This document shows, piece by piece, positions 1-64,000 of a DNA stretch of 64,000 nt (positions are counted from its first letter, which is position 1; each line of letters starts with the position of its first letter). Position numbers and translations under genes: made by a program. Under the pieces are notes generated by a model, which was not told the origin of the DNA, did no database searches, and worked only from the letters and a program-made list of their open reading frames with translations. The stretch comes from a virus, in IMG/VR virus record IMGVR_UViG_3300037225_000932, positions 62,001-126,000 of that record, one strand, 5' to 3'.

Positions 1-705
1 AATTTTAAAGAATGTGGAAAACCTGGTGAAATATATTTTGCTCATTTAGATCCAGCAACTTCCAGTCATAATTATGCTATAGTTATTCTTCATAAAAAAA
101 TGTTTATGAACCAACAAACTAAACAAAACGATTTTTATATAGAAGTGGATCATATAAAATATTGGCACCCATTACCTGATAAACCTATTGATATAGACGT
201 TGTAGATGATTATATTATGGGTCTAAAAAGAATGTTTTATTTAGGAATGGTTACTTATGATCAGTGGAATTCTGATAGAAGCATAAAAAGACTTAAACAA
301 AATGGTATTCCAGCTAAAATGACAAGATTTACAAGAAGATATAAAATGATTATATATGATGAATTATATAATCTTATTATAGCTGGAAGATTAAAAATAC
401 CAATTCATACTTTATTAAGAGGAGAGATGTTAAATATTCAAAGAAAATATATGCCTCCTGCTGGATATAAGGTTTATCCTAAAAGAGATGGAGACGTATA
501 CACTGATGATATTCTGGATGCTCTGGCCGGAGCATGTTATAGTGCAATGCAGGTATCTTCTGTAAAATTGCCTTATGGTAAACTTATAAATACTGGCGTA
601 ACTCCTACTTCAAATTCAAGAATGTGGCAAAGCATGAGTGGACCTATGGGTTTTGGCACTGGAGGACAGGTCGCTAACAGATTAGAAAAGAGAAACTTTA
701 GATAA
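1..705 (+). CDS. Terminase large subunit, nuclease half (5' end outside window)
   Basis: The frame is open from base 1 and gives 234 residues, so the ATPase half lies upstream of the window. The remainder looks like the RNase H-fold nuclease of phage terminases: an aspartate in 'FAHLDPATS' near residue 17, 'VTYDQWNSD' in the middle and 'YTDDILDALAGA' near residue 167, the usual last metal-binding block. The enzyme cuts concatemeric DNA during head packaging. It opens a + strand morphogenesis module that leads to the portal and capsid genes. Family assignment is from these acidic blocks and from gene order. Confidence 0.8.
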   Translation, partial: NFKECGKPGEIYFAHLDPATSSHNYAIVILHKKMFMNQQTKQNDFYIEVDHIKYWHPLPDKPIDIDVVDDYIMGLKRMFYLGMVTYDQWNSDRSIKRLKQNGIPAKMTRFTRRYKMIIYDELYNLIIAGRLKIPIHTLLRGEMLNIQRKYMPPAGYKVYPKRDGDVYTDDILDALAGACYSAMQVSSVKLPYGKLINTGVTPTSNSRMWQSMSGPMGFGTGGQVANRLEKRNFR

Positions 706-783
706 AATTAAAGGAAAATAGGAATAAAAAAAGTAGTAATAAATAAGTTAAAGTTTATATATCCATAAATAGTGGAGAAAAAA

Positions 784-1593
784 ATGTTCAATTTAAAGAA
801 ACACGCAGATAGTGTAATAAAATCAAGAGAAAAAGAACTTGATGATTTTGATAAAAAATACGATCATAAGACTCCCGATTATAAGGGTAATTACACTGAA
901 TTATTAGAAGAAGTAAGGAAAAACAGTAAAGGAGATGCTATTACAGAAAAACAATTAGACAATAATAGAGTAGCTAAAACTAATGAGGTTGTTATAGAGA
1001 AATCTATGGACAAGGCAGATAAAGGAATAAACGGGATGAAACACAGGATCAAGACAGAAGATAGTCCTGGTCCTCTTATGGATTATTCAATAAAAGCAGA
1101 TAAAGAATACGAAAAAGAGTTTAAAAAAATTCAAGGATCTATAGATAGAGATACTGATTTTTGGGATAAATTTGTAGGAGAACAATTATTAGGTGAGCCT
1201 ACTAAAATAGTAGATAATTCACAATATAGTCAACTTTTATCTAATTATGAAAACAGAAAAGATTTTGCTGAGCATAAAAAGGAAGTTAAGAAAAAAGCAT
1301 CAGTTTTAAAAGATGCTGATGCTATGATATATTACATTTATAGAAATGCCGCTCAAGAAAAAAGAGAAATAAATAAAAATGAAGAGCAAATGATACAAGA
1401 TATTAGTAGTGGAAAAATTAGATTATTAGCAGAAACTAAAGAAGAACCAATAGAAAAAGAGGAAGCAAGAGAACAAATGACTATAAAAGCAGACGATTTA
1501 GAACAACAATTTGAAGAAGAACAAGAAATAAAAAGAGATGAAGAGCAAGAAAGGAAAAGAAAAATTAAAGAACAAGAAAAACTGGAATCATAA
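784..1593 (+). CDS. Lys/Glu-rich unknown protein with FNLKK N-terminus and one ITEKQLD motif
   Basis: 269 residues, mostly charged and predicted helical/coiled coil, no recognised domain. I chose the ATG at 784 over the upstream GTG at 772 because GGAG at 774-777 is well placed for it. The protein then begins 'MFNLKKHADS', a tag that recurs in other proteins here. Residues around 55-61 read 'AITEKQLD', the motif repeated six times in the 1998-residue protease-scaffold, so the two may share a partner in head assembly (inference). The stop overlaps the next start as TAATG. Confidence 0.75.
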   Translation: MFNLKKHADSVIKSREKELDDFDKKYDHKTPDYKGNYTELLEEVRKNSKGDAITEKQLDNNRVAKTNEVVIEKSMDKADKGINGMKHRIKTEDSPGPLMDYSIKADKEYEKEFKKIQGSIDRDTDFWDKFVGEQLLGEPTKIVDNSQYSQLLSNYENRKDFAEHKKEVKKKASVLKDADAMIYYIYRNAAQEKREINKNEEQMIQDISSGKIRLLAETKEEPIEKEEAREQMTIKADDLEQQFEEEQEIKRDEEQERKRKIKEQEKLES

Positions 1594-2060
1594 TGGCTAA
1601 TTTTTATAAGAAAATGATAAAAGTTTCTTTTAGGGGTAACACTCCACGAATAAGTGACGAAGATGACGCCCTGACTGATCCGTATAAGTCTAAAAGCGTT
1701 AATAACGAGAGGGGCACATTTGAACTAAATACTCCAGGAGACCAATCTGCTACTGGATTCGGAACGGATTATTATACAGATCATAAACAGCCACCAAAGG
1801 GCATTTCAGAAATAGAAGATAGAGCACTAAGAGAACCTTATGGAACAGATTTTGATGGGAATGATCCAAACTTAAATGATAAATATCCACTTATGGAAGG
1901 AAGTTCTAACCTATTTGATGATGAAAGTCCTCTTAGTAGATCTGCTATAATTAGTAGAAAAGAAAATGGCATAGATAGAGATAACACTTCCGTTGGACCA
2001 CATAATCAGTCAAGTAAAACAGAAAATATTTTCGATAATATAAGAAGAAGAATTCATTAA
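1593..2060 (+). CDS. Unknown hydrophilic protein, 155 aa
   Basis: Translationally coupled to the preceding gene (TAATG overlap). The protein is rich in Asp, Asn, Pro and Gly ('ISDEDDALTDPYKSK', 'EGSSNLFDDESPL') and looks largely disordered, with a basic N-terminus 'MANFYKKMIKVSFRG'. I recognise no family. Its place between terminase and portal suggests a head or packaging accessory protein. Confidence 0.7.
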   Translation: MANFYKKMIKVSFRGNTPRISDEDDALTDPYKSKSVNNERGTFELNTPGDQSATGFGTDYYTDHKQPPKGISEIEDRALREPYGTDFDGNDPNLNDKYPLMEGSSNLFDDESPLSRSAIISRKENGIDRDNTSVGPHNQSSKTENIFDNIRRRIH

Positions 2061-2087
2061 GAACTGATTATTCAAAAGGAGTGTAAT

Positions 2088-2768
2088 ATGCCAAAAGTTA
2101 GAGTGTCTAAAAATTTTTCTGGTGGCCTAGTTCTTCCTGTCATAAGTAATAGATCTATTGCTCCTAATAGTATACATGTTTTAAATGAAGAAGACTTTAA
2201 TCACTATACTGTTAAAATGGCTATTAAAATGGGATATTTAGTAGTAGAAGATGAAAAAAATCAGAGTAAAACAGATGTTATAAAAATTCAGAAGAAAGAA
2301 GAAACGGAAAAGATTCAAGATAAAGAAACTAATCCAAATTTTATAATAGACGTTGATGAATTAAACAAAAAGACCAATATGGTATCATGGGATGCTCAAC
2401 AAAAAGAACTTGTAGACAAAGAAAAAAGTATGAAATTAGTTATGGAACAAAATAATATTAAAGAGGCTAAGGGAGAAGAAGTAAAGAAAGAAGAAAAATC
2501 TCAAAAAATTAAAATAAAATCTTCTAAATCTACAAAAAAAACAAGTAAACCAGTCAAAAAGGGCAAATCTATAAGTCCAGTTGGTGAAGTTAAAGAAGAA
2601 ATAAAATCAGCACAAGTTGATGAGAGTATTTTATTAGACGGAAAAAATCTTCCTCCAGCAAAACCAGGTGATATCGTTTTAGAACCAACAGAAGATATTA
2701 GATTTGTTGATCAGCAGCAGGAGTCAGAAAGGATTTCGCAATTAGATTCTTTAAGAAATAAGCAGTGA
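2088..2768 (+). CDS. Unknown protein with small N-terminal domain and long Lys/Glu tail, 226 aa
   Basis: A good Shine-Dalgarno (AAAAGGAGTG) precedes ATG 2088. Residues 1-60 ('MPKVRVSKNFSGGLVLPV...', '...VKMAIKMGYLVVEDE') look like a compact beta domain with a terminal helix. The rest is Lys/Glu-rich, low complexity and probably disordered. No family recognised. The last codons overlap the next gene's GTG start. Confidence 0.7.
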   Translation: MPKVRVSKNFSGGLVLPVISNRSIAPNSIHVLNEEDFNHYTVKMAIKMGYLVVEDEKNQSKTDVIKIQKKEETEKIQDKETNPNFIIDVDELNKKTNMVSWDAQQKELVDKEKSMKLVMEQNNIKEAKGEEVKKEEKSQKIKIKSSKSTKKTSKPVKKGKSISPVGEVKEEIKSAQVDESILLDGKNLPPAKPGDIVLEPTEDIRFVDQQQESERISQLDSLRNKQ

Positions 2769-3349
2769 GATCCTTAAGGTTAAATATAAAATATAAAACA
2801 TTCACTATCACACAAGAGATAATAAATGATTTTAAACAGGATTGTTCTAAAAATAGAATACCTAAAAATTTTTTATTAAAATATAATATGAAAAAATTTT
2901 GTGAAGTAGGAGTATGGAGGGGATCTAATTCTGAAAAAATGATGGAAGCAAAACCAGACACATTAATCTGTGTTGATATCTGGAAAAATGAAAAATGTTA
3001 TTTACAGGCTAAAAATAAATTAGATAAATATAAAGAAATAAAATTGATAAAAAAATATTCAGTAGAAGCTTCTATGTCTTTTGTTGATAATTTTTTTGAT
3101 TATATCTATATTGACTCTGCTCACGATTATATATCTGTTAAAAATGATATAAATGCTTGGTGGCCTAAAATTAAAATAGGTGGCATATTTGGATTTCATG
3201 ATTATTGTCTTGGAGCAACCCGATATGATAAACTTGAATATGGGGTAATTAGAACGGTAAATGAGTTTGTAGAAAAGAATAATATATCAATTACACAAAT
3301 AAAAAAAGAAAAACATCCGTCATTTTTCATATTAAAAGATAAGATATAA
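2765..3349 (+). CDS. Class I SAM-dependent methyltransferase (Methyltransf_24-like)
   Basis: 194 residues. 'FCEVGVWRGSNSEKM' near residue 45 is the glycine-rich SAM-binding loop, 'TLICVDIW' gives the acidic residue after strand 2, and 'FDYIYIDSAHDYISV' with 'IGGIFGFHDY' matches the later strands of the class I enzymes often found with sugar-modifying genes. The substrate cannot be told. The GTG start at 2765 overlaps the upstream TGA as GTGA. The ribosome site is weak, so a later start is possible. Confidence 0.7.
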   Translation: MRSLRLNIKYKTFTITQEIINDFKQDCSKNRIPKNFLLKYNMKKFCEVGVWRGSNSEKMMEAKPDTLICVDIWKNEKCYLQAKNKLDKYKEIKLIKKYSVEASMSFVDNFFDYIYIDSAHDYISVKNDINAWWPKIKIGGIFGFHDYCLGATRYDKLEYGVIRTVNEFVEKNNISITQIKKEKHPSFFILKDKI

Positions 3350-3355
3350 AAGGAT

Positions 3356-3378
3356 TTTACTAAATTTTTCAGTAAAAA
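3356..3378 (+). terminator. Intergenic hairpin, possible weak terminator
   Basis: TTTTACT and AGTAAAA form a 7-bp stem around a T-rich loop in the 35-nt gap between the methyltransferase and the 2H phosphoesterase. It could attenuate transcription or protect an RNA end. Confidence 0.4.
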
Positions 3379-3384
3379 CAACCA

Positions 3385-3954
3385 ATGAAAGAAATATTTT
3401 CTAAAAAATATAACAAGAACAAAAAAAAGAAGTTTAAAAAATACTGGAGAACATTAGAACCTAAAAAATATGTTGATTTAATGGTTGCTGAATACAATGA
3501 AGCTTTAACTAAATTAGCCAGCAATAAACTTAAAGAAGTTGTATTGTCTGCTACTCTTAGGCAGACAGAGGATGGATTTGTTTATCTAGACATATCTAAT
3601 GATATTATTCATGGAGTTTTTTCTATGATAGATATAGAAAGCGTAGAAAAACCTCCATATTTTAGTAAAAAATATAATAACGTTGGAGCACATATTTCTG
3701 TCATTTCTGATAAAGAGATAAAAGATAATAATATTAAAAAAATAAAAGAGATAGGTAAAAATATAGAGTTTAAATTAGGTAAATTTTATTCAACAAGACC
3801 TGAAGGCTGGGACGAAATGAGTGAAGTTTTTTTTATTGAAATAGAGGCTCCAGAACTTAAAAAAATAAGAAATAGTTATGGTTTACCTTTAACGTATGAA
3901 AATAAAAAACAAGAATATCACTTGACAATCGCTGTTAAGAGAAAGAAAAAATGA
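3385..3954 (+). CDS. 2H phosphoesterase (LigT-like) family protein
   Basis: 189 residues. The two signature H-x-S/T motifs of the 2H phosphoesterase superfamily are present: 'GAHISVIS' near residue 110 and 'YHLTIAV' near residue 180, each at a beta-strand end. Known members hydrolyse 2',3'-cyclic phosphates or 2'-5' linkages of RNA, and some phages use them against cyclic-oligonucleotide defence signals. Which applies here is unknown. A basic stretch of Lys residues precedes the domain. The stop overlaps the next ATG by 4 nt. Confidence 0.7.
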   Translation: MKEIFSKKYNKNKKKKFKKYWRTLEPKKYVDLMVAEYNEALTKLASNKLKEVVLSATLRQTEDGFVYLDISNDIIHGVFSMIDIESVEKPPYFSKKYNNVGAHISVISDKEIKDNNIKKIKEIGKNIEFKLGKFYSTRPEGWDEMSEVFFIEIEAPELKKIRNSYGLPLTYENKKQEYHLTIAVKRKKK

Positions 3955-4769
3955 TCAAAGATACATATGATATTTTATTAAAAGAATTAAATCATCACGG
4001 AGTTAAAATATGTGACAGATTTACTTGTGAATACATATATAATGGAAAAACAATAAAAACAGACATAAAAACTAAAATTAAATTATTAAAGAAACAATTT
4101 AATGATAATTTAGAAATATTTAAAGAACTAATGTTAAAAGTTTCAATAATTATAAATAATTGTGAAACAAATTTTGTAAAAGAAAGTCCTATAGACGAAA
4201 AGAATATAAAACTTTTTATAAGTTCTATAAAAGAAACATATAGTTTATTATGTTTTATAACAGAAAATTCTAATATATTATATAAATTTTCTCAAGAAAA
4301 TAATATTTTAGAAAAAATAAGAAAATGTTTAAATGAAGATTATTTAAAGTTCTCTAAAGAAACTATACTTGTTTTACCGGATATAAAAATCTCTTTAGAT
4401 TGGATTTTTAGAAGAAATAATAAATTAGCATATATTTCAAGTCTTTTAAATATTATCATAAAATATAACAAAAAAAGAATAAGTCAAATTATTATAAAAG
4501 AAGCAAAAGGGACAGGTGGACCTTGGAGCAATTTAGATTTACCTATGCTTGAAAGATGTTTTGCGTGGGATGATATTGAAGAAGAAGTAAGGGGAAGAGA
4601 TAAAGATTTAAGAAACCAAAGAAGATATAAAATGGGATTAGAAAATTATAACAAAGCAGAAGTTGGTGAGGGATATTATTGGCGGGAAATGAGAAATGAA
4701 CCTTATTCCTGGTATAACTCGGCTGAAGATAGTCCTTATCCTCACTTAAAACCGGGAACTTGGAGATAA
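3951..4769 (+). CDS. Unknown protein, 272 aa, with aromatic C-terminal tail
   Basis: The start overlaps the preceding stop (ATGA), implying coupled translation. The N-terminal two thirds is helical and AT-rich in codon use. The C-terminal 70 residues change character: 'GTGGPWSNLDLPML', 'GYYWREMRNEPYSWYN' and 'PHLKPGTWR' are Trp/Tyr/Pro-rich and may be a binding tail. No family recognised. Confidence 0.7.
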   Translation: MIKDTYDILLKELNHHGVKICDRFTCEYIYNGKTIKTDIKTKIKLLKKQFNDNLEIFKELMLKVSIIINNCETNFVKESPIDEKNIKLFISSIKETYSLLCFITENSNILYKFSQENNILEKIRKCLNEDYLKFSKETILVLPDIKISLDWIFRRNNKLAYISSLLNIIIKYNKKRISQIIIKEAKGTGGPWSNLDLPMLERCFAWDDIEEEVRGRDKDLRNQRRYKMGLENYNKAEVGEGYYWREMRNEPYSWYNSAEDSPYPHLKPGTWR

Positions 4770-4799
4770 ATTTATTTTGCGCGAAAAGGGAATAATAGT

Positions 4800-5441
4800 A
4801 TGAAAAAATTTTCACAAAATTCAATAGTAGACTTTTTAATAGAAAACTTTCCTCAATTTAAACAAAAAAAAGAAGAAAATGTCGTAAGTTCTCTATCTGC
4901 TAATAAGCTGTTTAATATGTGGAAAAGTGGAAATGAAAAAATAAGTAATAATATTTATAATAAACCAAAAAATATGTCAAATACTGATATTGAAATGCTA
5001 CAAAAAGAAGGTTTGGTTAGTTTGATTGGAGATAAAATACAAATAACATCAAAAGGATCACAAGTAATTAAAACTATGATTTTAGGAGATGATAGATCTT
5101 CTTTTGATGATGATGGAAATGTAATTGATTATAAGTTTGCTTCTGATTATACTCAAAAACCATCTAAACTTAAAAAACAAAGTAAAAAGAACTTTGATTT
5201 ATGGTGGAAAAGGTTTGCTAACATTAGTGAAGAAAAAATAAATTTTTCACAAATAGAAGAAAAAGCAAGAAAAATGACAGAATTAGAATTATATTATGCC
5301 ATAAGAGATCTAAGAGAAGTAATAAAAATTCAAGAAAAAGCAAGCATAGAAGGAACTATGGCTACTCCAAAACTTTCTTATTATTATGATGAACTTCATA
5401 TTTATGCCGGAGAAAAGGCTAGAAGGCAAAAGAAAATATAA
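4800..5441 (+). CDS. Unknown protein with winged-helix-like segment, 213 aa
   Basis: Residues 60-100 ('MLQKEGLVSLIGDK', 'IQITSKGSQVIKTMIL') have the turn-wing-helix look of a winged-helix DNA-binding fold. The rest is helical, with a Trp-rich 'FDLWWKRFAN' block. The gap before it holds a TTTTGCGCGAAAA copy of the GCGC palindrome. Role unknown. Confidence 0.65.
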   Translation: MKKFSQNSIVDFLIENFPQFKQKKEENVVSSLSANKLFNMWKSGNEKISNNIYNKPKNMSNTDIEMLQKEGLVSLIGDKIQITSKGSQVIKTMILGDDRSSFDDDGNVIDYKFASDYTQKPSKLKKQSKKNFDLWWKRFANISEEKINFSQIEEKARKMTELELYYAIRDLREVIKIQEKASIEGTMATPKLSYYYDELHIYAGEKARRQKKI

Positions 5442-5442
5442 T

Positions 5443-5943
5443 ATGGAAATAAAAATATATAAACCCATATCAAAATCAAAAGATATTCCTCTTAGAGATA
5501 TTTTTTGGTATGACCATTTCTATAAGAAAATGAATATATTTAATTGTCATTTTCTAAAATATAGTTATATTTTAGAAAAATACATAATTATAGACAATAA
5601 GAATTTGTCTCTAAAAGATGTAATAAATACAGTTCAAGAAACAAATAAATGCTCTAAAGGTCAAGCAGAAGATTTTGTTAAAAATAATTTTAATATTCAA
5701 GAAAAATATATGATGATAGCACAGCCTGAAATAATTAAAGATAAAAATGAGAAAATTTCACAAAGTATATCTAAATGGTATGACACTTATTCTAACTATA
5801 ATGATATTGTTTCTGAAATAGTAGATAAAGATGACATTTCTATAACTTTTGATGTTAAAGAAGATAATGTTAATGATTTTTGTTATGACTTAGAAAGAAA
5901 TAACATAAGATTTGAGACTATTGAAGATGGAGTAAAAATATGA
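5443..5943 (+). CDS. Unknown protein, 166 aa
   Basis: I chose ATG 5443 (MEIKIYKPISKSKD), two bases after the upstream stop, over an upstream in-frame ATG inside the previous gene. The protein is a mixed alpha/beta sequence with a central helix 'TNKCSKGQAEDFVKNNF'. No family recognised. It overlaps the DUF192 gene by 4 nt, so the run 4800-6308 looks like one operon. Confidence 0.65.
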   Translation: MEIKIYKPISKSKDIPLRDIFWYDHFYKKMNIFNCHFLKYSYILEKYIIIDNKNLSLKDVINTVQETNKCSKGQAEDFVKNNFNIQEKYMMIAQPEIIKDKNEKISQSISKWYDTYSNYNDIVSEIVDKDDISITFDVKEDNVNDFCYDLERNNIRFETIEDGVKI

Positions 5944-6308
5944 TCAAAGTAGAAATAGCAGATAATCCTGAAAAATGGAAAGAAGGATTGATGTTCAGAA
6001 AAAGTTTAGAACACAATAATGGTATGTTATTCAAATTTGACAAACCTCAAGAGTTAAAGTTTTGGGGAGTAAATACATATATTCCATTAGATATAGCTTT
6101 TATCTCTCAAGATAATGTAATAAAGAAAATATCTAAAATAGTTCCAATGTCAACAAAATCAGTTAGCAGTGAAGAAAGATGTTTATATGCTATAGAGACA
6201 AATGTTAACTTCTTTAAAGAAAATAATATAGACATTGGAGATACTATAAATATAGAAAAAAATAAAGAAAATGAAAATATTGTTGTTTTCAATAAAAATA
6301 AAGGATAA
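5940..6308 (+). CDS. DUF192 family protein
   Basis: 122 residues covering the usual DUF192 length. The family blocks are clear: 'WKEGLMFRKSL', 'NNGMLFKF', 'KFWGVNTYIPLDIAFI', 'VIKKISKIVPMS' and the closing 'NNIDIGDTINIE'. DUF192 proteins form a small beta barrel of unknown biochemical function. They occur in bacteria, archaea and phages. There is no signal peptide here, so it acts in the cytoplasm or virion. Confidence 0.85.
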   Translation: MIKVEIADNPEKWKEGLMFRKSLEHNNGMLFKFDKPQELKFWGVNTYIPLDIAFISQDNVIKKISKIVPMSTKSVSSEERCLYAIETNVNFFKENNIDIGDTINIEKNKENENIVVFNKNKG

Positions 6309-6334
6309 TATTGCTTTTTGCGCAAAATAAATAG

Positions 6335-6877
6335 ATGAAAGTTTTTGCTACAAAAAAATACCAGAAGATATTATTAGCTCAAGAAACAGAAGAAGTTTTT
6401 AATAATATTCAAGATCCATTTGAAGAAAATGAAGAAGTAGAAAAAGAAGATAATACAAATATAAAAACTTTAACACCAGAAGATTTTAACGGTAAAGAAC
6501 AGGATGATATTGAAGAGGAAGTTAAACCTGTAGAGCCAATAGTTAAAACTAAAGAATATCCGATATTTCCTACGGTTTTTCAGGCTTTAAGATGGGCAAA
6601 ACATAATAATGAAGTTGTTAGAATAAACTATACAACTTTAAGCGGAAAAAGCATAATAAGAGATGTAGAAATAGTTGGAGATTTTTTTGCCAAAACTACT
6701 CATAGGAGAAATATAGCAGTTTGGGACCAAAATGTAAGAGACATTAGAACTTATATTTTAACAGGTATCTCTGGATATGAGTTTAAGGGAGAAAAATTTA
6801 CTCCTAAATTTAATTTTTCTCAAACAAGAAGAAACCTTAAAAGAAGGATGTTAAGACGAAAAAAGAGAAAACAATAG
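6335..6877 (+). CDS. WYL-like domain protein, 180 aa
   Basis: After a disordered acidic N-terminus, residues 85-155 ('VVRINYTTLSGKSII', then 'IAVWDQNVRDIRTYIL') match the pattern of small WYL-like barrels: a strand with Y and G, then a D-x-R-TY strand. WYL domains bind nucleic acid or nucleotides in regulators. The C-terminus is strongly basic ('RRNLKRRMLRRKKRKQ'), which suggests nucleic-acid contact. A GCGC palindrome (6315-6327) lies just before the start. Confidence 0.6.
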   Translation: MKVFATKKYQKILLAQETEEVFNNIQDPFEENEEVEKEDNTNIKTLTPEDFNGKEQDDIEEEVKPVEPIVKTKEYPIFPTVFQALRWAKHNNEVVRINYTTLSGKSIIRDVEIVGDFFAKTTHRRNIAVWDQNVRDIRTYILTGISGYEFKGEKFTPKFNFSQTRRNLKRRMLRRKKRKQ

Positions 6878-6898
6878 AAAGAAAAAAGGATTTAACGC

Positions 6899-8623
6899 AT
6901 GGAAATTATTAAAAGTTTAACTGATATGTCTGAAGAGCTAGACTCTGCTAAATTAAATAAAATAGCAGATAAGGTAGATATTATAGCTAAAAACATAGTT
7001 ATGATAAAAACCGCACAGTTTGTTGGAATTCAAGGTTTTGCTATAAGAAACTCAAGATGTTGGGGAAATTGTTATAGACAAAAAAGAACAAAAAACAAAA
7101 ATATGCCTGCTCAAAAAGTATGGGAAGAATGTCATAAAGAATATTTAGCATCAATTAACAATGACAATAGCGGCTGGGAAAAATATGCTAAAGGATCAAA
7201 TGGGTTAACAAAATTTTCTACTAAAATTAATGAGGAAAATAAGCATTTTGCTTATTTATTAAATAATAATATTAAAAAAGGCATTCCTATTGGGCAGTCT
7301 TTTGTTTTATCAACAGAAGATACTATAGAAAAATATTCTAAACAAATAATAAGTGAAGCAGAATGTCTTATAAAAATAGCTTGTGAATTAAAAAAAGAAA
7401 ATAATATAGAATTATCAAATAAATTGATAAATATTTCTAAAGAAGTAATTAAAGAGGCTCAATTCGGAGGCTGGTGGGATAAATTAAAAGGTGGAGTTAA
7501 AAACTCTCTTTTTGGAAAGAAAAAAGTTTGGCTTAAAAACTTAGAAGATATTGCTAATAAAGTATATGAAGATGGTAATGTTTATAGGCAAAACCCAAGA
7601 GATCCAAATGCTATAAGGCAATATAATCAATCGGCATTAAGGCTTCAGAGAGCAATAGGTTCAAATTTTAATAAAATGAATGAGATGTTTGCTAATGATC
7701 CTGGTTTTACTCCAATATCTTCAGCAATGAAAAATTTTGCCACACTTAAACCTGGAGATTCAAGAGTAAGACAATTAAATGAGCTTTTAGGGACTATAAG
7801 ACAATATCAGTCCAAACAAATACCTATTTCTTCACCCCCACCTGTGGCTGGTCCTCCCCAGCCAATGGCTAGTCCTCCATCACCCGCAACCTCTCCAGTT
7901 CCACAGACTGATGAGAATGCTTTGACTACAGAAGAAGAGGGAAGATTAGGACAGGAAGTTCCAGGGGCAGCGACCGCAGGTCCTACTGGATTGCCTCAAG
8001 GAAATACCCAATACACTCCAGAACAAAAAGAAATGATTAAAAGTAATAAAAAAGCTGTTTTCGAGGCAATAATGAATTGGGGCACAGCAAAATCTATATT
8101 ACTAGAACAACTAAGACAATTAGGATATGTTCCGTCTGCCACAACTGCATCAAATAAAAATAAAATAAAGAAGGCAGCGGTGGAGGCTCAAAGAATGCTT
8201 CCTATAATGGAACAAAATCCACAAGAGTTTGTTAAAGAGTTTCTTTCTGGTGTTAATATTGAAAAATTAGTAGAATATCTTAACACACAATCTGGATATA
8301 GATTAGCTTTATCTCCAGAAGCAAAGGCAAAAAAAGATAAACAAAGAGAAATAGATACTGAAACTGTCAATATTGTTGCCCCAGAGAACCTCGCAACACA
8401 AGTAGAAGAAGCCAAAAAAATAGTAAACACTTTAACTCTAGAAGAGAGTCAAAAGTTAGGACCTGAATTATTAGCTCTTCTTAATAAGGCAAATGAAATA
8501 AGAAAGCCTCAAGGAGAATATTATTCTGGTCCATCTACGGGACAAAACGTTCCAGGCCAAGGAGAGATAACTGGCTTACAAGGAAGAGTTGCTAAAGTGA
8601 AAAATTATTTTCAAATAAAATAA
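6899..8623 (+). CDS. Unknown 574-aa protein, probable virion component
   Basis: Helical N-terminal third with 'CWGNCYRQKRTKNK', followed by 'EAQFGGWWDKLKGGVKNSLFGKK' at about residue 186, a Pro-rich linker near residue 310 ('PPPVAGPPQPMASPP') and a helical C-terminus. The order domain, linker, domain and the 'EAQFGG' sequence resemble the big scaffold protein further on. No enzyme motif seen. It lies in the morphogenesis operon between terminase and portal. Confidence 0.65.
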   Translation: MEIIKSLTDMSEELDSAKLNKIADKVDIIAKNIVMIKTAQFVGIQGFAIRNSRCWGNCYRQKRTKNKNMPAQKVWEECHKEYLASINNDNSGWEKYAKGSNGLTKFSTKINEENKHFAYLLNNNIKKGIPIGQSFVLSTEDTIEKYSKQIISEAECLIKIACELKKENNIELSNKLINISKEVIKEAQFGGWWDKLKGGVKNSLFGKKKVWLKNLEDIANKVYEDGNVYRQNPRDPNAIRQYNQSALRLQRAIGSNFNKMNEMFANDPGFTPISSAMKNFATLKPGDSRVRQLNELLGTIRQYQSKQIPISSPPPVAGPPQPMASPPSPATSPVPQTDENALTTEEEGRLGQEVPGAATAGPTGLPQGNTQYTPEQKEMIKSNKKAVFEAIMNWGTAKSILLEQLRQLGYVPSATTASNKNKIKKAAVEAQRMLPIMEQNPQEFVKEFLSGVNIEKLVEYLNTQSGYRLALSPEAKAKKDKQREIDTETVNIVAPENLATQVEEAKKIVNTLTLEESQKLGPELLALLNKANEIRKPQGEYYSGPSTGQNVPGQGEITGLQGRVAKVKNYFQIK

Positions 8624-8691
8624 AAGGACTTTTTAATAAATATTAGAAAGAGAATAAATCCTAAAGATTCTTTAATAACAGGAGAAAAACA

Positions 8692-9210
8692 ATGACCGTT
8701 AAGTTAATGACAAGCCAAATTAAGTTAGGACACACTTCAGGATTAGAAGAAATAACTAGAAGGGTTTTAGGAGAGAGTAACGAACAACTCGTTAAGACTG
8801 CTTCTAAAGAAGAAGTTAAAATAGCAGATGCCGTAGAGAAGAAAGACCAAGGTAAACCTAGTGGACAGCCTCAATGGGAAGGTAAGAAAGAAAATGTAAA
8901 TTGCCCCGAAAAATGTGATGGAAAGAAACCAGCAGTAAAAAAAGAAGAAAAGAAAGAAACTAAAGTAGAAGAAAATAAAGATACTAAAAAAGAAGCAAAA
9001 GTAGAAGACAAGAAAGATAAAAAGGAAGAAGAGAAAAAAGATGACAAGAAAATGGAAACAAAAAAAGATGAAGAGAAAAAATGCGCTTCTAATTCTCGTA
9101 ATTTCGTAAAAATAGCAAAATTAAACGAAAAAACAAGATCAATGTTAAAAGCGTATTGGACTACATTATATCCTGCTGAATATGTAGAAGCAATGCTTGC
9201 TGAAAAATAA
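8692..9210 (+). CDS. Lys/Glu-rich unknown protein, 172 aa
   Basis: Preceded by a strong ribosome site (CAGGAGAAAAACA). The middle is a long alternating Lys/Glu segment that is probably disordered. The ends are more ordered: 'SGLEEITRRVLGES' and a C-terminus 'MLKAYWTTLYPAEYVEAMLAEK'. The tail resembles 'YWRTLEPKKYVDLMVAEY' at the start of the 2H phosphoesterase protein at 3385, so both may use the same interaction peptide. Confidence 0.65.
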   Translation: MTVKLMTSQIKLGHTSGLEEITRRVLGESNEQLVKTASKEEVKIADAVEKKDQGKPSGQPQWEGKKENVNCPEKCDGKKPAVKKEEKKETKVEENKDTKKEAKVEDKKDKKEEEKKDDKKMETKKDEEKKCASNSRNFVKIAKLNEKTRSMLKAYWTTLYPAEYVEAMLAEK

Positions 9211-9243
9211 TTCTATTTAATTTTATTTTCAGGAGGAAATAAT

Positions 9244-9963
9244 ATGGCTATTGTTCCAAGTGGGACAAGGAAAATAATGATCGCTCAAACTTTTGGAGCA
9301 GAAATGCCTCCGACCAATTTTGGTGCATTTGTCCCTACTGGTTCACCTAAAGAGACAGGGACTAGCGCGGAAGAGGTTCCTAAAAGTCTTGACGAAATAA
9401 AACTTCCAAAACCTAAAGGGTCAGACAATAAAGAAAACAAAGGTTTTGGAGATCTTATGGGGCAGCAACAAAAAAGCGATACAGCAACAGATTTAACTGA
9501 ATATGTTTTTAATAAACTTGAAAATTTCGGATATCCTCCAAGAAGATTAGAACAGTTTGAAGATGAATTTGTTCATGAAAAAATATTTCCAGGAGGAGTT
9601 AGAGAGGTAACTATAGTTATTCCAGATAGATATTATGCTATGAGGAAAAGGCTGTCTGATGCTGATTTTTCAGAAATAATTAAAGATATTCAAGAGAAAT
9701 ATAGTTTAAATTTTGTTGATGCTGAAAGAAAAGATAAAAAAATTAGTATGAATTTTACTTCTCAAAAGTCTCAAAGTGAAAATGAAGAACAGCCAGAAAA
9801 TTTTGGAGATGATGGTCTTGAGGATATTTATGGACCAGTTCAATCTAAGAGTAATGCTCCTAAACAGAAACAAAAAGTTACAGCAAAAACCATGAACGAA
9901 ATGATAAAATTAGGACGAGATATACTGTATGAAGCAATAATAAAAACGGAGAAAAATAAATGA
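9244..9963 (+). CDS. Unknown protein, 239 aa
   Basis: A good Shine-Dalgarno (AGGAGGAAATAAT) precedes it. The middle part ('LENFGYPPRRLEQFEDEF', 'GGVREVTIVIPDRYY') is a folded alpha/beta stretch flanked by Gln/Ser-rich linkers. No family recognised. It overlaps the next start by 4 nt. Confidence 0.65.
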   Translation: MAIVPSGTRKIMIAQTFGAEMPPTNFGAFVPTGSPKETGTSAEEVPKSLDEIKLPKPKGSDNKENKGFGDLMGQQQKSDTATDLTEYVFNKLENFGYPPRRLEQFEDEFVHEKIFPGGVREVTIVIPDRYYAMRKRLSDADFSEIIKDIQEKYSLNFVDAERKDKKISMNFTSQKSQSENEEQPENFGDDGLEDIYGPVQSKSNAPKQKQKVTAKTMNEMIKLGRDILYEAIIKTEKNK

Positions 9964-10628
9964 TCCAAAAAATGTCAGACCAACATAAAATAAAAACTAT
10001 TCCTCTTTTTGGTAAAGAAGAAGCAACAAAAGAAACAATAGTAAAAGTTGATAATAAAATTATTAAAGATAGTCTGTATGAGTCTAAATCAAAAAAAATG
10101 GATAATTCAGAAGCTATTAACCACAGAGGATCAGGAGTTATATTGTCTACTGGAGGCGGAAAAATAAAAGACACTGGTGGCCCAAATAAATATATAGGAT
10201 CAGAAACTAATAATAGTATATGGGATTCTTCTGTAATAGAGAAATTAATTCAAAAGAAAGATAACGGAGAAAAAATTAAAGAAACTAATAACGATATACA
10301 AAAAGTAAGAAATAGTATAAAACAAGAATCTTTAGATCATCTTGCTGAATCTCTTCGAGAAACAGATACCAGAAAAAACTCTACGATAACAAGTGTGGGA
10401 GAATATTCTGGTGGAACTTATAAATCTTCCAAATCAAATATAAGTATATTTGATAATGAAGCATTTGGTAGGCTATCAGAAAAATCAGAAGGAGAAAAGC
10501 TTTCTGATGAAATAAATAAACCAAAACAAAAAGATGAATCTTGGAAAAATAATTTTGGCACAAAGAAAACATCAAACTTAATAAATAGTTTGTTTGATAA
10601 TCCTTCTTCTAAGGAAAATGAAAAATGA
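9960..10628 (+). CDS. Unknown Ser/Asn/Lys-rich protein, 222 aa
   Basis: Starts within the preceding stop (ATGA). Low-complexity, hydrophilic, with short glycine patches ('NHRGSGVILSTGGGKIKDTGG'). No domain recognised. Its stop overlaps the next ATG, so 9244-12283 is tightly coupled. Confidence 0.6.
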   Translation: MIQKMSDQHKIKTIPLFGKEEATKETIVKVDNKIIKDSLYESKSKKMDNSEAINHRGSGVILSTGGGKIKDTGGPNKYIGSETNNSIWDSSVIEKLIQKKDNGEKIKETNNDIQKVRNSIKQESLDHLAESLRETDTRKNSTITSVGEYSGGTYKSSKSNISIFDNEAFGRLSEKSEGEKLSDEINKPKQKDESWKNNFGTKKTSNLINSLFDNPSSKENEK

Positions 10629-12283
10629 GAAAAAGTTCTCAAACCGTAAATACAGGTCTTGATCAATTAAAAGAAATTTTAAATGAAGCTAAGATATTAG
10701 GTATTAATATGCCTCCAGAATTACAAAAGCCAGGAACAGATCCGCAATTAGTTTTAACATATTTGAGAACTTTTTCTCAAGACGCAGGAAAAGCTACTAC
10801 TTTATTACAAAAAGTAAATGATTTTGCCGAAAGAGAGGTCGTAAACAGACAGAGAGAAGTTACAGAAACACAAGGAGCACAATCAGCTACACAAGGAGCA
10901 CAATCAGCTACACAAGGGGCACAGTCAGCAACAACAGCTAAAATTAAAAAATTTAATCTAAAACAGGCACAATCTCCTTTTGATATGACCACTCAAGATA
11001 CTACTCCTATTACAGATGAAACTTCAGAAAAAAGAACTTTTAATAGTATAGTAGATCTAGTATCCTTTTTAGATGGCACTGATATGAATAATGCTAGAGC
11101 AGAATTATTTAAAGTTATAGACGAAAGTAAACAGCAACAGGTGGCAGATATATTAGGACAATATTATGAAAAAGATTGGACAAGAGTTGATGATGCTGAA
11201 ACTAAAAAAATTAACTCTAAAGGAATGAAGTTTATTTGGGATGCTATCGTTTCAACTGCCAAATCTGAAACGGCTCAACTTGGAAATGTAGAAGGAGCAC
11301 AATTTAAAGAAACAGAAATAACTTCTTTTGTAAGTGATGTAAATAATTCTCTTAAAAAATTAGCCTATGAGTCAGTTAAAAACGAAAATAAACCTTTTAA
11401 TCTTAAAAAAGAAGCACAAGCTAAAACTACTGAAAATATAATTATGTATGGTCCTTCAGAAAAAAGATATGATGCCTTCCTGAGACAACCTATATCTGAT
11501 TGGCATATTGTAGAAAGAAATAAAGGTTTTGGACTAGTAGTAGATGATGCTTGGAATATAGACTGGGAAGCAATTTGGCGTGGTAATGTAATGGACAAAT
11601 ATTCAAGACCATACAGAGACACTAAAACTGGAGAATGGATTGGTGGTTATATCCAAAAGAGATTTGAAGTAGATAAGTGGATTCCAGCCCAAAATAATCT
11701 ACAATTGCTTCCTGGAGAACTTAGAAAACCTCTTATACCAGAAAGAGGTATAATTGAGGGCAGACTAGAAGCAATGAGACAAAAAGAAGGTAAAAAGAAA
11801 GGTTTTGAACCAGATTCTAGTGGTAAACCTTATTATTGGAATGGTGAGCCAGAATATGCGCAAACTAAAATAGCAACATTTAATCTAAAAAAATCAGCAC
11901 AAATTTGGCCGTTTAAGAAAAAAGAAAATTCAATACCTTCTTCACCAACAAAAACTGTTCAACAAGAAGATCCGGGCTGGAAGTTTAATTCACTACAGGT
12001 CTATCCTAACGATAGAAGTCATTTTAGAGTGTATGAGCTTCCAATAGAAGGAATAGATAAAAATGTAAATAAAGCACAATTCTCAGTAATAGAAGCAGGA
12101 AAGGATCCTAATGATGGAACTATATTTGAAGCACTTATTCACGGAGGATATTCAGACGCACTTTCGGCGGCGACGAGATTTGCTAGATCCCAAAATGAAA
12201 AAGTAAAATTAAAAGACTTAGGACCGTATGCTAGTTCTAAAGTAGAAACAAAGACATCAGATCTAAAAAAAAAAGTAGCATAA
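10625..12283 (+). CDS. Modular 552-aa protein with FNLKK repeats, ends at an A10 slippery run
   Basis: The protein is built of blocks separated by the tag 'FNLKK.AQ': 'KKFNLKQAQS' (about residue 112), 'KPFNLKKEAQ' (258) and 'ATFNLKKSAQIW' (418). It also has three tandem copies of 'ATQGAQS' (about 82-102). No catalytic motif seen. Just before the stop the codons CTA AAA AAA AAA GTA GCA TAA contain a run of ten A (12265-12274). A -1 shift there enters an open frame that continues into the zinc-ribbon ORF ending at 12678, so a longer fusion is plausible. Confidence 0.7.
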   Translation: MRKSSQTVNTGLDQLKEILNEAKILGINMPPELQKPGTDPQLVLTYLRTFSQDAGKATTLLQKVNDFAEREVVNRQREVTETQGAQSATQGAQSATQGAQSATTAKIKKFNLKQAQSPFDMTTQDTTPITDETSEKRTFNSIVDLVSFLDGTDMNNARAELFKVIDESKQQQVADILGQYYEKDWTRVDDAETKKINSKGMKFIWDAIVSTAKSETAQLGNVEGAQFKETEITSFVSDVNNSLKKLAYESVKNENKPFNLKKEAQAKTTENIIMYGPSEKRYDAFLRQPISDWHIVERNKGFGLVVDDAWNIDWEAIWRGNVMDKYSRPYRDTKTGEWIGGYIQKRFEVDKWIPAQNNLQLLPGELRKPLIPERGIIEGRLEAMRQKEGKKKGFEPDSSGKPYYWNGEPEYAQTKIATFNLKKSAQIWPFKKKENSIPSSPTKTVQQEDPGWKFNSLQVYPNDRSHFRVYELPIEGIDKNVNKAQFSVIEAGKDPNDGTIFEALIHGGYSDALSAATRFARSQNEKVKLKDLGPYASSKVETKTSDLKKKVA

Positions 12284-12345
12284 AAGAAAGCGATCTAAAA
12301 GAACCAAGAAGACCAAAAGGTAGTTCTTATTTTGATGGAAAACCA

Positions 12346-12678
12346 TTGGCTCAATCTTGGGTTTGTTTACAGTGCGGGGGAAGAGCATCTCAAAATGGTT
12401 GTGAAAATTGCGGATCAAAGAATGTAAGAAATATGGGGGCACAACCTCCTATCGCAGATACTAAATTAAAACATAATCAACCAATGATACAAAAATCTCC
12501 TGAATTTATTCAGCAGAATAATCCAATGTATACTACTGCTAAGAAAAAAGAACAACCACCATTAGGTGGAGTATATAAATCAGATGAGATTAAAATGATA
12601 AATAATGAAGAATTTGATGAATATTCCGATATAAATGATATAGATAATACAGCAAATGATTTAGAGATAGATGGATAA
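12346..12678 (+). CDS. Zinc-ribbon protein, likely -1 frame extension of the 552-aa protein
   Basis: The frame has no ATG at its front. The first usable start is TTG 12346 without a clear ribosome site, yet the frame is open back to 12241. Read from the A10 run it gives '...KEPRRPKGSSYFDGKPL' and then 'VCLQCGG', '..CENCGSKN', a four-cysteine zinc ribbon near the start. The rest is Pro/Asp-rich tail. Either a programmed -1 frameshift joins it to the upstream protein, or an indel in the A-run has split one gene. Confidence 0.6.
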   Translation: MAQSWVCLQCGGRASQNGCENCGSKNVRNMGAQPPIADTKLKHNQPMIQKSPEFIQQNNPMYTTAKKKEQPPLGGVYKSDEIKMINNEEFDEYSDINDIDNTANDLEIDG

Positions 12679-12689
12679 AGGAAAAGTAA

Positions 12690-15600
12690 ATGACCATTAA
12701 GTTTTCTGTGCCTGATAAAAATTCTAAAAATAGTATGGTATCTTCTTCTGGAAGCTATCAAACTAAAAATACAAATAATAAATATACAAAGAGTCAGGTA
12801 GCAAGAACACCTTTAACAAAGAACGCTCAATGGGCAGGATCTGGTGCTAATGTTACTTTCACTCAACCAATGTTCTTTTCTCCATTACATACGCCACAGA
12901 ACTGGCAAATTGCTAGCAAAAGAAGAGAGGAATATCAGTGGAGTTTTGTAGCTACAAACTCCTGTTTTGTAACACTTTCTGATTTTTCTCAAAGATCAAT
13001 AAGTGAGATTTATGATACTTTTTCGGTTAAAAACAAAGATATTGGAAAGGTTGAAAATCTTTCTATATTAAATGGAGACGGAGAGATATCTTATCCGGAT
13101 TTAGTTTCTAAACATTATGTAGAAAAAAAAGTAAATAAGATAAAAATAGGGGGGACAATAGAACTTATAGAAATTACAAATGATCATAAATGTATTGTGA
13201 TAAAAAGAGAAGACATAAAATGTTCTAAATCTATTTGGAAATGTAAAATATGTGTAAGTAATAAATCTTCATCTACTTGTGAAAAATTTAAGTGCGCAAA
13301 AAATAAAAATATAGAATATAATATATCTAGTATAAATGCCTCAGAAGTGAAAAAAGGAGACTTTTTTCTTGTTCCGTTTAATACAGAAGTTAAATCAAGT
13401 ATAATAAAAACAAAAGAGGAAGCAAGATACGCTGGACATCTAGCTTCTGATGGATGGGTATGTGATGGAAATAATCCATCCTCATATTTTACTAGTAGTA
13501 TTTGTATGCACGTAGACGAAGAGAAATATGTTTTACCTTCAGTAGAATATGTATTTAGTAAATTTAATATTAGCGCAAATAAGCATACAAAAAAATCTAA
13601 TAAAGTAGAGACCATAGGAAGCTCTAATAAAAAATTATTTCAACATTCTCATAGTCTTGTTCTTGGAAAAGGTAAAGATAAAAAGTTTACAGATCAAGTT
13701 GTATATTTAGATAATAATCTTCAAAAAGAAGTTTTAGGAGCATACATACAATCTGATGGTTCTTGGAACAAAAAAAATCAATGTATAGAAATAACTACTT
13801 ATTCTCCACATTTAGCTAATCAATTGCTTGTTATGTTTTATCGTTGTGGTATATTAGCCAGGGGTAATAAACAAAAATTAAGTAAATCAGCTTTTAGGTC
13901 AGAAAATAAATATAGATATATTATTAATGTGTCTTCTTCTGAATGTGAAAAAATAAAAGAATATGTTCCTGGAAAATGTTTTGGAATTAAAACTAAAAAA
14001 AACAGACATAGTAAAAGATTTTTCTGGAAAAACTATGTAGTTTCTCCTGTTGTAAGTAACGAAAGTTATGATTATTCTGGAGACGTTTATGATATAAGAG
14101 TTCCAGAAAAATTTACAGTTATAGTAAATAGTATAGCTATAAATCAATGTCGCTTCTATTACACTAACGAACCAAAGGTAGCAGCCGGTATAGATTTCTA
14201 TGCGCAATTTTGTATGAACGGATTTAAGCTTGAATGTTCAGATAAAAAAACATTAAAGTTTTATGAAAAAGTAGTTAAAGATTTACAACTCAATCATTGG
14301 TGTAAACATATAAGTCATGAATATTATATGTTAGGAGACGTTTTTCCTTTCACGAGTATAAGTTGTCCTCATTGTGGAGGAAAATCAATAAAACCTGATG
14401 GTTCACACTGCAATCACCCAGGAGGAACAATTGGACGTATTGTTTTAATGAATCCTGATTGGATTGAAGTAGAAAAAAATGTTTTAGCATCTGAACCTGT
14501 TTTTACTTTAGTTCCAGATGAAGAACTTAAAATGATTGTTTCGAGAAAACAGCCTAGACAAATATATGATAGATTGCCAAAAGATTTTATCAATATGATA
14601 GCTAGTGGACAGCCTATAATATTATCAAATAAATGTATAAGTCACATAAAACATACAGATAGTTCATATGGTAAATATGGTTCTTCTATATTAAGAAGAC
14701 TTTTTACTGTATTAGCATATAAGACAAAACTAATGACTGCGAACTGGATTATAGCAGAAAGACTTATTCTTCCAGTAAGAGTTATAAAAATAGGAGATAA
14801 AGATCGTCCTGCCGGTCCAGAAGATATTGCTGATGTTTCAAATCAAATATCTGCTGTAGTTAATGATCCAAATCTGACTATAGTTACCCATCATGCTTTT
14901 GATTATGAATATTACGGAGCAACGGGTAAGATACATAATATTACTGCTGAAATAGAACAAATAGGTAAAGAGATACTTGATGGATTGATGTTAAATCAAG
15001 CACTTTTGAACGGGGAAGCTTCTTGTCACAGTGAAGACACTTTAACATTAACAGATAGTGGATTTAAGAAATATGATCAAATAACAGAAAAAGATAAAAT
15101 AGCCTGTTATAATCCAAAGACTAATAAAATAGAATATCATCATTATAAAAATAAATATGTTTATGATTATAATAATAAAATGGTTCATTTTAAGAATAAT
15201 ATGATGGATATTCTGGTTACTCCAAATCATAGAATGTGGACCAGAAAAAGAGATAAATGTAATTTTGAATTTATTAATGCTTCAGATGTTGCCAGAAGAT
15301 CTTATTTTCTTAATAGAGTAGATGGATTTGATGGAGATTATATTAAAAATATAACTATTGGATCTGAAACCTATTCTATCTATGATTTTTGCCAAATGAT
15401 TGGTTGGTATATATCAGAAGGAACAACTTCAGAAGAAAAGAGAAAAAATAGAACTAGAAAAATAACCACATTAAACATACATCAGTCTAAAAATGGATAT
15501 AGAGAAGAAATAAATAGTTTATTTAACACAATGTTTAAGACGCACTATGAGACAGAAAAAGCTATATGTGTTTATAAACCAGATTTAGCTAAATGGCTAA

Positions 15601-17246
15601 AAGAAAATTGTGGAGGACATTCTTATGTGAAACAAATTCCTACATGGATAAAAAATCTAGATTCATCTTGTCTACAGGTCTTATTAGACGCTTATGTTCA
15701 TGGAGACGGAAGTTATTGTAATAAAGATAAATTTGGTAAAAAATCAGAAAAACATATAGTTATTTATACTTCAAGCGATCAATTAGCAAATGATATAGAA
15801 GAGATTTCTTTTAAGTGTGGATATTCTATTATAAGAAATATTAGAACAAAAGAACAATGCTCTAAAGGAAGATTTAATAAAAATGGATATGAATTTATAA
15901 CTAAAAAAGATCAACATATAATTTATCTTTCTAAAGGCAGAAAGGGTAAAGAAGTAATATTAGATTCTAGAGATAAGAGATATTACAAAAAAGAAATTCA
16001 ATCTATAGATTATTCTGGTAAGGTTTATTGTTTTACAGTTCCTTTTGGATTATTTGTCACCAAAAGAAATGATAAAATTACTATTCAAGGAAACTCATAC
16101 GCTAGTGCGCAAGTCGGTGTTGAAACTCTTATTAGAAGATTAGAGAGTTGGAGATCTACTTTAGCTGAATGGGTAGAAAATCACATATTTTTACCTATTG
16201 CTATGATGCAGGGTTTTATAGATGAGAGAGAAAGCAAAGAAATGGGAGAAGCAGTTTATATTTATCCAAAACTTAAATGGAATGATTTAAACCTAAGAGA
16301 CAAAACTAATCATCTTCAATTTCTCTCTCAGCTTCAAGATAAGCAGCTTATTAGTGTTCAAAAATTATTAGAAGAAGTAGATATAGATTATGATCAAGAA
16401 GTAGAAAGAATGAGAGAAGAACAGATGCTAGTTGGACCAAAAGGTCAAGCGGGCGGGGCTGGTGGAATGGGAGGTATGGGTGGAATGGGTGGAGCTCCTA
16501 TGGGGGGAGGTGGAGGAGGAATGCCTCCATTAGACTTAGGTGGAGGAATGGGAGGTGGAGGTGGGGTTCCTGGAAGTCCAGCAGGTGGGCCTATGGGTGG
16601 AATCCCTGGTGGAGACATGGGCGGATCTCCCGGTGGGGCTCCGGGAAGTCCAATGGGCGGATCTCCCGGTGGAGCAGTAGCAGAATCTAATTTGCCCAAT
16701 TTTAAGATAGGGCGAAAAGGATCTGGCAGAAAAACACTAAATGAACAGATGAAAGCTCCTCCTCCTAGAATGATCAAGCTTACCAAATTAGAACAAAAAA
16801 TGTATAAAATACTTGAGGGAATAAATATACCTAATCAATTATTTGGACAGTATAATGTTTTTGTTCCTGGAAATCCTCAACCTTTTGTTATTGATTTCGC
16901 TTATCCTTCTTACGGAGTAGGAGTAGAAGCAGATGGAGCAGCTTGGCATGAAAATATAGAATCTAAGATAAGAGATCAACAAAGGGATCAGAAGTTAGCT
17001 AATGTTGGTTGGAGAATTTTAAGATTTAAAGAAGATGCTATTTTACAAAAATCAGACGAAATAAAGAAAATAGTATTACAACAAATCCAAGAAGCTTTTA
17101 ACGAAAAGAAAAATAAAAAAGCACAAGAAATTCAATTTTTATTAAAAGAAGCTGGATCTTTTGAGAATAAGGAGGAAAAGTTTATTTATAACAAAATAGA
17201 TATAGAAGGAGATCTTGGCTTTATCTATTTAATAGGTACAGAATAA
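12690..17246 (+). CDS. Portal protein with two inteins and a C-terminal DUF559/Vsr-like nuclease domain
   Basis: 1518 residues before splicing. Host-protein parts are residues 1-91, 487-778 and 1136-1518, 766 residues in all. The portal character shows in 'CRFYYTNEPKVAAGIDFYAQ' and '...RRLESWRSTLAEWVEN'. Portal forms the DNA gateway of the head. After a Gly/Met/Pro-rich linker (about 1250-1330) comes a nuclease-like domain: 'PFVIDFAYP' (1398), 'GVEADGAAWHEN' (1413), 'RDQQRDQKLANVGWRILRF', the layout of DUF559/Vsr-type PD-(D/E)XK proteins. That fusion is unusual for a portal. The end carries 'NKKAQEIQFLLKEAG', like other head proteins here. Confidence 0.85.
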   Translation: MTIKFSVPDKNSKNSMVSSSGSYQTKNTNNKYTKSQVARTPLTKNAQWAGSGANVTFTQPMFFSPLHTPQNWQIASKRREEYQWSFVATNSCFVTLSDFSQRSISEIYDTFSVKNKDIGKVENLSILNGDGEISYPDLVSKHYVEKKVNKIKIGGTIELIEITNDHKCIVIKREDIKCSKSIWKCKICVSNKSSSTCEKFKCAKNKNIEYNISSINASEVKKGDFFLVPFNTEVKSSIIKTKEEARYAGHLASDGWVCDGNNPSSYFTSSICMHVDEEKYVLPSVEYVFSKFNISANKHTKKSNKVETIGSSNKKLFQHSHSLVLGKGKDKKFTDQVVYLDNNLQKEVLGAYIQSDGSWNKKNQCIEITTYSPHLANQLLVMFYRCGILARGNKQKLSKSAFRSENKYRYIINVSSSECEKIKEYVPGKCFGIKTKKNRHSKRFFWKNYVVSPVVSNESYDYSGDVYDIRVPEKFTVIVNSIAINQCRFYYTNEPKVAAGIDFYAQFCMNGFKLECSDKKTLKFYEKVVKDLQLNHWCKHISHEYYMLGDVFPFTSISCPHCGGKSIKPDGSHCNHPGGTIGRIVLMNPDWIEVEKNVLASEPVFTLVPDEELKMIVSRKQPRQIYDRLPKDFINMIASGQPIILSNKCISHIKHTDSSYGKYGSSILRRLFTVLAYKTKLMTANWIIAERLILPVRVIKIGDKDRPAGPEDIADVSNQISAVVNDPNLTIVTHHAFDYEYYGATGKIHNITAEIEQIGKEILDGLMLNQALLNGEASCHSEDTLTLTDSGFKKYDQITEKDKIACYNPKTNKIEYHHYKNKYVYDYNNKMVHFKNNMMDILVTPNHRMWTRKRDKCNFEFINASDVARRSYFLNRVDGFDGDYIKNITIGSETYSIYDFCQMIGWYISEGTTSEEKRKNRTRKITTLNIHQSKNGYREEINSLFNTMFKTHYETEKAICVYKPDLAKWLKENCGGHSYVKQIPTWIKNLDSSCLQVLLDAYVHGDGSYCNKDKFGKKSEKHIVIYTSSDQLANDIEEISFKCGYSIIRNIRTKEQCSKGRFNKNGYEFITKKDQHIIYLSKGRKGKEVILDSRDKRYYKKEIQSIDYSGKVYCFTVPFGLFVTKRNDKITIQGNSYASAQVGVETLIRRLESWRSTLAEWVENHIFLPIAMMQGFIDERESKEMGEAVYIYPKLKWNDLNLRDKTNHLQFLSQLQDKQLISVQKLLEEVDIDYDQEVERMREEQMLVGPKGQAGGAGGMGGMGGMGGAPMGGGGGGMPPLDLGGGMGGGGGVPGSPAGGPMGGIPGGDMGGSPGGAPGSPMGGSPGGAVAESNLPNFKIGRKGSGRKTLNEQMKAPPPRMIKLTKLEQKMYKILEGINIPNQLFGQYNVFVPGNPQPFVIDFAYPSYGVGVEADGAAWHENIESKIRDQQRDQKLANVGWRILRFKEDAILQKSDEIKKIVLQQIQEAFNEKKNKKAQEIQFLLKEAGSFENKEEKFIYNKIDIEGDLGFIYLIGTE
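12963..14147 (+). other. Intein 1 in the portal, with LAGLIDADG endonuclease
   Basis: 395 residues from Cys92 to the Gln before Cys487. Block A begins 'CFVTLSDFS', block B has T-x-x-H ('EITNDHKC'), and the C-terminal block reads 'VYDIRVPEKFTVIVNSIAIN' followed by Gln and then a +1 Cys. A terminal Gln in place of Asn is a known variant. Two dodecapeptide motifs, 'AGHLASDGW' and 'LGAYIQSDGSW', mark a LAGLIDADG homing endonuclease, so it may still be mobile. Joining the flanks restores 'SFVATNSCRFYYTNE'. Confidence 0.88.
15024..16094 (+). other. Intein 2 in the portal, with LAGLIDADG endonuclease
   Basis: 357 residues from Cys779 ('CHSEDTLTLTDSGFKKYDQI') to Asn1135, followed by +1 Ser ('GN' then 'SYASAQVG'). 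Block B is 'ILVTPNHRMW' (T-x-x-H). Block F is 'VYCFTVPFGLFVTKRND'. Two dodecapeptides, 'IGWYISEGT' and 'LLDAYVHGDGS', indicate a LAGLIDADG endonuclease. It differs in sequence from intein 1, so the two were acquired independently rather than by duplication. Confidence 0.88.
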
Positions 17247-17695
17247 TGTTAGAAAATATGTTTAATCTTTCAAAATTTTCAGCTTGGCCTACTGGCAAGC
17301 ATAGAAAAAGGATTAGAGACAGAGGTATTCATTGGGAGGAATCTTATAAGGAAAAATCTGCGCCTTTAAAAAAAAGATTTATTAGAGATATTGGAGAAGG
17401 ATCATATTATCGCTGGGAGGGTCATGATTATACTACTAATTCTGATTATTTTATAGTTGTAGGTCCGGCACAAGATCGCTATGGTAAAAAACTATTTTTC
17501 GCAGGCATAAAAAAACTTCCTCCTAAGCATGAAAGGAAAAAGATTTATGCTCCTAGCGGAAAATACTTTACAACCATATTAGCAGCATTAAGTCATTCAA
17601 ATAGAATGTGGTCCGCTCCTTTTCCTAGAAATCAAATAAATTATACGGCTTCAGATCTCGCTAATATTAATATACCAAGAAAACTTAAAGCATAA
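17246..17695 (+). CDS. Unknown protein with FNL N-terminal tag, 149 aa
   Basis: Its ATG overlaps the portal stop (TAATG). The protein starts 'MLENMFNLSKFSAWPTGKH', close to the 'FNLKK' tag of other proteins here. A folded part follows: 'GSYYRWEGHDYTTNSDYFIVV', 'KKLFFAGIKKLPP'. Basic throughout. No family recognised. Coupling to the portal suggests a head-completion role (inference). Confidence 0.65.
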   Translation: MLENMFNLSKFSAWPTGKHRKRIRDRGIHWEESYKEKSAPLKKRFIRDIGEGSYYRWEGHDYTTNSDYFIVVGPAQDRYGKKLFFAGIKKLPPKHERKKIYAPSGKYFTTILAALSHSNRMWSAPFPRNQINYTASDLANINIPRKLKA

Positions 17696-17758
17696 ACAAA
17701 GGGAACAAAGGGAATAAAGATATAGATATATTTTAAGTCATTTTTTTTAAGGACTTTC

Positions 17759-18364
17759 ATGGATTTACAAACAATAATAAGTGCCGGAACAGGAATAGGA
17801 GCCATCATAGCTGGATCTATTATAGTTTTATATGGACATATAAAAAGTAATATTAAAAAAAGAAAAAGAGATCCTCTGTATTGTCTTAATGATGATATTC
17901 TTATTCAAGATGCTTTAACGGAATTAAGGGTAAAACTTGGTGCTGATAGAGTTTATATAACTCGATTTCATAATGGTGGAGAATATTTTGACGGAACTGC
18001 TATAAAAAAGATATCTAGAACACATGAGTCTTGTAAAAGAGGATGTTCTCATGAACTTTTAGGTTTTCAAAATGTTCCAACTTCTTTAGTAACAGAAATA
18101 ATTAGTATGCTAGAAGAGTCTAATAGGACTAATAATGTTTCTTTTAAAAAAGTAGAACAAATAGAAAGCGGTTTTCTAAAAAATCATTTAATAAATGTTG
18201 AAGCTAGATTTATTATTAAATACAGATTAAAAGTAAGAATGAATTTATTTGGATATTTAGGAGTTCAATATTCAAAAGAAGATGTTAATATAACTGACGA
18301 TATTAAAAATGATATAATTAAAACAGCAGGTATTATAGAAAATATATTTATTTCAAAAAAATAA
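17759..18364 (+). CDS. Membrane-anchored GAF-like protein, 201 aa
   Basis: One hydrophobic segment at residues 5-26 ('IISAGTGIGAIIAGSIIVLY') followed by a basic stretch predicts an N-in or signal-anchor protein. Residues 45-195 look like a GAF-type sensor: 'LTELRVKLGADRVYITRFHNGG' and later 'LFGYLGVQYSKED'. Two Cys in 'HESCKRGCSHE'. The signal sensed and its role in the phage are unknown. Confidence 0.55.
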   Translation: MDLQTIISAGTGIGAIIAGSIIVLYGHIKSNIKKRKRDPLYCLNDDILIQDALTELRVKLGADRVYITRFHNGGEYFDGTAIKKISRTHESCKRGCSHELLGFQNVPTSLVTEIISMLEESNRTNNVSFKKVEQIESGFLKNHLINVEARFIIKYRLKVRMNLFGYLGVQYSKEDVNITDDIKNDIIKTAGIIENIFISKK

Positions 18365-18429
18365 AGGATTTATTATTACTATTTAACAATAGTAATTTTA
18401 TACATTGTTTATAGAAAAGGTATTTCATT

Positions 18430-21400
18430 ATGTCTTTCATGAAAAAGGCTAAATATTTAGAACAAATAAAATTTGATGTATTAAATCTTCCAAACTGGAA
18501 AGAATATAATTTAAAGATGGTAAAAATTGCTTCAGTAGATAAAAATACTAATTTAGGTGGATTTGATATAGAAGCAATGATAAAAGAAAAACCAGAACAT
18601 CTCTTTATTAAAATTTTCGCAATAAAAAAAGATGAAGTAAATGATAATGGAGATGCTTTTTCTGAAGTAGAACTTAAAAAAGCAGCTAAAACCTTTATTG
18701 GTGTTCCTATATTCTGTAATCACCAAAATGATGATATAGAAAAAGCTAGAGGTAAATGCGTTCACGCTTGGTATGATGATCCATCCGAAGGTATTTATAT
18801 TATAGCAATGGTAGATAGGATTGCCTATCCTAGACTAGCAAGAGGCGTAGAAGAGGGTTTTATCTCTGGCACATCAATGGGATGTTCTGTAGATCACTCT
18901 TGCTGTTCAGTGTGTCATCAAAGAGCTTCGGTAGCAGATGAATATTGTGATCACATTAAAAATAGAAAAAATAAAAAATTTAGCGGAAAAATAGAATGTC
19001 AATATCACAATTCTCCATGTGAACCTAAAGATAATTGTCCCGTTTGTGGTAAAATGAAGGATGAAACTAGAGAACTAGAACATAAAGAAGCTAAAATATA
19101 TGAGCATAATTTTGATGTTAAATTTATAGAAGATAGTTTCGTCGTAAATCCAGCATGTCATTCTTGTTTAGTCCAAGAAGTTTTTAATGTTTCTGAATTG
19201 GCTAAAAAAGTTGCTAATCTAAAAGAATTAGTAGTTAAATTAGGATCAAATTGTCCTACTGGAACATGTTCTATAGCTGAAAATAAAATGATAAAAGAAG
19301 CAGGTATGTTAGAAATAGAATATCTAACAGATGCTATGGAGAAAATAGAAAAAGTAGCAAAAAGTATGATGGCACAAAAAGCTAATATTTCACTAGAATA
19401 TGTAAGCGATCTAGTAGAGACCCTTGCTAATGTTCAATCTATAGCTGATGAGTTAATTGAAATGGGATATGCTCAACTTCCTTCTCCTGATATTATAAAA
19501 GCAGATTCAGATATCAATTTAACAAAACCGGCAATGCCTATCGTTTCTCCCCCAGTTCAATCACCAGTTAAAACACCTTCGGCTCCAGATATCTCAACTC
19601 AAGATATTGGAGGAGTTGGATCTATTACTAAACCAAAAATTTCTTCTATTGAAGAAAAAAAGAAGGAATTTACAAAAGTATTTGGAAACTTAAAAGACAG
19701 ACTAGCTATATTGGCTGAAAAAATACAAAATTATCCCGATAATTATAATAAATTAAATATTAAGGAGTCTATAGGAATGGTTAACAACAAGGTTTCAGAA
19801 CAAGGTGTTATCGAAAAAACTGCTGCCCATGATACTTCTGTTATAACAGAAAAGCAATTAGATAATGCTAAATTCACAGGAGAAAGAACTAATATTTCTC
19901 CTGAAGTTATTACAGAAAAGCAATTAGATAAGCCAAAAGATGTTAATGTTACTACTAGTGAGACTCCTCAAAAAAGAACAGGCTCTCCAGATGTTATTAC
20001 AGAAAAACAGTTGGAACAAATAAAGAGTGGTTATGTTGTTCGTTGGAATGATTTTCCTGAAGTTATTACAGAAAAGCAATGGACAGATGCTAGTAGACTA
20101 ATGGGATCTTTATTAAGTGTAGATCAAACTCAAGTTATTACTGAAAAACAACTTAATGATTTTCTGTCTAAGCATAGTTATGCTGAATTGGATGTTATTA
20201 CAGAAAAACAATTAGAAGCATCAAAAACAGAACAAACAAAGAGATGGGCGAATTCAAAGGAAATAGTAAAAACTGCTATGGAAGCCATCTCTGATACTAT
20301 TGCTTATTATGGAAAAACTCCACAAGAAATAAAAGAAGCAATTAATTATCTGACCAAATCTTCTAAGGTGTTAGATAAGGCGGCATTTGTTTCTTTAATA
20401 AATGCTCTTCCAAATAAAACTAATGAAATTAAAAATGACAAACAGAAATTTATGTATTTCTCTAAGTTGGCTTCTACTTCTGTTAATACTTCTAATACTG
20501 TAGAATCTTTACTAAACAGTGTTAGTAGTAGACTTGAGAAATTTAGCACAGATGATATTTTTTCTGCTATAAAAACTATAACTGCTAGCGAAAAGGGTAT
20601 GGAACAAGTTGAGAATATAGCAAAAACTAAAATGCAATCTGGTATAGAGAACGTTAATGAGGTAGATAAAGTGGCTCAGTTTGAAAATGCCATTAACGAA
20701 TTAAATAGACCTGAAGATGGTTCTTATCAAGTTTTGGCTGGTCTATCTGAAATAGAAGCCAAACCTACTGATAAAAAAGCTTTCTTAAAAGGAGTAATAA
20801 AAGTTGCCATAAAAGAAATTAATGACAATAAAGTTAAGGTAGCTTTAACTAAAGTTGATATTGATGAAGAGAATTCGGTAGTTGTTGCTACTCTTAAAAA
20901 TGTAGAAAACTTAAATGAAGAAGAAAAGAAAACTGTAGCTCAATTTGATGATTGGATGAATAAAGATATGGAACTACTTGAACCTAAAGATTCAAATATA
21001 TTTGATCCAACTACAGATATTGATACTGAAACTCCAGAAGGTATATTTGCTGATGAGGATTTTTTTCCAACTGACGAAGAAGATATGGCAGGTTTAGATA
21101 TAGATCCAAAAGAAATAGACGAAGAAGATAATGAAAATCTTAAACTAGTTCGTCATGGAATGCCCGGCATGTCAACAATGGACAATCCACTGACTGCTTC
21201 TAGAAAAGAAAATAGAGAAAACCTAGTTAAAGAAGCTCAAATGTTTGGAGGAGAAATGGGAGGACAGGCTGGAGCATCCCAGGGACCTGGTGCTGGAGCA
21301 ACATTACCGACTCCTCCAGGAGCAGCACCAGCAGGAGGAACGCCTCCACTTGAAAGTTTTGAGAAATCAGATATGGGAGCAGATTTAGCAGGAGATGCTG

Positions 21401-24400
21401 AAGATATGTCAGCAAAGCCTCCTGGCTCTTTATGCCCTGTATGTGGAAGCACAGACTTAGATATTATTAAAGGTACTGGAAAGTGTAATAATTGTGGATC
21501 GGAAATGGTTTTTGAAATTGATGTTAAAGTAACAAAATGGTCTGGATTAACTGGAGAAAAAGAAGAAGAAAAAGAAGGTGAAAAAGAAACTGAAGGAGCA
21601 GGTTTTGAAATGCCACCAACAGAAACTCCAACTGCACCTCCTGCCGCTCCAGCAGGAGCAGGATTGGCAGAACAACCACCAGCAATGGCATCTAATAAGG
21701 ATATTATTAAACTTGGAGAGTTTGCGGAGTTTACTAAGTTGACACCAAGTTCTATTAAAAAACTAAGTGAAAGTAAGATAAAACTGGGCTCTATAAGTCC
21801 AATAACTGGTAATTCTAATACCTTATCTTTAGGCGGAAAGAAAATGTTATGCTTAGATACTGGTATTCCTTATGAATTAGATTATGTTGTAAATATTAAA
21901 AATCCAAAAGAAATTTATGCTAGATGGATTTGGAATCCTACTATAAAAATAGCTTGTGAATCTTGTTCTAGAGCAAAACAATCATTTGTTGAAGCTCTTA
22001 AAAAACTACAAGTAACTGAAGAGCAATTTGATGCTTTAGATATTAAGGAAAAAGGCAATACTATTATAGCAATGCAGAATAAGGGATTGTTAAAACAAAT
22101 AAAAACAGCAAGTGTTAAAGACAGTTCTGTAATAAGCGAAATGAAAAAGGCAATGACTAGTTTATATGGAAATAAGTTCCCATCTGAAATGTGCAGACAA
22201 AAATTAGCTATTAGATTTGGTAAGAATGCTATAGCTTTAAGTGGGCCATGTGAAGGCAAGCCATTATATGAATGTGTATGTAATTCTCTTAAGAAGGCAG
22301 GTGTATATTCTAATGGTTTAGCTATTAAAGTTGCAGAAATATGGTCAGATAAAGATGCTTCTTCTGAATGTATGGAAGATTATGTAAGAATGGGTTTTGA
22401 ACTGAAACAGGCTTCTACTATATGTTCTTCCATTAAGTCTAAATATGCACAAATGGATGATATGCTAGTTGATGAAATGAGTAATAGCGTTGAACCTAAT
22501 GTGGAAGAAGAACCTATGGTAGAAGAAAATATTGTAGATATTGAACCTTTCTCTAGAGAAAATATGGAAGAAAATATGGAAGAAGAAACAGAAGGAGTAA
22601 CTATAACTCTTCCTCTTGATGTAATTGAACAATTAGATAAAGCTGTAGACGTTGCTATGGGAGAAAATCCTGAAAATGAAGAGCATCATCAAGTAGATGT
22701 TCCTAAAACAGATGTTTCCATAGAAGTACCAGAGGGTGCAGCTAAAGAAATAGACGAGGTTGCTGATAAAGTTTTAGATGAAAATTTAGGAACAGAAACT
22801 GGTGAAGAAGAAAATAAAGAAGAAGGATCAGAAGAAACTGGAGTTGTAGAAACAACTGAAGTTGAGCCTACTAGTGAAGGTGGGAAAATAGAGACCACCG
22901 AAATTGAACCTGTTAATATAGGCGAAGAAGAAGTTAAGCCTATTACTACTGAACAAACTTCTAATCTTCCTCCGGCTTTAGTTGAAAACATTAAAGATAA
23001 AGAAGATGGAGAAAAACCATCTGAAGTTTCCGATAAATCAACACAAACATTAGAAGAAAGAGTAGAAAAGCTCGAAGAAAAGAGCGAAAATAAAACAGAG
23101 AAACCCGTTGAAAATAAAGAAGAAAAGAAAGAAAAACCAAAAGAGACAGAACAATCTGAAGAAAAACCTGAAAATAAAGAAGGAAAAGAAACAGAAGTAG
23201 TAGAAGAAGTTAAAGAAGAAGAAAAACAAGAATTAGCTGATGAAGGCGAGCAATATAAAGAAGGAAAGCCAGAAATGACAGAAACTTCGATAGAAGACAT
23301 TGTAAAAGAAGCTAATACTATGAAACCAGGATACATTGGTAGAACTGGCAGAGTAGGTTTAGATCTTTCTGGAGTAATGAATGTTCTTAATAAAAAATCT
23401 CAAAATATTAACGAGAATGTTAATCTAAAGAGTAAAGATAGAGACCTGGGAAATGCTAAAGAAAAAGCAGTTCAACAGGAAAATGCTCAAGAGAGCAAAG
23501 ATATAGGTAAGGTTAAAGATAATAAAACTATGGGTGAAGAATCTAAGTTTGATGCAAAAAAACCAGAAGTTCCAACAGGAGATGCTTTAGTAGGAAAAGA
23601 AAAAGAAATTAAAGAAATTGATCCTCCTAAAATTCCAGCAGGTAGCTCAGCAATGGGTGAAGAACAATTAGAAGGAGGAGATACTAGAGCTACTGGCGGA
23701 TCTCAGGGTCAAGGAAACTCAAGAGCAGCTTCTACCAGAGATAAATTAACTGCAATGGCAGAAAGAATTCAAAATATTATGAATAAAAAGGCTGAAGAAA
23801 AGAAACTGGCTCCGAAAGAACCAGTATCTAAAGATAAAGATATCCAGCCAATAAACGGTGATTCACAGATAGGTGATGAAAAAGAAGTAAAAGCTATTGA
23901 AGTTAAAACTACTGATGTAGAAACTAAAGATGGTTTCTTAGGAAAAGAAAAAGAAACTTTTAAAGATAAACCGTCATCACCAAAAGATAATCCTTCCATA
24001 CCGGCAGGTGGTGGAAAATTTAAAAACGAAAAGAATGTTCCTGAAAAACAGGAAAAAGATAAAGGCACTGTAATAGCAAAGTCCGAAGATGGTAAAAAAA
24101 TTGAAGCAGAAGCATTTAGAGTAGCAGGCCGCATGTTAGAAAGAGGTCAGATAAAAGCTGATCAGCTTGCTTCTAAAGTATCTGAACTAAAAGGATATAA
24201 AATGGCACAATTACATGACATTGAAAATGCTATGTTTTCTGCCAAAAAAGGACTTAACACAGTAGCAGACGGGATAGAGTTTCCCGTAGTCATTGGAGAA
24301 GAGAGTAATCATCGTAGTTCTCAAGCAGAACTGTCAAATAAGTTATCAAGCTTATTTACTCTTTCTAAAATGAACAAAAAAGCTCAAGAAATAGATTTAG

Positions 24401-24426
24401 ATTTTAACAAAGTTTTAGACAGATAA
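18430..24426 (+). CDS. Giant prohead protease-scaffold polyprotein, 1998 aa
   Basis: Residues 30-165 look like a phage prohead (S78/herpes-assemblin type) protease: 'TFIGVPIFCNHQNDDIEKA' with the candidate His and 'EGFISGTSMGCSVDHS' with the candidate Ser. A Cys-rich block ('CCSVCHQRA', 'DNCPVCGKMKDE') follows. About residues 470-600 hold six 'VITEKQ' repeats. Near residue 1000 are 'LCPVCGSTD...CNNCGSEM' (zinc ribbon) and Ala/Pro/Gly linkers, then long Glu/Lys coiled-coil tracts, and the end is 'NKKAQEIDLDFNKVLDR'. Such proteins cut and expel the scaffold during head maturation. One chain this long carrying both functions is unusual. It lies directly before the decoration-like and capsid genes. 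Confidence 0.75.
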   Translation: MSFMKKAKYLEQIKFDVLNLPNWKEYNLKMVKIASVDKNTNLGGFDIEAMIKEKPEHLFIKIFAIKKDEVNDNGDAFSEVELKKAAKTFIGVPIFCNHQNDDIEKARGKCVHAWYDDPSEGIYIIAMVDRIAYPRLARGVEEGFISGTSMGCSVDHSCCSVCHQRASVADEYCDHIKNRKNKKFSGKIECQYHNSPCEPKDNCPVCGKMKDETRELEHKEAKIYEHNFDVKFIEDSFVVNPACHSCLVQEVFNVSELAKKVANLKELVVKLGSNCPTGTCSIAENKMIKEAGMLEIEYLTDAMEKIEKVAKSMMAQKANISLEYVSDLVETLANVQSIADELIEMGYAQLPSPDIIKADSDINLTKPAMPIVSPPVQSPVKTPSAPDISTQDIGGVGSITKPKISSIEEKKKEFTKVFGNLKDRLAILAEKIQNYPDNYNKLNIKESIGMVNNKVSEQGVIEKTAAHDTSVITEKQLDNAKFTGERTNISPEVITEKQLDKPKDVNVTTSETPQKRTGSPDVITEKQLEQIKSGYVVRWNDFPEVITEKQWTDASRLMGSLLSVDQTQVITEKQLNDFLSKHSYAELDVITEKQLEASKTEQTKRWANSKEIVKTAMEAISDTIAYYGKTPQEIKEAINYLTKSSKVLDKAAFVSLINALPNKTNEIKNDKQKFMYFSKLASTSVNTSNTVESLLNSVSSRLEKFSTDDIFSAIKTITASEKGMEQVENIAKTKMQSGIENVNEVDKVAQFENAINELNRPEDGSYQVLAGLSEIEAKPTDKKAFLKGVIKVAIKEINDNKVKVALTKVDIDEENSVVVATLKNVENLNEEEKKTVAQFDDWMNKDMELLEPKDSNIFDPTTDIDTETPEGIFADEDFFPTDEEDMAGLDIDPKEIDEEDNENLKLVRHGMPGMSTMDNPLTASRKENRENLVKEAQMFGGEMGGQAGASQGPGAGATLPTPPGAAPAGGTPPLESFEKSDMGADLAGDAEDMSAKPPGSLCPVCGSTDLDIIKGTGKCNNCGSEMVFEIDVKVTKWSGLTGEKEEEKEGEKETEGAGFEMPPTETPTAPPAAPAGAGLAEQPPAMASNKDIIKLGEFAEFTKLTPSSIKKLSESKIKLGSISPITGNSNTLSLGGKKMLCLDTGIPYELDYVVNIKNPKEIYARWIWNPTIKIACESCSRAKQSFVEALKKLQVTEEQFDALDIKEKGNTIIAMQNKGLLKQIKTASVKDSSVISEMKKAMTSLYGNKFPSEMCRQKLAIRFGKNAIALSGPCEGKPLYECVCNSLKKAGVYSNGLAIKVAEIWSDKDASSECMEDYVRMGFELKQASTICSSIKSKYAQMDDMLVDEMSNSVEPNVEEEPMVEENIVDIEPFSRENMEENMEEETEGVTITLPLDVIEQLDKAVDVAMGENPENEEHHQVDVPKTDVSIEVPEGAAKEIDEVADKVLDENLGTETGEEENKEEGSEETGVVETTEVEPTSEGGKIETTEIEPVNIGEEEVKPITTEQTSNLPPALVENIKDKEDGEKPSEVSDKSTQTLEERVEKLEEKSENKTEKPVENKEEKKEKPKETEQSEEKPENKEGKETEVVEEVKEEEKQELADEGEQYKEGKPEMTETSIEDIVKEANTMKPGYIGRTGRVGLDLSGVMNVLNKKSQNINENVNLKSKDRDLGNAKEKAVQQENAQESKDIGKVKDNKTMGEESKFDAKKPEVPTGDALVGKEKEIKEIDPPKIPAGSSAMGEEQLEGGDTRATGGSQGQGNSRAASTRDKLTAMAERIQNIMNKKAEEKKLAPKEPVSKDKDIQPINGDSQIGDEKEVKAIEVKTTDVETKDGFLGKEKETFKDKPSSPKDNPSIPAGGGKFKNEKNVPEKQEKDKGTVIAKSEDGKKIEAEAFRVAGRMLERGQIKADQLASKVSELKGYKMAQLHDIENAMFSAKKGLNTVADGIEFPVVIGEESNHRSSQAELSNKLSSLFTLSKMNKKAQEIDLDFNKVLDR
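19840..20222 (+). repeat. Six VITEKQL repeats within the protease-scaffold
   Basis: The peptide 'VITEKQ' followed by L or W occurs six times with 15-25 residue spacers of unrelated sequence. Codons for each copy are nearly the same (GTTATTACAGAAAAGCAA and close variants). A single further copy sits in the protein at 784-1593. Conserved core with free spacers suggests a repeated docking or cleavage peptide. Confidence 0.85.
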
Positions 24427-24448
24427 GTATTTTCAAGGAGATACAAAA

Positions 24449-24982
24449 ATGGCATTGATTCCGATATTTCAAGTAGTAGCAGATGAATATTATGTTGATC
24501 CTAACTGGACAACTGATATTCTCGCGGGCAACTTCGTAACTCTCAGTGGTGGATATGCTGTCAGAGCAAATGGTAATACAGACTCGATTTTAGGTGTAGC
24601 TGGTGATACTCAAAGCACAAGCTCTTCTGTCACTCCATATGCTACACAATTAATTATTAATGGCGCAGGACAAAAAAGATGGACAGAAAATAGAGTAAGC
24701 GATTTTTACAATGAGACTGGAGCTTCAGGAAAAATCACAATCTATACTAGCGGTGGCAAGTTTGCAACCGATCTTTATGGAACTATGGTTACTACTGCTA
24801 CAGCTAATAGTCTATACGTAGGAACTACAGGTAAACTAACTTCCTCAACTCCAGGCGGAACAGCTAATGTTGTTGCAAAACTTGTAGCTGCTCCAACAGC
24901 GTGGCCAAGTGGTGTTCCTGGCACTGATGTTAGCGGTTCTACTTCTCTCGGTACCTATATTACATTTGTTCTTCAAATATAA
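24449..24982 (+). CDS. Head decoration-like protein, 177 aa
   Basis: A Gly/Ala/Thr/Ser-rich beta protein ('GNFVTLSGGYAVRANGNTDS', 'YETGASGKITIYTSGGKF' region) sitting between scaffold and major capsid genes, the usual place for capsid decoration or stabilising proteins. A good ribosome site (AAGGAGATACAAA) precedes it. The family is inferred from position and composition, not from a clear motif. Confidence 0.55.
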   Translation: MALIPIFQVVADEYYVDPNWTTDILAGNFVTLSGGYAVRANGNTDSILGVAGDTQSTSSSVTPYATQLIINGAGQKRWTENRVSDFYNETGASGKITIYTSGGKFATDLYGTMVTTATANSLYVGTTGKLTSSTPGGTANVVAKLVAAPTAWPSGVPGTDVSGSTSLGTYITFVLQI

Positions 24983-25062
24983 TTAAGTTTTTTTTAACTA
25001 ACTATCATTTTAGGGTTTGTTTACGAATACCTAAAAAATAGACAATAAAGGAGTTTTTTTTC

Positions 25063-25926
25063 ATGGCTTTAAACAAATTAACTGACACACAGAAAGAAGA
25101 AATTATTGCTCAAGCACTAGAAACTGACGAAGGTAGAGTTGCGTTAGCTCAAGCGATGGTCGAGCCAATACGCCGTTCGTTAGAATATCAGGCAGTAGGT
25201 CGCAAACTGTTAATGGTAGATGAGTTACCACAAGGCGCACTCGCTCGTTATGAGAGAGATGTTGCTGCCGTAGCTTGGGTTATTTCTCGTAGAGGTGCAG
25301 TTCCTGATCAAATCCAAGAGGGCGAGGAAATTTTGGTTCCTACTTTTGAAATCGCTGCTCATCCAACCGTTCGTCTGTCTGAGATCAAAGCTCGTAGATT
25401 CTACATCGTAGATAGAGCTCAGATCAAGGCTAAAGAAGCTATTCAAAAGGAAGAAGATACTAATATTTTTAGCGCTGCATTAGCTGCTGCAACAAACAGC
25501 GGTAATGTCGTAATTAACTTCGGTACTCTTTCAACTGCTTCTTTAAATGAAGCCTTCCGTATGATCGAACAGCACGACCTTGTTGCTACTAAGATCGTTA
25601 TGCACGCTAATCAGTTCGCTTCTGTTAGGGCATTCGGTAAGACTTTCTATGATGAAGCAACTCAGAGAGAAATTATAACAACTGGTCTTTATGGTCACCT
25701 ATATACTGCTGACATTCACGTTAGCTCTCGTATGGATAGCTCTACAGTTCTAGTTGTAGCTTCTCCTGATACCGTTGGAGCTTTCCCAATTCGTCAAGAT
25801 ATTACCGTATTACCTGCTGATGATCCAAAGAAACTACGTCTAGGCTGGGTAATATACGAAGAAGTTGGAATAGTTATAGTAAACGATTATTCGGTTTCTC
25901 GTATTAATGTAAGCTCTGCTACTTAA
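25063..25926 (+). CDS. Major capsid protein (HK97-type fold)
   Basis: 287 residues. N-terminal helix 'LTDTQKEEIIAQALETDE', then a segment ending 'YERDVAAVAWVISRRGA' that leads into the E-loop-like 'GEEILVPTFEIAAHPT'. The P-domain helix region 'ASLNEAFRMIEQHDL' is followed by 'DIHVSSRMDSSTVLVVASPD', typical of phage major capsid proteins. Codons are noticeably more balanced than in neighbours, as expected for the most abundant virion protein. Strong Shine-Dalgarno AAAGGAG and a strong terminator frame the gene. Confidence 0.85.
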   Translation: MALNKLTDTQKEEIIAQALETDEGRVALAQAMVEPIRRSLEYQAVGRKLLMVDELPQGALARYERDVAAVAWVISRRGAVPDQIQEGEEILVPTFEIAAHPTVRLSEIKARRFYIVDRAQIKAKEAIQKEEDTNIFSAALAAATNSGNVVINFGTLSTASLNEAFRMIEQHDLVATKIVMHANQFASVRAFGKTFYDEATQREIITTGLYGHLYTADIHVSSRMDSSTVLVVASPDTVGAFPIRQDITVLPADDPKKLRLGWVIYEEVGIVIVNDYSVSRINVSSAT

Positions 25927-25955
25927 TATCTGAAAACACAATAGGATAAGATAAA

Positions 25956-25985
25956 AAGAGAACCTGGAGAAATTCAGGTTCTCTT
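25956..25985 (+). terminator. Strong terminator after major capsid gene
   Basis: AAGAGAACCTG pairs with CAGGTTCTCTT (11 bp) around an 8-nt loop and is followed by a T-rich stretch. It separates the head module from the scar region. Confidence 0.9.
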
Positions 25986-26039
25986 TATTTTTATTAAAGA
26001 AATATTTCCAAATATCTCGAATATTAATAATATAATAGA

Positions 26040-26238
26040 ATATCTCAAAAGAAGACGGAACAGAAAGATACCCCGGGACACGGGGAAATTTACGCTTCAG
26101 AACAGAAATAAAAACTCTGTTATTCTTTCTTGAAAGAGTAAGGATGAGATTGAACCTCTACTTAAAAGACAGAAAAAATTTAAGCAAGCTTGATCGTTGA
26201 ATGAAGAATCCGCTAAGATTTATCTAGCGGAGTGTCAA
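26040..26238 (+). mobile_element. Remnant of an IS200/IS605 element: right end with omega-RNA-like hairpin
   Basis: The segment ends TTGAATGAAGAATCC, hairpin (TCCGCTA/TAGCGGA, 26209-26231), GGAGTGTCAA. This 'GAAGAATCC-hairpin-GGAGTGTCAA' layout is what I know from right ends of IS200/IS605 transposons, where it forms the 3' part of the TnpB guide RNA. Upstream bases (CCCCG/CGGGG hairpin at about 26071-26088) would be the degraded end of tnpB. No transposase frame survives. The flank after 26238 would be the guide and runs into a methyltransferase remnant. Confidence 0.55.
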
Positions 26239-26239
26239 T

Positions 26240-26434
26240 GTGAGCCACTGGATTTAATTTTAGACTATTCTGCTAGTTGGGGAGCCTAGAATGTTAGAAG
26301 CAATCTCTAATGGCTATAACTATATAGGAATTGATCCTTTAACCGCTGATAGACTAAATATAATGATGAAATATTTTAATGGAAAATATCAAGTAATAAA
26401 GGGATGTAGTGAGAATGAAAAAAATGAAGCATAA
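26240..26434 (+). pseudogene. Broken class I methyltransferase gene fragment
   Basis: Two frames together read 'LILDYSASWGA' then 'RMLEAISNGYNYIGIDP', the SAM-binding motif region of a phage DNA methyltransferase. One extra T in GGAGCCTAGAATG (about 26287) breaks the frame with a stop. The second piece is open from ATG 26291 to TAA 26434 (47 aa). The 5' part of the gene is missing and is replaced by the IS605-like right end, so an insertion probably destroyed it. Confidence 0.6.
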
Positions 26435-26768
26435 AACTAAAAAAATTATTATAAAAACAGCAGAAGTTGACGAAGAAATCGTTCCAATCGTTAAATGGCT
26501 TAATAGTTTTGAAGGTATTCAAACATTATATTCCTGTCAGGGAGGGAATATAGACTTTGAAAGTTATATTTCTTTTGTTAGCGACAATTATGAAAACATT
26601 ATTAGCGTATTAGAAACAATTCGCAACATTCAAAATCAAAATGAAAAATGTTTCATGAGAACAGAAGTAGATTATAATAATAGTATATTTCCACTTAGAT
26701 ATACAATTAGATGGTATGATAATAAAAGTATGCTTGATTTTTGTAGATTTTTAAGAAATAAAAAATAG
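26415..26768 (+). CDS. Unknown protein, 117 aa
   Basis: I take ATG 26415 rather than the upstream GTG. The middle reads 'VDEEIVPIVKWLNSFEGI' and 'TLYSCQGGNIDFESYISFV', a small alpha/beta sandwich pattern with a lone Cys. No family named. Its front overlaps the tail of the methyltransferase fragment, so its promoter must lie within the scar. Confidence 0.6.
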   Translation: MKKMKHKTKKIIIKTAEVDEEIVPIVKWLNSFEGIQTLYSCQGGNIDFESYISFVSDNYENIISVLETIRNIQNQNEKCFMRTEVDYNNSIFPLRYTIRWYDNKSMLDFCRFLRNKK

Positions 26769-26801
26769 ATAAAAGAGTGTATTCATTAAAAAAATTATTT
26801 T

Positions 26802-26829
26802 TAATCCATCACTTAAAAAATGATGGATT
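26802..26829. terminator. Bidirectional terminator between convergent genes
   Basis: AATCCATCA pairs with TGATGGATT around an A-rich loop. T-tracts lie on both sides, serving the + strand gene ending at 26768 and the minus-strand gene ending at 26831. Confidence 0.85.
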
Positions 26830-26830
26830 T

Positions 26831-27289
26831 TTATTTTTTCCATACACCAATATATTTAACTAATGATGGAAATATAAGACAAATATTATCTTCATTTTGT
26901 GTTGCTTCTATTTTTCTTGATTTTAGAAAATCTACCCAGGCTGGTGTTGGATATAAGAATATCCCTTCTGGAACATCCGAGAAAGTATCATAGTTAAAAA
27001 ATTCATTTTCTTTTCCTACGATTTTTGTTGTCTCGGGATGTTTTTCGTAAATATCTGCAAATTCTTGTAGTATTTTTTTTGCTGACATAGAATTTGAATT
27101 TAATATTTTTATAGATCTTATTGGTTTATACATTGATACCACTTCTCCGTATCCTAAAGCTTTTTGAGGATTTGTAGTAAAAAATGTAGCAGATGAAAAC
27201 CTTGGTTGAGGATTTGGGTCTGGTTTGGGAGTGCCACGATATAAAACAGGAAAATCAACTAAAGATTGAGATAATTTATACCAGTTCAT
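26831..27289 (-). CDS. ADP-ribosyltransferase-like protein with MNWYK tag, 152 aa
   Basis: Start at the ATG giving 'MNWYKLSQSLVDFPVLYRGT'. An upstream ATG at 27316 is possible but would hide the tag. 'VLYRGT' (R near residue 17) and 'SATFFTTNPQKALGYGEV' fit the R-S-E ART fold, where the second block packs on the NAD site. A glutamate motif is less clear. Phage ARTs are often injected to modify host proteins. Whether this one is active is unknown. Confidence 0.55.
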   Translation of the reverse strand: MNWYKLSQSLVDFPVLYRGTPKPDPNPQPRFSSATFFTTNPQKALGYGEVVSMYKPIRSIKILNSNSMSAKKILQEFADIYEKHPETTKIVGKENEFFNYDTFSDVPEGIFLYPTPAWVDFLKSRKIEATQNEDNICLIFPSLVKYIGVWKK

Positions 27290-27485
27290 AATGTGTTTTA
27301 CTGTTAAAAAATACATTTACCTTTAATAATAATAATTTTGCGCAAAATAAAAGGATAACACTATTTTGTCTTGTATTATATATTAAGATATTTAATATAT
27401 TTCTTAAAAAAACAAAAAGGAATATTTTTATTTGTCTTGTATAAATAGATAACATTAAAATATTTTTCAAGGAGAATGATATAAA

Positions 27486-27971
27486 ATGACTACAAAAATT
27501 AGTGCGATAGCAAAACCAAGAATACTTTTAACTGGCACTTTAATTACTAAAGCAGGTAAAAAAGTTTCTCTGGTAAGTTATGATTGGTCAAACATAGCGG
27601 ACAAATCTGTTCCAGCATCCGTTCACTCTTATGCTGATTATCAGACATTTCTTAATAGTGTAACTATTACAATGACTACTGTTTATCCGTCAGTAACATA
27701 TAGTAATATACATGCAAGTAGTTCTCGTATAAGAGGTCTTCTCTCAACAGATCAAAACCATGCTAATATTCTTTATAATTTTAGTTTAAAACATCCATCC
27801 CCAAATGATTGTAACGTTTATTATGAAGCATTCACTTTGAAGAAAAATTCTGTTAAACTAACAAGTCATGTAACTATTGCTGATGGAACAATGTTCCCAA
27901 TCACAGCATTAGTTTTGTATAGAGGCCAAATAGGTGAAGTAAATAGAGTTTATATTAGACTAACTAACTAA
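27486..27971 (+). CDS. Probable virion protein, 161 aa
   Basis: Beta-rich sequence with 'MTTKISAIAKPRILLTG' and 'YYEAFTLKKNSVKLTSHVT', preceded by AAGGAG. No family recognised. It is followed by a very long palindrome and then by the collagen-like fibre, so a tail or fibre accessory role is likely. Confidence 0.6.
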   Translation: MTTKISAIAKPRILLTGTLITKAGKKVSLVSYDWSNIADKSVPASVHSYADYQTFLNSVTITMTTVYPSVTYSNIHASSSRIRGLLSTDQNHANILYNFSLKHPSPNDCNVYYEAFTLKKNSVKLTSHVTIADGTMFPITALVLYRGQIGEVNRVYIRLTN

Positions 27972-27994
27972 TTAAACATATTTATTAAACATAT

Positions 27995-28049
27995 TTATTA
28001 AATAAAATAAGAAGTTCACAAATTGTGAACTTCTTATTTTATTTAATAA
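27995..28049. terminator. 55-bp near-perfect palindrome (terminator or cruciform)
   Basis: A 27-nt arm (ending AAGAAGTTCACAA) is repeated exactly as its inverse (TTGTGAACTTCTT...) with one base in the middle. As RNA it is an extreme hairpin. As DNA it could form a cruciform. It separates the 161-aa gene from the fibre gene. Confidence 0.85.
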
Positions 28050-28104
28050 AGGAAGATATATTTTTTGATAGTATAATAAATATACTATTTTATCAGGAAA
28101 TAAT

Positions 28105-29412
28105 GTGACAATTTATAGACCCATCCCATATAAACAACTACAGATTGTATATCCAGATCCAACCGGTGAATCTTTAACTTTTATTAATGACAATTTTAAG
28201 TCAATAGCAGACATTTTAGAGTCAGGAAGTTATTCTGGATTTTCTGGCTATTCAGGAACATCTGGTTATTCAGGAATGGGAATGTCAGGTTATTCTGGAA
28301 ATTCTGGTTACTCAGGTTACTCTGGACCGTCAGGTTACTCTGGTTATTCAGGAAAATCGGGTTATTCAGGATACTCAGGAGTAGGAATATCAGGTTACTC
28401 TGGTTATTCTGGAGTGTCAGGTTATTCAGGTATAAATGGGTCAATTGGGTCTTCGGGAACATCAGGCTATTCTGGTTATTCAGGAACAGGAATATCTGGA
28501 TACTCTGGATATTCAGGAGTTTCTGGATATTCAGGACCAAGTGGATACTCTGGATATTCAGGACCAAGTGGATACTCTGGATATTCAGGCTATTCTGGTT
28601 ATTCAGGAACAGGAACATCAGGCTATTCTGGTTATTCAGGAACAGGAACATCAGGTTATTCTGGTTATTCAGGAACAGGAATATCAGGATACTCTGGGTA
28701 TTCAGGCCCAAGTGGTTATTCAGGATACTCTGGAATATCTGGTTATTCAGGTTATTCTGGAACGTCTGGTTATTCAGGATACTCTGGAATATCTGGTTAT
28801 TCAGGTTATTCTGGAACGTCTGGTTATTCAGGTTATTCTGGAACAAGTGGTTATTCAGGTTATTCAGGTTATTCTGGAAAGTCTGGTTATTCAGGTTATT
28901 CTGGAACGTCTGGTTATTCAGGTTATTCTGGAACAAGTGGTTATTCAGGTTATTCAGGTTATTCTGGAATATCTGGTTATTCAGGTTATTCTGGAACAAG
29001 TGGTTATTCAGGTTATTCTGGAACGTCTGGTTATTCAGGTTATTCTGGAATAAGTGGTTATTCAGGTTATTCTGGAACATCTGGTTCAACTGGAGATATG
29101 GGGTTAAGTGGGTATTCAGGTTATTCTGGCACTTCCGGTTTAGATGGAGCTAGTGGATACTCTGGTATGGTATTATCTAATTCTTTATTATTTAATTCTA
29201 CATCAGATTGGTCAGGCCCAACTTTAGGATCATATTCTATAACTTTTTCTCATAATCTTAGTTCTAATTATATAATATGTAATGTATTTGACAATAACAA
29301 TAACATAATTTTTTCTGATATAGTAGATAATGATATTAATACTGTTATCGTAAAAGTTTCATCAGTGCCAGACAATAGGTTTGCTGGTATCGTAACGGTT
29401 TTTGCTCATTAA
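28105..29412 (+). CDS. Collagen-like tail fibre protein, 435 aa
   Basis: GTG start (GTGACAATT) after AGGAAATAAT; an ATG two bases upstream is out of frame and closes at once. After a 45-residue N-terminal domain ('FINDNFKSIADIL'), residues 46-350 are Gly-X-Y triplets, almost all G-Y-S with G-T-S, G-I-S or G-P-S every third triplet. This forms a collagen-like triple helix shaft. The C-terminal 75 residues ('LLFNSTSDWSGPTLG', 'NRFAGIVTVFAH') are a beta-rich knob, the likely receptor-contact end. Confidence 0.85.
   Translation: MTIYRPIPYKQLQIVYPDPTGESLTFINDNFKSIADILESGSYSGFSGYSGTSGYSGMGMSGYSGNSGYSGYSGPSGYSGYSGKSGYSGYSGVGISGYSGYSGVSGYSGINGSIGSSGTSGYSGYSGTGISGYSGYSGVSGYSGPSGYSGYSGPSGYSGYSGYSGYSGTGTSGYSGYSGTGTSGYSGYSGTGISGYSGYSGPSGYSGYSGISGYSGYSGTSGYSGYSGISGYSGYSGTSGYSGYSGTSGYSGYSGYSGKSGYSGYSGTSGYSGYSGTSGYSGYSGYSGISGYSGYSGTSGYSGYSGTSGYSGYSGISGYSGYSGTSGSTGDMGLSGYSGYSGTSGLDGASGYSGMVLSNSLLFNSTSDWSGPTLGSYSITFSHNLSSNYIICNVFDNNNNIIFSDIVDNDINTVIVKVSSVPDNRFAGIVTVFAH
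28230..29150 (+). repeat. Tandem 27-bp repeats coding Gly-Tyr-Ser triplets
   Basis: Units of GGTTATTCAGGTTATTCTGG plus a variable triplet are repeated for about 900 bp with few base changes. Such repeats expand and contract by slippage, so shaft length may vary between isolates. All long ORFs on other frames here are by-products. Confidence 0.9.
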
Positions 29413-29447
29413 AAAGGAAATATTTATATTTTTTAGTATATTTAATT

Positions 29448-29777
29448 ATGCCAATGTTTAAGAGCAAAATTTTGGTGCAAGCAGGAATAGCTGTTAATTA
29501 TTACTATACGACTATAGCTTATGCTTTATCTGTAAATGATTGTGTTATTGAAGCTAATGCTACTTCGGCAGCTTTTAATCTTACTTTACCAAGTGCGATT
29601 GATATATCTGGACAATTTTATTTATTAAAAAAAACAGATTCTTCTGCCAATATCGTTACAATAAAAACCACAGGAGAACAAACTATAGATGGAGCATCTT
29701 CTTATCTTTTAGAATTATTTAATGAATTTGTAGAATTAGTTTCTAATGGTTCAAATTGGATAGTTGTTTCGGAGTAA
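29448..29777 (+). CDS. Fibre-associated beta protein, 109 aa
   Basis: Sequence 'VIEANATSAAFNLTLPSAI', 'YLLKKTDSSANIVTIKTTGE', 'EFVELVSNGSNWIVVSE' is the repeated beta-prism pattern seen at the ends of many phage tail-fibre proteins. It follows the collagen-like fibre and probably forms part of the same appendage. Confidence 0.65.
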   Translation: MPMFKSKILVQAGIAVNYYYTTIAYALSVNDCVIEANATSAAFNLTLPSAIDISGQFYLLKKTDSSANIVTIKTTGEQTIDGASSYLLELFNEFVELVSNGSNWIVVSE

Positions 29778-29780
29778 AAA

Positions 29781-30140
29781 ATGGCAAATAAAAAAGTTTT
29801 AGTAACTAATGCGGATAATACTGTAATAAATGTTGCACAAGATGACTCGGTAACTCTTCTTCGTCGTATTCTTAAAGTTCTTGAGAGTAATGCTGTAGTA
29901 GATTCAGTCCAAAGACAAAGAGTAGCAGTAGAACAAGGAACTGCTGCTAACTTAAACTGCACCATTGCAGGAACGGCTTCTACTACAGCGGTAGCATCTA
30001 CAGTTAATATGGGACAAGTAGTAGTAAACTTCGGTGGCCAAGCACAATCAGCAGCAACCCAAATTGATAGTCGTTTTTTTATAATTGATACAGCAAGAAA
30101 CGCTTATGCTAATGGTATTAGATCTAAATTGACATGGTAA
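29781..30140 (+). CDS. Probable virion protein, 119 aa
   Basis: Starts three bases after the preceding stop, so cotranslated. 'DDSVTLLRRILKVLESNAVV' is a helix followed by an Ala/Thr/Gly-rich beta part ending 'AYANGIRSKLTW'. No family recognised. Position suggests a tail or baseplate component. Confidence 0.6.
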   Translation: MANKKVLVTNADNTVINVAQDDSVTLLRRILKVLESNAVVDSVQRQRVAVEQGTAANLNCTIAGTASTTAVASTVNMGQVVVNFGGQAQSAATQIDSRFFIIDTARNAYANGIRSKLTW

Positions 30141-30158
30141 AAAATATAGGATAATAAT

Positions 30159-33131
30159 ATGGTATTTTCTAACACATTAAAAGTTCAAGTTGACACTCCA
30201 GTTTTTGAATGGATGAGATTTGCTCCGGTTGTTACTGCTGCCGGTATGGCTTTGGTAGGAAGTCAAATAAAAGGCAACCGTTATATATTTTATCAATCTT
30301 TAGGTTCTCTTTATCGTTATGATACTTATACAGATGGATGGACACAATTAGCAACATCATTACAAACTCCAGTTACATTTTTAGCAATAGATTACGCTGC
30401 TCATTGTGGATACTATGGAAGAGTTATTGCTGCTGGTATAACTTCTTCAAAAACTCAAATAGCAGCTTTAACTGGTCAAACTCTTCTTAACTATAAAATA
30501 AAAATAATTGCTGGAAAAGGAGCAGGTCAAGAAAGAACTATAACTTCAGTTTCTGCTCCTACAATTGTCGATAAGGGAAATGCAACTTCTGGTGCAGCGA
30601 CTTCGATAACAGATACCAATGCTGGTATAATGAAAAGAAACTGGGCTCAAAATCAATGGAGAGATTATCAAGTTAGAATAACACATGGAACAGGTCCTAC
30701 TCAAATAAGAAAGATTTTATCTAATACTAGCACGGTCTTGACAATATCAGATTATAACTGGTCTGCTATTGATCCTTGGTTTTATTGTTCGTTTTCTACA
30801 ACTCCAGCCGCTGGATCTCTTTATGAAATAGAAAGCTCTATTATCACAGTTGATTCTCCTTGGACTACTCAACCTGATTCTACTTCAAGATTTGTGGTTA
30901 AATCTGGTGGAATTTGGGCATTAAGCTCTTTAGCCGCCTCTCCATATTATAGTTGGCAATATTATGATATTGCCGCAGATATCTGGTATACAAAATCTGC
31001 TTATTTAACACTTTTTAACGTTTTAGCTGCCGCCTTACCAACTGATGCGGCAATATCTTGTATTCATGATCTTGATACCAATATAGATTCAGGAACATTA
31101 TCAGGTAATGGAGCTAATGGTTCTGATGCCAGCTATACTATGGTAGATAGTGGAAAAACATGGACAACCGGAGCTTATTCTAATTATAAAGTCAATATTA
31201 CAGAAACAGCTACAGGATTAGTTCAAGAAAGAAATATATTAGTAAATGATATAACTAGAATTTGGACTACAAGAAAATGGGATACGGTCCCACAAGCAAG
31301 CACATATACATATACTATAACTCCTGATACTGATAAAATATATTGCATTGGTGGTGGCGTGTCTTCTATGTATCAGTATAGTATAGGTGGTGATATGTTT
31401 ATACCTTCTAAAGCATTTGAATATGGTGTAGCTAACGGTTTTGCTGCACAACAAATGAACGGATCATTAAATGCTGGTCCACCAATAGGTTTAGCTTCTG
31501 CTACTAGAATTACTGGTGGAGTTTTAACGGTAGCTGTATCAAATGGTGGAACAGGATATAGAATAGACGACTTAATTACTATAGCCGGTGGTGTTGGTTC
31601 AGGTGCTACCGCTAGAGTGTTAACAATAACTCCATCAACAGGAGCCGTTCTTACACTTCAATTAGAAAATACAGGTACAGTTACTTATAGTGCTGGAACG
31701 GTAGCAACTACAGGTGGTTCCGGTGCTTCTAACTTAACAGTGACCATTACTGTAGGAGCAGTAGCGACCGCAGTTACTACTGTAGCAACTCATAACTTTA
31801 AACTAGGAGACGTAGTTACTGTAACAGGAGATACTTCTGCTGGTAACTATTATAATGTTAGTAGTGGAACTATTTTAGGAATAACTTCTACTGGATTTCA
31901 ATATGCCGTTAACTCTTCAGTTGCTTCTTCTGCTACTTTTAATGCTCAATCTACGACTGTTCTTTATGATTACGGAAAAAGTTGGACAGTAAACGAACAT
32001 GCTGGAAAATATCTTTTAGTTGCCGCTATACAGTCTGCTGGTCAAGGTGTAGTTACTCAATGTAGAAAAATAGTAAGTAATACAGCATCGTCTATAACAG
32101 TAGCCACTTATACTGCTGCCGTTACTGGAACTTCTAAATATGCTATCATTGACTCAAGGGCATTTGGAACAGAAGACTCTTTTAAGGGAGATTCTACTAG
32201 AAATGGATTAATAAGTGTATGCACAGGAATTGACGGTGGAGTTACGGCAAAAACTTCACTTGCTGATTCAACTAAGTCATGGATATCTAACTATTGGATA
32301 GGTGGAGCAGCAAGAAAAATACGAGTTTTGTGTGGTCCTAACTTTGGAAATGAAATTCCTATTGTTTCAAATAGTAATAATGATCTTTATTTCGGAGCAC
32401 AATCTCTTGAAATGACTACCGCAAATGTATATTGTATTATGGATAACTATGGAGTTGCTAGTGGATCAGGCTCAACAACTTCTATAGTAGATAACACACA
32501 GAACTGGATAACCGGTGAGCATATTGGTAGAAGGGTAAAAGTTACTGCTACGAACACTGATACAGCTAACCACGGAATAGAAGTAGCAATCACAGCATCA
32601 GCAACTACAACTTTAACAACAGGAACCATAACTTCATCTGTGGCTGGAACAAGTTATTCTATATTAAACTTACCAGTAAGAGCAGCAGGTAATATTTTAA
32701 TATGGGCACCGAACTTAACTACAGGCGATGGAGCCACTCCGGACACAACATCTACTGGAAGATATTTTATATCATTTAAGGGGGGTGCAACTAATGAAAT
32801 TGATAAATATAACATAGCAACTGAAATTTGGGAAGTTCAATCTACATCTCCTCAGTTAGTTACTTATACTACAGGAGTTATGTATGCTTATGATTATTTA
32901 GATAGAATATACATAGCCAGTGAAAACTCTACTGCACTTATGACAGGTAGAATTTTCTATTATGATATACCAAAGAACAGAATAGAACAAGCCGGGCAGG
33001 CTCCAAACGGTTTTGGAACAGGTGTTCTTAGTAATAGAATGGAATGTGTTCAAACTGTTGATGGACTTAAATATTTATATCTAATGAGAAATACCGACTC
33101 TACATTTTGGAGAGTTTTATGTTATTGGTAA
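30159..33131 (+). CDS. Large kelch-like tail protein, 990 aa
   Basis: Several repeats of the form 'YRYDTYTDGWTQLA' (about residue 50), 'WQYYDIAADIWYTKSA' (270) and 'DKYNIATEIWEVQST' (890) look like kelch blades, so the ends may form a beta propeller. Between them lie Thr/Gly/Ala beta repeats such as 'VSNGGTGYRIDDLITIAGG', a motif common in phage tail proteins. It likely belongs to the host-contact apparatus. Confidence 0.65.
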   Translation: MVFSNTLKVQVDTPVFEWMRFAPVVTAAGMALVGSQIKGNRYIFYQSLGSLYRYDTYTDGWTQLATSLQTPVTFLAIDYAAHCGYYGRVIAAGITSSKTQIAALTGQTLLNYKIKIIAGKGAGQERTITSVSAPTIVDKGNATSGAATSITDTNAGIMKRNWAQNQWRDYQVRITHGTGPTQIRKILSNTSTVLTISDYNWSAIDPWFYCSFSTTPAAGSLYEIESSIITVDSPWTTQPDSTSRFVVKSGGIWALSSLAASPYYSWQYYDIAADIWYTKSAYLTLFNVLAAALPTDAAISCIHDLDTNIDSGTLSGNGANGSDASYTMVDSGKTWTTGAYSNYKVNITETATGLVQERNILVNDITRIWTTRKWDTVPQASTYTYTITPDTDKIYCIGGGVSSMYQYSIGGDMFIPSKAFEYGVANGFAAQQMNGSLNAGPPIGLASATRITGGVLTVAVSNGGTGYRIDDLITIAGGVGSGATARVLTITPSTGAVLTLQLENTGTVTYSAGTVATTGGSGASNLTVTITVGAVATAVTTVATHNFKLGDVVTVTGDTSAGNYYNVSSGTILGITSTGFQYAVNSSVASSATFNAQSTTVLYDYGKSWTVNEHAGKYLLVAAIQSAGQGVVTQCRKIVSNTASSITVATYTAAVTGTSKYAIIDSRAFGTEDSFKGDSTRNGLISVCTGIDGGVTAKTSLADSTKSWISNYWIGGAARKIRVLCGPNFGNEIPIVSNSNNDLYFGAQSLEMTTANVYCIMDNYGVASGSGSTTSIVDNTQNWITGEHIGRRVKVTATNTDTANHGIEVAITASATTTLTTGTITSSVAGTSYSILNLPVRAAGNILIWAPNLTTGDGATPDTTSTGRYFISFKGGATNEIDKYNIATEIWEVQSTSPQLVTYTTGVMYAYDYLDRIYIASENSTALMTGRIFYYDIPKNRIEQAGQAPNGFGTGVLSNRMECVQTVDGLKYLYLMRNTDSTFWRVLCYW

Positions 33132-33136
33132 AATAA

Positions 33137-33712
33137 ATGAACTGGTATAAATTTTCTCAACAAATAAGCCTTTTTACGGAAGAGATTGAAAGAAAATCTC
33201 CAAAATTACAAATTGGTATGTATAATAGTTTAGGAGAAATGGCTGTATATATAGATGGAAAAAGATATTTATATGAAAAAGTTTCTCCTTTTTTTAAGAA
33301 AAAATTACAAGTTTTTATTGATAAAAAAAACTGGACACAAGCTTTTAAATTATTAAAAAGTTTATCAGAAGTAAAAAAAGAAGCACAAAATAAAACTTTT
33401 TATCCACCCCAATTAAATATGAGTAAAAATGTTATTATAGAAATTGATGTAAAAAAGGCAGATATAGATTTACAAAAAGATACTAATTTTTATGTTGGAC
33501 CACATGCTAAAGGCGGTTTTCCTGAAAAATATAATAAAATAAAAGAATTAGATAAAATAGAAATGCCTTATATGTCAATTGACGAAAATGGACAAGTAGG
33601 ATTTCTAGATGGAAGACATCGTTTTGCTTATCTAAGAGATACTGGACTACAAAGAATACGAATAGTTGTCCCAAAAGATAAAGTAGAAATATTTAGAGCG
33701 AGATATACTTAA
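33137..33712 (+). CDS. MNWYK-tagged protein with KTSC-like and ParB/Srx-like domains, 191 aa
   Basis: Starts 'MNWYKFSQQI'. Residues 25-75 ('GKRYLYEKVSPFFKKKLQ', then 'AFKLLKSLS') resemble the KTSC fold. Residues 100-190 end in 'GQVGFLDGRHRFAYLRDTGL' and 'RIRIVVP', the G-x-H-R core of ParB/sulfiredoxin-like domains. That family binds nucleotides or cuts DNA. Function here is unknown. Confidence 0.6.
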   Translation: MNWYKFSQQISLFTEEIERKSPKLQIGMYNSLGEMAVYIDGKRYLYEKVSPFFKKKLQVFIDKKNWTQAFKLLKSLSEVKKEAQNKTFYPPQLNMSKNVIIEIDVKKADIDLQKDTNFYVGPHAKGGFPEKYNKIKELDKIEMPYMSIDENGQVGFLDGRHRFAYLRDTGLQRIRIVVPKDKVEIFRARYT

Positions 33713-33753
33713 ATATTAAAGGAATTGTGAGATTTTTTTCACAATAAATAGTC

Positions 33754-33972
33754 ATGAACTTCAAAAACGATTCAATAAAAGAAATTGGAGATTTAGCAAA
33801 AAAAGAAGAGTTTGCTTATTTTTTTGCTAATATGGAAAGTAAAAAAGATCAAGTTCCTGATGCTTTAATAGAAAAAATAGCACTTATATTTATGAATGAA
33901 TTTAACATAAAAATACCAGAACAAGATAAAGTAGAGTTTTTTATTAAATTAGGATTTTTCGCGGGAAAATAA
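33754..33972 (+). CDS. Small unknown protein, 72 aa
   Basis: Acidic-basic helical protein ('KEIGDLAKKEEFAYFFANME', 'DKVEFFIKLGFFAGK'). It stops two bases before the next ATG. The gap upstream carries a TTGTGA/TCACAA hairpin with a T-rich loop. No family recognised. Confidence 0.55.
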   Translation: MNFKNDSIKEIGDLAKKEEFAYFFANMESKKDQVPDALIEKIALIFMNEFNIKIPEQDKVEFFIKLGFFAGK

Positions 33973-33974
33973 AA

Positions 33975-34301
33975 ATGAACTGGTATAAAATCGCACAAAA
34001 TGAAACAGAAGATTATCCAGAGGAAAATTTTTCGCAAAAAATAAGATTATGGTTAGATGATGAACGTGATCCTAAGAATCCAGAAATACAAAGGTTATAT
34101 GGAGCCGCAGGAAATGAAATATGGGTAAAAACTGCACCAGAAGCAATAAACTATTTAAACACTAAAAATGTAAAATATATTTCATTAGATCATGATTTGG
34201 GTAATTTGCCAGGAGTAGGATCTGGATATGATGTGGCGAAATATATTGAAAAAAAATGCTTTCTTAAACGAAATATCACGATTAGAATGGAGAGTTCATA
34301 G
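33975..34301 (+). CDS. Cyclic-phosphate-processing receiver-like protein, truncated by an A8 frameshift
   Basis: Starts 'MNWYKIAQNE', then 'IRLWLDDERDPKNPE', 'VKTAPEAINYLNTKNV', 'YISLDHDLGN' and 'GYDVAKYIE', the DDER and DHDLG blocks of the receiver-like domain linked to cyclic-phosphate RNA processing. At eight A residues (34249-34256) the frame shifts and ends early. With seven A's it would read on to 34383 with 'WRVHSQNPSGARNM', the family's final H-S-x-N-P-x-G motif. Real mutation, slippage or sequencing indel are all possible. Confidence 0.65.
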   Translation: MNWYKIAQNETEDYPEENFSQKIRLWLDDERDPKNPEIQRLYGAAGNEIWVKTAPEAINYLNTKNVKYISLDHDLGNLPGVGSGYDVAKYIEKKCFLKRNITIRMESS

Positions 34302-34369
34302 TCAAAATCCTAGTGGAGCAAGAAATATGATTTTGGCTTTACAGAATGCTAATAGATATTGGGACAAAA

Positions 34370-36790
34370 ATGAACTGGTATAAATTATATAGTGTAGAAT
34401 ATTTTCTTAAATTAGCAGCAAAAATTGCTGACATAAACGAATTAAAAGCGTGGAACGACTCTTTCTCTCTATCTCCTAATGACAACAAGTTGATGCCACT
34501 TAGAAATATTCTTGGTAATATAATAAAACACTTAAATGAAGCTTCTTATATTTTTAAGGTTGGAGTAAGAAGTCCTGATCCGACAATTTCTCAAAAAGCA
34601 GCAGAAATCTTTCCTGATATAGCTAATATAGAAACTCTTCATAATACCATAAAAACTACACAGTCTTTATTAAATAGGTTAGAAAATAAAAACACTCCTA
34701 TATTCCAAGTTATTTACAATATGCTCTATGCTATTTCTAATATGAATTTTAGTATAGAACAAAAAGAACAATTTAGACAAATTGCTTCTGGAAGTTCACA
34801 ATCGGCCCCCGAGTTTGCTGATGAAGTAAATGCTGACAGAATGAATAGATTTTTACAATCTTCTATTTATTCCACAAGAGATGCTTCGGCAAGATCTCTA
34901 AGGGTTATTAGAGAAGTTTTACAAAATTCAGCAGATGCCGTTATGAAACAAAGGGGATTAGATCCAACTAATCAGGTTAGAATTGACATATATACAGTTC
35001 CCAATCAAGATAATACTACTATGGATTTAGTAGTATCAGATAGTGGAACTGGTATGGACTGGAATACTCTTTCCAGAAAATTCTTTGTTTATTTTGAAAG
35101 TGGAAAACAAGAAGATGTAGAAGCCGCTGGTGGCTTTGGTATAGCTAAGGCTTTAATTCAAGAGGTTCCACAAGAAGGTTGGTCTATAGACACTAGTGGA
35201 ATACATTCAAGTAAATTTCATAAAAATATGTACATGGGAACACCTAAATCCGTTCAATACTCTGCTCCCCCTTCGATTGTTCAAAGCGGAAAAGGAACAA
35301 CCTTGACTCTCTATGCTATACCTTTTGTTTATAACTCTTCTATATTAGATTTAGCAAACAAATATGCTACAAATGGTATATTAAAAATATCAGTAAATAA
35401 AGAACCGGCTCAACCTACATTTTTATTAACTCAGCTAAAGCCTATAGGTGGAGGATTTAGTGGATTGTCTGATGAAATAAGCGAAACTCAATCAGAAAAA
35501 GATGTAGCAAATGGAGTTTTATTACTTAGTGAAGAAGGTTTACTACCAGAAAAAGGGAGATTAGATTTTAACGAAGAGGGGACAAAAACATCAGTTCAGT
35601 TCTTTTGTAAAAAAACTAGTTATTCTGGAAGATTTTATGTATTCTTAAATAATCAATATCAATTTGATAGAAACTATATTCCAAAAGCAAATATAATATG
35701 TAATATAATGACTAATACTCGTCCGGGAACTGAATTGTATCCAGTTGATCCTGGTAGAGAAAATCTTAGAGAACCATATAAAACTCAAATAGAAGAAATA
35801 GAAAACAAATTAGAAGAAACTTTAAAAAAAATATCTGAACATATGTTATTCAAAGACGGTTTAAATATTGTTATGTTAAATCAAAATGCCGTTCCAATGT
35901 CAACTGGAGAATCAGAACAGCACGAAGGAGAAGAAGGAACTGGTCTTCGTAAAGCAATAGAGGAAGCTCAACAAAGTGTTTTTGTTGAAGGTCTATTTGG
36001 ATCTCCTCAAGAACAAATATCTAAGATACTAAATAAATCATTAGAAAATATAGAATTAGAACCTGAGCAAACTCAAGTATTACAATCCATAATAGATACT
36101 ATACAATATGAAGATGACGAAAGAATAGATGTTAAAGATAAGATTGGAGAAATTATTGATGGATTAATAACTCCAGCCGCAATAACAGTTCAAAAAAACT
36201 TCGTATCTGCTGATATAGTTAGAGCAAGAGCTAATCTTACTTCTAATATGATGATATTATGGCAAAGAGTATTAAAGATAATAACAGCAAAGATATCTCA
36301 TAGTAGTTTTAAGAGATATGGAAGTAAAAAGTTTATTCCTGGCATTATTTTTTCAGATGAAGCTTTAGCTTTATATATGCCACCCAAAGAAGGACTTAAA
36401 CACCATGCTGTTATGGTAAATCCCATTGTGATGGCCTCTTTAATTGATCCTGATCTATTTAATAAAATCTTAGGAGACCAAGCTGGTTCGGGACAAAAAG
36501 CAATAAAAGAAAGTGGATCGTCAAACTATGCTAGTGAAACTCCAACAAATAAATTGACGGTTTTCTTGTTTCATATAGCCATTCACGAACTGGTTCATTT
36601 AATGTTTCCAGATAGTTATGGATATGATGAGTTTCATTCATATATATCAAAAATGGAAGCTATTTGTCATTTTGACTTTACGAAAGTAAGAGATGTGGTT
36701 AAAGATTTCATGCCAAGAGTAAAAAGAGATGCGCAAAAACTCATAAGAGCAATAGGTAAAGATAAGAGAAAACGATTAAAAAATCAGTAA
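34370..36790 (+). CDS. GHKL (Hsp90/MutL-type) ATPase with C-terminal HExxH metalloprotease-like region, 806 aa
   Basis: Start chosen at 'MNWYKLYSVEYF'. ATPase motifs are complete: N-box 'REVLQNSADAV' (about residue 180), 'VVSDSGTGMD' (222) and 'GGFGIAKAL' (253). About residue 740 comes 'FHIAIHELVHLMFPD' and then 'YDEFHSYISKME', an H-E-x-x-H zinc-protease signature with a later acidic site. The combination resembles no phage protein I know. The start overlaps the end of the frameshifted receiver frame. Confidence 0.75.
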   Translation: MNWYKLYSVEYFLKLAAKIADINELKAWNDSFSLSPNDNKLMPLRNILGNIIKHLNEASYIFKVGVRSPDPTISQKAAEIFPDIANIETLHNTIKTTQSLLNRLENKNTPIFQVIYNMLYAISNMNFSIEQKEQFRQIASGSSQSAPEFADEVNADRMNRFLQSSIYSTRDASARSLRVIREVLQNSADAVMKQRGLDPTNQVRIDIYTVPNQDNTTMDLVVSDSGTGMDWNTLSRKFFVYFESGKQEDVEAAGGFGIAKALIQEVPQEGWSIDTSGIHSSKFHKNMYMGTPKSVQYSAPPSIVQSGKGTTLTLYAIPFVYNSSILDLANKYATNGILKISVNKEPAQPTFLLTQLKPIGGGFSGLSDEISETQSEKDVANGVLLLSEEGLLPEKGRLDFNEEGTKTSVQFFCKKTSYSGRFYVFLNNQYQFDRNYIPKANIICNIMTNTRPGTELYPVDPGRENLREPYKTQIEEIENKLEETLKKISEHMLFKDGLNIVMLNQNAVPMSTGESEQHEGEEGTGLRKAIEEAQQSVFVEGLFGSPQEQISKILNKSLENIELEPEQTQVLQSIIDTIQYEDDERIDVKDKIGEIIDGLITPAAITVQKNFVSADIVRARANLTSNMMILWQRVLKIITAKISHSSFKRYGSKKFIPGIIFSDEALALYMPPKEGLKHHAVMVNPIVMASLIDPDLFNKILGDQAGSGQKAIKESGSSNYASETPTNKLTVFLFHIAIHELVHLMFPDSYGYDEFHSYISKMEAICHFDFTKVRDVVKDFMPRVKRDAQKLIRAIGKDKRKRLKNQ

Positions 36791-36841
36791 TAAAATTATC
36801 ATATCTAGTTTTTTTAAGTATTTAATTTTCATAAAAAAAAA

Positions 36842-36868
36842 GAGTCATAATCAAGATGATTATGACTC
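36842..36868. terminator. Bidirectional terminator
   Basis: GAGTCATAATCA pairs with TGATTATGACTC (12 bp) around AGA, with A8 before and T6 after. It serves the ATPase gene (+) and the minus-strand structural gene. Confidence 0.9.
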
Positions 36869-36895
36869 AATAAGTTATTTTTTAATATAATAGTA

Positions 36896-37393
36896 TTAAG
36901 TTCCTTTTGTTAGTGTTACTGAGTTACGATTTCCAAAGGTATCTACATTTGCTACTATTCTTGGAGTATTAACTCCTGCTCCATTTATAGTAACAGTATT
37001 TCCATTAGCTCCAGCTAAAGTCCCTAGCACTGCTGCTGAAATTAAACGTAATGCCTGTGCGGGTGTCAGTCCTGATTCAATTAGATCTGTTATATTCCAT
37101 ATATCATCTGTATAAATTATTATTGGATCAATAGAAACTCCAAGAGTTGTAGATGTAGAAGATACGGCTATGGCATTAGCATTAGTCTCTGCCGCTAAAA
37201 GATTATATACATATAATCCTTTTTGGTTTGTTGCATCTATTTCAGTAGGATGAGTTTGATTAGTTGGGCTTGAAGACCCCGCATCCAGGGTTATTTGTGA
37301 AGTTATATTAGCAGCATCTCCTGTTTTTGGAGAACCAGAAGCATCGGTTGCATATATTATTAGTTTTTGTGCTTTATTTTTGTAAAAAGACAT
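36896..37393 (-). CDS. Phage structural protein, 165 aa
   Basis: 'MSFYKNKAQKLIIYATDASG' with 'PKTGDAANITSQITLDAG', 'PTEIDATNQKGLYVYNL' and a C-terminal 'RIVANVDTFGNRNSVTLTKG' is a pattern common in phage head or tail proteins, usually near fibres. The middle 'GLTPAQALRLISAAVLG' is an amphipathic helix. It ends the minus-strand adhesion block and lies 1 base from the esterase gene. Confidence 0.7.
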   Translation of the reverse strand: MSFYKNKAQKLIIYATDASGSPKTGDAANITSQITLDAGSSSPTNQTHPTEIDATNQKGLYVYNLLAAETNANAIAVSSTSTTLGVSIDPIIIYTDDIWNITDLIESGLTPAQALRLISAAVLGTLAGANGNTVTINGAGVNTPRIVANVDTFGNRNSVTLTKGT

Positions 37394-37394
37394 A

Positions 37395-39200
37395 TTATAC
37401 TCCTGAAGTTATAAGTTTTGTTTTAGGACGTAAATTATTTCCGCCTATAATGGCTCTTGCGATCAGCTTGGCGTTAAGCATCGAGCCGTATGGCGTCCAG
37501 TGCGTCCCGTCGATGGTGTGCACACCCCAAGAACGCCAGTAACGTGTAACACCCCCAGGAACGCCTACGTCTGATGGGGGTGCGTGACCGGTGGACGCCA
37601 CTTGGCATTGCCAGAGGTATGACATACCGAAGGGATTGAGTGGCGACTGGCAAATATCACCCACCGAATATGCAGTCCCGGCATTATACATCATGCTCGC
37701 CCAGTACGTCCCATTTGCGGGAGTTTTCCCCGCATCCGATGCGTGCTGGGAGATGCACTTGTAATAGATGCCATCCGTCCACAGAACAATATCAGGCACC
37801 TTGTACGGGATATATAGCGGGGATGTAGTGTAAGCCGGATCCCATGCACCACGCCGAATCCAGTTAGCCGTGTTATCTTCGCATGACGCGTTCCAACCCA
37901 GACGGTTTTGCATTGATCTTAGATTGATGAAGACGCCGCCTGTTGCAGCAGCAATTGTCTGGAGCACACCCGCATACTGCTTAGCATACCCATCATTAGT
38001 GGCATAGCCTGTCTCTTGCTGATTCGCTCGATACGAGACACCCACAAAAATTGGAAACGCATTGGGGCAGGCCCGGAGGATTTCTCCCGCCAACCCATAA
38101 ATATCTCTACCACCAACGCCGGTGTGCATACCGCTGGGATTCCACGTGTCAGTCATATACTTATCTGGTGTTCGGCCATCGTAAGCATCGTTTAACCCCA
38201 TCATAAAAATGATGATACGAGGGTTAAGCGTCTTAATAAACGGCTGACACTGGCCATTGAAGTACGCAGATGAATCGCCAGGAGAGCCAAACCAAGACCA
38301 TGTTCCATATCCACCAGCCGATATACAATAGGCACTCATACCCACCGGATTGGCGTTCAGGTAACGTCGTAAGGCAATTACGCTGTACTTGCCCATGTGT
38401 GTATTGCCGAGCGTGTCGAGGGTATAGGCGTGGTTACTAACCGCAGACTTAGGAAACGGGCCAAGGATGAGGTTCCGCTGCCAGTTGGGCGAACCTGGAA
38501 TATCCGTGCCAGAACAGTCAATGGGAAAGTCGGCCGACGCCAGGGTCACTCCAGTCACGTCGGTTGTATCATCACTATAGCTGACCGCCTCTCTCCAGAG
38601 TCGCAAACTCGTATCCCCTAGGGGTTGCTTAAGAATCATGACCTCCATATACCGACCATCGTCGGGGAAGATTCCTGAAGGCACACCCATCGGCCCACCA
38701 CCATAATTCTCCATATGCTGTTGGAGAATCGAATTCGGAAGCGAAAAACTTTCCCCACCTAAATTGTCACCTCCCTGACCGGGTGCATCTAGAGAGTATC
38801 TCAGAGTTGAGGCAATCTGACCGGTTACCCACGGTGGAATCTGGTTGGTGGTACCATTGCTCTGAACAATGTTGCCAGTCCCAGTCAAGCCCGCACTTAT
38901 GGGTGCATTTCGCCGCACCATGCAACTCTGATTTTCGGATCCGACGGTACAGAACCACGGCGTTGCTGGTAAGTTACCGAAGAACTCAGCCAATAACAAA
39001 TTTAAATAATGAATAAAAAATCTTCCACCACCACCAGTAGGAGTAGTTGTAGAATCTCCCACTATCATAATATCCATTTGGCCTTGACTTAAACTAGTTT
39101 TCGCCGCTGCTTCTCTGACTAGACCAGATAATTTTCTTCTAGGGACAGATCCTTCTTCCGGCCAAATATCAGGCAAAGTATCATATGTAGCATATGTCAA
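37395..39200 (-). CDS. SGNH/GDSL esterase tail spike, 601 aa, mosaic
   Basis: SGNH blocks: 'DIMIVGDSTTTP' (Ser50), 'IIIFMMGLNDAYDG' (about 338) and 'DGTHWTPYGS' (Asp564, His567). A carbohydrate-binding-like 'WTDGIYYKCISQHASDAG' segment lies before the last block. Such spikes deacetylate surface polysaccharide. About residues 1-67 and 588-601 use AT-rich phage codons, while the rest is GC-rich, a sign of a swapped-in module whose border lies just after the catalytic GDS block. Confidence 0.8.
   Translation of the reverse strand: MTYATYDTLPDIWPEEGSVPRRKLSGLVREAAAKTSLSQGQMDIMIVGDSTTTPTGGGGRFFIHYLNLLLAEFFGNLPATPWFCTVGSENQSCMVRRNAPISAGLTGTGNIVQSNGTTNQIPPWVTGQIASTLRYSLDAPGQGGDNLGGESFSLPNSILQQHMENYGGGPMGVPSGIFPDDGRYMEVMILKQPLGDTSLRLWREAVSYSDDTTDVTGVTLASADFPIDCSGTDIPGSPNWQRNLILGPFPKSAVSNHAYTLDTLGNTHMGKYSVIALRRYLNANPVGMSAYCISAGGYGTWSWFGSPGDSSAYFNGQCQPFIKTLNPRIIIFMMGLNDAYDGRTPDKYMTDTWNPSGMHTGVGGRDIYGLAGEILRACPNAFPIFVGVSYRANQQETGYATNDGYAKQYAGVLQTIAAATGGVFINLRSMQNRLGWNASCEDNTANWIRRGAWDPAYTTSPLYIPYKVPDIVLWTDGIYYKCISQHASDAGKTPANGTYWASMMYNAGTAYSVGDICQSPLNPFGMSYLWQCQVASTGHAPPSDVGVPGGVTRYWRSWGVHTIDGTHWTPYGSMLNAKLIARAIIGGNNLRPKTKLITSGV
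37440..39000 (-). other. GC-rich module inserted into the spike gene
   Basis: Base composition jumps from roughly one third GC outside to about half inside, with sharp edges near 37440 and 39000. Codon choice changes with it while the reading frame is kept. It appears to be a recombinational exchange of the receptor-side part of the spike. Confidence 0.7.
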
Positions 39201-39301
39201 GATATCACCTCCATATTAAAATATCTATAATAAGATTTCAAAATAATTAGATACTTCCCTTTTCAAATAAATAAATATTTTTATTTTTTATATAAAAAAT
39301 A

Positions 39302-39796
39302 TTAAACTACAAGATACCAATTTTTTCCATTTCTAACAACAGAAATAGGTATTCCATAACACGATATTTCTACAAAGTTACTAAATTGTGTTATTGTATT
39401 TTGGTGAGCTAATATTTCTCCATTAGAATTTATAGCTAAAGGAAGACCAGCAAAAATAGAAGAATAAGTTTTATTTGGAATAGCATTTCCGTTTCCTGTA
39501 GCGAAATTTATTTTATTTCTAGAGCTTTTTGTTAAGACGGAAAACCAATATCCATTAAAACTTAAAGCCTTTCCTTGATCTGTATATCCGCTTTCAGATA
39601 CAACTTCTAAACAGTAATAATAAGTTCCTGTTCTAGATACAGTTAAGGGTATTCCTCCTAAAAATAGTTTATCAGAACTTTGCGAAACCGAATTAACATA
39701 ATACAGGAATGGAGAATAAGTATCTTTATGTGAGCTGGTTTTTAAATTTGCTCTAATAAAATTATTGCCAAAAGGTATATTTCTATTAATTGTCAT
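39302..39796 (-). CDS. Probable fibre or virion protein, 164 aa
   Basis: Start at 'MTINRNIPFGNNFIRANLK'; the longer frame upstream only translates a GCGC palindrome and spacer. The protein has repeated beta segments 'GGIPLTVSRTGTYYYCLE', 'GLPLAINSNGEILA' and 'GIPISVVRNGKNWYLVV', three Gly-hydrophobic-Pro turns in a row that suggest a small beta-prism. It lies upstream of the spike gene on the same strand. Confidence 0.65.
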   Translation of the reverse strand: MTINRNIPFGNNFIRANLKTSSHKDTYSPFLYYVNSVSQSSDKLFLGGIPLTVSRTGTYYYCLEVVSESGYTDQGKALSFNGYWFSVLTKSSRNKINFATGNGNAIPNKTYSSIFAGLPLAINSNGEILAHQNTITQFSNFVEISCYGIPISVVRNGKNWYLVV

Positions 39797-39861
39797 AAAA
39801 TTCTTTCTAATAAAATATAATATTTTCCTCTTTATTTTTGCGCAAAAAATACAAAAGGTTT

Positions 39862-39890
39862 TTGACTTTTGCTCACTAATAGTATATAAT
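39862..39890 (+). promoter_or_regulatory. Sigma70-type promoter
   Basis: TTGACT, 17-bp spacer, TATAAT: near-consensus. It faces the 288-aa gene, with a leader of about 60 nt that holds a GGCTC/GAGCC hairpin (39931-39949) just before AAGGAG. It is the clearest host-type promoter in the window. Confidence 0.85.
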
Positions 39891-39958
39891 ATGTTGTCAA
39901 CCGTCTTTAATTTAACCAATAGGCTCTCAGACGGTGAGCCGTAAAAGGAGATCATGTC

Positions 39959-40825
39959 ATGGTATATTTAGAGAAATTTGTAACTGTAGTAGTTTCTAAA
40001 AATGGTAAATTCCTTAGAGAAATTAAGGATAACGGTTCAGATACCGTTCAATTGCCATTTGGCTCAGAATTCGCTTTAAAGTTTAAGAACCTCAATTCAA
40101 CTCGGGCTGCTATTTCTGTTGAAATTGATGGTCAAGATGTTCTTAATGGAACAAAATTAGTAATTTCACCTGGTGAAACTGGTGATCTTTTAGGTTTTAT
40201 GAAAGGTAATAATGTTACTAATGCTTTTAAATTTATTAAGAAAACACAAGAAATATCTGAACATAGAGGAGATCGAATTGATGATGGTATTATTCGTATA
40301 GAATATCAATTTGAAAAACCTCCAGTTGTAACTTATCCTCAACCAAGACCATATCCCGTTCCATACCCCGTTCCATACCCAGTTCCCTATCCTCGTATTC
40401 CCCCTATTTCTCCTTGGAGAAGAAGAGAGTGGGATGATGATTTTTATGATCAGCCTAAATATAAAAAAATTGAATTTTTCTGTCAATCCAATCAAGAAGG
40501 TATATCTTGTAGCACAAATAATATAAAATATACTTCTAATATAACAAGGTCTACTACTCCTCCAACCTCTTCGCTTCCTTCTTCACTTGAAGATGGAATA
40601 ACAGTTAAAGGATCTCAAACTAATCAAAACTTTTATTCTACTTATCTCGGAGAAATGGAAGAGGCAACACATGTAATTGTAATCAACCTAAAAGGATATA
40701 ACTCAAAACATGTTGAAGTTAAAAAGCCATTAATTACACATATGAAAATTAGATGCGATACTTGCGGAAGAGAATTTAAATCAGTAAATAAATTTTGTCC
40801 TAATTGTGGCACTTGTTTAGTTTGA
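39959..40825 (+). CDS. Unknown protein with Pro-Tyr repeats and C-terminal zinc ribbon, 288 aa
   Basis: ATG 39959 follows AGGAG by 8 nt; an ATG at 39954 is out of frame and short. Residues 1-125 look like a beta domain ('FVTVVVSKNGKFLREIKD'). Four tandem 'YPVP' units follow (about 130-145), and the end is 'RCDTCGREFKSVNKFCPNCG', a zinc ribbon. It has its own near-consensus promoter and terminator, so it is probably made early by host polymerase. Confidence 0.7.
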   Translation: MVYLEKFVTVVVSKNGKFLREIKDNGSDTVQLPFGSEFALKFKNLNSTRAAISVEIDGQDVLNGTKLVISPGETGDLLGFMKGNNVTNAFKFIKKTQEISEHRGDRIDDGIIRIEYQFEKPPVVTYPQPRPYPVPYPVPYPVPYPRIPPISPWRRREWDDDFYDQPKYKKIEFFCQSNQEGISCSTNNIKYTSNITRSTTPPTSSLPSSLEDGITVKGSQTNQNFYSTYLGEMEEATHVIVINLKGYNSKHVEVKKPLITHMKIRCDTCGREFKSVNKFCPNCGTCLV

Positions 40826-40845
40826 TTAAATTTTTTCGCAAAAAT

Positions 40846-40876
40846 AAAAAAACCACTCTTTTTGGGGTGGTTTTTT
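40846..40876 (+). terminator. Terminator
   Basis: AAACCAC pairs with GTGGTTT and a T7 run follows. It closes the 288-aa gene unit. Confidence 0.85.
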
Positions 40877-40916
40877 TATTTTATTTTCTCGATATAATAT
40901 AAAAAGGAGAAAACAT

Positions 40917-41510
40917 ATGAGTGAACATAAAATTGCTAATCAAAAAGTAGAGACAACAACAGGTAGTGAACCAATTAATTTAGGACCAGGCACTCCTAAT
41001 TTAGAAAAAGATGTTAATGGACAATATAAAGATTATTGGATTCTTTCTAAAGAAGAAAGACTTAAAGGTTTCATACAGCCAGTAAGAACAAAATATATAC
41101 ATCTTAAATGTGGTTGTGTAACTGTAATGGGATTAAAACTTTCAGAAACATATGCTCGAAATCCCATATTTTATGGTGCAACATTTTGTTCTAACTGTGG
41201 CGAACATTATCCGGTTGGAGAAAATGGAGAATTTGTATGGATAGAGCCTGATGGAAGAGAAATAGGACAAAAAGTTGGAACTTTTGGAGACAAAAAAGTA
41301 AATATTAAAATAAATGAAGAACCATTTCAGTTAGATCCGGTTACGCGAGCTTTTTACTTAAAAGCACTAGCAGATTGTGATGGACAATATCAACTTGTTA
41401 AATTACATAATACAAATCCAGAAAAAGATGAATGGTTTAAGGATCAAGATTTTGTATATATCAATGAGGGAGATGCCTTTTTGACCGTTCCACCTGCTAA
41501 TTTTTCATAG
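40917..41510 (+). CDS. Unknown zinc-binding protein, 197 aa
   Basis: 'HLKCGCVTV' and 'TFCSNCGEHYP' give four cysteines for one zinc. A 'DATAATATAAAAAGGAG'-like stretch (GATATAATATAAAAAGGAG) lies before the start, containing TATAAT and a Shine-Dalgarno. The beta-rich C-terminus ends 'EGDAFLTVPPANFS'. No family recognised. Confidence 0.65.
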   Translation: MSEHKIANQKVETTTGSEPINLGPGTPNLEKDVNGQYKDYWILSKEERLKGFIQPVRTKYIHLKCGCVTVMGLKLSETYARNPIFYGATFCSNCGEHYPVGENGEFVWIEPDGREIGQKVGTFGDKKVNIKINEEPFQLDPVTRAFYLKALADCDGQYQLVKLHNTNPEKDEWFKDQDFVYINEGDAFLTVPPANFS

Positions 41511-41726
41511 ATCGGAAGTTATATCATCTTTGTATAATATAACTGGATCTGTATTTATATAAAATCTTATTAGATTTGGAGTTGAATTATTACTTCTAGC
41601 ATAGACTGTATAATATGCTCCATCTATAGTATTAAATCCTATTTTATGAATAGAAAATAAATTATAAGTTATACTACGAAGTATTTTTAATGTGCTTTTA
41701 TCTATTATGTCTGATACGTCGCCCAT
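41505..41726 (-). CDS. Small unknown protein, 73 aa
   Basis: Convergent with the preceding + strand gene and overlapping its end by 6 nt. 'YNLFSIHKIGFNTIDGAYYTV' suggests a small beta protein. Weak ribosome site, so moderate confidence that it is real. Confidence 0.5.
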   Translation of the reverse strand: MGDVSDIIDKSTLKILRSITYNLFSIHKIGFNTIDGAYYTVYARSNNSTPNLIRFYINTDPVILYKDDITSDL

Positions 41727-41787
41727 ATAATATATATTCTATAGCACATAGACGAAACCTCCCAGATTTTTTTATTTTTTGCCCTTT

Positions 41788-42804
41788 TTAGATATCTAAA
41801 AATCTATTCCATACTCTTTTAGCCATTTTATTATATCTGTATAAAGAAATATTATTTAATTTGTATGTTTTAAAAGATTTTGTGCTATAAGCAAAATATA
41901 ATTTATCCACTATACTTTCGGTAGAATTTGGACTAGCATAAAATAATGGACAAACCCAATTAACTTCTGGAGAAACTACTATGGGAATATTATTATCTAC
42001 AAAGTCTGCCGCAACAATATTAAAACTCTCAGTCAAACTGACCTGTAACCCTAAATCCATACTTTTTACTAGTGAAATAAAGTCTTTAAAATTCGTCCAA
42101 TCATGTTCTACTAATTCATCTTTAGTCCCTTCAAATAATGCTTTTAGGTTATGATAAACTTGATCTCCATTTTGTTCTTTTCTGTTGCTGTTAATATGAA
42201 ATCTTAGTTTTTTATTTATTAAATTAGCAAACTCAATAGCAGCAACAGCTTGAATGAGTTGGTTTTTCATCGGCCTTATAGCTCCAAAGCAACCTATATC
42301 TATTATATTATTTAGTTTATTTATATCTTGAACGGTATCACTTTTATAAGTGGGAAAATATATGTTAGGAAGATATTCTGTTTGTATTCCTAATATTTTA
42401 CTTATATCATCAGTGAATTCACGAGTATTAGGAGATAAAGAAAAAAGATAATTATCTTTGAATAGTTTTCCATATTCTATGATCCATTTAAAAGCAATAC
42501 CTTCATTAGCTAAAAATGGAATCTTACTATGTATTCTAACATTCCATTGTCTTCCTTCATGCCTTTTTAGAGATATTATCTCATATAGTTTTTCTGGAGT
42601 AACCCATAATGCTTCTATAATTACGTGAGAAGGATTATATGAAGTTACTTCTTTATCTATACCATTACCATCTGTAACTAAAACTACTTTTGATTCTACT
42701 CCAATAGAATTTAAATAATTTGATACGAAAGTGGCTGAATTTACGAGACCAAAAGAAATACCGTAAATGTTGTTTCGGTTTTTACAAATAAATAAAATTT
42801 TCAT
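41788..42804 (-). CDS. GT-B type glycosyltransferase-like protein, 338 aa
   Basis: 'MKILFICKNRNNIYGISFGL' opens a Rossmann domain. The C-terminal half 'NIIDIGCFGAIRPMKNQLIQ' and 'SLTESFNIVAADFVDNNIPI' matches the GT4 acceptor/donor region, where E of 'TESFNIV' normally binds the nucleotide sugar. Phage enzymes of this kind modify DNA or host surface sugars. Substrate unknown. AAGGACAC lies before the ATG. Confidence 0.7.
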   Translation of the reverse strand: MKILFICKNRNNIYGISFGLVNSATFVSNYLNSIGVESKVVLVTDGNGIDKEVTSYNPSHVIIEALWVTPEKLYEIISLKRHEGRQWNVRIHSKIPFLANEGIAFKWIIEYGKLFKDNYLFSLSPNTREFTDDISKILGIQTEYLPNIYFPTYKSDTVQDINKLNNIIDIGCFGAIRPMKNQLIQAVAAIEFANLINKKLRFHINSNRKEQNGDQVYHNLKALFEGTKDELVEHDWTNFKDFISLVKSMDLGLQVSLTESFNIVAADFVDNNIPIVVSPEVNWVCPLFYASPNSTESIVDKLYFAYSTKSFKTYKLNNISLYRYNKMAKRVWNRFLDI

Positions 42805-42926
42805 TTTTAGTGTCCTTGAAAATTTGACAACTATAATTAAATGGTATGATAACTTACAAATTCCCTTTGTTTATTTTGTGTTAATAACACTTATTTCTCT
42901 ATAAGGTCATAACTGAAGGGTTTTAT

Positions 42927-43700
42927 TTATATTTTTAAATTTATTCTTTTTTCTGATAATTTACAATAATTTTCTAATATATCACAACCAATAAAATTTC
43001 TATCTAAACTCAAAGATGCTACAGCAACAGTTCCTGATCCTAAAAAGGGATCAAGAACAACATCTCCTTTTTCTGTAGATATTTGTATTATCCATTCTAT
43101 AAATTCTTTTGATTTTATCGTGGGATGATATATTTCGTTTTTCTTTTGAAATACTGGATTTTCTGAAGACCAAGGATACTCTTCTCCAAACCAACAAGAA
43201 GGAAATCTTGTTTTAAATTCTGGAACAGGTTTTCTTCCTTTAGTGGGAATTACTCCTGCTTTTTTGTTTTTTAATAATTGTGTTTGTTTAAACTTAAATT
43301 TTCCTTTATGAGCAAAAATACACCAATCCGCATTGCTCTGAAAAGAACCATGTAAATCAGTTTTACCAGATGGTCTTTTTTGACAAATTAAAGGTTCTTT
43401 CATTGAAAATCCTGCTTTTTCTATTTCTTTAAAATGATGAGGATATTCGCTCCATCCTGTAAAAATAAATAAAGCAGAATTATCTTTAAGAACACGATAT
43501 GCTTCTTTTGCTAAAATATCATAGCTAAAACTTTTTTCGTCACCTACAATTTTATCATATATTTGTTTAGTATAGTTGTTTTGATAGTTTATTCCAAAAG
43601 GAGGATCAGTTATTAAAACATTTATTGAATTTGTTTCTATTTTTGATAATAACTCTAAATAATCACAATTATGAACTTTATTTAATATATTTTCGTTCAT
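42927..43700 (-). CDS. DNA methyltransferase, N4/N6 (beta-class like)
   Basis: 257 residues with catalytic 'LITDPPFGINY' (about residue 30) before the SAM motif 'VVLDPFLGSGTVAVAS' (about 218), the DPPF-first order of beta-class enzymes. 'WSEYPHHFKEIEKAG' and 'PSGKTDLHGSFQSNADW' lie between. No restriction partner is adjacent, so it may protect phage DNA. It ends a three-gene minus-strand run. Confidence 0.85.
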   Translation of the reverse strand: MNENILNKVHNCDYLELLSKIETNSINVLITDPPFGINYQNNYTKQIYDKIVGDEKSFSYDILAKEAYRVLKDNSALFIFTGWSEYPHHFKEIEKAGFSMKEPLICQKRPSGKTDLHGSFQSNADWCIFAHKGKFKFKQTQLLKNKKAGVIPTKGRKPVPEFKTRFPSCWFGEEYPWSSENPVFQKKNEIYHPTIKSKEFIEWIIQISTEKGDVVLDPFLGSGTVAVASLSLDRNFIGCDILENYCKLSEKRINLKI

Positions 43701-43702
43701 TT

Positions 43703-44173
43703 TTACTCCATAAAAATAATAAAGAAATTATTGCCTTGACCTATTTCATGTAGAGCAAATGGCTTACAAAAATCGTAAACCATATCTATTTCTTTTTTGC
43801 CCAAAAAAAAAGAATTGTCAATTATTACACAATTAGTTCGTAATCCCCTAAATTTTAAAAGATTATCCTTACTAATATTTTTACATTTTACATCTTTTAT
43901 ATTTTCTTTTTCACAAAGAGAGTTGAAAATATTACAAGATATTTTATTGGGATATAAAACAATAGTGTTAGGATTGTTTTTAACCATTTTTACTATAGCA
44001 CTTGTATGTCCTGAGTGTCTTGAGCAGCAAAGCTTTATAGTGCTAATCTCTTTTAAATAAGATTTAATGCCTAAATTCGGAAGAGAGTTAAATTGACGAG
44101 ATTTTAATTGAAGGAATTCTGAAATTTTAATTAAATTAGATAGAGACTGATATAACAAAATGCCATAATCCAT
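43703..44173 (-). CDS. Degenerate P-loop NTPase-like protein, 156 aa
   Basis: 'KLCCSRHSGHTSAIVKMV' resembles a Walker A loop with the lysine replaced by histidine, and 'LRTNCVIIDNSFFLG' a Walker B strand. Only half of a helicase-like domain is present. It could be a small ATPase-derived accessory to the adjacent methyltransferase, 2 bases downstream. Confidence 0.5.
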   Translation of the reverse strand: MDYGILLYQSLSNLIKISEFLQLKSRQFNSLPNLGIKSYLKEISTIKLCCSRHSGHTSAIVKMVKNNPNTIVLYPNKISCNIFNSLCEKENIKDVKCKNISKDNLLKFRGLRTNCVIIDNSFFLGKKEIDMVYDFCKPFALHEIGQGNNFFIIFME

Positions 44174-44195
44174 AGGAACATCTCCTTTTTAAAGT

Positions 44196-44238
44196 TCTGA
44201 CTGGAACTAATTTATTATATCGGTAAGGTTCCGATAAT
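44196..44238. promoter_or_regulatory. Two inverted repeats in divergent intergenic region
   Basis: AGTTC-TGACTG-GAACT and TATCGG-TAAGGTT-CCGATA lie back to back between the minus-strand gene starting at 44173 and the patatin gene starting at 44271. They look like operator sites shared by divergent transcripts. Confidence 0.45.
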
Positions 44239-44270
44239 ACAATATTGAAATTCAAAAAAGGATATATAAA

Positions 44271-45251
44271 ATGAAAAAAGTTTTATGTTTAGACGGAGGA
44301 GGAACAAGAGGAATTATACTTTGTAATGTTCTTGATTATATTGAACAGAAAACTGGTAAACAAATACATGAATTATTTGATCTTATTGGCGGACCTTCTG
44401 TTGGAGGATTAGTTGCTGCTGGTATTACGTGTCCTGATCCAACTCAGCCTAGTCCAGCAAAACCTAGAAGCGCTAAAGATTTACAAGACCTTTTTATTAA
44501 AGAAAGTAGTAAAATATTTTCTACTTCTTTTTTTCATCGTATTAAAACTCTTTTTGGATTGACTGGATTATTATTTGATGGTATTGGAATGAAAGAAGTT
44601 TTAACTGAAACTTTTGGTAATATAAAACTTAGTGAAGTTCCTTCTAATTTAATGCTTCCTTCTTATGATGTAGATACAAATAATATAAATTTCTTTAAAA
44701 ATTTTCAAGCAAAACAAGATGATACTAAAGATTTTTTTATGAAAGATGTTGTTTCTTCTATTATAAGTATACCTGCTGTATTTTCTCCATCACGAATTAA
44801 GGATATAGCGCAGACTAGAGAATATCATTTAATAGATGGAGGAGTTATTACCTATAGTTTTAATATAGCATTATTATCAGAAGCTAAGAAATTGTTTCCT
44901 GGAGAAGAAATTTTGTTAGTTTCTATAGGAACTGGACAACCAATAATAAATGCTCCTTATTATAAATCAAGAAAATGGGGAATAATTAGATGGCTATTTC
45001 CTATAATGAAAATTATATTTTATAGTAACACATCAATTACTGATTATTATTTAAAATTACACATGCTACCACTTTCAATCGGTAAACCTTCTTATTATAG
45101 ATTACAAACAGTAACTCTGTCAAATGAAGAATCTTTTTCTTTATACGATTCAGGTGAAGCTGTTTTACTTGGCCTTGTTGCACGTTCTGATGCTTTTATT
45201 AAAGCAAATTCACAAAAAATAGATGAACTCTGCGAAATATTGAAGCTTTAA
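44271..45251 (+). CDS. Patatin-like phospholipase, 326 aa
   Basis: Oxyanion motif 'DGGGTRG' (8-14), nucleophile elbow 'GPSVGG' with Ser43, and catalytic Asp189 in 'LIDGGV' complete the Ser-Asp dyad, so it should be active. Patatins cleave membrane lipids and occur both in anti-phage abortive systems and in phages. No nucleotidyl cyclase is adjacent, so a CBASS effector reading is not supported. Near the C-terminus 'WGIIRWLFPIMKIIFYSN' is hydrophobic and may touch the membrane. Confidence 0.85.
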   Translation: MKKVLCLDGGGTRGIILCNVLDYIEQKTGKQIHELFDLIGGPSVGGLVAAGITCPDPTQPSPAKPRSAKDLQDLFIKESSKIFSTSFFHRIKTLFGLTGLLFDGIGMKEVLTETFGNIKLSEVPSNLMLPSYDVDTNNINFFKNFQAKQDDTKDFFMKDVVSSIISIPAVFSPSRIKDIAQTREYHLIDGGVITYSFNIALLSEAKKLFPGEEILLVSIGTGQPIINAPYYKSRKWGIIRWLFPIMKIIFYSNTSITDYYLKLHMLPLSIGKPSYYRLQTVTLSNEESFSLYDSGEAVLLGLVARSDAFIKANSQKIDELCEILKL

Positions 45252-45272
45252 TTTTTTTGCGCGAAAAAATTA
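45251..45272. terminator. AT/GCGC palindrome between convergent genes
   Basis: AATTTTTTTGCGCGAAAAAATT is a near-perfect palindrome in the short gap between patatin (+) and the next minus-strand gene, with T-tracts for both directions. It is one of about 20 GCGC palindromes in the window. Confidence 0.5.
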
Positions 45273-47015
45273 AAGTAGTTTTTTTAGTAGGGATTTCGCT
45301 GTTTCTGGTATATGGGTTTGAGTTAAAGCCCAATTTATATAAGCACTATTGAAAATTAGATATTTAGTAGTCATACCTATATCTGAATATTCAAGATTTA
45401 TTGCTCCATCATATCCAATATTGTTTATTTTAGCATTTCCTAAAACGTTGCTAGGTATTTGGCTAAATAATAATTTCATTATTAATCCAGCTTTTAATCC
45501 TTTCATGGCTTTAAATCCAAGTTTTTCTGCCATTGAGGCTATATTTAAACTTACCAATCCCCATACTGGTTTACTTTCAGCTAGTAGCTCTTGTACTCCT
45601 TTAACTATTGATTTTGGATTTCCTGCTACTCCAACTAGTTTTAATAATCCTGATCTTTGAGGACGAACTGATACATATCCATTTTTATCACCATAAAAAA
45701 TCCAACCTGAAGCTTTGTCTAAAAACCTGTTTTTATCCCAAGCTTTCCCTGTTGCTTTTTCATATGAATTTCTAAATTGGTCATAAGCTTGATCTTGATC
45801 CATTTCTGAGAATTGTATAGCAGTAGCTAACTTTACTAATTGATACCAATTTAATGATATCTTAGGAGGACTTTGCTCTTGATAAATGTTATCTTGATAT
45901 CCATAAGGTTTTTTATCTTGTAATATATCACTTATATAAGAGGCTACATATGTAGATTGTTGTTTTATTCTATCTATTTGTTTGGTATGCTCTTGTAAGG
46001 AAATTAAACTTTGTGCTATTTTATAGATTATTGATCCCGGTAAAGAATTTATTATATATCCTGGAACAACATAAAAGAAATATCTTATGTCTAATGGATT
46101 ATTGCATTTTTCAAAGATCTCAGTTAATACGGCTAATGAGGATGGATTTATTGTTCTTAATACATTTGTATTGAAAGATATTGGATCTGATATTGTCGTT
46201 TGAACATATAGTTCTTTTATGATATTATGATAATGTTTTGTAAATTTATTTATTAAGCTCATAAAAACATATAGCATATTAACGTTTTCTGGTGCAAAAA
46301 AGTTTTTAGCTTGAGATTTTATATTTTCTATATTTTTATTTAATAATTCTTTAAGAAAAGGATCATTTGTGAAAAATGAATATATTTTCTCACCTATTTC
46401 AGTAGAAAAAGAAAAAATACTAGAAGTAATATATCTTTCACATTCTTTTTTTATCTTATTTATATTTTCTGGTGATAAATACGATTTTACTCTTTGTATA
46501 CAATCAAAAAATACGTCTTGTAAATAAATTATGCTGTTATTTTTATTTAATATTTCTTCATAAAAATTATTTATAAGAGATATTTTGGTTTTTTCATCTA
46601 AAAAAGAAAGTATATGTTCAAGGATGTTGCTTATTCTTGATAATTGTCTTATACTATCGTTCTCTTTTACAAGTTTTGTTAGCTTTTGTAAAATCTCTTC
46701 TTTAAAAGTATTGTCTTTAAATATATTTGATGTTTCATCTAAGTTTAATCTTCTTATGTGTTGAATGTCATAGTTAATAGCTCTTTTGTAGATTTGGAGT
46801 TTTTCTTCTTTTGATAGATTTAATCCACTTGGAAAACTAGAGTCTAAAGGAGTATAACTTTCATGGGTTACTATTTGATTAAAAATTATTTTCTTGTATT
46901 TTTCTATATACTCTGGAGGAACTTGATCTAATATTTCTTTTAAGAGATTTCCGTTAAAATAACGAAATAATTGATTAAAAAAAGTAGCCTCGGTGTCTTT
47001 TATGTTATCTATCAT
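45270..47015 (-). CDS. Large unknown protein with internal NWYQ tag, 581 aa
   Basis: The first 380 residues are helical. About residue 388 'SLNWYQLVKLATAI' repeats the tag found at the N-terminus of other proteins. It is followed by 'AYDQFRNSYEKATGKAWDKN' and 'GYVSVRPQRSGLLKLVGVAG', a folded C-terminal domain. This looks like a fusion of an upstream protein with a tag-bearing one. No catalytic motif seen. Confidence 0.65.
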   Translation of the reverse strand: MIDNIKDTEATFFNQLFRYFNGNLLKEILDQVPPEYIEKYKKIIFNQIVTHESYTPLDSSFPSGLNLSKEEKLQIYKRAINYDIQHIRRLNLDETSNIFKDNTFKEEILQKLTKLVKENDSIRQLSRISNILEHILSFLDEKTKISLINNFYEEILNKNNSIIYLQDVFFDCIQRVKSYLSPENINKIKKECERYITSSIFSFSTEIGEKIYSFFTNDPFLKELLNKNIENIKSQAKNFFAPENVNMLYVFMSLINKFTKHYHNIIKELYVQTTISDPISFNTNVLRTINPSSLAVLTEIFEKCNNPLDIRYFFYVVPGYIINSLPGSIIYKIAQSLISLQEHTKQIDRIKQQSTYVASYISDILQDKKPYGYQDNIYQEQSPPKISLNWYQLVKLATAIQFSEMDQDQAYDQFRNSYEKATGKAWDKNRFLDKASGWIFYGDKNGYVSVRPQRSGLLKLVGVAGNPKSIVKGVQELLAESKPVWGLVSLNIASMAEKLGFKAMKGLKAGLIMKLLFSQIPSNVLGNAKINNIGYDGAINLEYSDIGMTTKYLIFNSAYINWALTQTHIPETAKSLLKKLL

Positions 47016-47050
47016 ATATTTTATTACATTTATTATAATATCCTGTTCAA

Positions 47051-48367
47051 CTATGTTAATAGCTGTAGGAGAAACAGTAAAAAAAGCATTATATCATTTT
47101 TAGATAACAATCTTAATTGCTGATTTATGATATCTTTTACTAATAAAAGATCGTTGGAAGGTATAACATTTATCCTGTATGCTACAGAATAGTTATAGTT
47201 TCCGTTTAATAAATATTTAGTCCATAAGTCTTTTCTTTCATCTTCACTTAAAAGATTTTCGTATAATAAATCGTATTTTTCTACTTCCATTTGATATGAA
47301 CTTTTTAATACTGTTTTTATTATGTTATCTTTAATGATAGGAAATATTTTTTCTGTTATTTCTTTTGCTATATCTGGTGGTAATTGCTTTGTGCAATTAA
47401 ATATTTTATTAAATATAAAGAAGGTTGGAATATTGGTTACAATATTGAAAAAGGCTTTAATAATAGCGGCTTTTGTAATTTCTTTATTGTAATTTAGTAA
47501 CTTATTTATTTCTTTTTTTCCTATAAGATCAGCAATGTATGTGATATCAACTGTTAAGTTCTCTATTGCTAATATTTTGGCTTCTAATAATATGTCTTTT
47601 ATCTTTTTCTCGTTTTTTCTTTTTTCTAATACTTCTGGATCTTTATAGGCAAGATTTTTTAGTATTGTTATATTATTAGTATCAGCAACTGTTTTAATAT
47701 CGTTCCAAGTTTCAAAGTGTTGTTCTTCTTCTGGATATTTTCCTTCTGGTAATGGTAAACTTATAACTTCTCTAATATATTTTGCATTTAATAATAAATA
47801 TGTTGTGTATTCATCATTTTGTGCAGAATTGTTTATAAAAGATATGATTTTGTCTATTTTTTCCAAATCACTAATATTTTTATTATCAATTAGGTTAGAA
47901 ATTGTATTTGTTAAGTGAAATTCATTGTATGTGCCTTTTACTCCAAGCAATACGTCTTTAACTTCTGTTAACATATATAGAGGAATTTGTAAAACTAAAA
48001 TGATAGGTAATGATTTTAATTGACTAGCACTTCGATTAGCATAGTAGTTGGCATATGAAGAACTTGTGGTATAAAAAATTTGGTCTAAACCTTGACTTCT
48101 TTCTTCTCTTATACCACTATCCATTCTTGGATGCCCTTTTGTTCCAGTAGCACTAATTATATATCCATTTGATAGAATTTTATCATAAAGAGATTGACAG
48201 GTGCCATGAAATAAAGTCATTTTAACATCAAGGCTTTTTATGTAATTGTAAAATCTTATACCTGATTTTTTACGTTCTACATTAGTATATTTTCCCTGAC
48301 CAGGATTTTTTATGTATCTTTGGGGTTTCGCTATAGGAAAATCAGCTATTTTAGTATACCAATTCAT
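47051..48367 (-). CDS. ADP-ribosyltransferase-like protein with MNWYT tag, 438 aa
   Basis: 'MNWYTKIADF' then 'MTLFHGTCQSLYDKILSNGY' and 'IFYTTSSSYANYYANR' give the H-G-T and Y-T-T-A-x-x-Y-A blocks of the H-Y-E branch of ART folds. The rest is helical, without family. It overlaps the PAS gene directly upstream, so both are likely cotranscribed. Partner of the other ART-like protein at 26831. Confidence 0.5.
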   Translation of the reverse strand: MNWYTKIADFPIAKPQRYIKNPGQGKYTNVERKKSGIRFYNYIKSLDVKMTLFHGTCQSLYDKILSNGYIISATGTKGHPRMDSGIREERSQGLDQIFYTTSSSYANYYANRSASQLKSLPIILVLQIPLYMLTEVKDVLLGVKGTYNEFHLTNTISNLIDNKNISDLEKIDKIISFINNSAQNDEYTTYLLLNAKYIREVISLPLPEGKYPEEEQHFETWNDIKTVADTNNITILKNLAYKDPEVLEKRKNEKKIKDILLEAKILAIENLTVDITYIADLIGKKEINKLLNYNKEITKAAIIKAFFNIVTNIPTFFIFNKIFNCTKQLPPDIAKEITEKIFPIIKDNIIKTVLKSSYQMEVEKYDLLYENLLSEDERKDLWTKYLLNGNYNYSVAYRINVIPSNDLLLVKDIINQQLRLLSKNDIMLFLLFLLQLLT

Positions 48368-48808
48368 TTACATGTATATTCCAAAAATACTAGCTAAATT
48401 TCCATTAAGATAGAATATCGGACTAGCAACAAATTTTGCACTATACACACTTCCGTCTTTTTTGTAATTTTCAACTATGCCTATATATAACTTTCCTTTT
48501 CCTATTGTTTCTTTTAACTTTTTTGAATTGTTGATATCGTTATTTTTATGTCCTAATATTCTTACCTCCTGTCCAAGTAATTCTTCAGATGAATATCCTG
48601 ACATATCACATAATGCTTTATTTGCGAAAATTATTTTGGGATCATCTAAATCTGCTGATGTTATTACTATAGCATTTTCTGATTTCTCCATTTCTTGCTT
48701 GAGAAATTTTAAATAACTTGAAAATGCTTGAAAATTCAAAAATAAATTATTACTATATTCTTTATTATTTTCTTTTGAAAATAATTTCTTTAGTGTGTCC
48801 AATATCAT
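48368..48808 (-). CDS. PAS domain protein, 146 aa
   Basis: Start at ATG 48808, which has GGAG 10 nt upstream; an earlier ATG lies inside the previous gene. 'KIIFANKALCDMSGYSSEEL' and 'ENYKKDGSVYSAKFVASPI' are PAS motifs. The LOV cysteine motif is replaced by 'GQEVRILGHK', so it is not a flavin photoreceptor of the usual type. It probably mediates dimerisation or senses a small ligand. Confidence 0.75.
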   Translation of the reverse strand: MILDTLKKLFSKENNKEYSNNLFLNFQAFSSYLKFLKQEMEKSENAIVITSADLDDPKIIFANKALCDMSGYSSEELLGQEVRILGHKNNDINNSKKLKETIGKGKLYIGIVENYKKDGSVYSAKFVASPIFYLNGNLASIFGIYM

Positions 48809-48827
48809 AATACTTTTTCTCCATTTT

Positions 48828-49064
48828 TTAATAAAGCGATTTGCCAAAATGTTCATCTAAAATTTTTTCTAAAACTGATAAGATTAGTTGCTTGCTTGCT
48901 TTTTGAGATAATAACTTTTTTTTACCATTTACTTCTATATCTGCTGGAACACTTAAATCTTCTCCTGGCTTCTGAAATGTCCCTAATAATCTTATTTTTA
49001 TATCCGTCACACTTGTTGGTCCCGCTTTTTTAATTAATGACTTTAATGAGAAAATTTCTTTCAT
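48828..49064 (-). CDS. Small unknown protein, 78 aa
   Basis: Good ribosome site (GGAGTAAAAGGTA). Sequence 'GPTSVTDIKIRLLGTFQKPG', 'SQKASKQLILSVLEKILDEH' suggests a beta strand and a long C-terminal helix. First gene of a minus-strand run with PAS and ART-like genes. Confidence 0.6.
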   Translation of the reverse strand: MKEIFSLKSLIKKAGPTSVTDIKIRLLGTFQKPGEDLSVPADIEVNGKKKLLSQKASKQLILSVLEKILDEHFGKSLY

Positions 49065-49157
49065 TACCTTTTACTCCAGTTATATCCTTTTATTATTTAA
49101 CTATTTTGATGTTAATCCTTCTGCTTAGAATAAATATATTCCTATATTTTTTGTAAT

Positions 49158-49232
49158 GGAAAAGCTTATAAGGTACCTCTTTTTAAGAAAAAATTTTATT
49201 ATGATAGAAAAAGTTTATAAGGTATCCCTTTT
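49158..49232 (+). repeat. Two GGTACC-type repeat units before the OGFr-like gene
   Basis: AAGGTACCTCTTTTT (49170-49184) and AAGGTATCCCTTTT (49219-49232), each preceded by an A/T-rich block. The core GGTACC is palindromic, as for a dimeric DNA-binding protein or a promoter-operator. Related copies at 49804-49818, 49852-49867, 49899-49912 and 50503-50515 flank the adenine methyltransferase gene. Confidence 0.65.
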
Positions 49233-49241
49233 CTGTCGATA

Positions 49242-49799
49242 ATGTCTGATATGAGCTTAATAACTGATTTTTATATAAATAACGGAGAAGATAATAAAGG
49301 ACGGACTTTGAAGTCTATACTTGAAAAAAGTGATATTTATTTAGAAACATCACACGATATAATTCAATGGTTATTTCCTTTACACGAAAAATCATACCAT
49401 TCTATAAATAGCCCAGTTTTAACTAAAGAAGATGTGGAAATCCTTCAATCTTCTTTAATAGCAAAAGAAAATATGATATTATCACTTAGAAGATTTTGTA
49501 AATTTCTTGGTTTACTTCCTTATGACCAAAATAAAATAAGAGTATGGTGTAATAATGGAAATCATAATCTTCTTCGTATTACTCGTATAATTAGAAGTTT
49601 GAGGTTATTTGGAATAAATGATAAAACTATAATCTTTTACGAAGCTATTTCTAAATTGGCCAAAGAAAAAGGTATCTCAAATAATACTTTAGAATATTGG
49701 GAAAAAGCATATTTCGATGATGTTTGGAATTCAATGACAGACAAATTCCTTGAAGAAAAAGAAATAAAAATATTTTCTGTAGAATATTTTCAAAAATAA
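49242..49799 (+). CDS. OGFr N-terminal domain-like protein, 185 aa
   Basis: 'ITDFYINNGEDNKGRTLKSI', 'HDIIQWLFPLHEKS', 'SPVLTKEDVEIL', 'FCKFLGLLPYD' and 'NLLRITRIIRSLRLFGI' follow the order of the opioid growth factor receptor N-terminal domain, known in eukaryotes and scattered bacteria. Function in microbes is unknown. The gene has two GGTACC units upstream and three downstream. Confidence 0.75.
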   Translation: MSDMSLITDFYINNGEDNKGRTLKSILEKSDIYLETSHDIIQWLFPLHEKSYHSINSPVLTKEDVEILQSSLIAKENMILSLRRFCKFLGLLPYDQNKIRVWCNNGNHNLLRITRIIRSLRLFGINDKTIIFYEAISKLAKEKGISNNTLEYWEKAYFDDVWNSMTDKFLEEKEIKIFSVEYFQK

Positions 49800-49803
49800 C
49801 TAA

Positions 49804-49912
49804 AAGATATCTCTTTTTGCGAAAAATTTTATTATGGAGCAAGAAGCCTTTAGGGTACCCTCTTTTTAAGAAAAAATATATTATAGGGAGAAATGTCTTA
49901 GGGTACCTCTTA
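49804..49912 (+). repeat. Three GGTACC-type repeat units before the adenine methyltransferase
   Basis: AAGATATCTCTTTTT (49804), AGGGTACCCTCTTTTT (49852) and AGGGTACCTCTT (49899), each following an AAAAAWWTWTTATRG block. The pattern suggests repeated operator sites shared by the two genes. A sixth copy lies after the gene at 50503-50515. Confidence 0.65.
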
Positions 49913-49946
49913 TAAAAGTGATTGTTAAAAATGGTAAAATATAAAA

Positions 49947-50489
49947 ATGACTGCTGGAAGAAACATAAAAAGTTTAAGTTCAGATTGGGGAACACCTTTA
50001 GAATATATCAATATTGTAAAAAATATATTTAATGGGAAAATATTTTTAGATCCCTGTTCAAATAAGTATTCTATCGTAAATGCTAAAGTGAGTTATTCTT
50101 TACCATTAAATGATGGATTAAAAGAAAATTGGAATTATCCAACTATCTATGTAAATCCTCCTTATGGTAGAGATTATGAAAGAAAAACTACTATTAAGGA
50201 TTGGTTAAATAAATGCACGAAAACACATCTTGAGTATAAATCAGAAATTATTGCTTTAATACCGGTTGCCACTAATACTAAACATTGGCAAAATAATATA
50301 TTTCTGTTTGCTATAAGTATATGCTTTTTAAAAGTGTCTAGATTAAAATTTCTACAAAATGGTAATCCTAACAATCAAGGTGCCCCAATGTCATGTGCTT
50401 TAATATATTGGGGAACTAGTCCTGAAAAATTTGAAGAAAATACTAAAAATGTTGGTAAGGTTTTTCATATAAATAAAAATATATTATAG
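49947..50489 (+). CDS. Phage DNA N6-adenine methyltransferase (Dam family)
   Basis: 180 residues, the usual length. 'WGTPLEYINIVKNIFNGKI', 'FLDPCSNKYSIV', then 'TIYVNPPYGRDYERK' (NPPY catalytic) and 'IIALIPVATNTKHW'. It methylates adenine in DNA, either to evade restriction or to mark timing. It is the last + strand gene of the window; everything beyond is on the minus strand. Confidence 0.85.
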   Translation: MTAGRNIKSLSSDWGTPLEYINIVKNIFNGKIFLDPCSNKYSIVNAKVSYSLPLNDGLKENWNYPTIYVNPPYGRDYERKTTIKDWLNKCTKTHLEYKSEIIALIPVATNTKHWQNNIFLFAISICFLKVSRLKFLQNGNPNNQGAPMSCALIYWGTSPEKFEENTKNVGKVFHINKNIL

Positions 50490-50626
50490 GGGAAAATCTC
50501 TTTAGGGTACCCCCTTAAACTATAAATCTATAATTAAATTGATATAAAAAGAGAGGTTGGAGATTAAAAAGGTCTAGGCTACCAGTATAAAGAGCGTTTT
50601 TGTATAGATAAGCATGGTAGGCGTAT

Positions 50627-50653
50627 GGGGTGGCACATTACCCTGATTTTTTT
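50627..50653 (+). terminator. Terminator for the + strand genes
   Basis: GGGT pairs with ACCC around GGCACATT and is followed by a T7 tract. It lies in the convergence zone between the + strand accessory genes and the minus-strand array. Confidence 0.5.
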
Positions 50654-50659
50654 AATAAA

Positions 50660-50760
50660 TATGTAGCGCATATACCCTAGTCGAAATAAAGTGCCCCCAT
50701 CTCTCTCTTGATAGTGGGAGGTGGAGGACTTATGTATCTTGACTATTTCTTTTTAATTAA
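50660..50760. other. Convergence zone, no gene seen
   Basis: No convincing ORF or promoter. GTGCC at 50690-50697 can pair with GGCAC at 50631-50636 across the preceding terminator. Together with 50490-50626 (only a GGTACC unit and AT-rich sequence) this is the transition between the two halves. Confidence 0.5.
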
Positions 50761-50761
50761 A

Positions 50762-50890
50762 GAGTAAGTGTTAGGAAGTTACATCCCAACCAAGCCTATA
50801 TCGAGAAGCTCTTACTCACCCCCGGAAGCCCGCGTCCCCCGATCTCAGCGTATGTTTCTTCTCATTCTCGGAAGCCCGCGTTTCTCATAC
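50762..50890 (-). ncRNA. RNA-1: unit without ORF, duplicated ACGCGGGCUUCCG segment
   Basis: Driven by box copy 1. It contains two copies of CGCGGGCTTCCG about 40 nt apart and ends in a GAGTAAG/CTTACTC stem (50762-50768 with 50811-50817) containing GTTGGGA/TCCTAAC. Only tiny ORFs exist. Parts recall 23S rRNA around the peptidyl-transferase region (AAGAG, UCGA, GAUGU in order; ACGCGnGCU), but this match is weak. Confidence 0.55.
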
Positions 50891-50893
50891 TCT

Positions 50894-50920
50894 TTTAGAA
50901 CTTTATGCTCATTTTCGGGG
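50894..50920 (-). promoter_or_regulatory. Box promoter copy 1 (RNA-1)
   Basis: CCCCGA variant of the first box, then AAAGTTCTAAA, read on the minus strand. Drives RNA-1. Confidence 0.75.
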
Positions 50921-51025
50921 AAAAACTCGACTATCAAACCTAAGCGTTTGATTTTAACCTCTCCGCATCGCTTTGACCGATTATCTCAGTCGCTTCCTTT
51001 GAGGAGTTGAGTTTTCTTTTACTCT
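50921..51025 (-). ncRNA. RNA-2: resembles 16S rRNA 910-960 region
   Basis: About 105 nt from box copy 2 to a terminator hairpin (ATCAAAC/GTTTGAT, 50933-50952) with a following T5. In order it carries CUCAAAGGAA, GAC, AAGCG, GGAG, GGUU-AAAU and AACGC, which is the order of conserved blocks in 16S rRNA from about 910 to 960 (CUCAAAGGAAUUGAC...). Spacers differ. Longest ORF is 15 codons. Function unknown. Confidence 0.6.
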
Positions 51026-51027
51026 CA

Positions 51028-51054
51028 TTTAGAACTTATTTGTTCTTTTCAGGG
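51028..51054 (-). promoter_or_regulatory. Box promoter copy 2 (RNA-2)
   Basis: CCCTGA then AATAAGTTCTAAA. Drives RNA-2. Confidence 0.8.
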
Positions 51055-51060
51055 AAAGTA

Positions 51061-51249
51061 TTACTTGCCTGCCGCCAAGACATTCTTGTCATGAATAGCG
51101 CCATAAAGCTCATCCCAAGCTTCATGAAGCGAATTTGCTTCGCCGCAGAAGATACCTCCATCGCCATATACATATTTGCTACCTTGTTTGTCGATCCAGA
51201 AATTGTTCTCTCTGGCGTAGGATTGAACTTGAGTAAAAGTAAGACGCAT
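51061..51249 (-). CDS. Unknown protein, 62 aa
   Basis: Start 24 nt after box copy 3, with AAGGAG well placed. 'FTQVQSYARENNFWIDKQGS' and 'GEANSLHEAWDELYGAIHD' suggest a helix-beta-helix. No family recognised. Confidence 0.7.
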   Translation of the reverse strand: MRLTFTQVQSYARENNFWIDKQGSKYVYGDGGIFCGEANSLHEAWDELYGAIHDKNVLAAGK

Positions 51250-51273
51250 TTTTTTATTCTCCTTGGTATTATA

Positions 51274-51299
51274 CCAGAACTTTATGACACTTTTCGGGG
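51274..51299 (-). promoter_or_regulatory. Box promoter copy 3 (62-aa gene)
   Basis: Divergent copy (CCCCGA, TTCTGG). The start codon lies 24 nt on, after a Shine-Dalgarno. Confidence 0.65.
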
Positions 51300-51314
51300 G
51301 AATTACTTTTGCGC

Positions 51315-51338
51315 AAAAAAATCCCCTTTTGGGGGATT
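51315..51338 (-). terminator. Terminator after 116-aa gene
   Basis: AATCCCC pairs with GGGGATT, then T7 and a GCGC palindrome, immediately before the next box pair. This order (hairpin, T-tract, GCGCAAAA, box pair) recurs through the array. Confidence 0.9.
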
Positions 51339-51687
51339 ATACTGCGATGGCCAAACCCGCGGCCTGGAGGCGTTCTAAGCGGGGGGGCAGGTGGCAGGGG
51401 GCCGCATGGCGGATTGTATCCAAGGATGCCCCAGGATGCTTAGCAATGGTCGCTAGAATGGCGTTCTTGGTTTTCTGGCTGATGCCGTTCTTGCGGCCGG
51501 TAGGAACCTTGATATTGAAATGGCATTCATGCCTGGTGAAAACGGTTTCCAGGCATTTTGCCACCATCATCTGTCCCATCCTATCGTATTTTCCCCCATT
51601 CAGTTTGAGCCTGGTCCAGACCTTTCGGGCATCGAGAAGTTCATCAAGGCAGGTGTTGATCATCCTGATATCTTTGCTCGTAAGCAT
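51337..51687 (-). CDS. Winged-helix-like DNA-binding protein, 116 aa
   Basis: C-terminal 45 residues, 'AILATIAKHPGASLDTIRHA' and 'LPPRLERLQAAGLAIAV', fit a helix-turn-helix with wing. The N-terminus 'MLTSKDIRMINTCLDELLDA' is helical and may dimerise. It is the best regulator candidate for the array. Start lies 27 nt after box copy 4. Confidence 0.7.
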   Translation of the reverse strand: MLTSKDIRMINTCLDELLDARKVWTRLKLNGGKYDRMGQMMVAKCLETVFTRHECHFNIKVPTGRKNGISQKTKNAILATIAKHPGASLDTIRHAAPCHLPPRLERLQAAGLAIAV

Positions 51688-51714
51688 CGTTATGCCCTTT
51701 TATTGGAGTAATCT

Positions 51715-51741
51715 TTTAGAACTTATTCTTTTTTATCAGGG
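51715..51741 (-). promoter_or_regulatory. Box promoter copy 4 (116-aa gene)
   Basis: CCCTGATAAAA, then AATAAGTTCTAAA. Leader of 27 nt. Confidence 0.8.
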
Positions 51742-51755
51742 CAAAAATAAATAGA

Positions 51756-51918
51756 TAAAAAAAAGGAGGCCGACTGAGTTAGTTTAAGGCTAAGGAGTTA
51801 GCTAAGCTCGTTGGCGGTTACTACTAGTCGGCCTGCTCGTCCGCTATATCTCGGCAGAAGTTTTAGGATACGCTACTCAGCGGAGGGTTTCGCGTAAACT
51901 TTTACTTCTGTTGCACAT
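51756..51918 (-). ncRNA. RNA-3: structured RNA with 16S h18-like GCUAACUCC
   Basis: About 160 nt. The 3' domain closes with AGGCCGACT/AGTCGGCCT (51826-51834 with 51767-51775) followed by T8, so it is also the terminator. Inside lies AGCUAACUCCUUAGCC; GCUAACUCC is the start of the 530-loop helix of 16S rRNA. AGCAG..CCG..GUAA upstream recalls the rest of that loop in permuted order. No ORF above 13 codons. Confidence 0.6.
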
Positions 51919-51921
51919 TCA

Positions 51922-51948
51922 TTTAGAACTTTATTGAGATTTTCGGGG
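51922..51948 (-). promoter_or_regulatory. Box promoter copy 5 (RNA-3)
   Basis: CCCCGA, then AATAAAGTTCTAAA. Drives RNA-3. Confidence 0.8.
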
Positions 51949-51965
51949 CATTTATTTTTGCGCAA

Positions 51966-52055
51966 AAAAAACCCTTGAAGTTGGCATACGTTTTGTGCCA
52001 TTTCAAGGGGTGAACAATGCTTCCAAGTCTGGAAGCGACAGAAAGCCGCAACATT
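51966..52055 (-). ncRNA. RNA-4: short two-hairpin RNA
   Basis: About 90 nt: a GCTTCCA/TGGAAGC hairpin, then a long terminator hairpin (CCCTTGAA with TTCAAGGG, TGGCA with TGCCA) followed by T8 and GCGCAAAA. CCUUGAAAUGGCAC near the hairpin resembles CCUUGAAAUACCAC of 23S rRNA domain V, a weak match. An ORF of 42 codons reads through the terminator and next promoter and is rejected. Confidence 0.65.
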
Positions 52056-52057
52056 TA

Positions 52058-52084
52058 TTTAGAACTTATTTGTTTTTTTCGGGG
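52058..52084 (-). promoter_or_regulatory. Box promoter copy 6 (RNA-4)
   Basis: CCCCGAAAAAA, then AATAAGTTCTAAA. Drives RNA-4. Confidence 0.8.
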
Positions 52085-52115
52085 CATTTATTTTTGCGCA
52101 AAAGAAAGAGGGGAT

Positions 52116-52316
52116 TTAACCCTCATCCATATCAGCTTCCCAATTGTCTAGGGAATGATCGTCATCATCCCCGTCGTCGATAGTATCTTCAATAAAATCC
52201 TCTAAAATTTCGTAATCTTCGTAATCCTCATCTTCGAGATTTGGCCCATCGTAGAGCGGGGCGACATTATCGCAACCTTGGCAGTCGGGATTTTCGCAAT
52301 GATCGCAGGGGTGCAT
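52116..52316 (-). CDS. Cys-rich acidic small protein, 66 aa
   Basis: 'MHPCDHCENPDCQGCDN' (four Cys, one His) followed by a strongly acidic Asp/Glu tail. The first part probably binds one zinc, and the tail may mimic nucleic acid. Leader of 27 nt with AAAGGA. Confidence 0.7.
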   Translation of the reverse strand: MHPCDHCENPDCQGCDNVAPLYDGPNLEDEDYEDYEILEDFIEDTIDDGDDDDHSLDNWEADMDEG

Positions 52317-52343
52317 TTTGCGGTCCTTTTCTTTGACTGAGGA

Positions 52344-52370
52344 TTTAGAACTTTATTGAATTTATCAGGG
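52344..52370 (-). promoter_or_regulatory. Box promoter copy 7 (66-aa gene)
   Basis: CCCTGATAAATTC, then AATAAAGTTCTAAA: the best consensus copy. Confidence 0.85.
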
Positions 52371-52461
52371 CATTTGTTTTTGCGCAAAAAAAAAAGAGAA
52401 TTGCCAGGAAACGGATTATCAGTCCGGTCCTAGGTTCTCTTTAATTTATGTCGTTTTTTTT

Positions 52462-52647
52462 TCAGGCTTCCACTTCAGCGGGCATTCCAACCAGTTCTAA
52501 GATCTCATGGTAAAGGCACTGTAAGTCATCGCAGAGACAAAGCTCGGTTCCCTCTTCTGAGAGCAAAACGTAACTGGACCCTTCCCGTAAAATGCTCATG
52601 TCATTGTTGGCGGCCAGGTGTTTCAGGTAGGAAAGGGTAATCAGCAT
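52462..52647 (-). CDS. Unknown protein, 61 aa
   Basis: ATG 52647 has AAGG at a good distance; an in-frame ATG at 52656 would overlap that site. 'ITLSYLKHLAANNDMSILRE' and 'ELCLCDDLQCLYHEILELVG' are helical with a C-x-C and a further Cys. The downstream hairpin (AAAGAGAA with TTCTCTTT, about 52390-52443) and T-tract terminate it. Confidence 0.65.
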   Translation of the reverse strand: MLITLSYLKHLAANNDMSILREGSSYVLLSEEGTELCLCDDLQCLYHEILELVGMPAEVEA

Positions 52648-52675
52648 GGCATTCATCCTTGTTTGTTGACAAGGG

Positions 52676-52702
52676 TTTAGAACTTTATAGATTTAATCAG
52701 GG
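52676..52702 (-). promoter_or_regulatory. Box promoter copy 8 (61-aa gene)
   Basis: CCCTGATTAAAT, then TATAAAGTTCTAAA. The first box also carries the stop of the next gene upstream (CCT GAT TAA). Confidence 0.8.
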
Positions 52703-52950
52703 AAAAGATAGCCATGTCGCCGGTCGATATTCCCAGCCTCATGAGCGGCCATCAAAAGAGCAGCATCGACATCTTCAGGTTGAGAAATTAACGCTTTTAT
52801 CCAAACTAACTGAGAAACTTTTGTTCGGGGCCAGGGTTGCTCTAAAGAACTTCGGGTAACATAACAGCTAGTAAATAACTTGCCTTTGTCATTAACAAAC
52901 TGAATCTCAATGCGAAAAGCGTTATTTTCATGAACTTGACGGGTAATCAT
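52693..52950 (-). CDS. Unknown protein, 85 aa
   Basis: 'FRIEIQFVNDKGKLFTSCYV' is a beta pair, 'EDVDAALLMAAHEAGNID' a helix. It ends 'GYLFPD' with CCT GAT TAA, so its last codons are the first box of copy 8. Shine-Dalgarno AGAGGA, leader 22 nt. Confidence 0.7.
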   Translation of the reverse strand: MITRQVHENNAFRIEIQFVNDKGKLFTSCYVTRSSLEQPWPRTKVSQLVWIKALISQPEDVDAALLMAAHEAGNIDRRHGYLFPD

Positions 52951-52972
52951 GATATTTCCTCTCTTCTGAGGA

Positions 52973-52999
52973 TTTAGAACTTTATAGATTTAATCGGGG
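52973..52999 (-). promoter_or_regulatory. Box promoter copy 9 (85-aa gene)
   Basis: CCCCGATTAAAT, then TATAAAGTTCTAAA. Confidence 0.8.
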
Positions 53000-53045
53000 A
53001 AAAATATACCTGATATTTCTATTTAATATGTAAATTGTTTTTTGC

Positions 53046-53205
53046 GCAAAAAAGAGACTTTAGGGAACAAGTCCCTAAAAGTCTCTGTATTCAAGTTTGA
53101 TTAAACTTTCCTACTTCAACGCGATTACACTCCATAGGATCGTTTACTTGAATACTGGCGAGCATAGTCAGACGCAGTTCGTCACCAGTCCGTCCATGTT
53201 TACTT
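53046..53205 (-). ncRNA. RNA-5: structured RNA, possible sarcin-ricin-loop resemblance
   Basis: Nested stems are clear: ACTGG(T)GA/TCGCCAGT, GTATTCAAGT/ACTTGAATAC enclosing TCCTA/TAGGA, then a terminator AGAGACTTTAGGGA/TCCCTAAAGTCTCT with T6. The 5' part AGUAaacauGGACGG..UGGUGACGAAC runs parallel to 23S AGUAcgagaGGACCGG..UGGACGAAC around the sarcin-ricin loop, with the loop core changed. A 24-codon ORF exists but lies inside the stems. Confidence 0.65.
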
Positions 53206-53208
53206 TCT

Positions 53209-53236
53209 TTTAGAACTTTATTCTCTTTTTTCAGGG
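53209..53236 (-). promoter_or_regulatory. Box promoter copy 10 (RNA-5)
   Basis: CCCTGAAAAAAGAG, then AATAAAGTTCTAAA. Confidence 0.8.
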
Positions 53237-53242
53237 CGAAAA

Positions 53243-53404
53243 TTATTCATCGCCCATATTTCGCAGTTCTTTCTTATTTTGTTTTCGATCCTTACGGGCA
53301 TCGGGCTTGCCTCCCCAAGTTGTTGACCGAACGAACTGCCCTTCTTTTCGGGCTTCAATGACCGCGAGCATGACAGGGCTTCGATATTTCTGGTTGCGTT
53401 TCAT
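53243..53404 (-). CDS. Small basic protein, 53 aa, leaderless
   Basis: A gene shorter than usual cut-offs. 'MKRNQKYRSPVMLAVIEARK' and 'GGKPDARKDRKQNKKELRN' are strongly basic, so it may bind nucleic acid. ATG is exactly 5 nt after TTCTAAA and no Shine-Dalgarno is present. It stops just before the box pair of copy 10. Confidence 0.65.
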   Translation of the reverse strand: MKRNQKYRSPVMLAVIEARKEGQFVRSTTWGGKPDARKDRKQNKKELRNMGDE

Positions 53405-53409
53405 GATGA

Positions 53410-53437
53410 TTTAGAACTTATTAGGAGAAATTCAGGG
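53410..53437 (-). promoter_or_regulatory. Box promoter copy 11 (53-aa gene), leaderless class
   Basis: CCCTGAATTTC, then AATAAGTTCTAAA; ATG after 5 nt. Confidence 0.8.
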
Positions 53438-53450
53438 AATTCCTCTATTT

Positions 53451-53660
53451 TTAGGATAAAGCCTTTTCGATGGCTTTCCTTCCCTTCTCAGTCACAATGT
53501 ATCCATGTTGATTGATGAGAAAATTCTCAGAAAGATTAAGAAAGCCATTAGCGAGCATGTCTTGGAAGAGTTGAGACCCTAATCGGTAAGAAGGATCGGC
53601 GATAAAAGCACTCAATTCTTCTGCTTCATATTCCGTTATGTCGTTTCTGGTGTTCTTCAT
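53451..53660 (-). CDS. Winged-helix-like small protein, 69 aa, leaderless
   Basis: 'EYEAEELSAFIADPSYRLGS' and 'NQHGYIVTEKGRKAIEKAL' have a wing-and-helix pattern. It is paralogous to the 70-aa gene at 54775 (shared E-A-x-E-L and P-x-Y blocks). ATG exactly 5 nt after TTCTAAA. Confidence 0.7.
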   Translation of the reverse strand: MKNTRNDITEYEAEELSAFIADPSYRLGSQLFQDMLANGFLNLSENFLINQHGYIVTEKGRKAIEKALS

Positions 53661-53665
53661 GATGA

Positions 53666-53692
53666 TTTAGAACTTATTAGATTATTTCAGGG
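53666..53692 (-). promoter_or_regulatory. Box promoter copy 12 (69-aa gene), leaderless class
   Basis: CCCTGAAATAATC, then AATAAGTTCTAAA. The upstream gene stops inside the first box (CTG AAA TAA). Confidence 0.8.
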
Positions 53693-54302
53693 TAATTTCG
53701 ACCGTTACGAAACCGACATTATCTCCAAGACTACCATCGCTATCATTCCCTCTTAGTTCTAAAAGACCATCCTTTTCGACTGTCAAAAGATATTCCTTGC
53801 CGATTACAAAATGTTCTCCACCGGCAACCCTTCCAATTAAAGGAAAACCATCTGGCCCAGTCATTTTATCAGGACCGGCTGAAGACCATCTCCCAGTAGC
53901 TGAAAAATGAAGTTTTTGCCCTTTTCGTACCAGTCCGACCTTTTGCCATGCCTTATTCGCCTCTACTCTAAAAGTTATATGTCTGTTTGGCCCGTCATCC
54001 AAAAGAGAGATTTCTATCTCAAGTTGCTGTTTAAGAGTTGAGAGTTTTGTTATCTCAGTTGTATCTGCCGTTTTGGCAGCTTCAGTAATACCAGCATCTA
54101 TAGCAATCAAGAGTTGTCGTTTAGCAGCGAGACAACTTTGCCGGTAGGCTTTCTCTGCCGCGTCGATGGCTTTCTGGGCCGTTTGGAGAGAAGCCTTGAT
54201 TCTGGAGGACTTCGGGGCGTCCGATGCGTCTGGGGTAATCGTAGAGGCACTGGAGACAACTGCGAAAACGAGCAAAATTGCGAGTAAAATGGAAGTGCGC
54301 AT
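53682..54302 (-). CDS. Exported lectin-like protein, 206 aa
   Basis: Signal peptide 'MRTSILLAILLVFAVVSSAS' followed by a coiled coil (about 30-95). The C-terminal 100 residues ('GQKLHFSATGRWSSAGP', 'FPLIGRVAGGEHFVIG', 'GLLELRGNDSDGSLGDNVG') match the PA-IL/LecA-like galactose-binding beta domain. Related proteins are frequent in Planctomycetes, a possible host hint. Leader 28 nt with AGGAG. Confidence 0.7.
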   Translation of the reverse strand: MRTSILLAILLVFAVVSSASTITPDASDAPKSSRIKASLQTAQKAIDAAEKAYRQSCLAAKRQLLIAIDAGITEAAKTADTTEITKLSTLKQQLEIEISLLDDGPNRHITFRVEANKAWQKVGLVRKGQKLHFSATGRWSSAGPDKMTGPDGFPLIGRVAGGEHFVIGKEYLLTVEKDGLLELRGNDSDGSLGDNVGFVTVEITLK

Positions 54303-54330
54303 AGATAAACTCCTTAGTATAAGACAGGAG

Positions 54331-54358
54331 TTTAGAACTTTATAGTCAAAAATCAGGG
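54331..54358 (-). promoter_or_regulatory. Box promoter copy 13 (lectin-like gene)
   Basis: CCCTGATTTTTGAC, then TATAAAGTTCTAAA; 28-nt leader. Confidence 0.8.
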
Positions 54359-54404
54359 CAAAAAAAAGAAAAAAGGGGATAACCGACTATAAGCCGGTTG
54401 GAAA

Positions 54405-54695
54405 TCACTCACAGGGAACAGAGACCTTACCCTCTGTTGAATGATACCAACGGGCCGCAAAGATACGCATAGCGAGCATTAAAGATCCTTCCCCATATTT
54501 CTCTTCAATTTCCTTCTGAATTGCCTTATAGTCGCCATTACTGGCGGCGAAATGACGCCCAATGAGATTATTGATATCCCACGCTTCTCGATAGGTAATC
54601 ATTGAACGACGAGCAGAGCCAGGAAAACGTTGCCGGGGATTTTCTCCCGTATCCGAGCCGGCGGGGTCCGTAATTTTTCTTGTATCTATAAACAT
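54405..54695 (-). CDS. Unknown protein, 96 aa
   Basis: ATG 54695 chosen because AAAGGAAAAC is well placed; an upstream TTG frame only includes that site. 'YREAWDINNLIGRHFAAS', 'IQKEIEEKYGEGSLMLAMRI' are helices. Terminator hairpin AACCG/CGGTT follows at about 54381-54400. Confidence 0.7.
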   Translation of the reverse strand: MFIDTRKITDPAGSDTGENPRQRFPGSARRSMITYREAWDINNLIGRHFAASNGDYKAIQKEIEEKYGEGSLMLAMRIFAARWYHSTEGKVSVPCE

Positions 54696-54716
54696 AGCTC
54701 GTTTTCCTTTCAAGAA

Positions 54717-54743
54717 ATTAGAACTTTATTTGATTTATCAGGG
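54717..54743 (-). promoter_or_regulatory. Box promoter copy 14 (96-aa gene)
   Basis: CCCTGATAAATC, then AATAAAGTTCTAAT. Confidence 0.8.
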
Positions 54744-54774
54744 TATTTATTTTTTGCGCAAAAAAAATCGCTTT

Positions 54775-54987
54775 TTAAGCGATTGCGATAGCCATAGCGA
54801 TTTTTCCAAGTTCTGTGACGAATGGGACTTGGAATGGAACTTGACCATTAAAGCCAATGTAGTCCCTCGCCGCGAAGAAGTTAGTCATCGAACTACTCAA
54901 AATATACTTAGGATTTTTCAGAAGCTCCTTTAGTTCGCTGGCCTCACAACTCGTTAAATCTTCGCGGCTGTTTTGATTTTCTGTCAT
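54775..54987 (-). CDS. Small protein, 70 aa, paralogue of 53451 gene, leaderless
   Basis: 'SCEASELKELLKNPKYILSS' aligns with 'EYEAEELSAFIADPSYRLGS' of the 69-aa protein and the following helix matches as well, but the wing differs ('VPFQVPFVTELGKIAM'). ATG exactly 5 nt after TTCTAAA. Terminator AATCGCTT/AAGCGATT at 54768-54784 overlaps the stop. Confidence 0.7.
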   Translation of the reverse strand: MTENQNSREDLTSCEASELKELLKNPKYILSSSMTNFFAARDYIGFNGQVPFQVPFVTELGKIAMAIAIA

Positions 54988-54992
54988 ACTTT

Positions 54993-55019
54993 TTTAGAAC
55001 TTTATTCGATTTATCAGGG
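54993..55019 (-). promoter_or_regulatory. Box promoter copy 15 (70-aa gene), leaderless class
   Basis: CCCTGATAAATCG, then AATAAAGTTCTAAA; ATG after 5 nt. Confidence 0.85.
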
Positions 55020-55032
55020 AGTTTATTTTTGC

Positions 55033-55209
55033 ACAAAAAAAACCCGCCGTCAGGTTCGCATCCTGAGCCAGGCGGGACACCGGACTCTCAATAGTTTCGG
55101 AAGGGCGTGTTGCCGGTAAACAACCGTTCCTACTGCCTTGACATTCTTGGCGGAAGACCCTTACGATAAAAGGCAGACTCTCGCGGGTTGGCCTCTTCCG
55201 TGCTTTCAA
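55033..55209 (-). ncRNA. RNA-6: 16S 5'-end-like sequence and H-type pseudoknot
   Basis: About 175 nt. CGGAAGA (55194-55200) pairs with TCTTCCG (55151-55157) and CTGCCTT (55170-55176) with AAGGCAG (55133-55139); these cross, making a pseudoknot with two 7-bp stems. Further 3', AUUGAGAGU is followed by CCUGGCUCAGGAUG (55059-55072), AAC and GGCGG, the order of the 16S rRNA start (GAGAGUUUGAUCCUGGCUCAG...). It ends in CCCGCC/GGCGGG with T8. An ORF across the terminator is rejected. Confidence 0.7.
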
Positions 55210-55212
55210 TCC

Positions 55213-55239
55213 TTTAGAACTTTTTTGTAGATTTCGGGG
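55213..55239 (-). promoter_or_regulatory. Box promoter copy 16 (RNA-6)
   Basis: CCCCGAAATCTAC, then AAAAAAGTTCTAAA. Confidence 0.75.
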
Positions 55240-55255
55240 AGATTATTTTTTGCGC

Positions 55256-55486
55256 AAAAAAAACCCCGCAAAACAGCGGGGCCTTTTCATAATTTCCCAA
55301 TGAATCAGAATATTAAACCCGGAATGTATTTTTGTTTGGGGGGGGAACTACGGCCAATCCATGCCTTGCTCCTTTTATATTCATTCTACAGTTAGCCTTT
55401 TCTTTTCAATTAGCTTTCTTCTGAAATGGGGGGTTTTAGTTCTTAATAGGGCACCTCACTTTCATTACATTATCTATATTACTCTT
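55256..55486 (-). ncRNA. RNA-7: A-rich RNA with C-runs
   Basis: About 230 nt without a convincing ORF; AAAAGGAGCAAGGC precedes a 4-codon ATG-stop. Runs of C6 and C8 (55336-55343 on the opposite strand is G8) stand out. The terminator CCCCGC/GCGGGG with T8 is strong (55258-55282). No rRNA match seen. Confidence 0.5.
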
Positions 55487-55487
55487 G

Positions 55488-55514
55488 TTTAGAACTTATT
55501 GAGTTTTTTCAGGG
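55488..55514 (-). promoter_or_regulatory. Box promoter copy 17 (RNA-7)
   Basis: CCCTGAAAAAACTC, then AATAAGTTCTAAA. The stop codon of the next gene upstream is the TAA of AATAAGTT. Confidence 0.8.
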
Positions 55515-55696
55515 AGATTTCGCTTCTTTTCTTCCGACTCCAGAAATGCGACAACGAAAGCCTCATTTGCTAGATTATGACGGAAACCATTTGGCATAAC
55601 AACTACAATTACGCCATTAGCTTCCGGAAAACAAGGCACTGGCTTACCCGTTTTGCGGGCAATCTTAAAGGCGTGATCTTCATTTGTGAATTCCAT
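55496..55696 (-). CDS. Unknown protein, 66 aa, leaderless
   Basis: 'VPCFPEANGVIVVVMPNGFR' forms a beta pair followed by 'NEAFVVAFLESEEKKRN'. ATG exactly 5 nt after TTCTAAA. It ends inside the box pair of copy 17 ('LPEKTQ' encoded by the boxes), so coding and promoter overlap. Confidence 0.65.
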   Translation of the reverse strand: MEFTNEDHAFKIARKTGKPVPCFPEANGVIVVVMPNGFRHNLANEAFVVAFLESEEKKRNLPEKTQ

Positions 55697-55701
55697 GATA
55701 T

Positions 55702-55728
55702 TTTAGAACTTTATTAAAATTATCAGGG
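55702..55728 (-). promoter_or_regulatory. Box promoter copy 18 (66-aa gene), leaderless class
   Basis: CCCTGATAATTTT, then AATAAAGTTCTAAA; ATG after 5 nt. Confidence 0.85.
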
Positions 55729-55738
55729 ACGAATTTAA

Positions 55739-55978
55739 TTACAATCTAGATGCCTCTTCTTTAGTAATCCCCATATCCGCCGTGATCCTGCGAAACAAAT
55801 TACAAACAGTAACAAGGAAAGAAGTATTATCACCAGCCACCAAACGAACCTCGACCGTGCCCTTATGATGAACGGACAAAACCTCAACTAATACCCACAA
55901 CACTCCAAGGTTATATCCAACCTCCAAGAAGTAATGTCCACCAGGGATAACCCTAGTTTGATGAATGTAATTGACCAT
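55739..55978 (-). CDS. Unknown beta-rich protein, 79 aa
   Basis: 'GGHYFLEVGYNLGVLWVLVE' and 'HHKGTVEVRLVAGDNTSFLV' are beta strands, then a helix 'VCNLFRRITADMGITKEE'. AAAGGAAC precedes ATG; leader 23 nt. Confidence 0.7.
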   Translation of the reverse strand: MVNYIHQTRVIPGGHYFLEVGYNLGVLWVLVEVLSVHHKGTVEVRLVAGDNTSFLVTVCNLFRRITADMGITKEEASRL

Positions 55979-56001
55979 TTTTGTTCCTTTTTCGTTATTC
56001 G

Positions 56002-56028
56002 TTTAGAACTTTATTAAAATTATCAGGG
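56002..56028 (-). promoter_or_regulatory. Box promoter copy 19 (79-aa gene)
   Basis: CCCTGATAATTTT, then AATAAAGTTCTAAA. TGA of the first box is the stop of the 31-aa gene. Confidence 0.85.
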
Positions 56029-56118
56029 GAAACGAAATCCCCAATAATATGCCAATAAAGCCATAAGAGAAAAAACGAGAGCAAGAAGAATGAATTGACG
56101 AGAAATGTAAGTCCTCAT
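56023..56118 (-). CDS. Single-pass membrane microprotein, 31 aa
   Basis: Too short for usual gene calling. 'FILLALVFSLMALLAYYWGF' is one transmembrane helix, with a basic N-terminus 'MRTYISRQ'. ATG is 6 nt after the TTCTACA box, no Shine-Dalgarno, and the stop is the TGA of CCCTGA of copy 19. Promoter, start and stop fit the array, which supports it. Confidence 0.6.
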   Translation of the reverse strand: MRTYISRQFILLALVFSLMALLAYYWGFRFP

Positions 56119-56124
56119 AGAGAG

Positions 56125-56151
56125 TGTAGAACTTTATGAAAAAAATCAGGG
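56125..56151 (-). promoter_or_regulatory. Box promoter copy 20 (31-aa gene), leaderless class
   Basis: CCCTGATTTTTTTC, then ATAAAGTTCTACA; ATG after 6 nt. Confidence 0.75.
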
Positions 56152-56165
56152 AGATTATTTTTGCG

Positions 56166-56315
56166 CAAAAAAAATAAAGAAGAGACATCAACTGTCTCTT
56201 CTTTATAAGAAAAAGACTTTTTATCTAAATACCGGGCAAACGATAAATGATAAAAGTTTTGCCCAGTCAGGAGGCTGGAATACTTCCAGGTCTGACTGCC
56301 TTTTTCTTTACAATC
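56166..56315 (-). ncRNA. RNA-8: three-hairpin RNA
   Basis: Well-defined structure: CAGTCAG(AC)CTGGAA-GTA-TTCCAG(CCTC)CTGACTG, then GGGCAAA/TTTGCCC, then a 12-bp terminator AAAGAAGAGACA/TGTCTCTTCTTT with T8. About 150 nt, no ORF. No family recognised. Confidence 0.75.
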
Positions 56316-56316
56316 G

Positions 56317-56343
56317 TTTAGAACTTTATTTATTTTATCAGGG
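56317..56343 (-). promoter_or_regulatory. Box promoter copy 21 (RNA-8)
   Basis: CCCTGATAAAATA, then AATAAAGTTCTAAA. Confidence 0.85.
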
Positions 56344-56361
56344 AGAATAATTTTGGCCAAT

Positions 56362-56395
56362 AAAATACTCTCCCTTGCTATCAGGAGAGTATCTT
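56362..56395 (-). terminator. Terminator after 165-aa gene
   Basis: ATACTCTCC pairs with GGGAGAGTAT, followed by TTTTATT. Confidence 0.85.
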
Positions 56396-56427
56396 CTCTT
56401 TTCTTTAGTTTTCCTCAGTTTTGCTTC

Positions 56428-56925
56428 TTAGTCAGCGTTGAAAATCTCTTCGCCCTGGGCCAGCGTGCCGGCCAGGTCGGCTTCCGTAGCATCAGAGACG
56501 CCCGCGTCCGCTTCCGTCATCGCCGGGCTCGGAGCCGGAGCGATAGTCGGGGCCAAAGGCTCGACCGTTCCGACATTCGCAGTCGCCGGAGCAGTCGCCG
56601 GAGTCTCCGTCTTGGGCTTGGGGATAGGCTTGGCGTTCAGCATCGAAGCTAAGGCGGTGAGCTCTTCAGTGCTGAGAGCGAGGGTGGCCAGCTTAGCCTT
56701 GACGTTCGCCTGGGTCTCGGCAGCCTTGAACTGGGGCAGATCGGCCGTGCCGTTCAGAATGCCGACTTCGCGGCAAATCCAGGTAACGCCGGCTTCTGCC
56801 ATCTTCGCCATATCGGCGATGATGCCGCCGGCCTTATCCTTATCATCGACGATACCCTGGAAAGTCTCGATATCCCGATGCCCGCGACCAACCGAAATCT
56901 TGCTCTGCGTAAAAATCCCAAACAT
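56428..56925 (-). CDS. GC-rich Ala/Pro/Thr-tailed protein, 165 aa (paralogue of 63078 gene)
   Basis: Residues 70-105 'LPQFKAAETQANVKAKLATL' and 'LSTEELTALASMLNAK' align with 'LPAYKAEQDKLALQKKLDDL' and 'LTPDQLAVLAKMLKEK' of the gene at 63078. The tail is Pro/Ala/Thr repeats. GC content is far above neighbours. The leader (40 nt, TTTTAGGAAAGGATACGAAA) is also shared with that paralogue. Function unknown. Confidence 0.75.
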   Translation of the reverse strand: MFGIFTQSKISVGRGHRDIETFQGIVDDKDKAGGIIADMAKMAEAGVTWICREVGILNGTADLPQFKAAETQANVKAKLATLALSTEELTALASMLNAKPIPKPKTETPATAPATANVGTVEPLAPTIAPAPSPAMTEADAGVSDATEADLAGTLAQGEEIFNAD

Positions 56926-56965
56926 TTTCGTATCCTTTCCTAAAAGTGGTTTATCGTTACAGTAG

Positions 56966-56993
56966 TTTAGAACTTTATGGCTGATTTTCGGGG
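56966..56993 (-). promoter_or_regulatory. Box promoter copy 22 (165-aa gene)
   Basis: CCCCGAAAATCAGC, then CATAAAGTTCTAAA; 40-nt conserved leader. Confidence 0.8.
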
Positions 56994-57000
56994 AGAATTA

Positions 57001-57225
57001 CTATCTGTCTTTTTTCAAGATACTAGCAGCGTATGACCTTGGAATATTATGTAATTCCATGCCAAAATCACAAAAAGACAAACGAGAATGAGTAAAAACA
57101 GAAATCCTATCGCCTATCGAGGTTCGATATTCCTTAAACAAAAGAATACCGTTTCGATAGATTTTCGTTACATTCTGTCCTTTTACGGAAGAAAAACCCA
57201 TCGGCATTTCTACAGTTCTGTTCAT
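57001..57225 (-). CDS. Unknown protein, 74 aa, leaderless
   Basis: 'TVEMPMGFSSVKGQNVTKIY', 'LLFKEYRTSIGDRISVFTHS' suggest a beta-rich fold. ATG exactly 5 nt after TTCTAAA, no ribosome site. Confidence 0.7.
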   Translation of the reverse strand: MNRTVEMPMGFSSVKGQNVTKIYRNGILLFKEYRTSIGDRISVFTHSRLSFCDFGMELHNIPRSYAASILKKDR

Positions 57226-57230
57226 AATGA

Positions 57231-57257
57231 TTTAGAACTTTATTAGATTTATCAGGG
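57231..57257 (-). promoter_or_regulatory. Box promoter copy 23 (74-aa gene), leaderless class
   Basis: CCCTGATAAATCT, then AATAAAGTTCTAAA; ATG after 5 nt. Confidence 0.85.
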
Positions 57258-57269
57258 AAGAAAAATTGC

Positions 57270-57296
57270 CCTGATATTTCCATTTAATATGTAAAG
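57270..57296. repeat. CCTGATATTTC..ATTTAATATGTAAA repeat
   Basis: Read on +, CCTGATATTTCCATTTAATATGTAAA. The same sequence with one change lies at 53009-53034 (CTATTT). Both lie beside a box pair (copies 23 and 9), pointing the other way. A looser copy is at 50641-50665. Possible second promoter class or operator. Confidence 0.6.
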
Positions 57297-57310
57297 CAGT
57301 ATTTACCCAA

Positions 57311-57520
57311 TTAACTTGGATAAAATCCAGTTGCCTTGTTAAAACAAAATCCATCAGCAACACATTTTGTAAACTTATAAACAATAATCTCTTGGCCTGT
57401 TGGAGAAAAATAACCAATTTGATATCCATTTCTCCAATCTGAATAGATTTTGCCCTTCATTCCCAAAATCTTATCCAGATATGCTTTTGCCTCTTCTAAT
57501 GTATCAAAGTCCTCTTTCAT
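57311..57520 (-). CDS. Unknown protein, 69 aa, leaderless
   Basis: 'FDTLEEAKAYLDKILGMKGK' helix, then 'YQIGYFSPTGQEIIVYKFTK' beta strands. ATG exactly 5 nt after the TTCTGAT box. No family recognised. Confidence 0.7.
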   Translation of the reverse strand: MKEDFDTLEEAKAYLDKILGMKGKIYSDWRNGYQIGYFSPTGQEIIVYKFTKCVADGFCFNKATGFYPS

Positions 57521-57525
57521 ATAAT

Positions 57526-57552
57526 ATCAGAACTTTATTAGATTTATCAGGG
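57526..57552 (-). promoter_or_regulatory. Box promoter copy 24 (69-aa gene), leaderless class
   Basis: CCCTGATAAATCT, then AATAAAGTTCTGAT; ATG after 5 nt. Confidence 0.8.
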
Positions 57553-57567
57553 AAATAATTTTTTCGC

Positions 57568-57726
57568 AAAAAAAAGAGAGCCCCTTACTCGTTTCCTGAA
57601 GCAACAGGAAACTTTTAGAGGCTTGCTTCATCCCTAAAAATCGCAGCACATTCGCCAGCTTAATCAGGGAAGTCTCTTTATAGTCCTAGAGTATCTAAAC
57701 TGTTCGGACTATCATTTGTCTGAAAT
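57568..57726 (-). ncRNA. RNA-9: hairpin RNA resembling the 16S 790 loop
   Basis: A stem ATAGTCC/GGACTAT encloses AACAGUUUAGAUACUCUAG (57680-57704 on +). 16S rRNA helix 24 reads AACAGGAUUAGAUACCCUGG before its own GUAGUCC, so loop and flank correspond with few changes. Downstream are GTTTCCTG/CAGGAAAC and GAGAGCC..GGCTCTC stems and a T8 tract. No ORF. Confidence 0.65.
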
Positions 57727-57727
57727 A

Positions 57728-57754
57728 TTTAGAACTTATTGGAAAAATTCAGGG
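57728..57754 (-). promoter_or_regulatory. Box promoter copy 25 (RNA-9)
   Basis: CCCTGAATTTTTCC, then AATAAGTTCTAAA. Confidence 0.8.
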
Positions 57755-57759
57755 AGAAC

Positions 57760-57960
57760 TTAGTGGCTTTCTCCCCTATACTTGCGGATTTTCTTTGGCC
57801 GATTGATCATCTTTGGGCGAGTGTGCGAACCTGTCCGGTCCTTTGACATTCGCTTACCTAAAAGCCTCAAATCGTAAGCTTCCTGGGCTTTTGGAGAAAT
57901 AAGACCAGAAAAAGGAGAAAGAATTGACAAATAGCCAGAAGTCTTATCGAGTGTTTTCAT
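57760..57960 (-). CDS. Basic protein, 66 aa, leaderless
   Basis: 'LSILSPFSGLISPKAQEAYD' then a very basic end 'HTRPKMINRPKKIRKYRG'. ATG exactly 5 nt after TTCTAAA. May bind RNA or DNA; no family recognised. Confidence 0.65.
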   Translation of the reverse strand: MKTLDKTSGYLSILSPFSGLISPKAQEAYDLRLLGKRMSKDRTGSHTRPKMINRPKKIRKYRGESH

Positions 57961-57965
57961 ATTGG

Positions 57966-57992
57966 TTTAGAACTTATTAGAGATTTTCAGGG
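57966..57992 (-). promoter_or_regulatory. Box promoter copy 26 (66-aa basic gene), leaderless class
   Basis: CCCTGAAAATCTC, then TAATAAGTTCTAAA; ATG after 5 nt. Confidence 0.8.
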
Positions 57993-58007
57993 AGAAAAAT
58001 TATGAAC

Positions 58008-58041
58008 AAAAAAAATCTCACAAACCGTCGTTTGTGAGAGA
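58008..58041 (-). terminator. Terminator after 55-aa gene
   Basis: CTCACAAAC pairs with GTTTGTGAG around CGTC, followed on the minus strand by T8. A second GAGGAC/GTCCTC hairpin lies just ahead at 58042-58062. Confidence 0.9.
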
Positions 58042-58087
58042 GGACATCTTATAGTCCTCAGTAGTATATTTAGTTTTTTTGAGGATT

Positions 58088-58255
58088 TTAATCCTCATTC
58101 GTCACAATTTGTTCCTTCTTAACGATACGAAGGCTAGTGCCGTCCGACTTCTCGACAGCCACTTCCTTGCCCTTCGGGTCTCGCCAACCGCAAACCCGCA
58201 TCGGAGCCGACAACGTTCCGTTACCCTCATTCACTCGAACCAAAGTCTCAGCCAT
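58088..58255 (-). CDS. Small beta protein, 55 aa
   Basis: Below usual length cut-offs. 'VRVNEGNGTLSAPMRVCGWR' and 'KEVAVEKSDGTSLRIVKKEQ' are regular beta hairpins. The leader (31 nt) carries GGAAAGGATACGAAA, shared with other genes of the array, and a terminator follows. Higher GC than the left half. Confidence 0.7.
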   Translation of the reverse strand: MAETLVRVNEGNGTLSAPMRVCGWRDPKGKEVAVEKSDGTSLRIVKKEQIVTNED

Positions 58256-58286
58256 TTTCGTATCCTTTCCTTGTTGGTGTTGCTGT

Positions 58287-58313
58287 TTTAGAACTTTTTA
58301 GTTTTCTTCAGGG
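58287..58313 (-). promoter_or_regulatory. Box promoter copy 27 (55-aa gene)
   Basis: CCCTGAAGAAAAC, then TAAAAAGTTCTAAA. Confidence 0.8.
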
Positions 58314-58315
58314 AA

Positions 58316-58539
58316 AAGTAAATAGGTGTGCTATTACGCCAAAGGGAGGGGTTAAACCAGCAATTTCACCCTACGGGTCTTGCCCGCCTTGTCATCTTCC
58401 AAGCACCCTTTGCGAATTGTCGGCAACTACTGGTGAGTTTATGCCCATATTCGCATTGCTACAAAGGCTTGGAGACTACCCACTCATTAAAGATGGCTGC
58501 TTCTAAGCCTACTTCCTATTTTTCATTTTCCTTAACATT
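58316..58539 (-). ncRNA. RNA-10: 23S rRNA GTPase-associated-centre mimic
   Basis: About 220 nt from box copy 28. Positions 58512 down to 58487 read GUAGGCUUAGAAGCAGCC then AUCUUUAA. E. coli 23S 1057-1085 reads GAUGUUGGCUUAGAAGCAGCCAUC.., identical over GGCUUAGAAGCAGCCAUC (helix 43, with A1067 kept). The next bases GAGUGGGUAGUCUC parallel GAGUGCGUAAUAGCUC of helix 44, shortened. About 87 nt later GGAAGAUGACAAGGCGGGC (58400-58376) parallels the next 23S stretch GGAAGAUGUAACGGGGC, so order is kept. The 3' part has another GCGUAAUAGCACAC. No plausible ORF. The site is where L11, elongation factors and thiostrepton bind. Confidence 0.75.
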
Positions 58540-58541
58540 CT

Positions 58542-58568
58542 TTTAGAACTTCTTAGTTTTCTTCAGGG
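58542..58568 (-). promoter_or_regulatory. Box promoter copy 28 (RNA-10)
   Basis: CCCTGAAGAAAAC, then TAAGAAGTTCTAAA. The preceding gene's C-terminus lies in the first box. Confidence 0.8.
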
Positions 58569-58795
58569 GGATAACAAGATGTATTTGCGTTTTCCTTCCA
58601 TTCTTGCGCATTATTGGCAATAATGATGGGGACTTGCCTAGACGCCCAAATATGTCCATCAACTCCAATTCCAAACCACCGACGACCAATCCCAAAACCT
58701 TGATACTTAGTATAAATACCAATTTTGCTTTTTTCGTTCAAACAGACGCAACCAACCGGAATCTTATTTTCTTCATCACAATTAAAGGCTGACAT
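58553..58795 (-). CDS. Unknown protein, 80 aa
   Basis: 'KIPVGCVCLNEKSKIGIYTK' and 'FGIGRRWFGIGVDGHIWASR' are beta-rich with two Cys. It ends 'CYPPEEN', the last codons lying within box copy 28. AAAGGAAAAC precedes the ATG; leader 23 nt. Confidence 0.7.
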   Translation of the reverse strand: MSAFNCDEENKIPVGCVCLNEKSKIGIYTKYQGFGIGRRWFGIGVDGHIWASRQVPIIIANNAQEWKENANTSCYPPEEN

Positions 58796-58818
58796 TTTTA
58801 GTTTTCCTTTGTTGCTGT

Positions 58819-58845
58819 TTTAGAACTTTTTAGTTTTCTTCAGGG
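58819..58845 (-). promoter_or_regulatory. Box promoter copy 29 (80-aa gene)
   Basis: CCCTGAAGAAAAC, then TAAAAAGTTCTAAA, the same variant as copies 27 and 28. Confidence 0.8.
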
Positions 58846-58866
58846 GGAAAGATTTACTTATCAAAG

Positions 58867-59082
58867 TCAAAATAACTTGACTATCACTTTATCCCCAACC
58901 TTGAGATCTTTCCACCCGTTTTCTGACATGCTAAGATAAAGATAATATTCCTCAATTTCATCGTCAAGCTGGAGACAAACCGAATCAGGATCACCAAGTC
59001 CATCTCCGTGAATACCAACTTTAATTACCCTTGCGGTCATTTCTTTTACTGCGGGAGCCTGAAATGGATGATAACGTTTCAT
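58867..59082 (-). CDS. Unknown small beta-barrel-like protein, 71 aa
   Basis: 'MTARVIKVGIHGDGLGDPDS', 'EEYYLYLSMSENGWKDLKVG' and 'DKVIVKLF' look like an OB- or SH3-like barrel. AAAGGATAAA ribosome site, leader 18 nt. Confidence 0.7.
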   Translation of the reverse strand: MKRYHPFQAPAVKEMTARVIKVGIHGDGLGDPDSVCLQLDDEIEEYYLYLSMSENGWKDLKVGDKVIVKLF

Positions 59083-59100
59083 TGTTTTATCCTTTATTAC

Positions 59101-59127
59101 TTTAGAACTTTATCTCTTTTTTCAGGG
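59101..59127 (-). promoter_or_regulatory. Box promoter copy 30 (71-aa gene)
   Basis: CCCTGAAAAAAGAG, then ATAAAGTTCTAAA. Confidence 0.85.
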
Positions 59128-59129
59128 AA

Positions 59130-59280
59130 ATATTTTTTATAATAAAAACACTCTCTTTAACCCTACGACTCTCAAATATGGAGAGGAGGATCAAAGAGAA
59201 GTTTATCTAATAAGGGAGTCTGTTATACTTGTCGCTCATTATATCAGACTCAGCCCTTTATTTTTGTTATGACCTATTTT
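59130..59280 (-). other. Long structured 3' UTR
   Basis: Downstream of the 73-aa gene: hairpin GAGTCTG/CAGACTC (59205-59250 region), then CTCTTT..AAAGAGAG pairing with a T5 tract. No ORF and no own box pair, so it belongs to the transcript of the gene at 59281-59502. Confidence 0.5.
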
Positions 59281-59502
59281 TTACAAATTCGGTGAGATAT
59301 TATTTTTAATCCAAGCATTCATCCCCTCAAGAACGGTATCCCGATTACCCGTAAACCCAAATTCTCGCTTAGCAATCGAATAAACTGACTCACCCTTGCG
59401 CCGCAAACCCCGTATTTCAAGCTTCAGTGCGGCCCGGAGAATAAGAATACGTGCATTCTTAACCTGTCGTTCGCCGCTGATTACGATCGCTTTACTTTCC
59501 AT
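59281..59502 (-). CDS. Helix-turn-helix-like protein, 73 aa
   Basis: 'ILILRAALKLEIRGLRRKGE' and 'VYSIAKREFGFTGNRDTVLE' resemble two DNA-recognition helices. Ribosome site AAAGGGAAAG; leader 26 nt. Confidence 0.65.
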   Translation of the reverse strand: MESKAIVISGERQVKNARILILRAALKLEIRGLRRKGESVYSIAKREFGFTGNRDTVLEGMNAWIKNNISPNL

Positions 59503-59528
59503 TTTCTTTCCCTTTCAAGGATTATTGA

Positions 59529-59555
59529 TTTAGAACTTTATAAAAAATTTCAGGG
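59529..59555 (-). promoter_or_regulatory. Box promoter copy 31 (73-aa gene)
   Basis: CCCTGAAATTTTT, then TATAAAGTTCTAAA; its TGA is the stop of the 61-aa gene. Confidence 0.85.
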
Positions 59556-59735
59556 ATTTTTATCTTCCCACTCAAATTTGTCCTTACCTTCATAAAGAAA
59601 ATCACCAATGTCACAAACAGATTGAATTTGTTCTTTCAATTGGTGAAATTCATTACGTAGTTTATACGTTCCTTCGCTTCCCCAGCAATAGTTATACAAC
59701 ATTTCAACAATTCGACGTGCAGCTTGTTTTTCCAT
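59550..59735 (-). CDS. Unknown helical protein, 61 aa
   Basis: 'ARRIVEMLYNYCWGSEGTYK', 'EFHQLKEQIQSVCDIGDFLY' are helices. It ends '..EDKNP' with AAT CCC TGA, so the stop is inside box copy 31. AAAGGGAAAG precedes ATG. Confidence 0.7.
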   Translation of the reverse strand: MEKQAARRIVEMLYNYCWGSEGTYKLRNEFHQLKEQIQSVCDIGDFLYEGKDKFEWEDKNP

Positions 59736-59755
59736 TTTTCTTTCCCTTTCAGTGA

Positions 59756-59782
59756 TTTAGAACTTTGTTTAATTTTTCAGGG
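59756..59782 (-). promoter_or_regulatory. Box promoter copy 32 (61-aa gene)
   Basis: CCCTGAAAAATTA, then AACAAAGTTCTAAA. Confidence 0.8.
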
Positions 59783-59804
59783 TAAACATATCTATAAACA
59801 GAGA

Positions 59805-59863
59805 CACCCTCATATATTTTCTTCTAATCTCTTTCCCAAGAAAAAAAGAAGAAAATGAGGGTG
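59805..59863 (-). terminator. Terminator of the tRNA-like unit
   Basis: CACCCTCAT with ATGAGGGTG, extended by TTTTCTTC with GAAGAAAA, forms a long stem after the tRNA-like RNA. Confidence 0.75.
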
Positions 59864-59885
59864 ATGGGAAATAGAGACTTTTTAA

Positions 59886-59961
59886 TTGACCGTAGGAGAC
59901 TCGAACTCCTATATCCACCTTAATATTCGGTGGCGTCTTACCAAGTTTAAACGAACGATCT
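59886..59961 (-). tRNA. RNA-11: tRNA-like RNA with 9-nt anticodon loop
   Basis: 76 nt. Acceptor GATCGT/ACGGTC (one G-U, end pair A-A open), D-arm GTTT/AGAC with GG in the loop, anticodon stem CCACC/GGTGG with a 9-nt loop GAATATTAA, and a perfect T-arm AGGAG-TTCGAGT-CTCCT. Normal loops have 7 nt, so the anticodon (ATT, TAT or ATA) cannot be fixed. CCA is not encoded. A TGCC-GTAA-GGCA hairpin lies in the 5' leader. It may be a degenerate tRNA, a frameshift-suppressor or a tRNA mimic. Confidence 0.6.
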
Positions 59962-60004
59962 GGTCTCTACTCTCTGTGCCTTACGGCATTCATTAGTATA
60001 CTGC

Positions 60005-60031
60005 TTTAGAACTTTCTTTTAAATTTCAGGG
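60005..60031 (-). promoter_or_regulatory. Box promoter copy 33 (tRNA-like RNA-11)
   Basis: CCCTGAAATTTAA, then AAGAAAGTTCTAAA; the stop of the next gene upstream (CCT GAA ATT TAA) lies in it. Confidence 0.8.
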
Positions 60032-60285
60032 AGAAATTGTTGATCTCTATTATATCGAATATTTAACCACTCTATAAGATGAAAAGCCTCAAAAAGAGTA
60101 AACCAATGAAGAGGAAAAGAGTGCGTCCAAGCATTATCTGAAGATAAAGTTTGATCAGTAGCTTTTGCCCTGATGATTATAACCATACCATCAGTATTAT
60201 CTTCATAAAATCCTGGACCACAAATGTATACTCTTTCTCCGCAAAGAGTATATTTATACACAAGACCGACTGTAGTAGTTTTCAT
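60019..60285 (-). CDS. Unknown protein, 88 aa
   Basis: 'TTTVGLVYKYTLCGERVYIC', 'GMVIIIRAKATDQTLSSD' and a helix 'FTLFEAFHLIEWLNIRYNR'. Ends 'QFLPEI', the last four codons being in box copy 33. AGGATAAAAG before ATG. Confidence 0.7.
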   Translation of the reverse strand: MKTTTVGLVYKYTLCGERVYICGPGFYEDNTDGMVIIIRAKATDQTLSSDNAWTHSFPLHWFTLFEAFHLIEWLNIRYNRDQQFLPEI

Positions 60286-60306
60286 CTTTTATCCTACTTT
60301 CAAGAT

Positions 60307-60333
60307 TTTAGAACTTTATCTATTTTATCAGGG
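60307..60333 (-). promoter_or_regulatory. Box promoter copy 34 (88-aa gene)
   Basis: CCCTGATAAAATA, then GATAAAGTTCTAAA. Confidence 0.85.
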
Positions 60334-60345
60334 TATTTTTTGCGC

Positions 60346-60390
60346 AAAAAAATATCCTCAAGGTGGTGGCACCATCCTCAAGGATATATT
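60346..60390 (-). terminator. Terminator after 61-aa gene
   Basis: ATATCC pairs with GGATAT around a GGTGG/CCACC-type stem and is followed on the minus strand by T7. A similar hairpin with TGAGG and CCACCAC lies at 63566-63612. Confidence 0.75.
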
Positions 60391-60407
60391 TTGTTTTTCT
60401 CGGGGCC

Positions 60408-60593
60408 TTACTTTAGGCTCTCGGGGTTAAGTAGGACACCCTGAGCAGCCATGTCAGCCCTGAATGCCTCCCGATTGACCGGCGGATTAAGGTGCTGAGC
60501 CAGCTTCTTCGGCTTCTCAGGGATGATATACCCAACTCCGCTCGTAAGAACCCGAACACCCTTACCCTGCCGATGGCCAAATTCTGTCATCAT
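60408..60593 (-). CDS. Unknown protein, 61 aa
   Basis: 'VRVLTSGVGYIIPEKPKKLA' and 'NREAFRADMAAQGVLLNPES'. The leader carries AAAAGGGATACGAAA, the array's common leader. GC-richer than the left half. No family recognised. Confidence 0.65.
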   Translation of the reverse strand: MMTEFGHRQGKGVRVLTSGVGYIIPEKPKKLAQHLNPPVNREAFRADMAAQGVLLNPESLK

Positions 60594-60624
60594 TTTCGTA
60601 TCCCTTTTCTGTTAGTGGTGCTAT

Positions 60625-60652
60625 TTTAGAACTTTTAGTTGTTTTTTCAGGG
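60625..60652 (-). promoter_or_regulatory. Box promoter copy 35 (61-aa gene)
   Basis: CCCTGAAAAAACAA, then CTAAAAGTTCTAAA. TGA of the box is the stop of the 65-aa gene. Confidence 0.8.
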
Positions 60653-60844
60653 AGAAATCGGTTGAACCATATTAAAAGTTAAATATTGGTTCAAAGCAGG
60701 ATTGTCTTTATCATTAACGGGATCACCGTTTTCATCTTCATAATCAACTTGATCGCCAGCCACAAACTCCTGATTAACCCAATTTCCAACTTCAGAGTTA
60801 AATGTCTGAACAACGAAACCAGTTGTGATTTTCCTGATCTTCAT
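60647..60844 (-). CDS. Unknown acidic beta protein, 65 aa
   Basis: 'KITTGFVVQTFNSEVGNWVN' and 'VAGDQVDYEDENGDPVNDKD' suggest a small barrel. Stop codon TGA lies in box copy 35. Ribosome site GAGGATACTAA. Confidence 0.7.
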   Translation of the reverse strand: MKIRKITTGFVVQTFNSEVGNWVNQEFVAGDQVDYEDENGDPVNDKDNPALNQYLTFNMVQPISP

Positions 60845-60868
60845 ATTAGTATCCTCTTTCGGTGCTGT

Positions 60869-60895
60869 TTTAGAACTTTATGAAGCTTTTCAGGG
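60869..60895 (-). promoter_or_regulatory. Box promoter copy 36 (65-aa gene)
   Basis: CCCTGAAAAGCTT, then CATAAAGTTCTAAA. Confidence 0.8.
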
Positions 60896-60901
60896 AGCAA
60901 C

Positions 60902-61384
60902 TTACCATTTCGCTCCCATCTCTTTAGCCTCATCAAAAGCATTCCAGAACTTAAACTCTTTATTAGTAAGAATGCTAATGGCTTTCTCAGCATCCCTCTC
61001 AGTAAATCCAACATCCTTATTAGTTTGGACAAAATGCCTTAAAACTAAATCTTTCTTAATAGTATCATCCTTGGGATTAAAATCATCTAAAGGCCAATCA
61101 TCAAGAACAACCCAGTTCTCAGGTTTATTTTGCTCAACCCAAAACAAAATCTCATCTAACCGATTACCGTTATCAGAAGTTATTCCAACAAAAGGAATAT
61201 CAAAAACCTTAAAAACATCTTTTACCTGTTGAAGTGCGTTTGGCAGTGTTCGCCAAGTTGAAGAAAGAACTACAGAAGCATTCCCCTTTGAACAAACATT
61301 TTTAAGTAATCCTAAACGAATAGGATCAAGAGTTTGCCCATCTAGGCATAATACTCCATCAATGTCACAAAATATAACATTCAT
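60902..61384 (-). CDS. HAD-fold phosphatase of the Swiss-Army-Knife RNA-repair type, 160 aa, leaderless
   Basis: 'NVIFCDIDGVLCLDG' (DxDGV nucleophile), 'SVVLSSTWRTLP', then 'NWVVLDDWPLDDF', all in HAD order. The 'SSTWR' and 'LDD' form fits the HAD domain known from Swiss-Army-Knife RNA repair proteins. ATG 61384 is exactly 5 nt after TTCTAAA; an ATG at 61390 overlaps the box. It may trim 2' or 3' phosphates on RNA ends (family inference). Confidence 0.75.
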   Translation of the reverse strand: MNVIFCDIDGVLCLDGQTLDPIRLGLLKNVCSKGNASVVLSSTWRTLPNALQQVKDVFKVFDIPFVGITSDNGNRLDEILFWVEQNKPENWVVLDDWPLDDFNPKDDTIKKDLVLRHFVQTNKDVGFTERDAEKAISILTNKEFKFWNAFDEAKEMGAKW

Positions 61385-61389
61385 ATTCA

Positions 61390-61416
61390 TTTAGAACTGT
61401 ATTTAATTTTTCAGGG
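61390..61416 (-). promoter_or_regulatory. Box promoter copy 37 (HAD gene), leaderless class
   Basis: CCCTGAAAAATTA, then AATACAGTTCTAAA; ATG after 5 nt. Confidence 0.85.
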
Positions 61417-61425
61417 TAAATGAAT

Positions 61426-61668
61426 TTAAGTTTGTGGTAAAACAACATTAGGCCAAAACAAAATGATAAAATAAGTATCATCTTTAGTATCAGCATAATG
61501 CCATTTCCCATCAGAAATAGTTTCTAAATATTTTTCTTTTATCACTTCTTTTCCATCAATTGTTAAAAACTTAAAATCAGAAAGATAGGAAGAAAGATAA
61601 GAACCAGAAAAAATACCAACCGGAATATGATCTTCGTGATTTGTTCCTTCTTTGGTGATAAGAAACAT
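61426..61668 (-). CDS. Unknown protein, 80 aa, third gene of operon
   Basis: ATG 61668 chosen because AAAGG lies 8 nt upstream; the frame also has GTG at 61677. 'IPVGIFSGSYLSSYLSDFKF', 'SDGKWHYADTKDDTYFIILF' are beta-rich. It overlaps the stop of the preceding gene. Confidence 0.65.
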   Translation of the reverse strand: MFLITKEGTNHEDHIPVGIFSGSYLSSYLSDFKFLTIDGKEVIKEKYLETISDGKWHYADTKDDTYFIILFWPNVVLPQT

Positions 61669-61669
61669 T

Positions 61670-61936
61670 TTATTCACCTTTCAAATCAGGCAAAAGATAT
61701 CTCTCAATAATCTTAGCATCTTGCTCTTTACGGGAATAAATACCAAGAATAGCACTTTCACCAAAACAAGTAATAGAAGGAGATTTAGTGGGATTAGTTT
61801 TATCCCAACAAACATCAACCTTTCCAGCCCCAAGAACCATCTTTCCGTAAGACAGGTTGGCAATATCTTTATGATTTAGATCGCCAGGAAAAATGATAGG
61901 GATATCACCTTCAAGAATAATGTATTTTGGAAACAT
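61670..61936 (-). CDS. Unknown protein, 88 aa, second gene of operon
   Basis: 'MFPKYIILEGDIPIIFPGDL', 'MVLGAGKVDVCWDKTNPTKS' and 'CFGESAILGIYSRKEQDAKI'. Two bases from the first gene's stop, so cotranslated. No family recognised. Confidence 0.65.
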   Translation of the reverse strand: MFPKYIILEGDIPIIFPGDLNHKDIANLSYGKMVLGAGKVDVCWDKTNPTKSPSITCFGESAILGIYSRKEQDAKIIERYLLPDLKGE

Positions 61937-61938
61937 AA

Positions 61939-62133
61939 TTATTGTCCACGAAGAGTTTTTACATAATCAACAATTTCTTGTTTTTCTTTTTCGTATTTTT
62001 CTCTTGGTGTTCCCAAAAAGGCCCAGCCTTTTTGTATCCAACTTGCTATTCTTTCTGGAGACCATTTACCTTTATACAAACCGCCTTTGTTTGTCACAAT
62101 GTCTTTTATGAATTGTCGAGTGTTATCGTTCAT
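61939..62133 (-). CDS. Unknown protein, 64 aa, first gene of operon, leaderless
   Basis: 'RQFIKDIVTNKGGLYKGKWS' and 'ERIASWIQKGWAFLGTPREK', helical. ATG exactly 5 nt after TTCTAAA of copy 38. The next two genes have no own box pair, so this is the array's only three-gene operon. Confidence 0.7.
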   Translation of the reverse strand: MNDNTRQFIKDIVTNKGGLYKGKWSPERIASWIQKGWAFLGTPREKYEKEKQEIVDYVKTLRGQ

Positions 62134-62138
62134 ACTGA

Positions 62139-62165
62139 TTTAGAACTTTATTTAGATTTTCAGGG
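62139..62165 (-). promoter_or_regulatory. Box promoter copy 38 (three-gene operon), leaderless class
   Basis: CCCTGAAAATCTA, then AATAAAGTTCTAAA; ATG after 5 nt. Confidence 0.85.
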
Positions 62166-62172
62166 CAAAAAA

Positions 62173-62523
62173 CTATTTTCTAAGCAAATAAAAACAAGGA
62201 GATTCAGGTGTTCCTCCTGCTGGAATCCATTCCTGCCATCCTAGCCTGCGAAAGAAATTCGCAAATCTTGGGGTTTGAACGTTTTCCACAAACAGGTTTC
62301 CCGGATAAACATCTTGAACAAATGACAAAAAACGAGTAAATCGTCCTTTACCTTGTTTCTTCACAGATATAGTGGCGATATCTAAAATGTCAATCATCTT
62401 AGGAGGATATCCTAAATATCGCCTACTCTTACGAATGTAGACATCAACATCTTTATCGTGTAACCAAGAATTACGCTTTTGAATATTTAGAAAATCAACC
62501 AATTGTTCTTCTACTAATTTCAT
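62173..62523 (-). CDS. GNAT-like acetyltransferase, 116 aa, leaderless
   Basis: 'DILDIATISVKKQGKGRFTR' matches strand 4 and the acetyl-CoA loop (Q-G-K-G), and 'NVQTPRFANFFRRLGWQEW' the last helix and strand. Short for GNAT, but both core elements are there. ATG exactly 5 nt after TTCTAAA. Confidence 0.65.
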   Translation of the reverse strand: MKLVEEQLVDFLNIQKRNSWLHDKDVDVYIRKSRRYLGYPPKMIDILDIATISVKKQGKGRFTRFLSFVQDVYPGNLFVENVQTPRFANFFRRLGWQEWIPAGGTPESPCFYLLRK

Positions 62524-62528
62524 GATCT

Positions 62529-62555
62529 TTTAGAACTTTCTATTAAAAATCAGTG
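62529..62555 (-). promoter_or_regulatory. Box promoter copy 39 (GNAT-like gene), leaderless class
   Basis: Divergent first box CACTGATTTTTAA, then TAGAAAGTTCTAAA; ATG after 5 nt. Confidence 0.75.
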
Positions 62556-62564
62556 ATTTTCTTA

Positions 62565-62762
62565 TTATTTCTTGCTTATTTCAATAATGGTATCAGTTAT
62601 CTCTTTATCAAGAGATTGAAACGTAACAAGATCACTTTCAACATCAGAGATCCTATCCCTAATTCGATTAAGAAATAAAATAACCGAACTTACAGGAACC
62701 GCATCAATAGGACCACCAGTTGACCAATAAGTGTGTTTTTCTAAAATATCTTTAGTAAGCAT
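62565..62762 (-). CDS. Unknown helical protein, 65 aa
   Basis: 'AVPVSSVILFLNRIRDRISD' and 'LVTFQSLDKEITDTIIEISK' form a coiled-coil-like pair. Ribosome site AAAAGGAAAAC. Confidence 0.65.
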   Translation of the reverse strand: MLTKDILEKHTYWSTGGPIDAVPVSSVILFLNRIRDRISDVESDLVTFQSLDKEITDTIIEISKK

Positions 62763-62785
62763 CTTGTTTTCCTTTTCAGTGATAG

Positions 62786-62812
62786 ATTAGAACTTTATTT
62801 CTTTTTTCAGGG
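62786..62812 (-). promoter_or_regulatory. Box promoter copy 40 (65-aa helical gene)
   Basis: CCCTGAAAAAAGA, then AATAAAGTTCTAAT. Confidence 0.85.
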
Positions 62813-62829
62813 CTTTTATTTTTGCGCAA

Positions 62830-62973
62830 AAAATAGTATCCGCCAGATATCGTGACGGATACTCTCAAGATTAGCAGTGTTTACTGGCGGAAGCTTAGTC
62901 TCACGGTTAGTCCCATTTCAGGATTCCCAGTAACTTAACTGCTTTATTTAGGAGCCAATAATTTGCTCCAATT
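62830..62973 (-). ncRNA. RNA-12: structured RNA, GGAGC/GCTCC and strong terminator
   Basis: About 145 nt with a GGAGCAAATTATTGGCTCC hairpin at its 5' end and a GTATCCG/CGGATAC terminator with T6 at 62830-62862. AACCGUGAGAC recalls the 23S CGUGAGAC stretch near the A-loop, a weak match. No ORF. Confidence 0.6.
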
Positions 62974-62974
62974 C

Positions 62975-63001
62975 CTTAGAATTTTCTATTAAAAATCAGG
63001 G
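62975..63001 (-). promoter_or_regulatory. Box promoter copy 41 (RNA-12)
   Basis: Most divergent second box: CCCTGATTTTTAA, then TAGAAAATTCTAAG. Confidence 0.65.
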
Positions 63002-63018
63002 CATTTATTTTTGCGCAA

Positions 63019-63053
63019 AAAAGAAATCACCCCCAATTGAGGGTGATTTCTTT
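63019..63053 (-). terminator. Terminator after 132-aa gene
   Basis: GAAATCACCC pairs with GGGTGATTTC around TCAATTGG, followed by T6 and a GCGC palindrome. Confidence 0.9.
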
Positions 63054-63077
63054 TACTTTTGAACGATTTAATCGCTT

Positions 63078-63476
63078 TTAGGCGACAACCGTTTCATTCG
63101 TCGCCTCGACGGCGGGGGGAACTGCGGGAGTCTCAGCCGTCTTATTCTTCTCCTTCAACATCTTCGCAAGAACTGCCAACTGGTCAGGAGTCAAATTGAG
63201 ATCATCCAACTTCTTCTGAAGAGCCAACTTGTCCTGCTCAGCCTTATAAGCCGGCAAATCGGTGACTTCAGCAAAAACCGGCAACGGCTCAACAACATAA
63301 ACCCGACCATCAACCGGCTTTGAATTGAGATGATTCACCATTTCAATTCCAACCTCCTTACTCTCGACCATCCCAAGAACCGTGCGAACCACCTTCATAT
63401 TGCTACCCCGACCAGGTGCCTTAGTCGTGTGCTTCTCGAAAACCGCCAAAACCGTCTTGCTCGACGCCGTGTCCAT
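63078..63476 (-). CDS. GC-rich protein, 132 aa, paralogue of 56428 gene
   Basis: ATG 63476 follows GGAAAGGATACGACG; the longer frame upstream reads through the box pair. 'LPAYKAEQDKLALQKKLDDL' and 'LTPDQLAVLAKMLKEK' match the 165-aa protein, then an Ala/Pro/Thr tail. Leader (40 nt, with TAACGATAAACC) is shared too. Unknown function. Confidence 0.75.
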   Translation of the reverse strand: MDTASSKTVLAVFEKHTTKAPGRGSNMKVVRTVLGMVESKEVGIEMVNHLNSKPVDGRVYVVEPLPVFAEVTDLPAYKAEQDKLALQKKLDDLNLTPDQLAVLAKMLKEKNKTAETPAVPPAVEATNETVVA

Positions 63477-63516
63477 CGTCGTATCCTTTCCTAAAAGGGG
63501 TTTATCGTTACACCCT

Positions 63517-63544
63517 TTTAGAACTTTAGCCCCACTTTTCAGGG
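63517..63544 (-). promoter_or_regulatory. Box promoter copy 42 (132-aa gene)
   Basis: CCCTGAAAAGTGG, then GCTAAAGTTCTAAA. Confidence 0.8.
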
Positions 63545-63565
63545 AGATTTTTTTTCGCGCAAAAA

Positions 63566-63660
63566 AAAATACCCTCAAAGACAACAGTGGTGGTGTCGTC
63601 CTCAAGAGTATTATTGTTTTTTTAATATAATAAATTGCTAACGCAATTTATTATATTAAA
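63566..63660 (-). terminator. Two terminator-like hairpins at array end
   Basis: AATATAATAAATTG/CAATTTATTATATT (63626-63659) is a 14-bp stem with loop CTAACG. A second hairpin ATACCCTCAAAG..CTCAAGAGTAT ends in T8 (63566-63612). They stop the transcript of the gene ending at 63716. 63661-63715 is AT-rich spacer with nothing seen. Confidence 0.75.
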
Positions 63661-63715
63661 CTTTTTATGTTTTGTCAATATACTTTGTTCTATTTTGTTA
63701 AAAATAGTTTAAGTT

Positions 63716-64000
63716 TTACCAATTGCTACTATTTTCAACAAACTCTTTCGCTTCAATTAAACTAAGATTTGTCCAATAACGAAGAACCTTAATGGCCTCA
63801 ACTTGAACTTGTCGATTTTGGTTTCGTAAACTACAAATTGACTGAAAAGCCTTCAAGGGAATATTATACCAAGTATTTTGAGAAATAACCGTAACAACCG
63901 GAACCCCATCCTTTATACTCACATTATGACCATGAAAAACAGTAGGAACTTCATTCCGTTTCTTCTCTTCAGCAAGCTTCTCCTGTAAATCATTACTTAA
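63716..64000 (-). CDS. Protein resembling the L7/L12 C-terminal domain (5' end outside window)
   Basis: The frame is open to the window edge; 94 residues are visible. 'EAIKVLRYWTNLSLIEAKEF' has the pattern of the ribosomal L7/L12 C-terminal domain ('IK.VR..TGLGL.EAK..VE'). Related domains also occur in small bacterial proteins outside ribosomes. It is the first gene of the array without a box pair in view, since its front lies outside the window. L7/L12 and L11 sit at the 23S site that RNA-10 resembles. Confidence 0.6.
   Translation of the reverse strand, partial: LSNDLQEKLAEEKKRNEVPTVFHGHNVSIKDGVPVVTVISQNTWYNIPLKAFQSICSLRNQNRQVQVEAIKVLRYWTNLSLIEAKEFVENSSNW

What the first reader, a model, noticed from the sequence alone, without database searches (positions are those of the whole stretch)
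34370..36790. GHKL ATPase joined to an HExxH protease-like region
Complete N, G1 and G2 motifs of the Hsp90/MutL/MORC family plus 'HELVH' and 'DEFHSYISKME' about 500 residues later. No phage protein with this architecture is known to me. It could be a chaperone-protease, or a counter-defence factor.
Basis: partly seen in the sequence, partly recalled or inferred. Interest (0 to 1): 0.65.

Follow-up and report, generated by a model that had tools for sequence, protein, structure and literature searches.

The report
Phage Hsp90-like ATPase fused to metalloprotease
A large phage carries a protein in which an ATP-driven, Hsp90-like clamp is joined to a zinc-protease-like domain; the same undescribed pairing recurs in about a hundred uncultivated phages and on a few bacterial megaplasmids, so it looks like a real but still untested protein-attacking or protein-remodelling machine.

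Summary
Window 34370-36790 (+) encodes 806 aa with complete N, G1, G2 and G3 boxes and HELVH about 480 residues after G2. The pairing is not chance. Searching with only the ATPase half, 60 of 62 phage relatives (the other two run off their contigs) carry HExxH 414-631 residues downstream; among the 59 with a complete segment it is 59 of 59, against 0.6 expected from shuffling and 0 of 27 in HSP90-family controls. A second search gave 38 of 43, many as compact stand-alone proteins. The module occurs inside giant phage polyvalent proteins, alone in phages, and alone on megaplasmids, annotated at most 'ATP-binding protein'. The N-terminal half resembles the Hsp90 N and middle domains; the C-terminal domain is a WLM/YgjP-like zincin. 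In this phage and its orthologue L218 the usual third zinc ligand (His) is Tyr, so catalysis is uncertain. T4 RIIA, the nearest annotated phage GHKL protein, has no HExxH. Best reading: an ATP-gated clamp feeding client proteins to a metallopeptidase, probably a phage accessory or conflict factor. I found no description of this architecture in the open-access library searched. No activity has been shown.

The parts
34370..36790 (+). Hsp90-like GHKL ATPase - zincin fusion protein, 806 aa
34370..34384 (+). MNWYK N-terminal leader shared with about ten other ORFs of this phage; absent from the orthologue L218
34385..34804 (+). N-terminal helical region (res 6-145), shared with L218 but with no identified family
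34910..34939 (+). GHKL N box REVLQNSADA (E182, N186, D189)
35039..35056 (+). GHKL G1 box DSGTGM
35129..35149 (+). GHKL G2 box / lid GGFGIAK
35294..35299 (+). GHKL G3 box (GT)
   Evidence: G309 invariant
35738..35761 (+). YPVDPGRE loop with invariant R463; inferred equivalent of the Hsp90 middle-domain catalytic arginine loop
   Evidence: equivalence inferred from order, motif and fold match; profile-profile alignment did not reach it
35846..36205 (+). low-confidence linker (res 493-612)
   Evidence: pLDDT < 50
36209..36787 (+). zincin-like domain (res 614-806)
36341..36424 (+). conserved strands leading into the catalytic helix (GIIF...LALYMPP...HHAVMVNP)
36584..36598 (+). HELVH (H739, E740, H743)
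36605..36658 (+). FPDSYGYDEFHSYISKME: third-ligand region; Tyr (Y750) where most relatives have His or Glu; conserved in L218

Best explanation
It is a phage-borne Hsp90-like clamp with a built-in metallopeptidase-like domain. Shown by sequence and model: a GHKL ATP-binding domain, a following Hsp90-type middle region with an invariant arginine loop, and a C-terminal HExxH zincin domain of the WLM/YgjP group where Hsp90 has its C-terminal domain; the three are inherited together. Inferred: ATP binding dimerises and closes the clamp around a client protein, the middle-domain arginine drives hydrolysis, and the closed clamp presents the client to the zincin for cleavage. In giant phage proteins the module would sit in injected polyvalent proteins; here it is a separate late-region protein carrying the MNWYK leader shared with other accessory proteins, which may mark virion-packaged or otherwise targeted effectors. 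The likely role is early takeover of, or defence against, host proteins.
For: HExxH downstream of the ATPase in 60 of 62 relatives found with the ATPase half alone, the other two being truncated; 59 of 59 with a full segment versus 0.63 expected by shuffling and 0 of 27 HSP90-family controls; 38 of 43 in a second search. Profiles without this protein recover its ATPase, middle and zincin parts in order. Fold search of the model: the 50 best PDB matches are all Hsp90 family, E to 6.6e-10; profile search likewise Endoplasmin, TRAP1, HtpG. Zincin relatives match WLM (23 of 37) and YgjP-like (20 of 37), and Wss1p in the PDB at 0.0018. Polyvalent context: LPD38 in L011, L027, L030, L085, and ART-PolyVal in L027. 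HExxH kept in an orthologue at 37% overall identity. Adjacent MNWYK proteins and tail genes.
Against: Overall model confidence is low (pLDDT 59.7) and the zincin model alone has no significant PDB match. The third zinc ligand (His at +10 in most relatives) is Tyr here and in L218. No measured ATPase or protease activity, no client, and no evidence that the protein is in virions. The orthologue L218 lacks the MNWYK leader and lies beside dUTPase- and thymidylate-synthase-like ORFs, not tail genes. No match in 47 portal-related phages (the search had no positive control among them), so it looks dispensable.
Confidence: 0.5

Rival explanations
1. Pseudo-protease: in this branch the zincin domain has lost catalysis (Tyr in place of the third ligand) and serves as a client-binding arm of an Hsp90-like clamp.
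For: Third ligand His/Glu replaced by Tyr in this protein and in L218; no Pfam zincin match for this member itself.
Against: HExxH is kept in both proteins despite 63% divergence, with nearby conserved Asp748, His756 and Glu763 that could be ligands; other family members also vary at the third ligand.
Confidence: 0.22
2. DNA-protein crosslink or nucleoid-stripping protease: the clamp closes on DNA as in MutL/MORC and the WLM-like zincin removes DNA-bound proteins, as Wss1 and SPRTN do.
For: Zincin relatives score as WLM, with Wss1p the best PDB sequence match, and some as SprT-like.
Against: The N and middle regions match Hsp90, not MutL, MORC or gyrase; no DNA-binding domain found.
Confidence: 0.12
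3. Processing module: the zincin cuts polyvalent polyproteins, and the stand-alone form is an excised remnant or works in trans.
For: Zincins in polyvalent proteins are proposed to process them (PMC5512222); the module sits inside 1300-3900 aa proteins in many phages.
Against: Stand-alone forms of 440-1035 aa are frequent in phages and on plasmids, where there is no polyprotein to cut; why an ATPase would be needed is unexplained.
Confidence: 0.1
4. RIIA-like protein acting in lysis inhibition or exclusion, with the HExxH incidental.
For: PHROG RIIA is the best phage family (3e-4); a phage rIIA is the only annotated hit.
Against: T4, Alishewanella and Microbacterium phage RIIA-type proteins have no HExxH, and the G2 box differs in T4 and Alishewanella (GGFGLGSKSP / GGYGLGSKSP versus GGFGIAK).
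Confidence: 0.05

Closest known systems
Hsp90 family (HtpG, GRP94, TRAP1)
   Same: GHKL N-terminal domain; middle region with an arginine loop at the corresponding place; best PDB profile and fold matches
   Different: G2/lid is GGFGIAK; an HExxH zincin domain stands where the Hsp90 C-terminal dimerisation domain would be; about 140 extra N-terminal residues
Zincin-like MPTases of phage polyvalent proteins (PMC5512222)
   Same: Relatives lie inside polyvalent proteins with LPD38 and ART-PolyVal; HExxH zincin
   Different: The paper text contains none of GHKL, Hsp90 or HATPase; here the zincin is preceded by the ATPase module, and this protein is stand-alone
WLM / YgjP / SprT-like metallopeptidases (Wss1, SPRTN)
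   Same: HExxH with a third His about five residues on in most relatives
   Different: Fused to a GHKL clamp; this member has Tyr at the third-ligand position
Phage RIIA proteins
   Same: Phage GHKL ATPases with variable C-termini, suggested to be counter-defence factors (PMC7824862)
   Different: No HExxH; different G2 box
VcSduA, a GHKL-Shedu defence protein (PMC12137116)
   Same: GHKL clamp proposed to control a fused effector enzyme
   Different: Its effector is a PD-(D/E)xK nuclease in a bacterial defence system, not a metallopeptidase

Membership tests
GHKL ATPase superfamily | N (ExxxN..D), G1 (DxGxGM), G2 and G3 boxes in order | tested here: met
Hsp90 family | N-terminal domain plus middle domain with catalytic arginine loop | tested here: inconclusive
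   Fold search matches Hsp90 over about 400 columns and R463 is invariant, but profile-profile alignment covers only the N domain
Hsp90 family | C-terminal dimerisation domain | tested here: not met
   C-terminal region matches the zincin profile instead
Zincin metallopeptidases | HExxH on a helix after the conserved strands | tested here: met
WLM/YgjP/SprT zincins | third His ligand after HExxH | tested here: not met
   Tyr in this protein and L218; His in 56 and Glu in 4 of 60 polyvalent-search relatives
Zincin metallopeptidases | zinc-dependent proteolysis | not testable with these tools
   needs assay
Phage polyvalent proteins | large multidomain polypeptide with several effector domains | tested here: not met
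   806 aa with only this module; relatives of the module do meet it
RIIA | RIIA full-length profile and G2 signature GxGxGSK | tested here: not met
   match limited to about 80 residues; G2 differs
Known defence systems | PADLOC model match along the protein | tested here: not met
   only weak partial hits, 0.003 and 0.014

The most novel reading that the evidence does not exclude
A GHKL/Hsp90-powered ATP-dependent protease: a class of energy-driven protease built on an Hsp90-type clamp, not an AAA+ ring, spread among phages and megaplasmids and delivered or expressed to destroy specific host proteins.
Probability: 0.35. Interest if true: 0.88.

Novelty: new variant of a known kind. Interest (0 to 1): 0.7.

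Why it matters
The well-known ATP-dependent proteases couple an AAA+ ring to a peptidase (established knowledge). A recurrent Hsp90-type clamp fused to a zincin suggests another way to couple ATP to proteolysis or client remodelling, in phages, where such proteins often target host defence. The family is broad (about 100 phage loci plus plasmid-borne forms), annotated at best as 'ATP-binding protein', and small enough (from 444 aa) to express and solve. It also adds a GHKL domain to the catalogue of polyvalent-protein modules.

Tried and rejected
Single-sequence search of IMG/VR with the whole protein found nothing; progress came from the ATPase fragment and then alignments. Early MAFFT alignments misplaced the zincin of polyvalent relatives; the 37-row alignment fixed it. 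Alternative genetic codes for the gene-poor-looking right part gave no long frames; it is small genes. RIIA membership rejected. The suspicion that Tyr at the third-ligand position was a sequencing error was rejected because L218 shares it. Portal-related phages gave no match to this protein. The four megaplasmids tested gave no Terminase_6N match, so a phage-plasmid nature is unsupported. Fold search of the isolated zincin domain was uninformative. Profile-profile alignment to HSP90 covered only the ATP-binding domain. The ATPase branch of this protein is very long, so its place in the tree is unsure.

Full report
What is there. The window is bases 62001-126000 of a 173,351-base virus record with a portal-protein gene and tail-fibre genes, i.e. 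a tailed phage. ORF 34370-36790 (+) encodes 806 aa (P0001). It carries N, G1, G2 and G3 boxes of the GHKL ATPases and, about 480 residues after G2, HELVH. Pfam sees only the ATPase, just under its cut-offs; PHROGs gives RIIA weakly; the phage database gives only two Alishewanella phage rIIA proteins at 32% over the ATPase.

Is the pairing more than chance? An ATPase fragment found L011, a 2271-aa phage protein with LPD38 that also has an HExxH about 475 residues after its ATPase. I then searched IMG/VR with an alignment covering only the ATPase and the middle region (residues 145-499 of this protein, no HExxH). Of 62 loci, 60 have HExxH 414-631 residues later and the other two run off their contigs. 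Restricting to the 59 with a complete downstream segment, 59 have it; shuffling the same segments predicts 0.63, and 27 HSP90-family proteins found in the genome scan have none. A second search built on stand-alone forms gave 43 loci, 38 with HExxH, including compact proteins of 444 to 1035 aa in phages up to 316 kb. HExxH, the N box, G1, G2, G3 and one arginine (R463) are invariant in a 37-sequence alignment.

Where else. In most phages from the first search the module lies inside proteins of 1,300-3,900 aa; four of those scanned carry LPD38 and one of them also ART-PolyVal, i.e. polyvalent proteins as described in PMC5512222; that paper's text contains none of the words GHKL, Hsp90 or HATPase. 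Stand-alone forms occur in phages, on megaplasmids of Rhizobium, Methylorubrum and Bosea, in a shorter form on two Pseudomonas megaplasmids, and in a Thalassospira chromosome next to DNA methyltransferase-like ORFs. A sample of 385 genomes of that class had no other copy, so it is rare in cells.

What the halves are. A model made with the 37-row alignment has modest confidence (pLDDT 59.7; 70-86 in the ATPase, middle and zincin cores). Its 50 best PDB fold matches are all Hsp90 family, E down to 6.6e-10, as are nearly all of the best profile matches by sequence. About 275 residues after the N box nearly all phage relatives (58 of 60) have YP[F/I]..(N/S)R(Q/E), here YPVDPGRE; I read this as the equivalent of the Hsp90 middle-domain catalytic arginine loop (known in Hsp90 from established work; the equivalence is inference, since profile-profile alignment covered only the N domain). 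The C-terminal domain: relatives match Pfam WLM and YgjP-like and, in the PDB, Wss1p. A zincin profile built from 79 relatives without this protein or its orthologue finds this C-terminus at E 3.6e-8.

The metal site. In the polyvalent-search relatives the third ligand, ten residues after the first His, is His in 56 and Glu in 4; in the stand-alone search it is mostly His with more variation. In this protein the aligned residue is Tyr (HELVHLMFPDSYGYDEF). The orthologue L218, 37% identical over its length, has HEVTHFLFPDASYDMVNF: HExxH and the Tyr are both kept, as are D748, H756 and E763. So the change is real and old, HExxH is under constraint, and one of the conserved residues may replace the ligand; or catalysis is lost. 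The domain model alone gave no significant PDB match, and I could not inspect metal geometry.

Context. The gene lies just downstream of tail genes, after two small ORFs that also begin MNWYK, one a cREC receiver-domain protein. About ten ORFs of this phage begin MNWY[K/T/F]. The DNA pattern for MNW[YF]K occurs 48 times in 20 of 47 portal-related phage records against 0 for the reversed control, in front of unrelated proteins: nucleotidyltransferase-like, DnaJ-like, kinase-like, ADP-ribosyltransferase-like (these labels are read from sequence by eye). I suspect a targeting leader, by analogy with the capsid targeting sequence of T4 internal proteins (discussed in papers listed); this is a lead, not a test. 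L218 lacks the leader and its 161-kb contig has none.

Mechanism. Shown: co-inherited ATPase, middle region and zincin domain; conserved motifs; contexts. Inferred: ATP-driven clamp closure on a client, cleavage or holding by the zincin, and a role in takeover or counter-defence. Rivals are a pseudo-protease clamp, a DNA-protein crosslink protease, a processing module, and RIIA-like function; the last is disfavoured because RIIA-type proteins from T4, Alishewanella and Microbacterium phages lack HExxH.

Literature. Searches for GHKL or Hsp90-like ATPases with zincin, metallopeptidase, WLM or SprT, and for phage Hsp90, found no description of this architecture in the open-access library; subscription journals and preprints are not covered. 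The nearest functional parallel read is VcSduA, a GHKL clamp controlling a fused nuclease (PMC12137116).

Noticed in passing
window 26831-27316 (-), 33137-33712 (+), 33975-34301 (+), 34370 (+), 47051-48367 (-) and genome positions 12188, 13597, 14768, 14988, 16444: About ten otherwise unrelated ORFs share an N-terminal leader MNWY[K/T/F]; the DNA for MNW[YF]K occurs 48 times in 20 of 47 portal-related phages (15 in one 122.6-kb contig) and never in the reversed control. Possible targeting or virion-packaging leader; no paper in the library contains 'MNWYK'.
   Followed up: partly
window 33975-34380 (+): The cREC (cyclic-phosphate receiver) gene just upstream looks frameshifted near 34290: its likely C-terminus reads on in another frame and overlaps the start of the GHKL-zincin gene.
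   Followed up: no
window 26831-27316 (-) and 47051-48367 (-): Two MNWY-led proteins look like ADP-ribosyltransferases (LYRGT...FFTTN by eye; PARP E 0.008 for the second, below cut-off).
   Followed up: partly
genome 145989-146465 (-), outside the window (L009): A second small zincin-like ORF (HEIAHALVGTSH) in the same phage, picked up by the zincin profile.
   Followed up: no
L123 and L124 (Bosea plasmids, 709 and 692 kb): Two similar very large 'plasmids' carry their own gyrA (gyrB seen on one), a polymer-forming cytoskeletal protein, a lytic transglycosylase, an integrase and the GHKL-zincin gene; no Terminase_6N match.
   Followed up: partly
L218 3324-3473: In the orthologue the N-terminal codons are separated from the main frame by an in-frame stop next to a run of A, so the start of that gene is unclear.
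   Followed up: no
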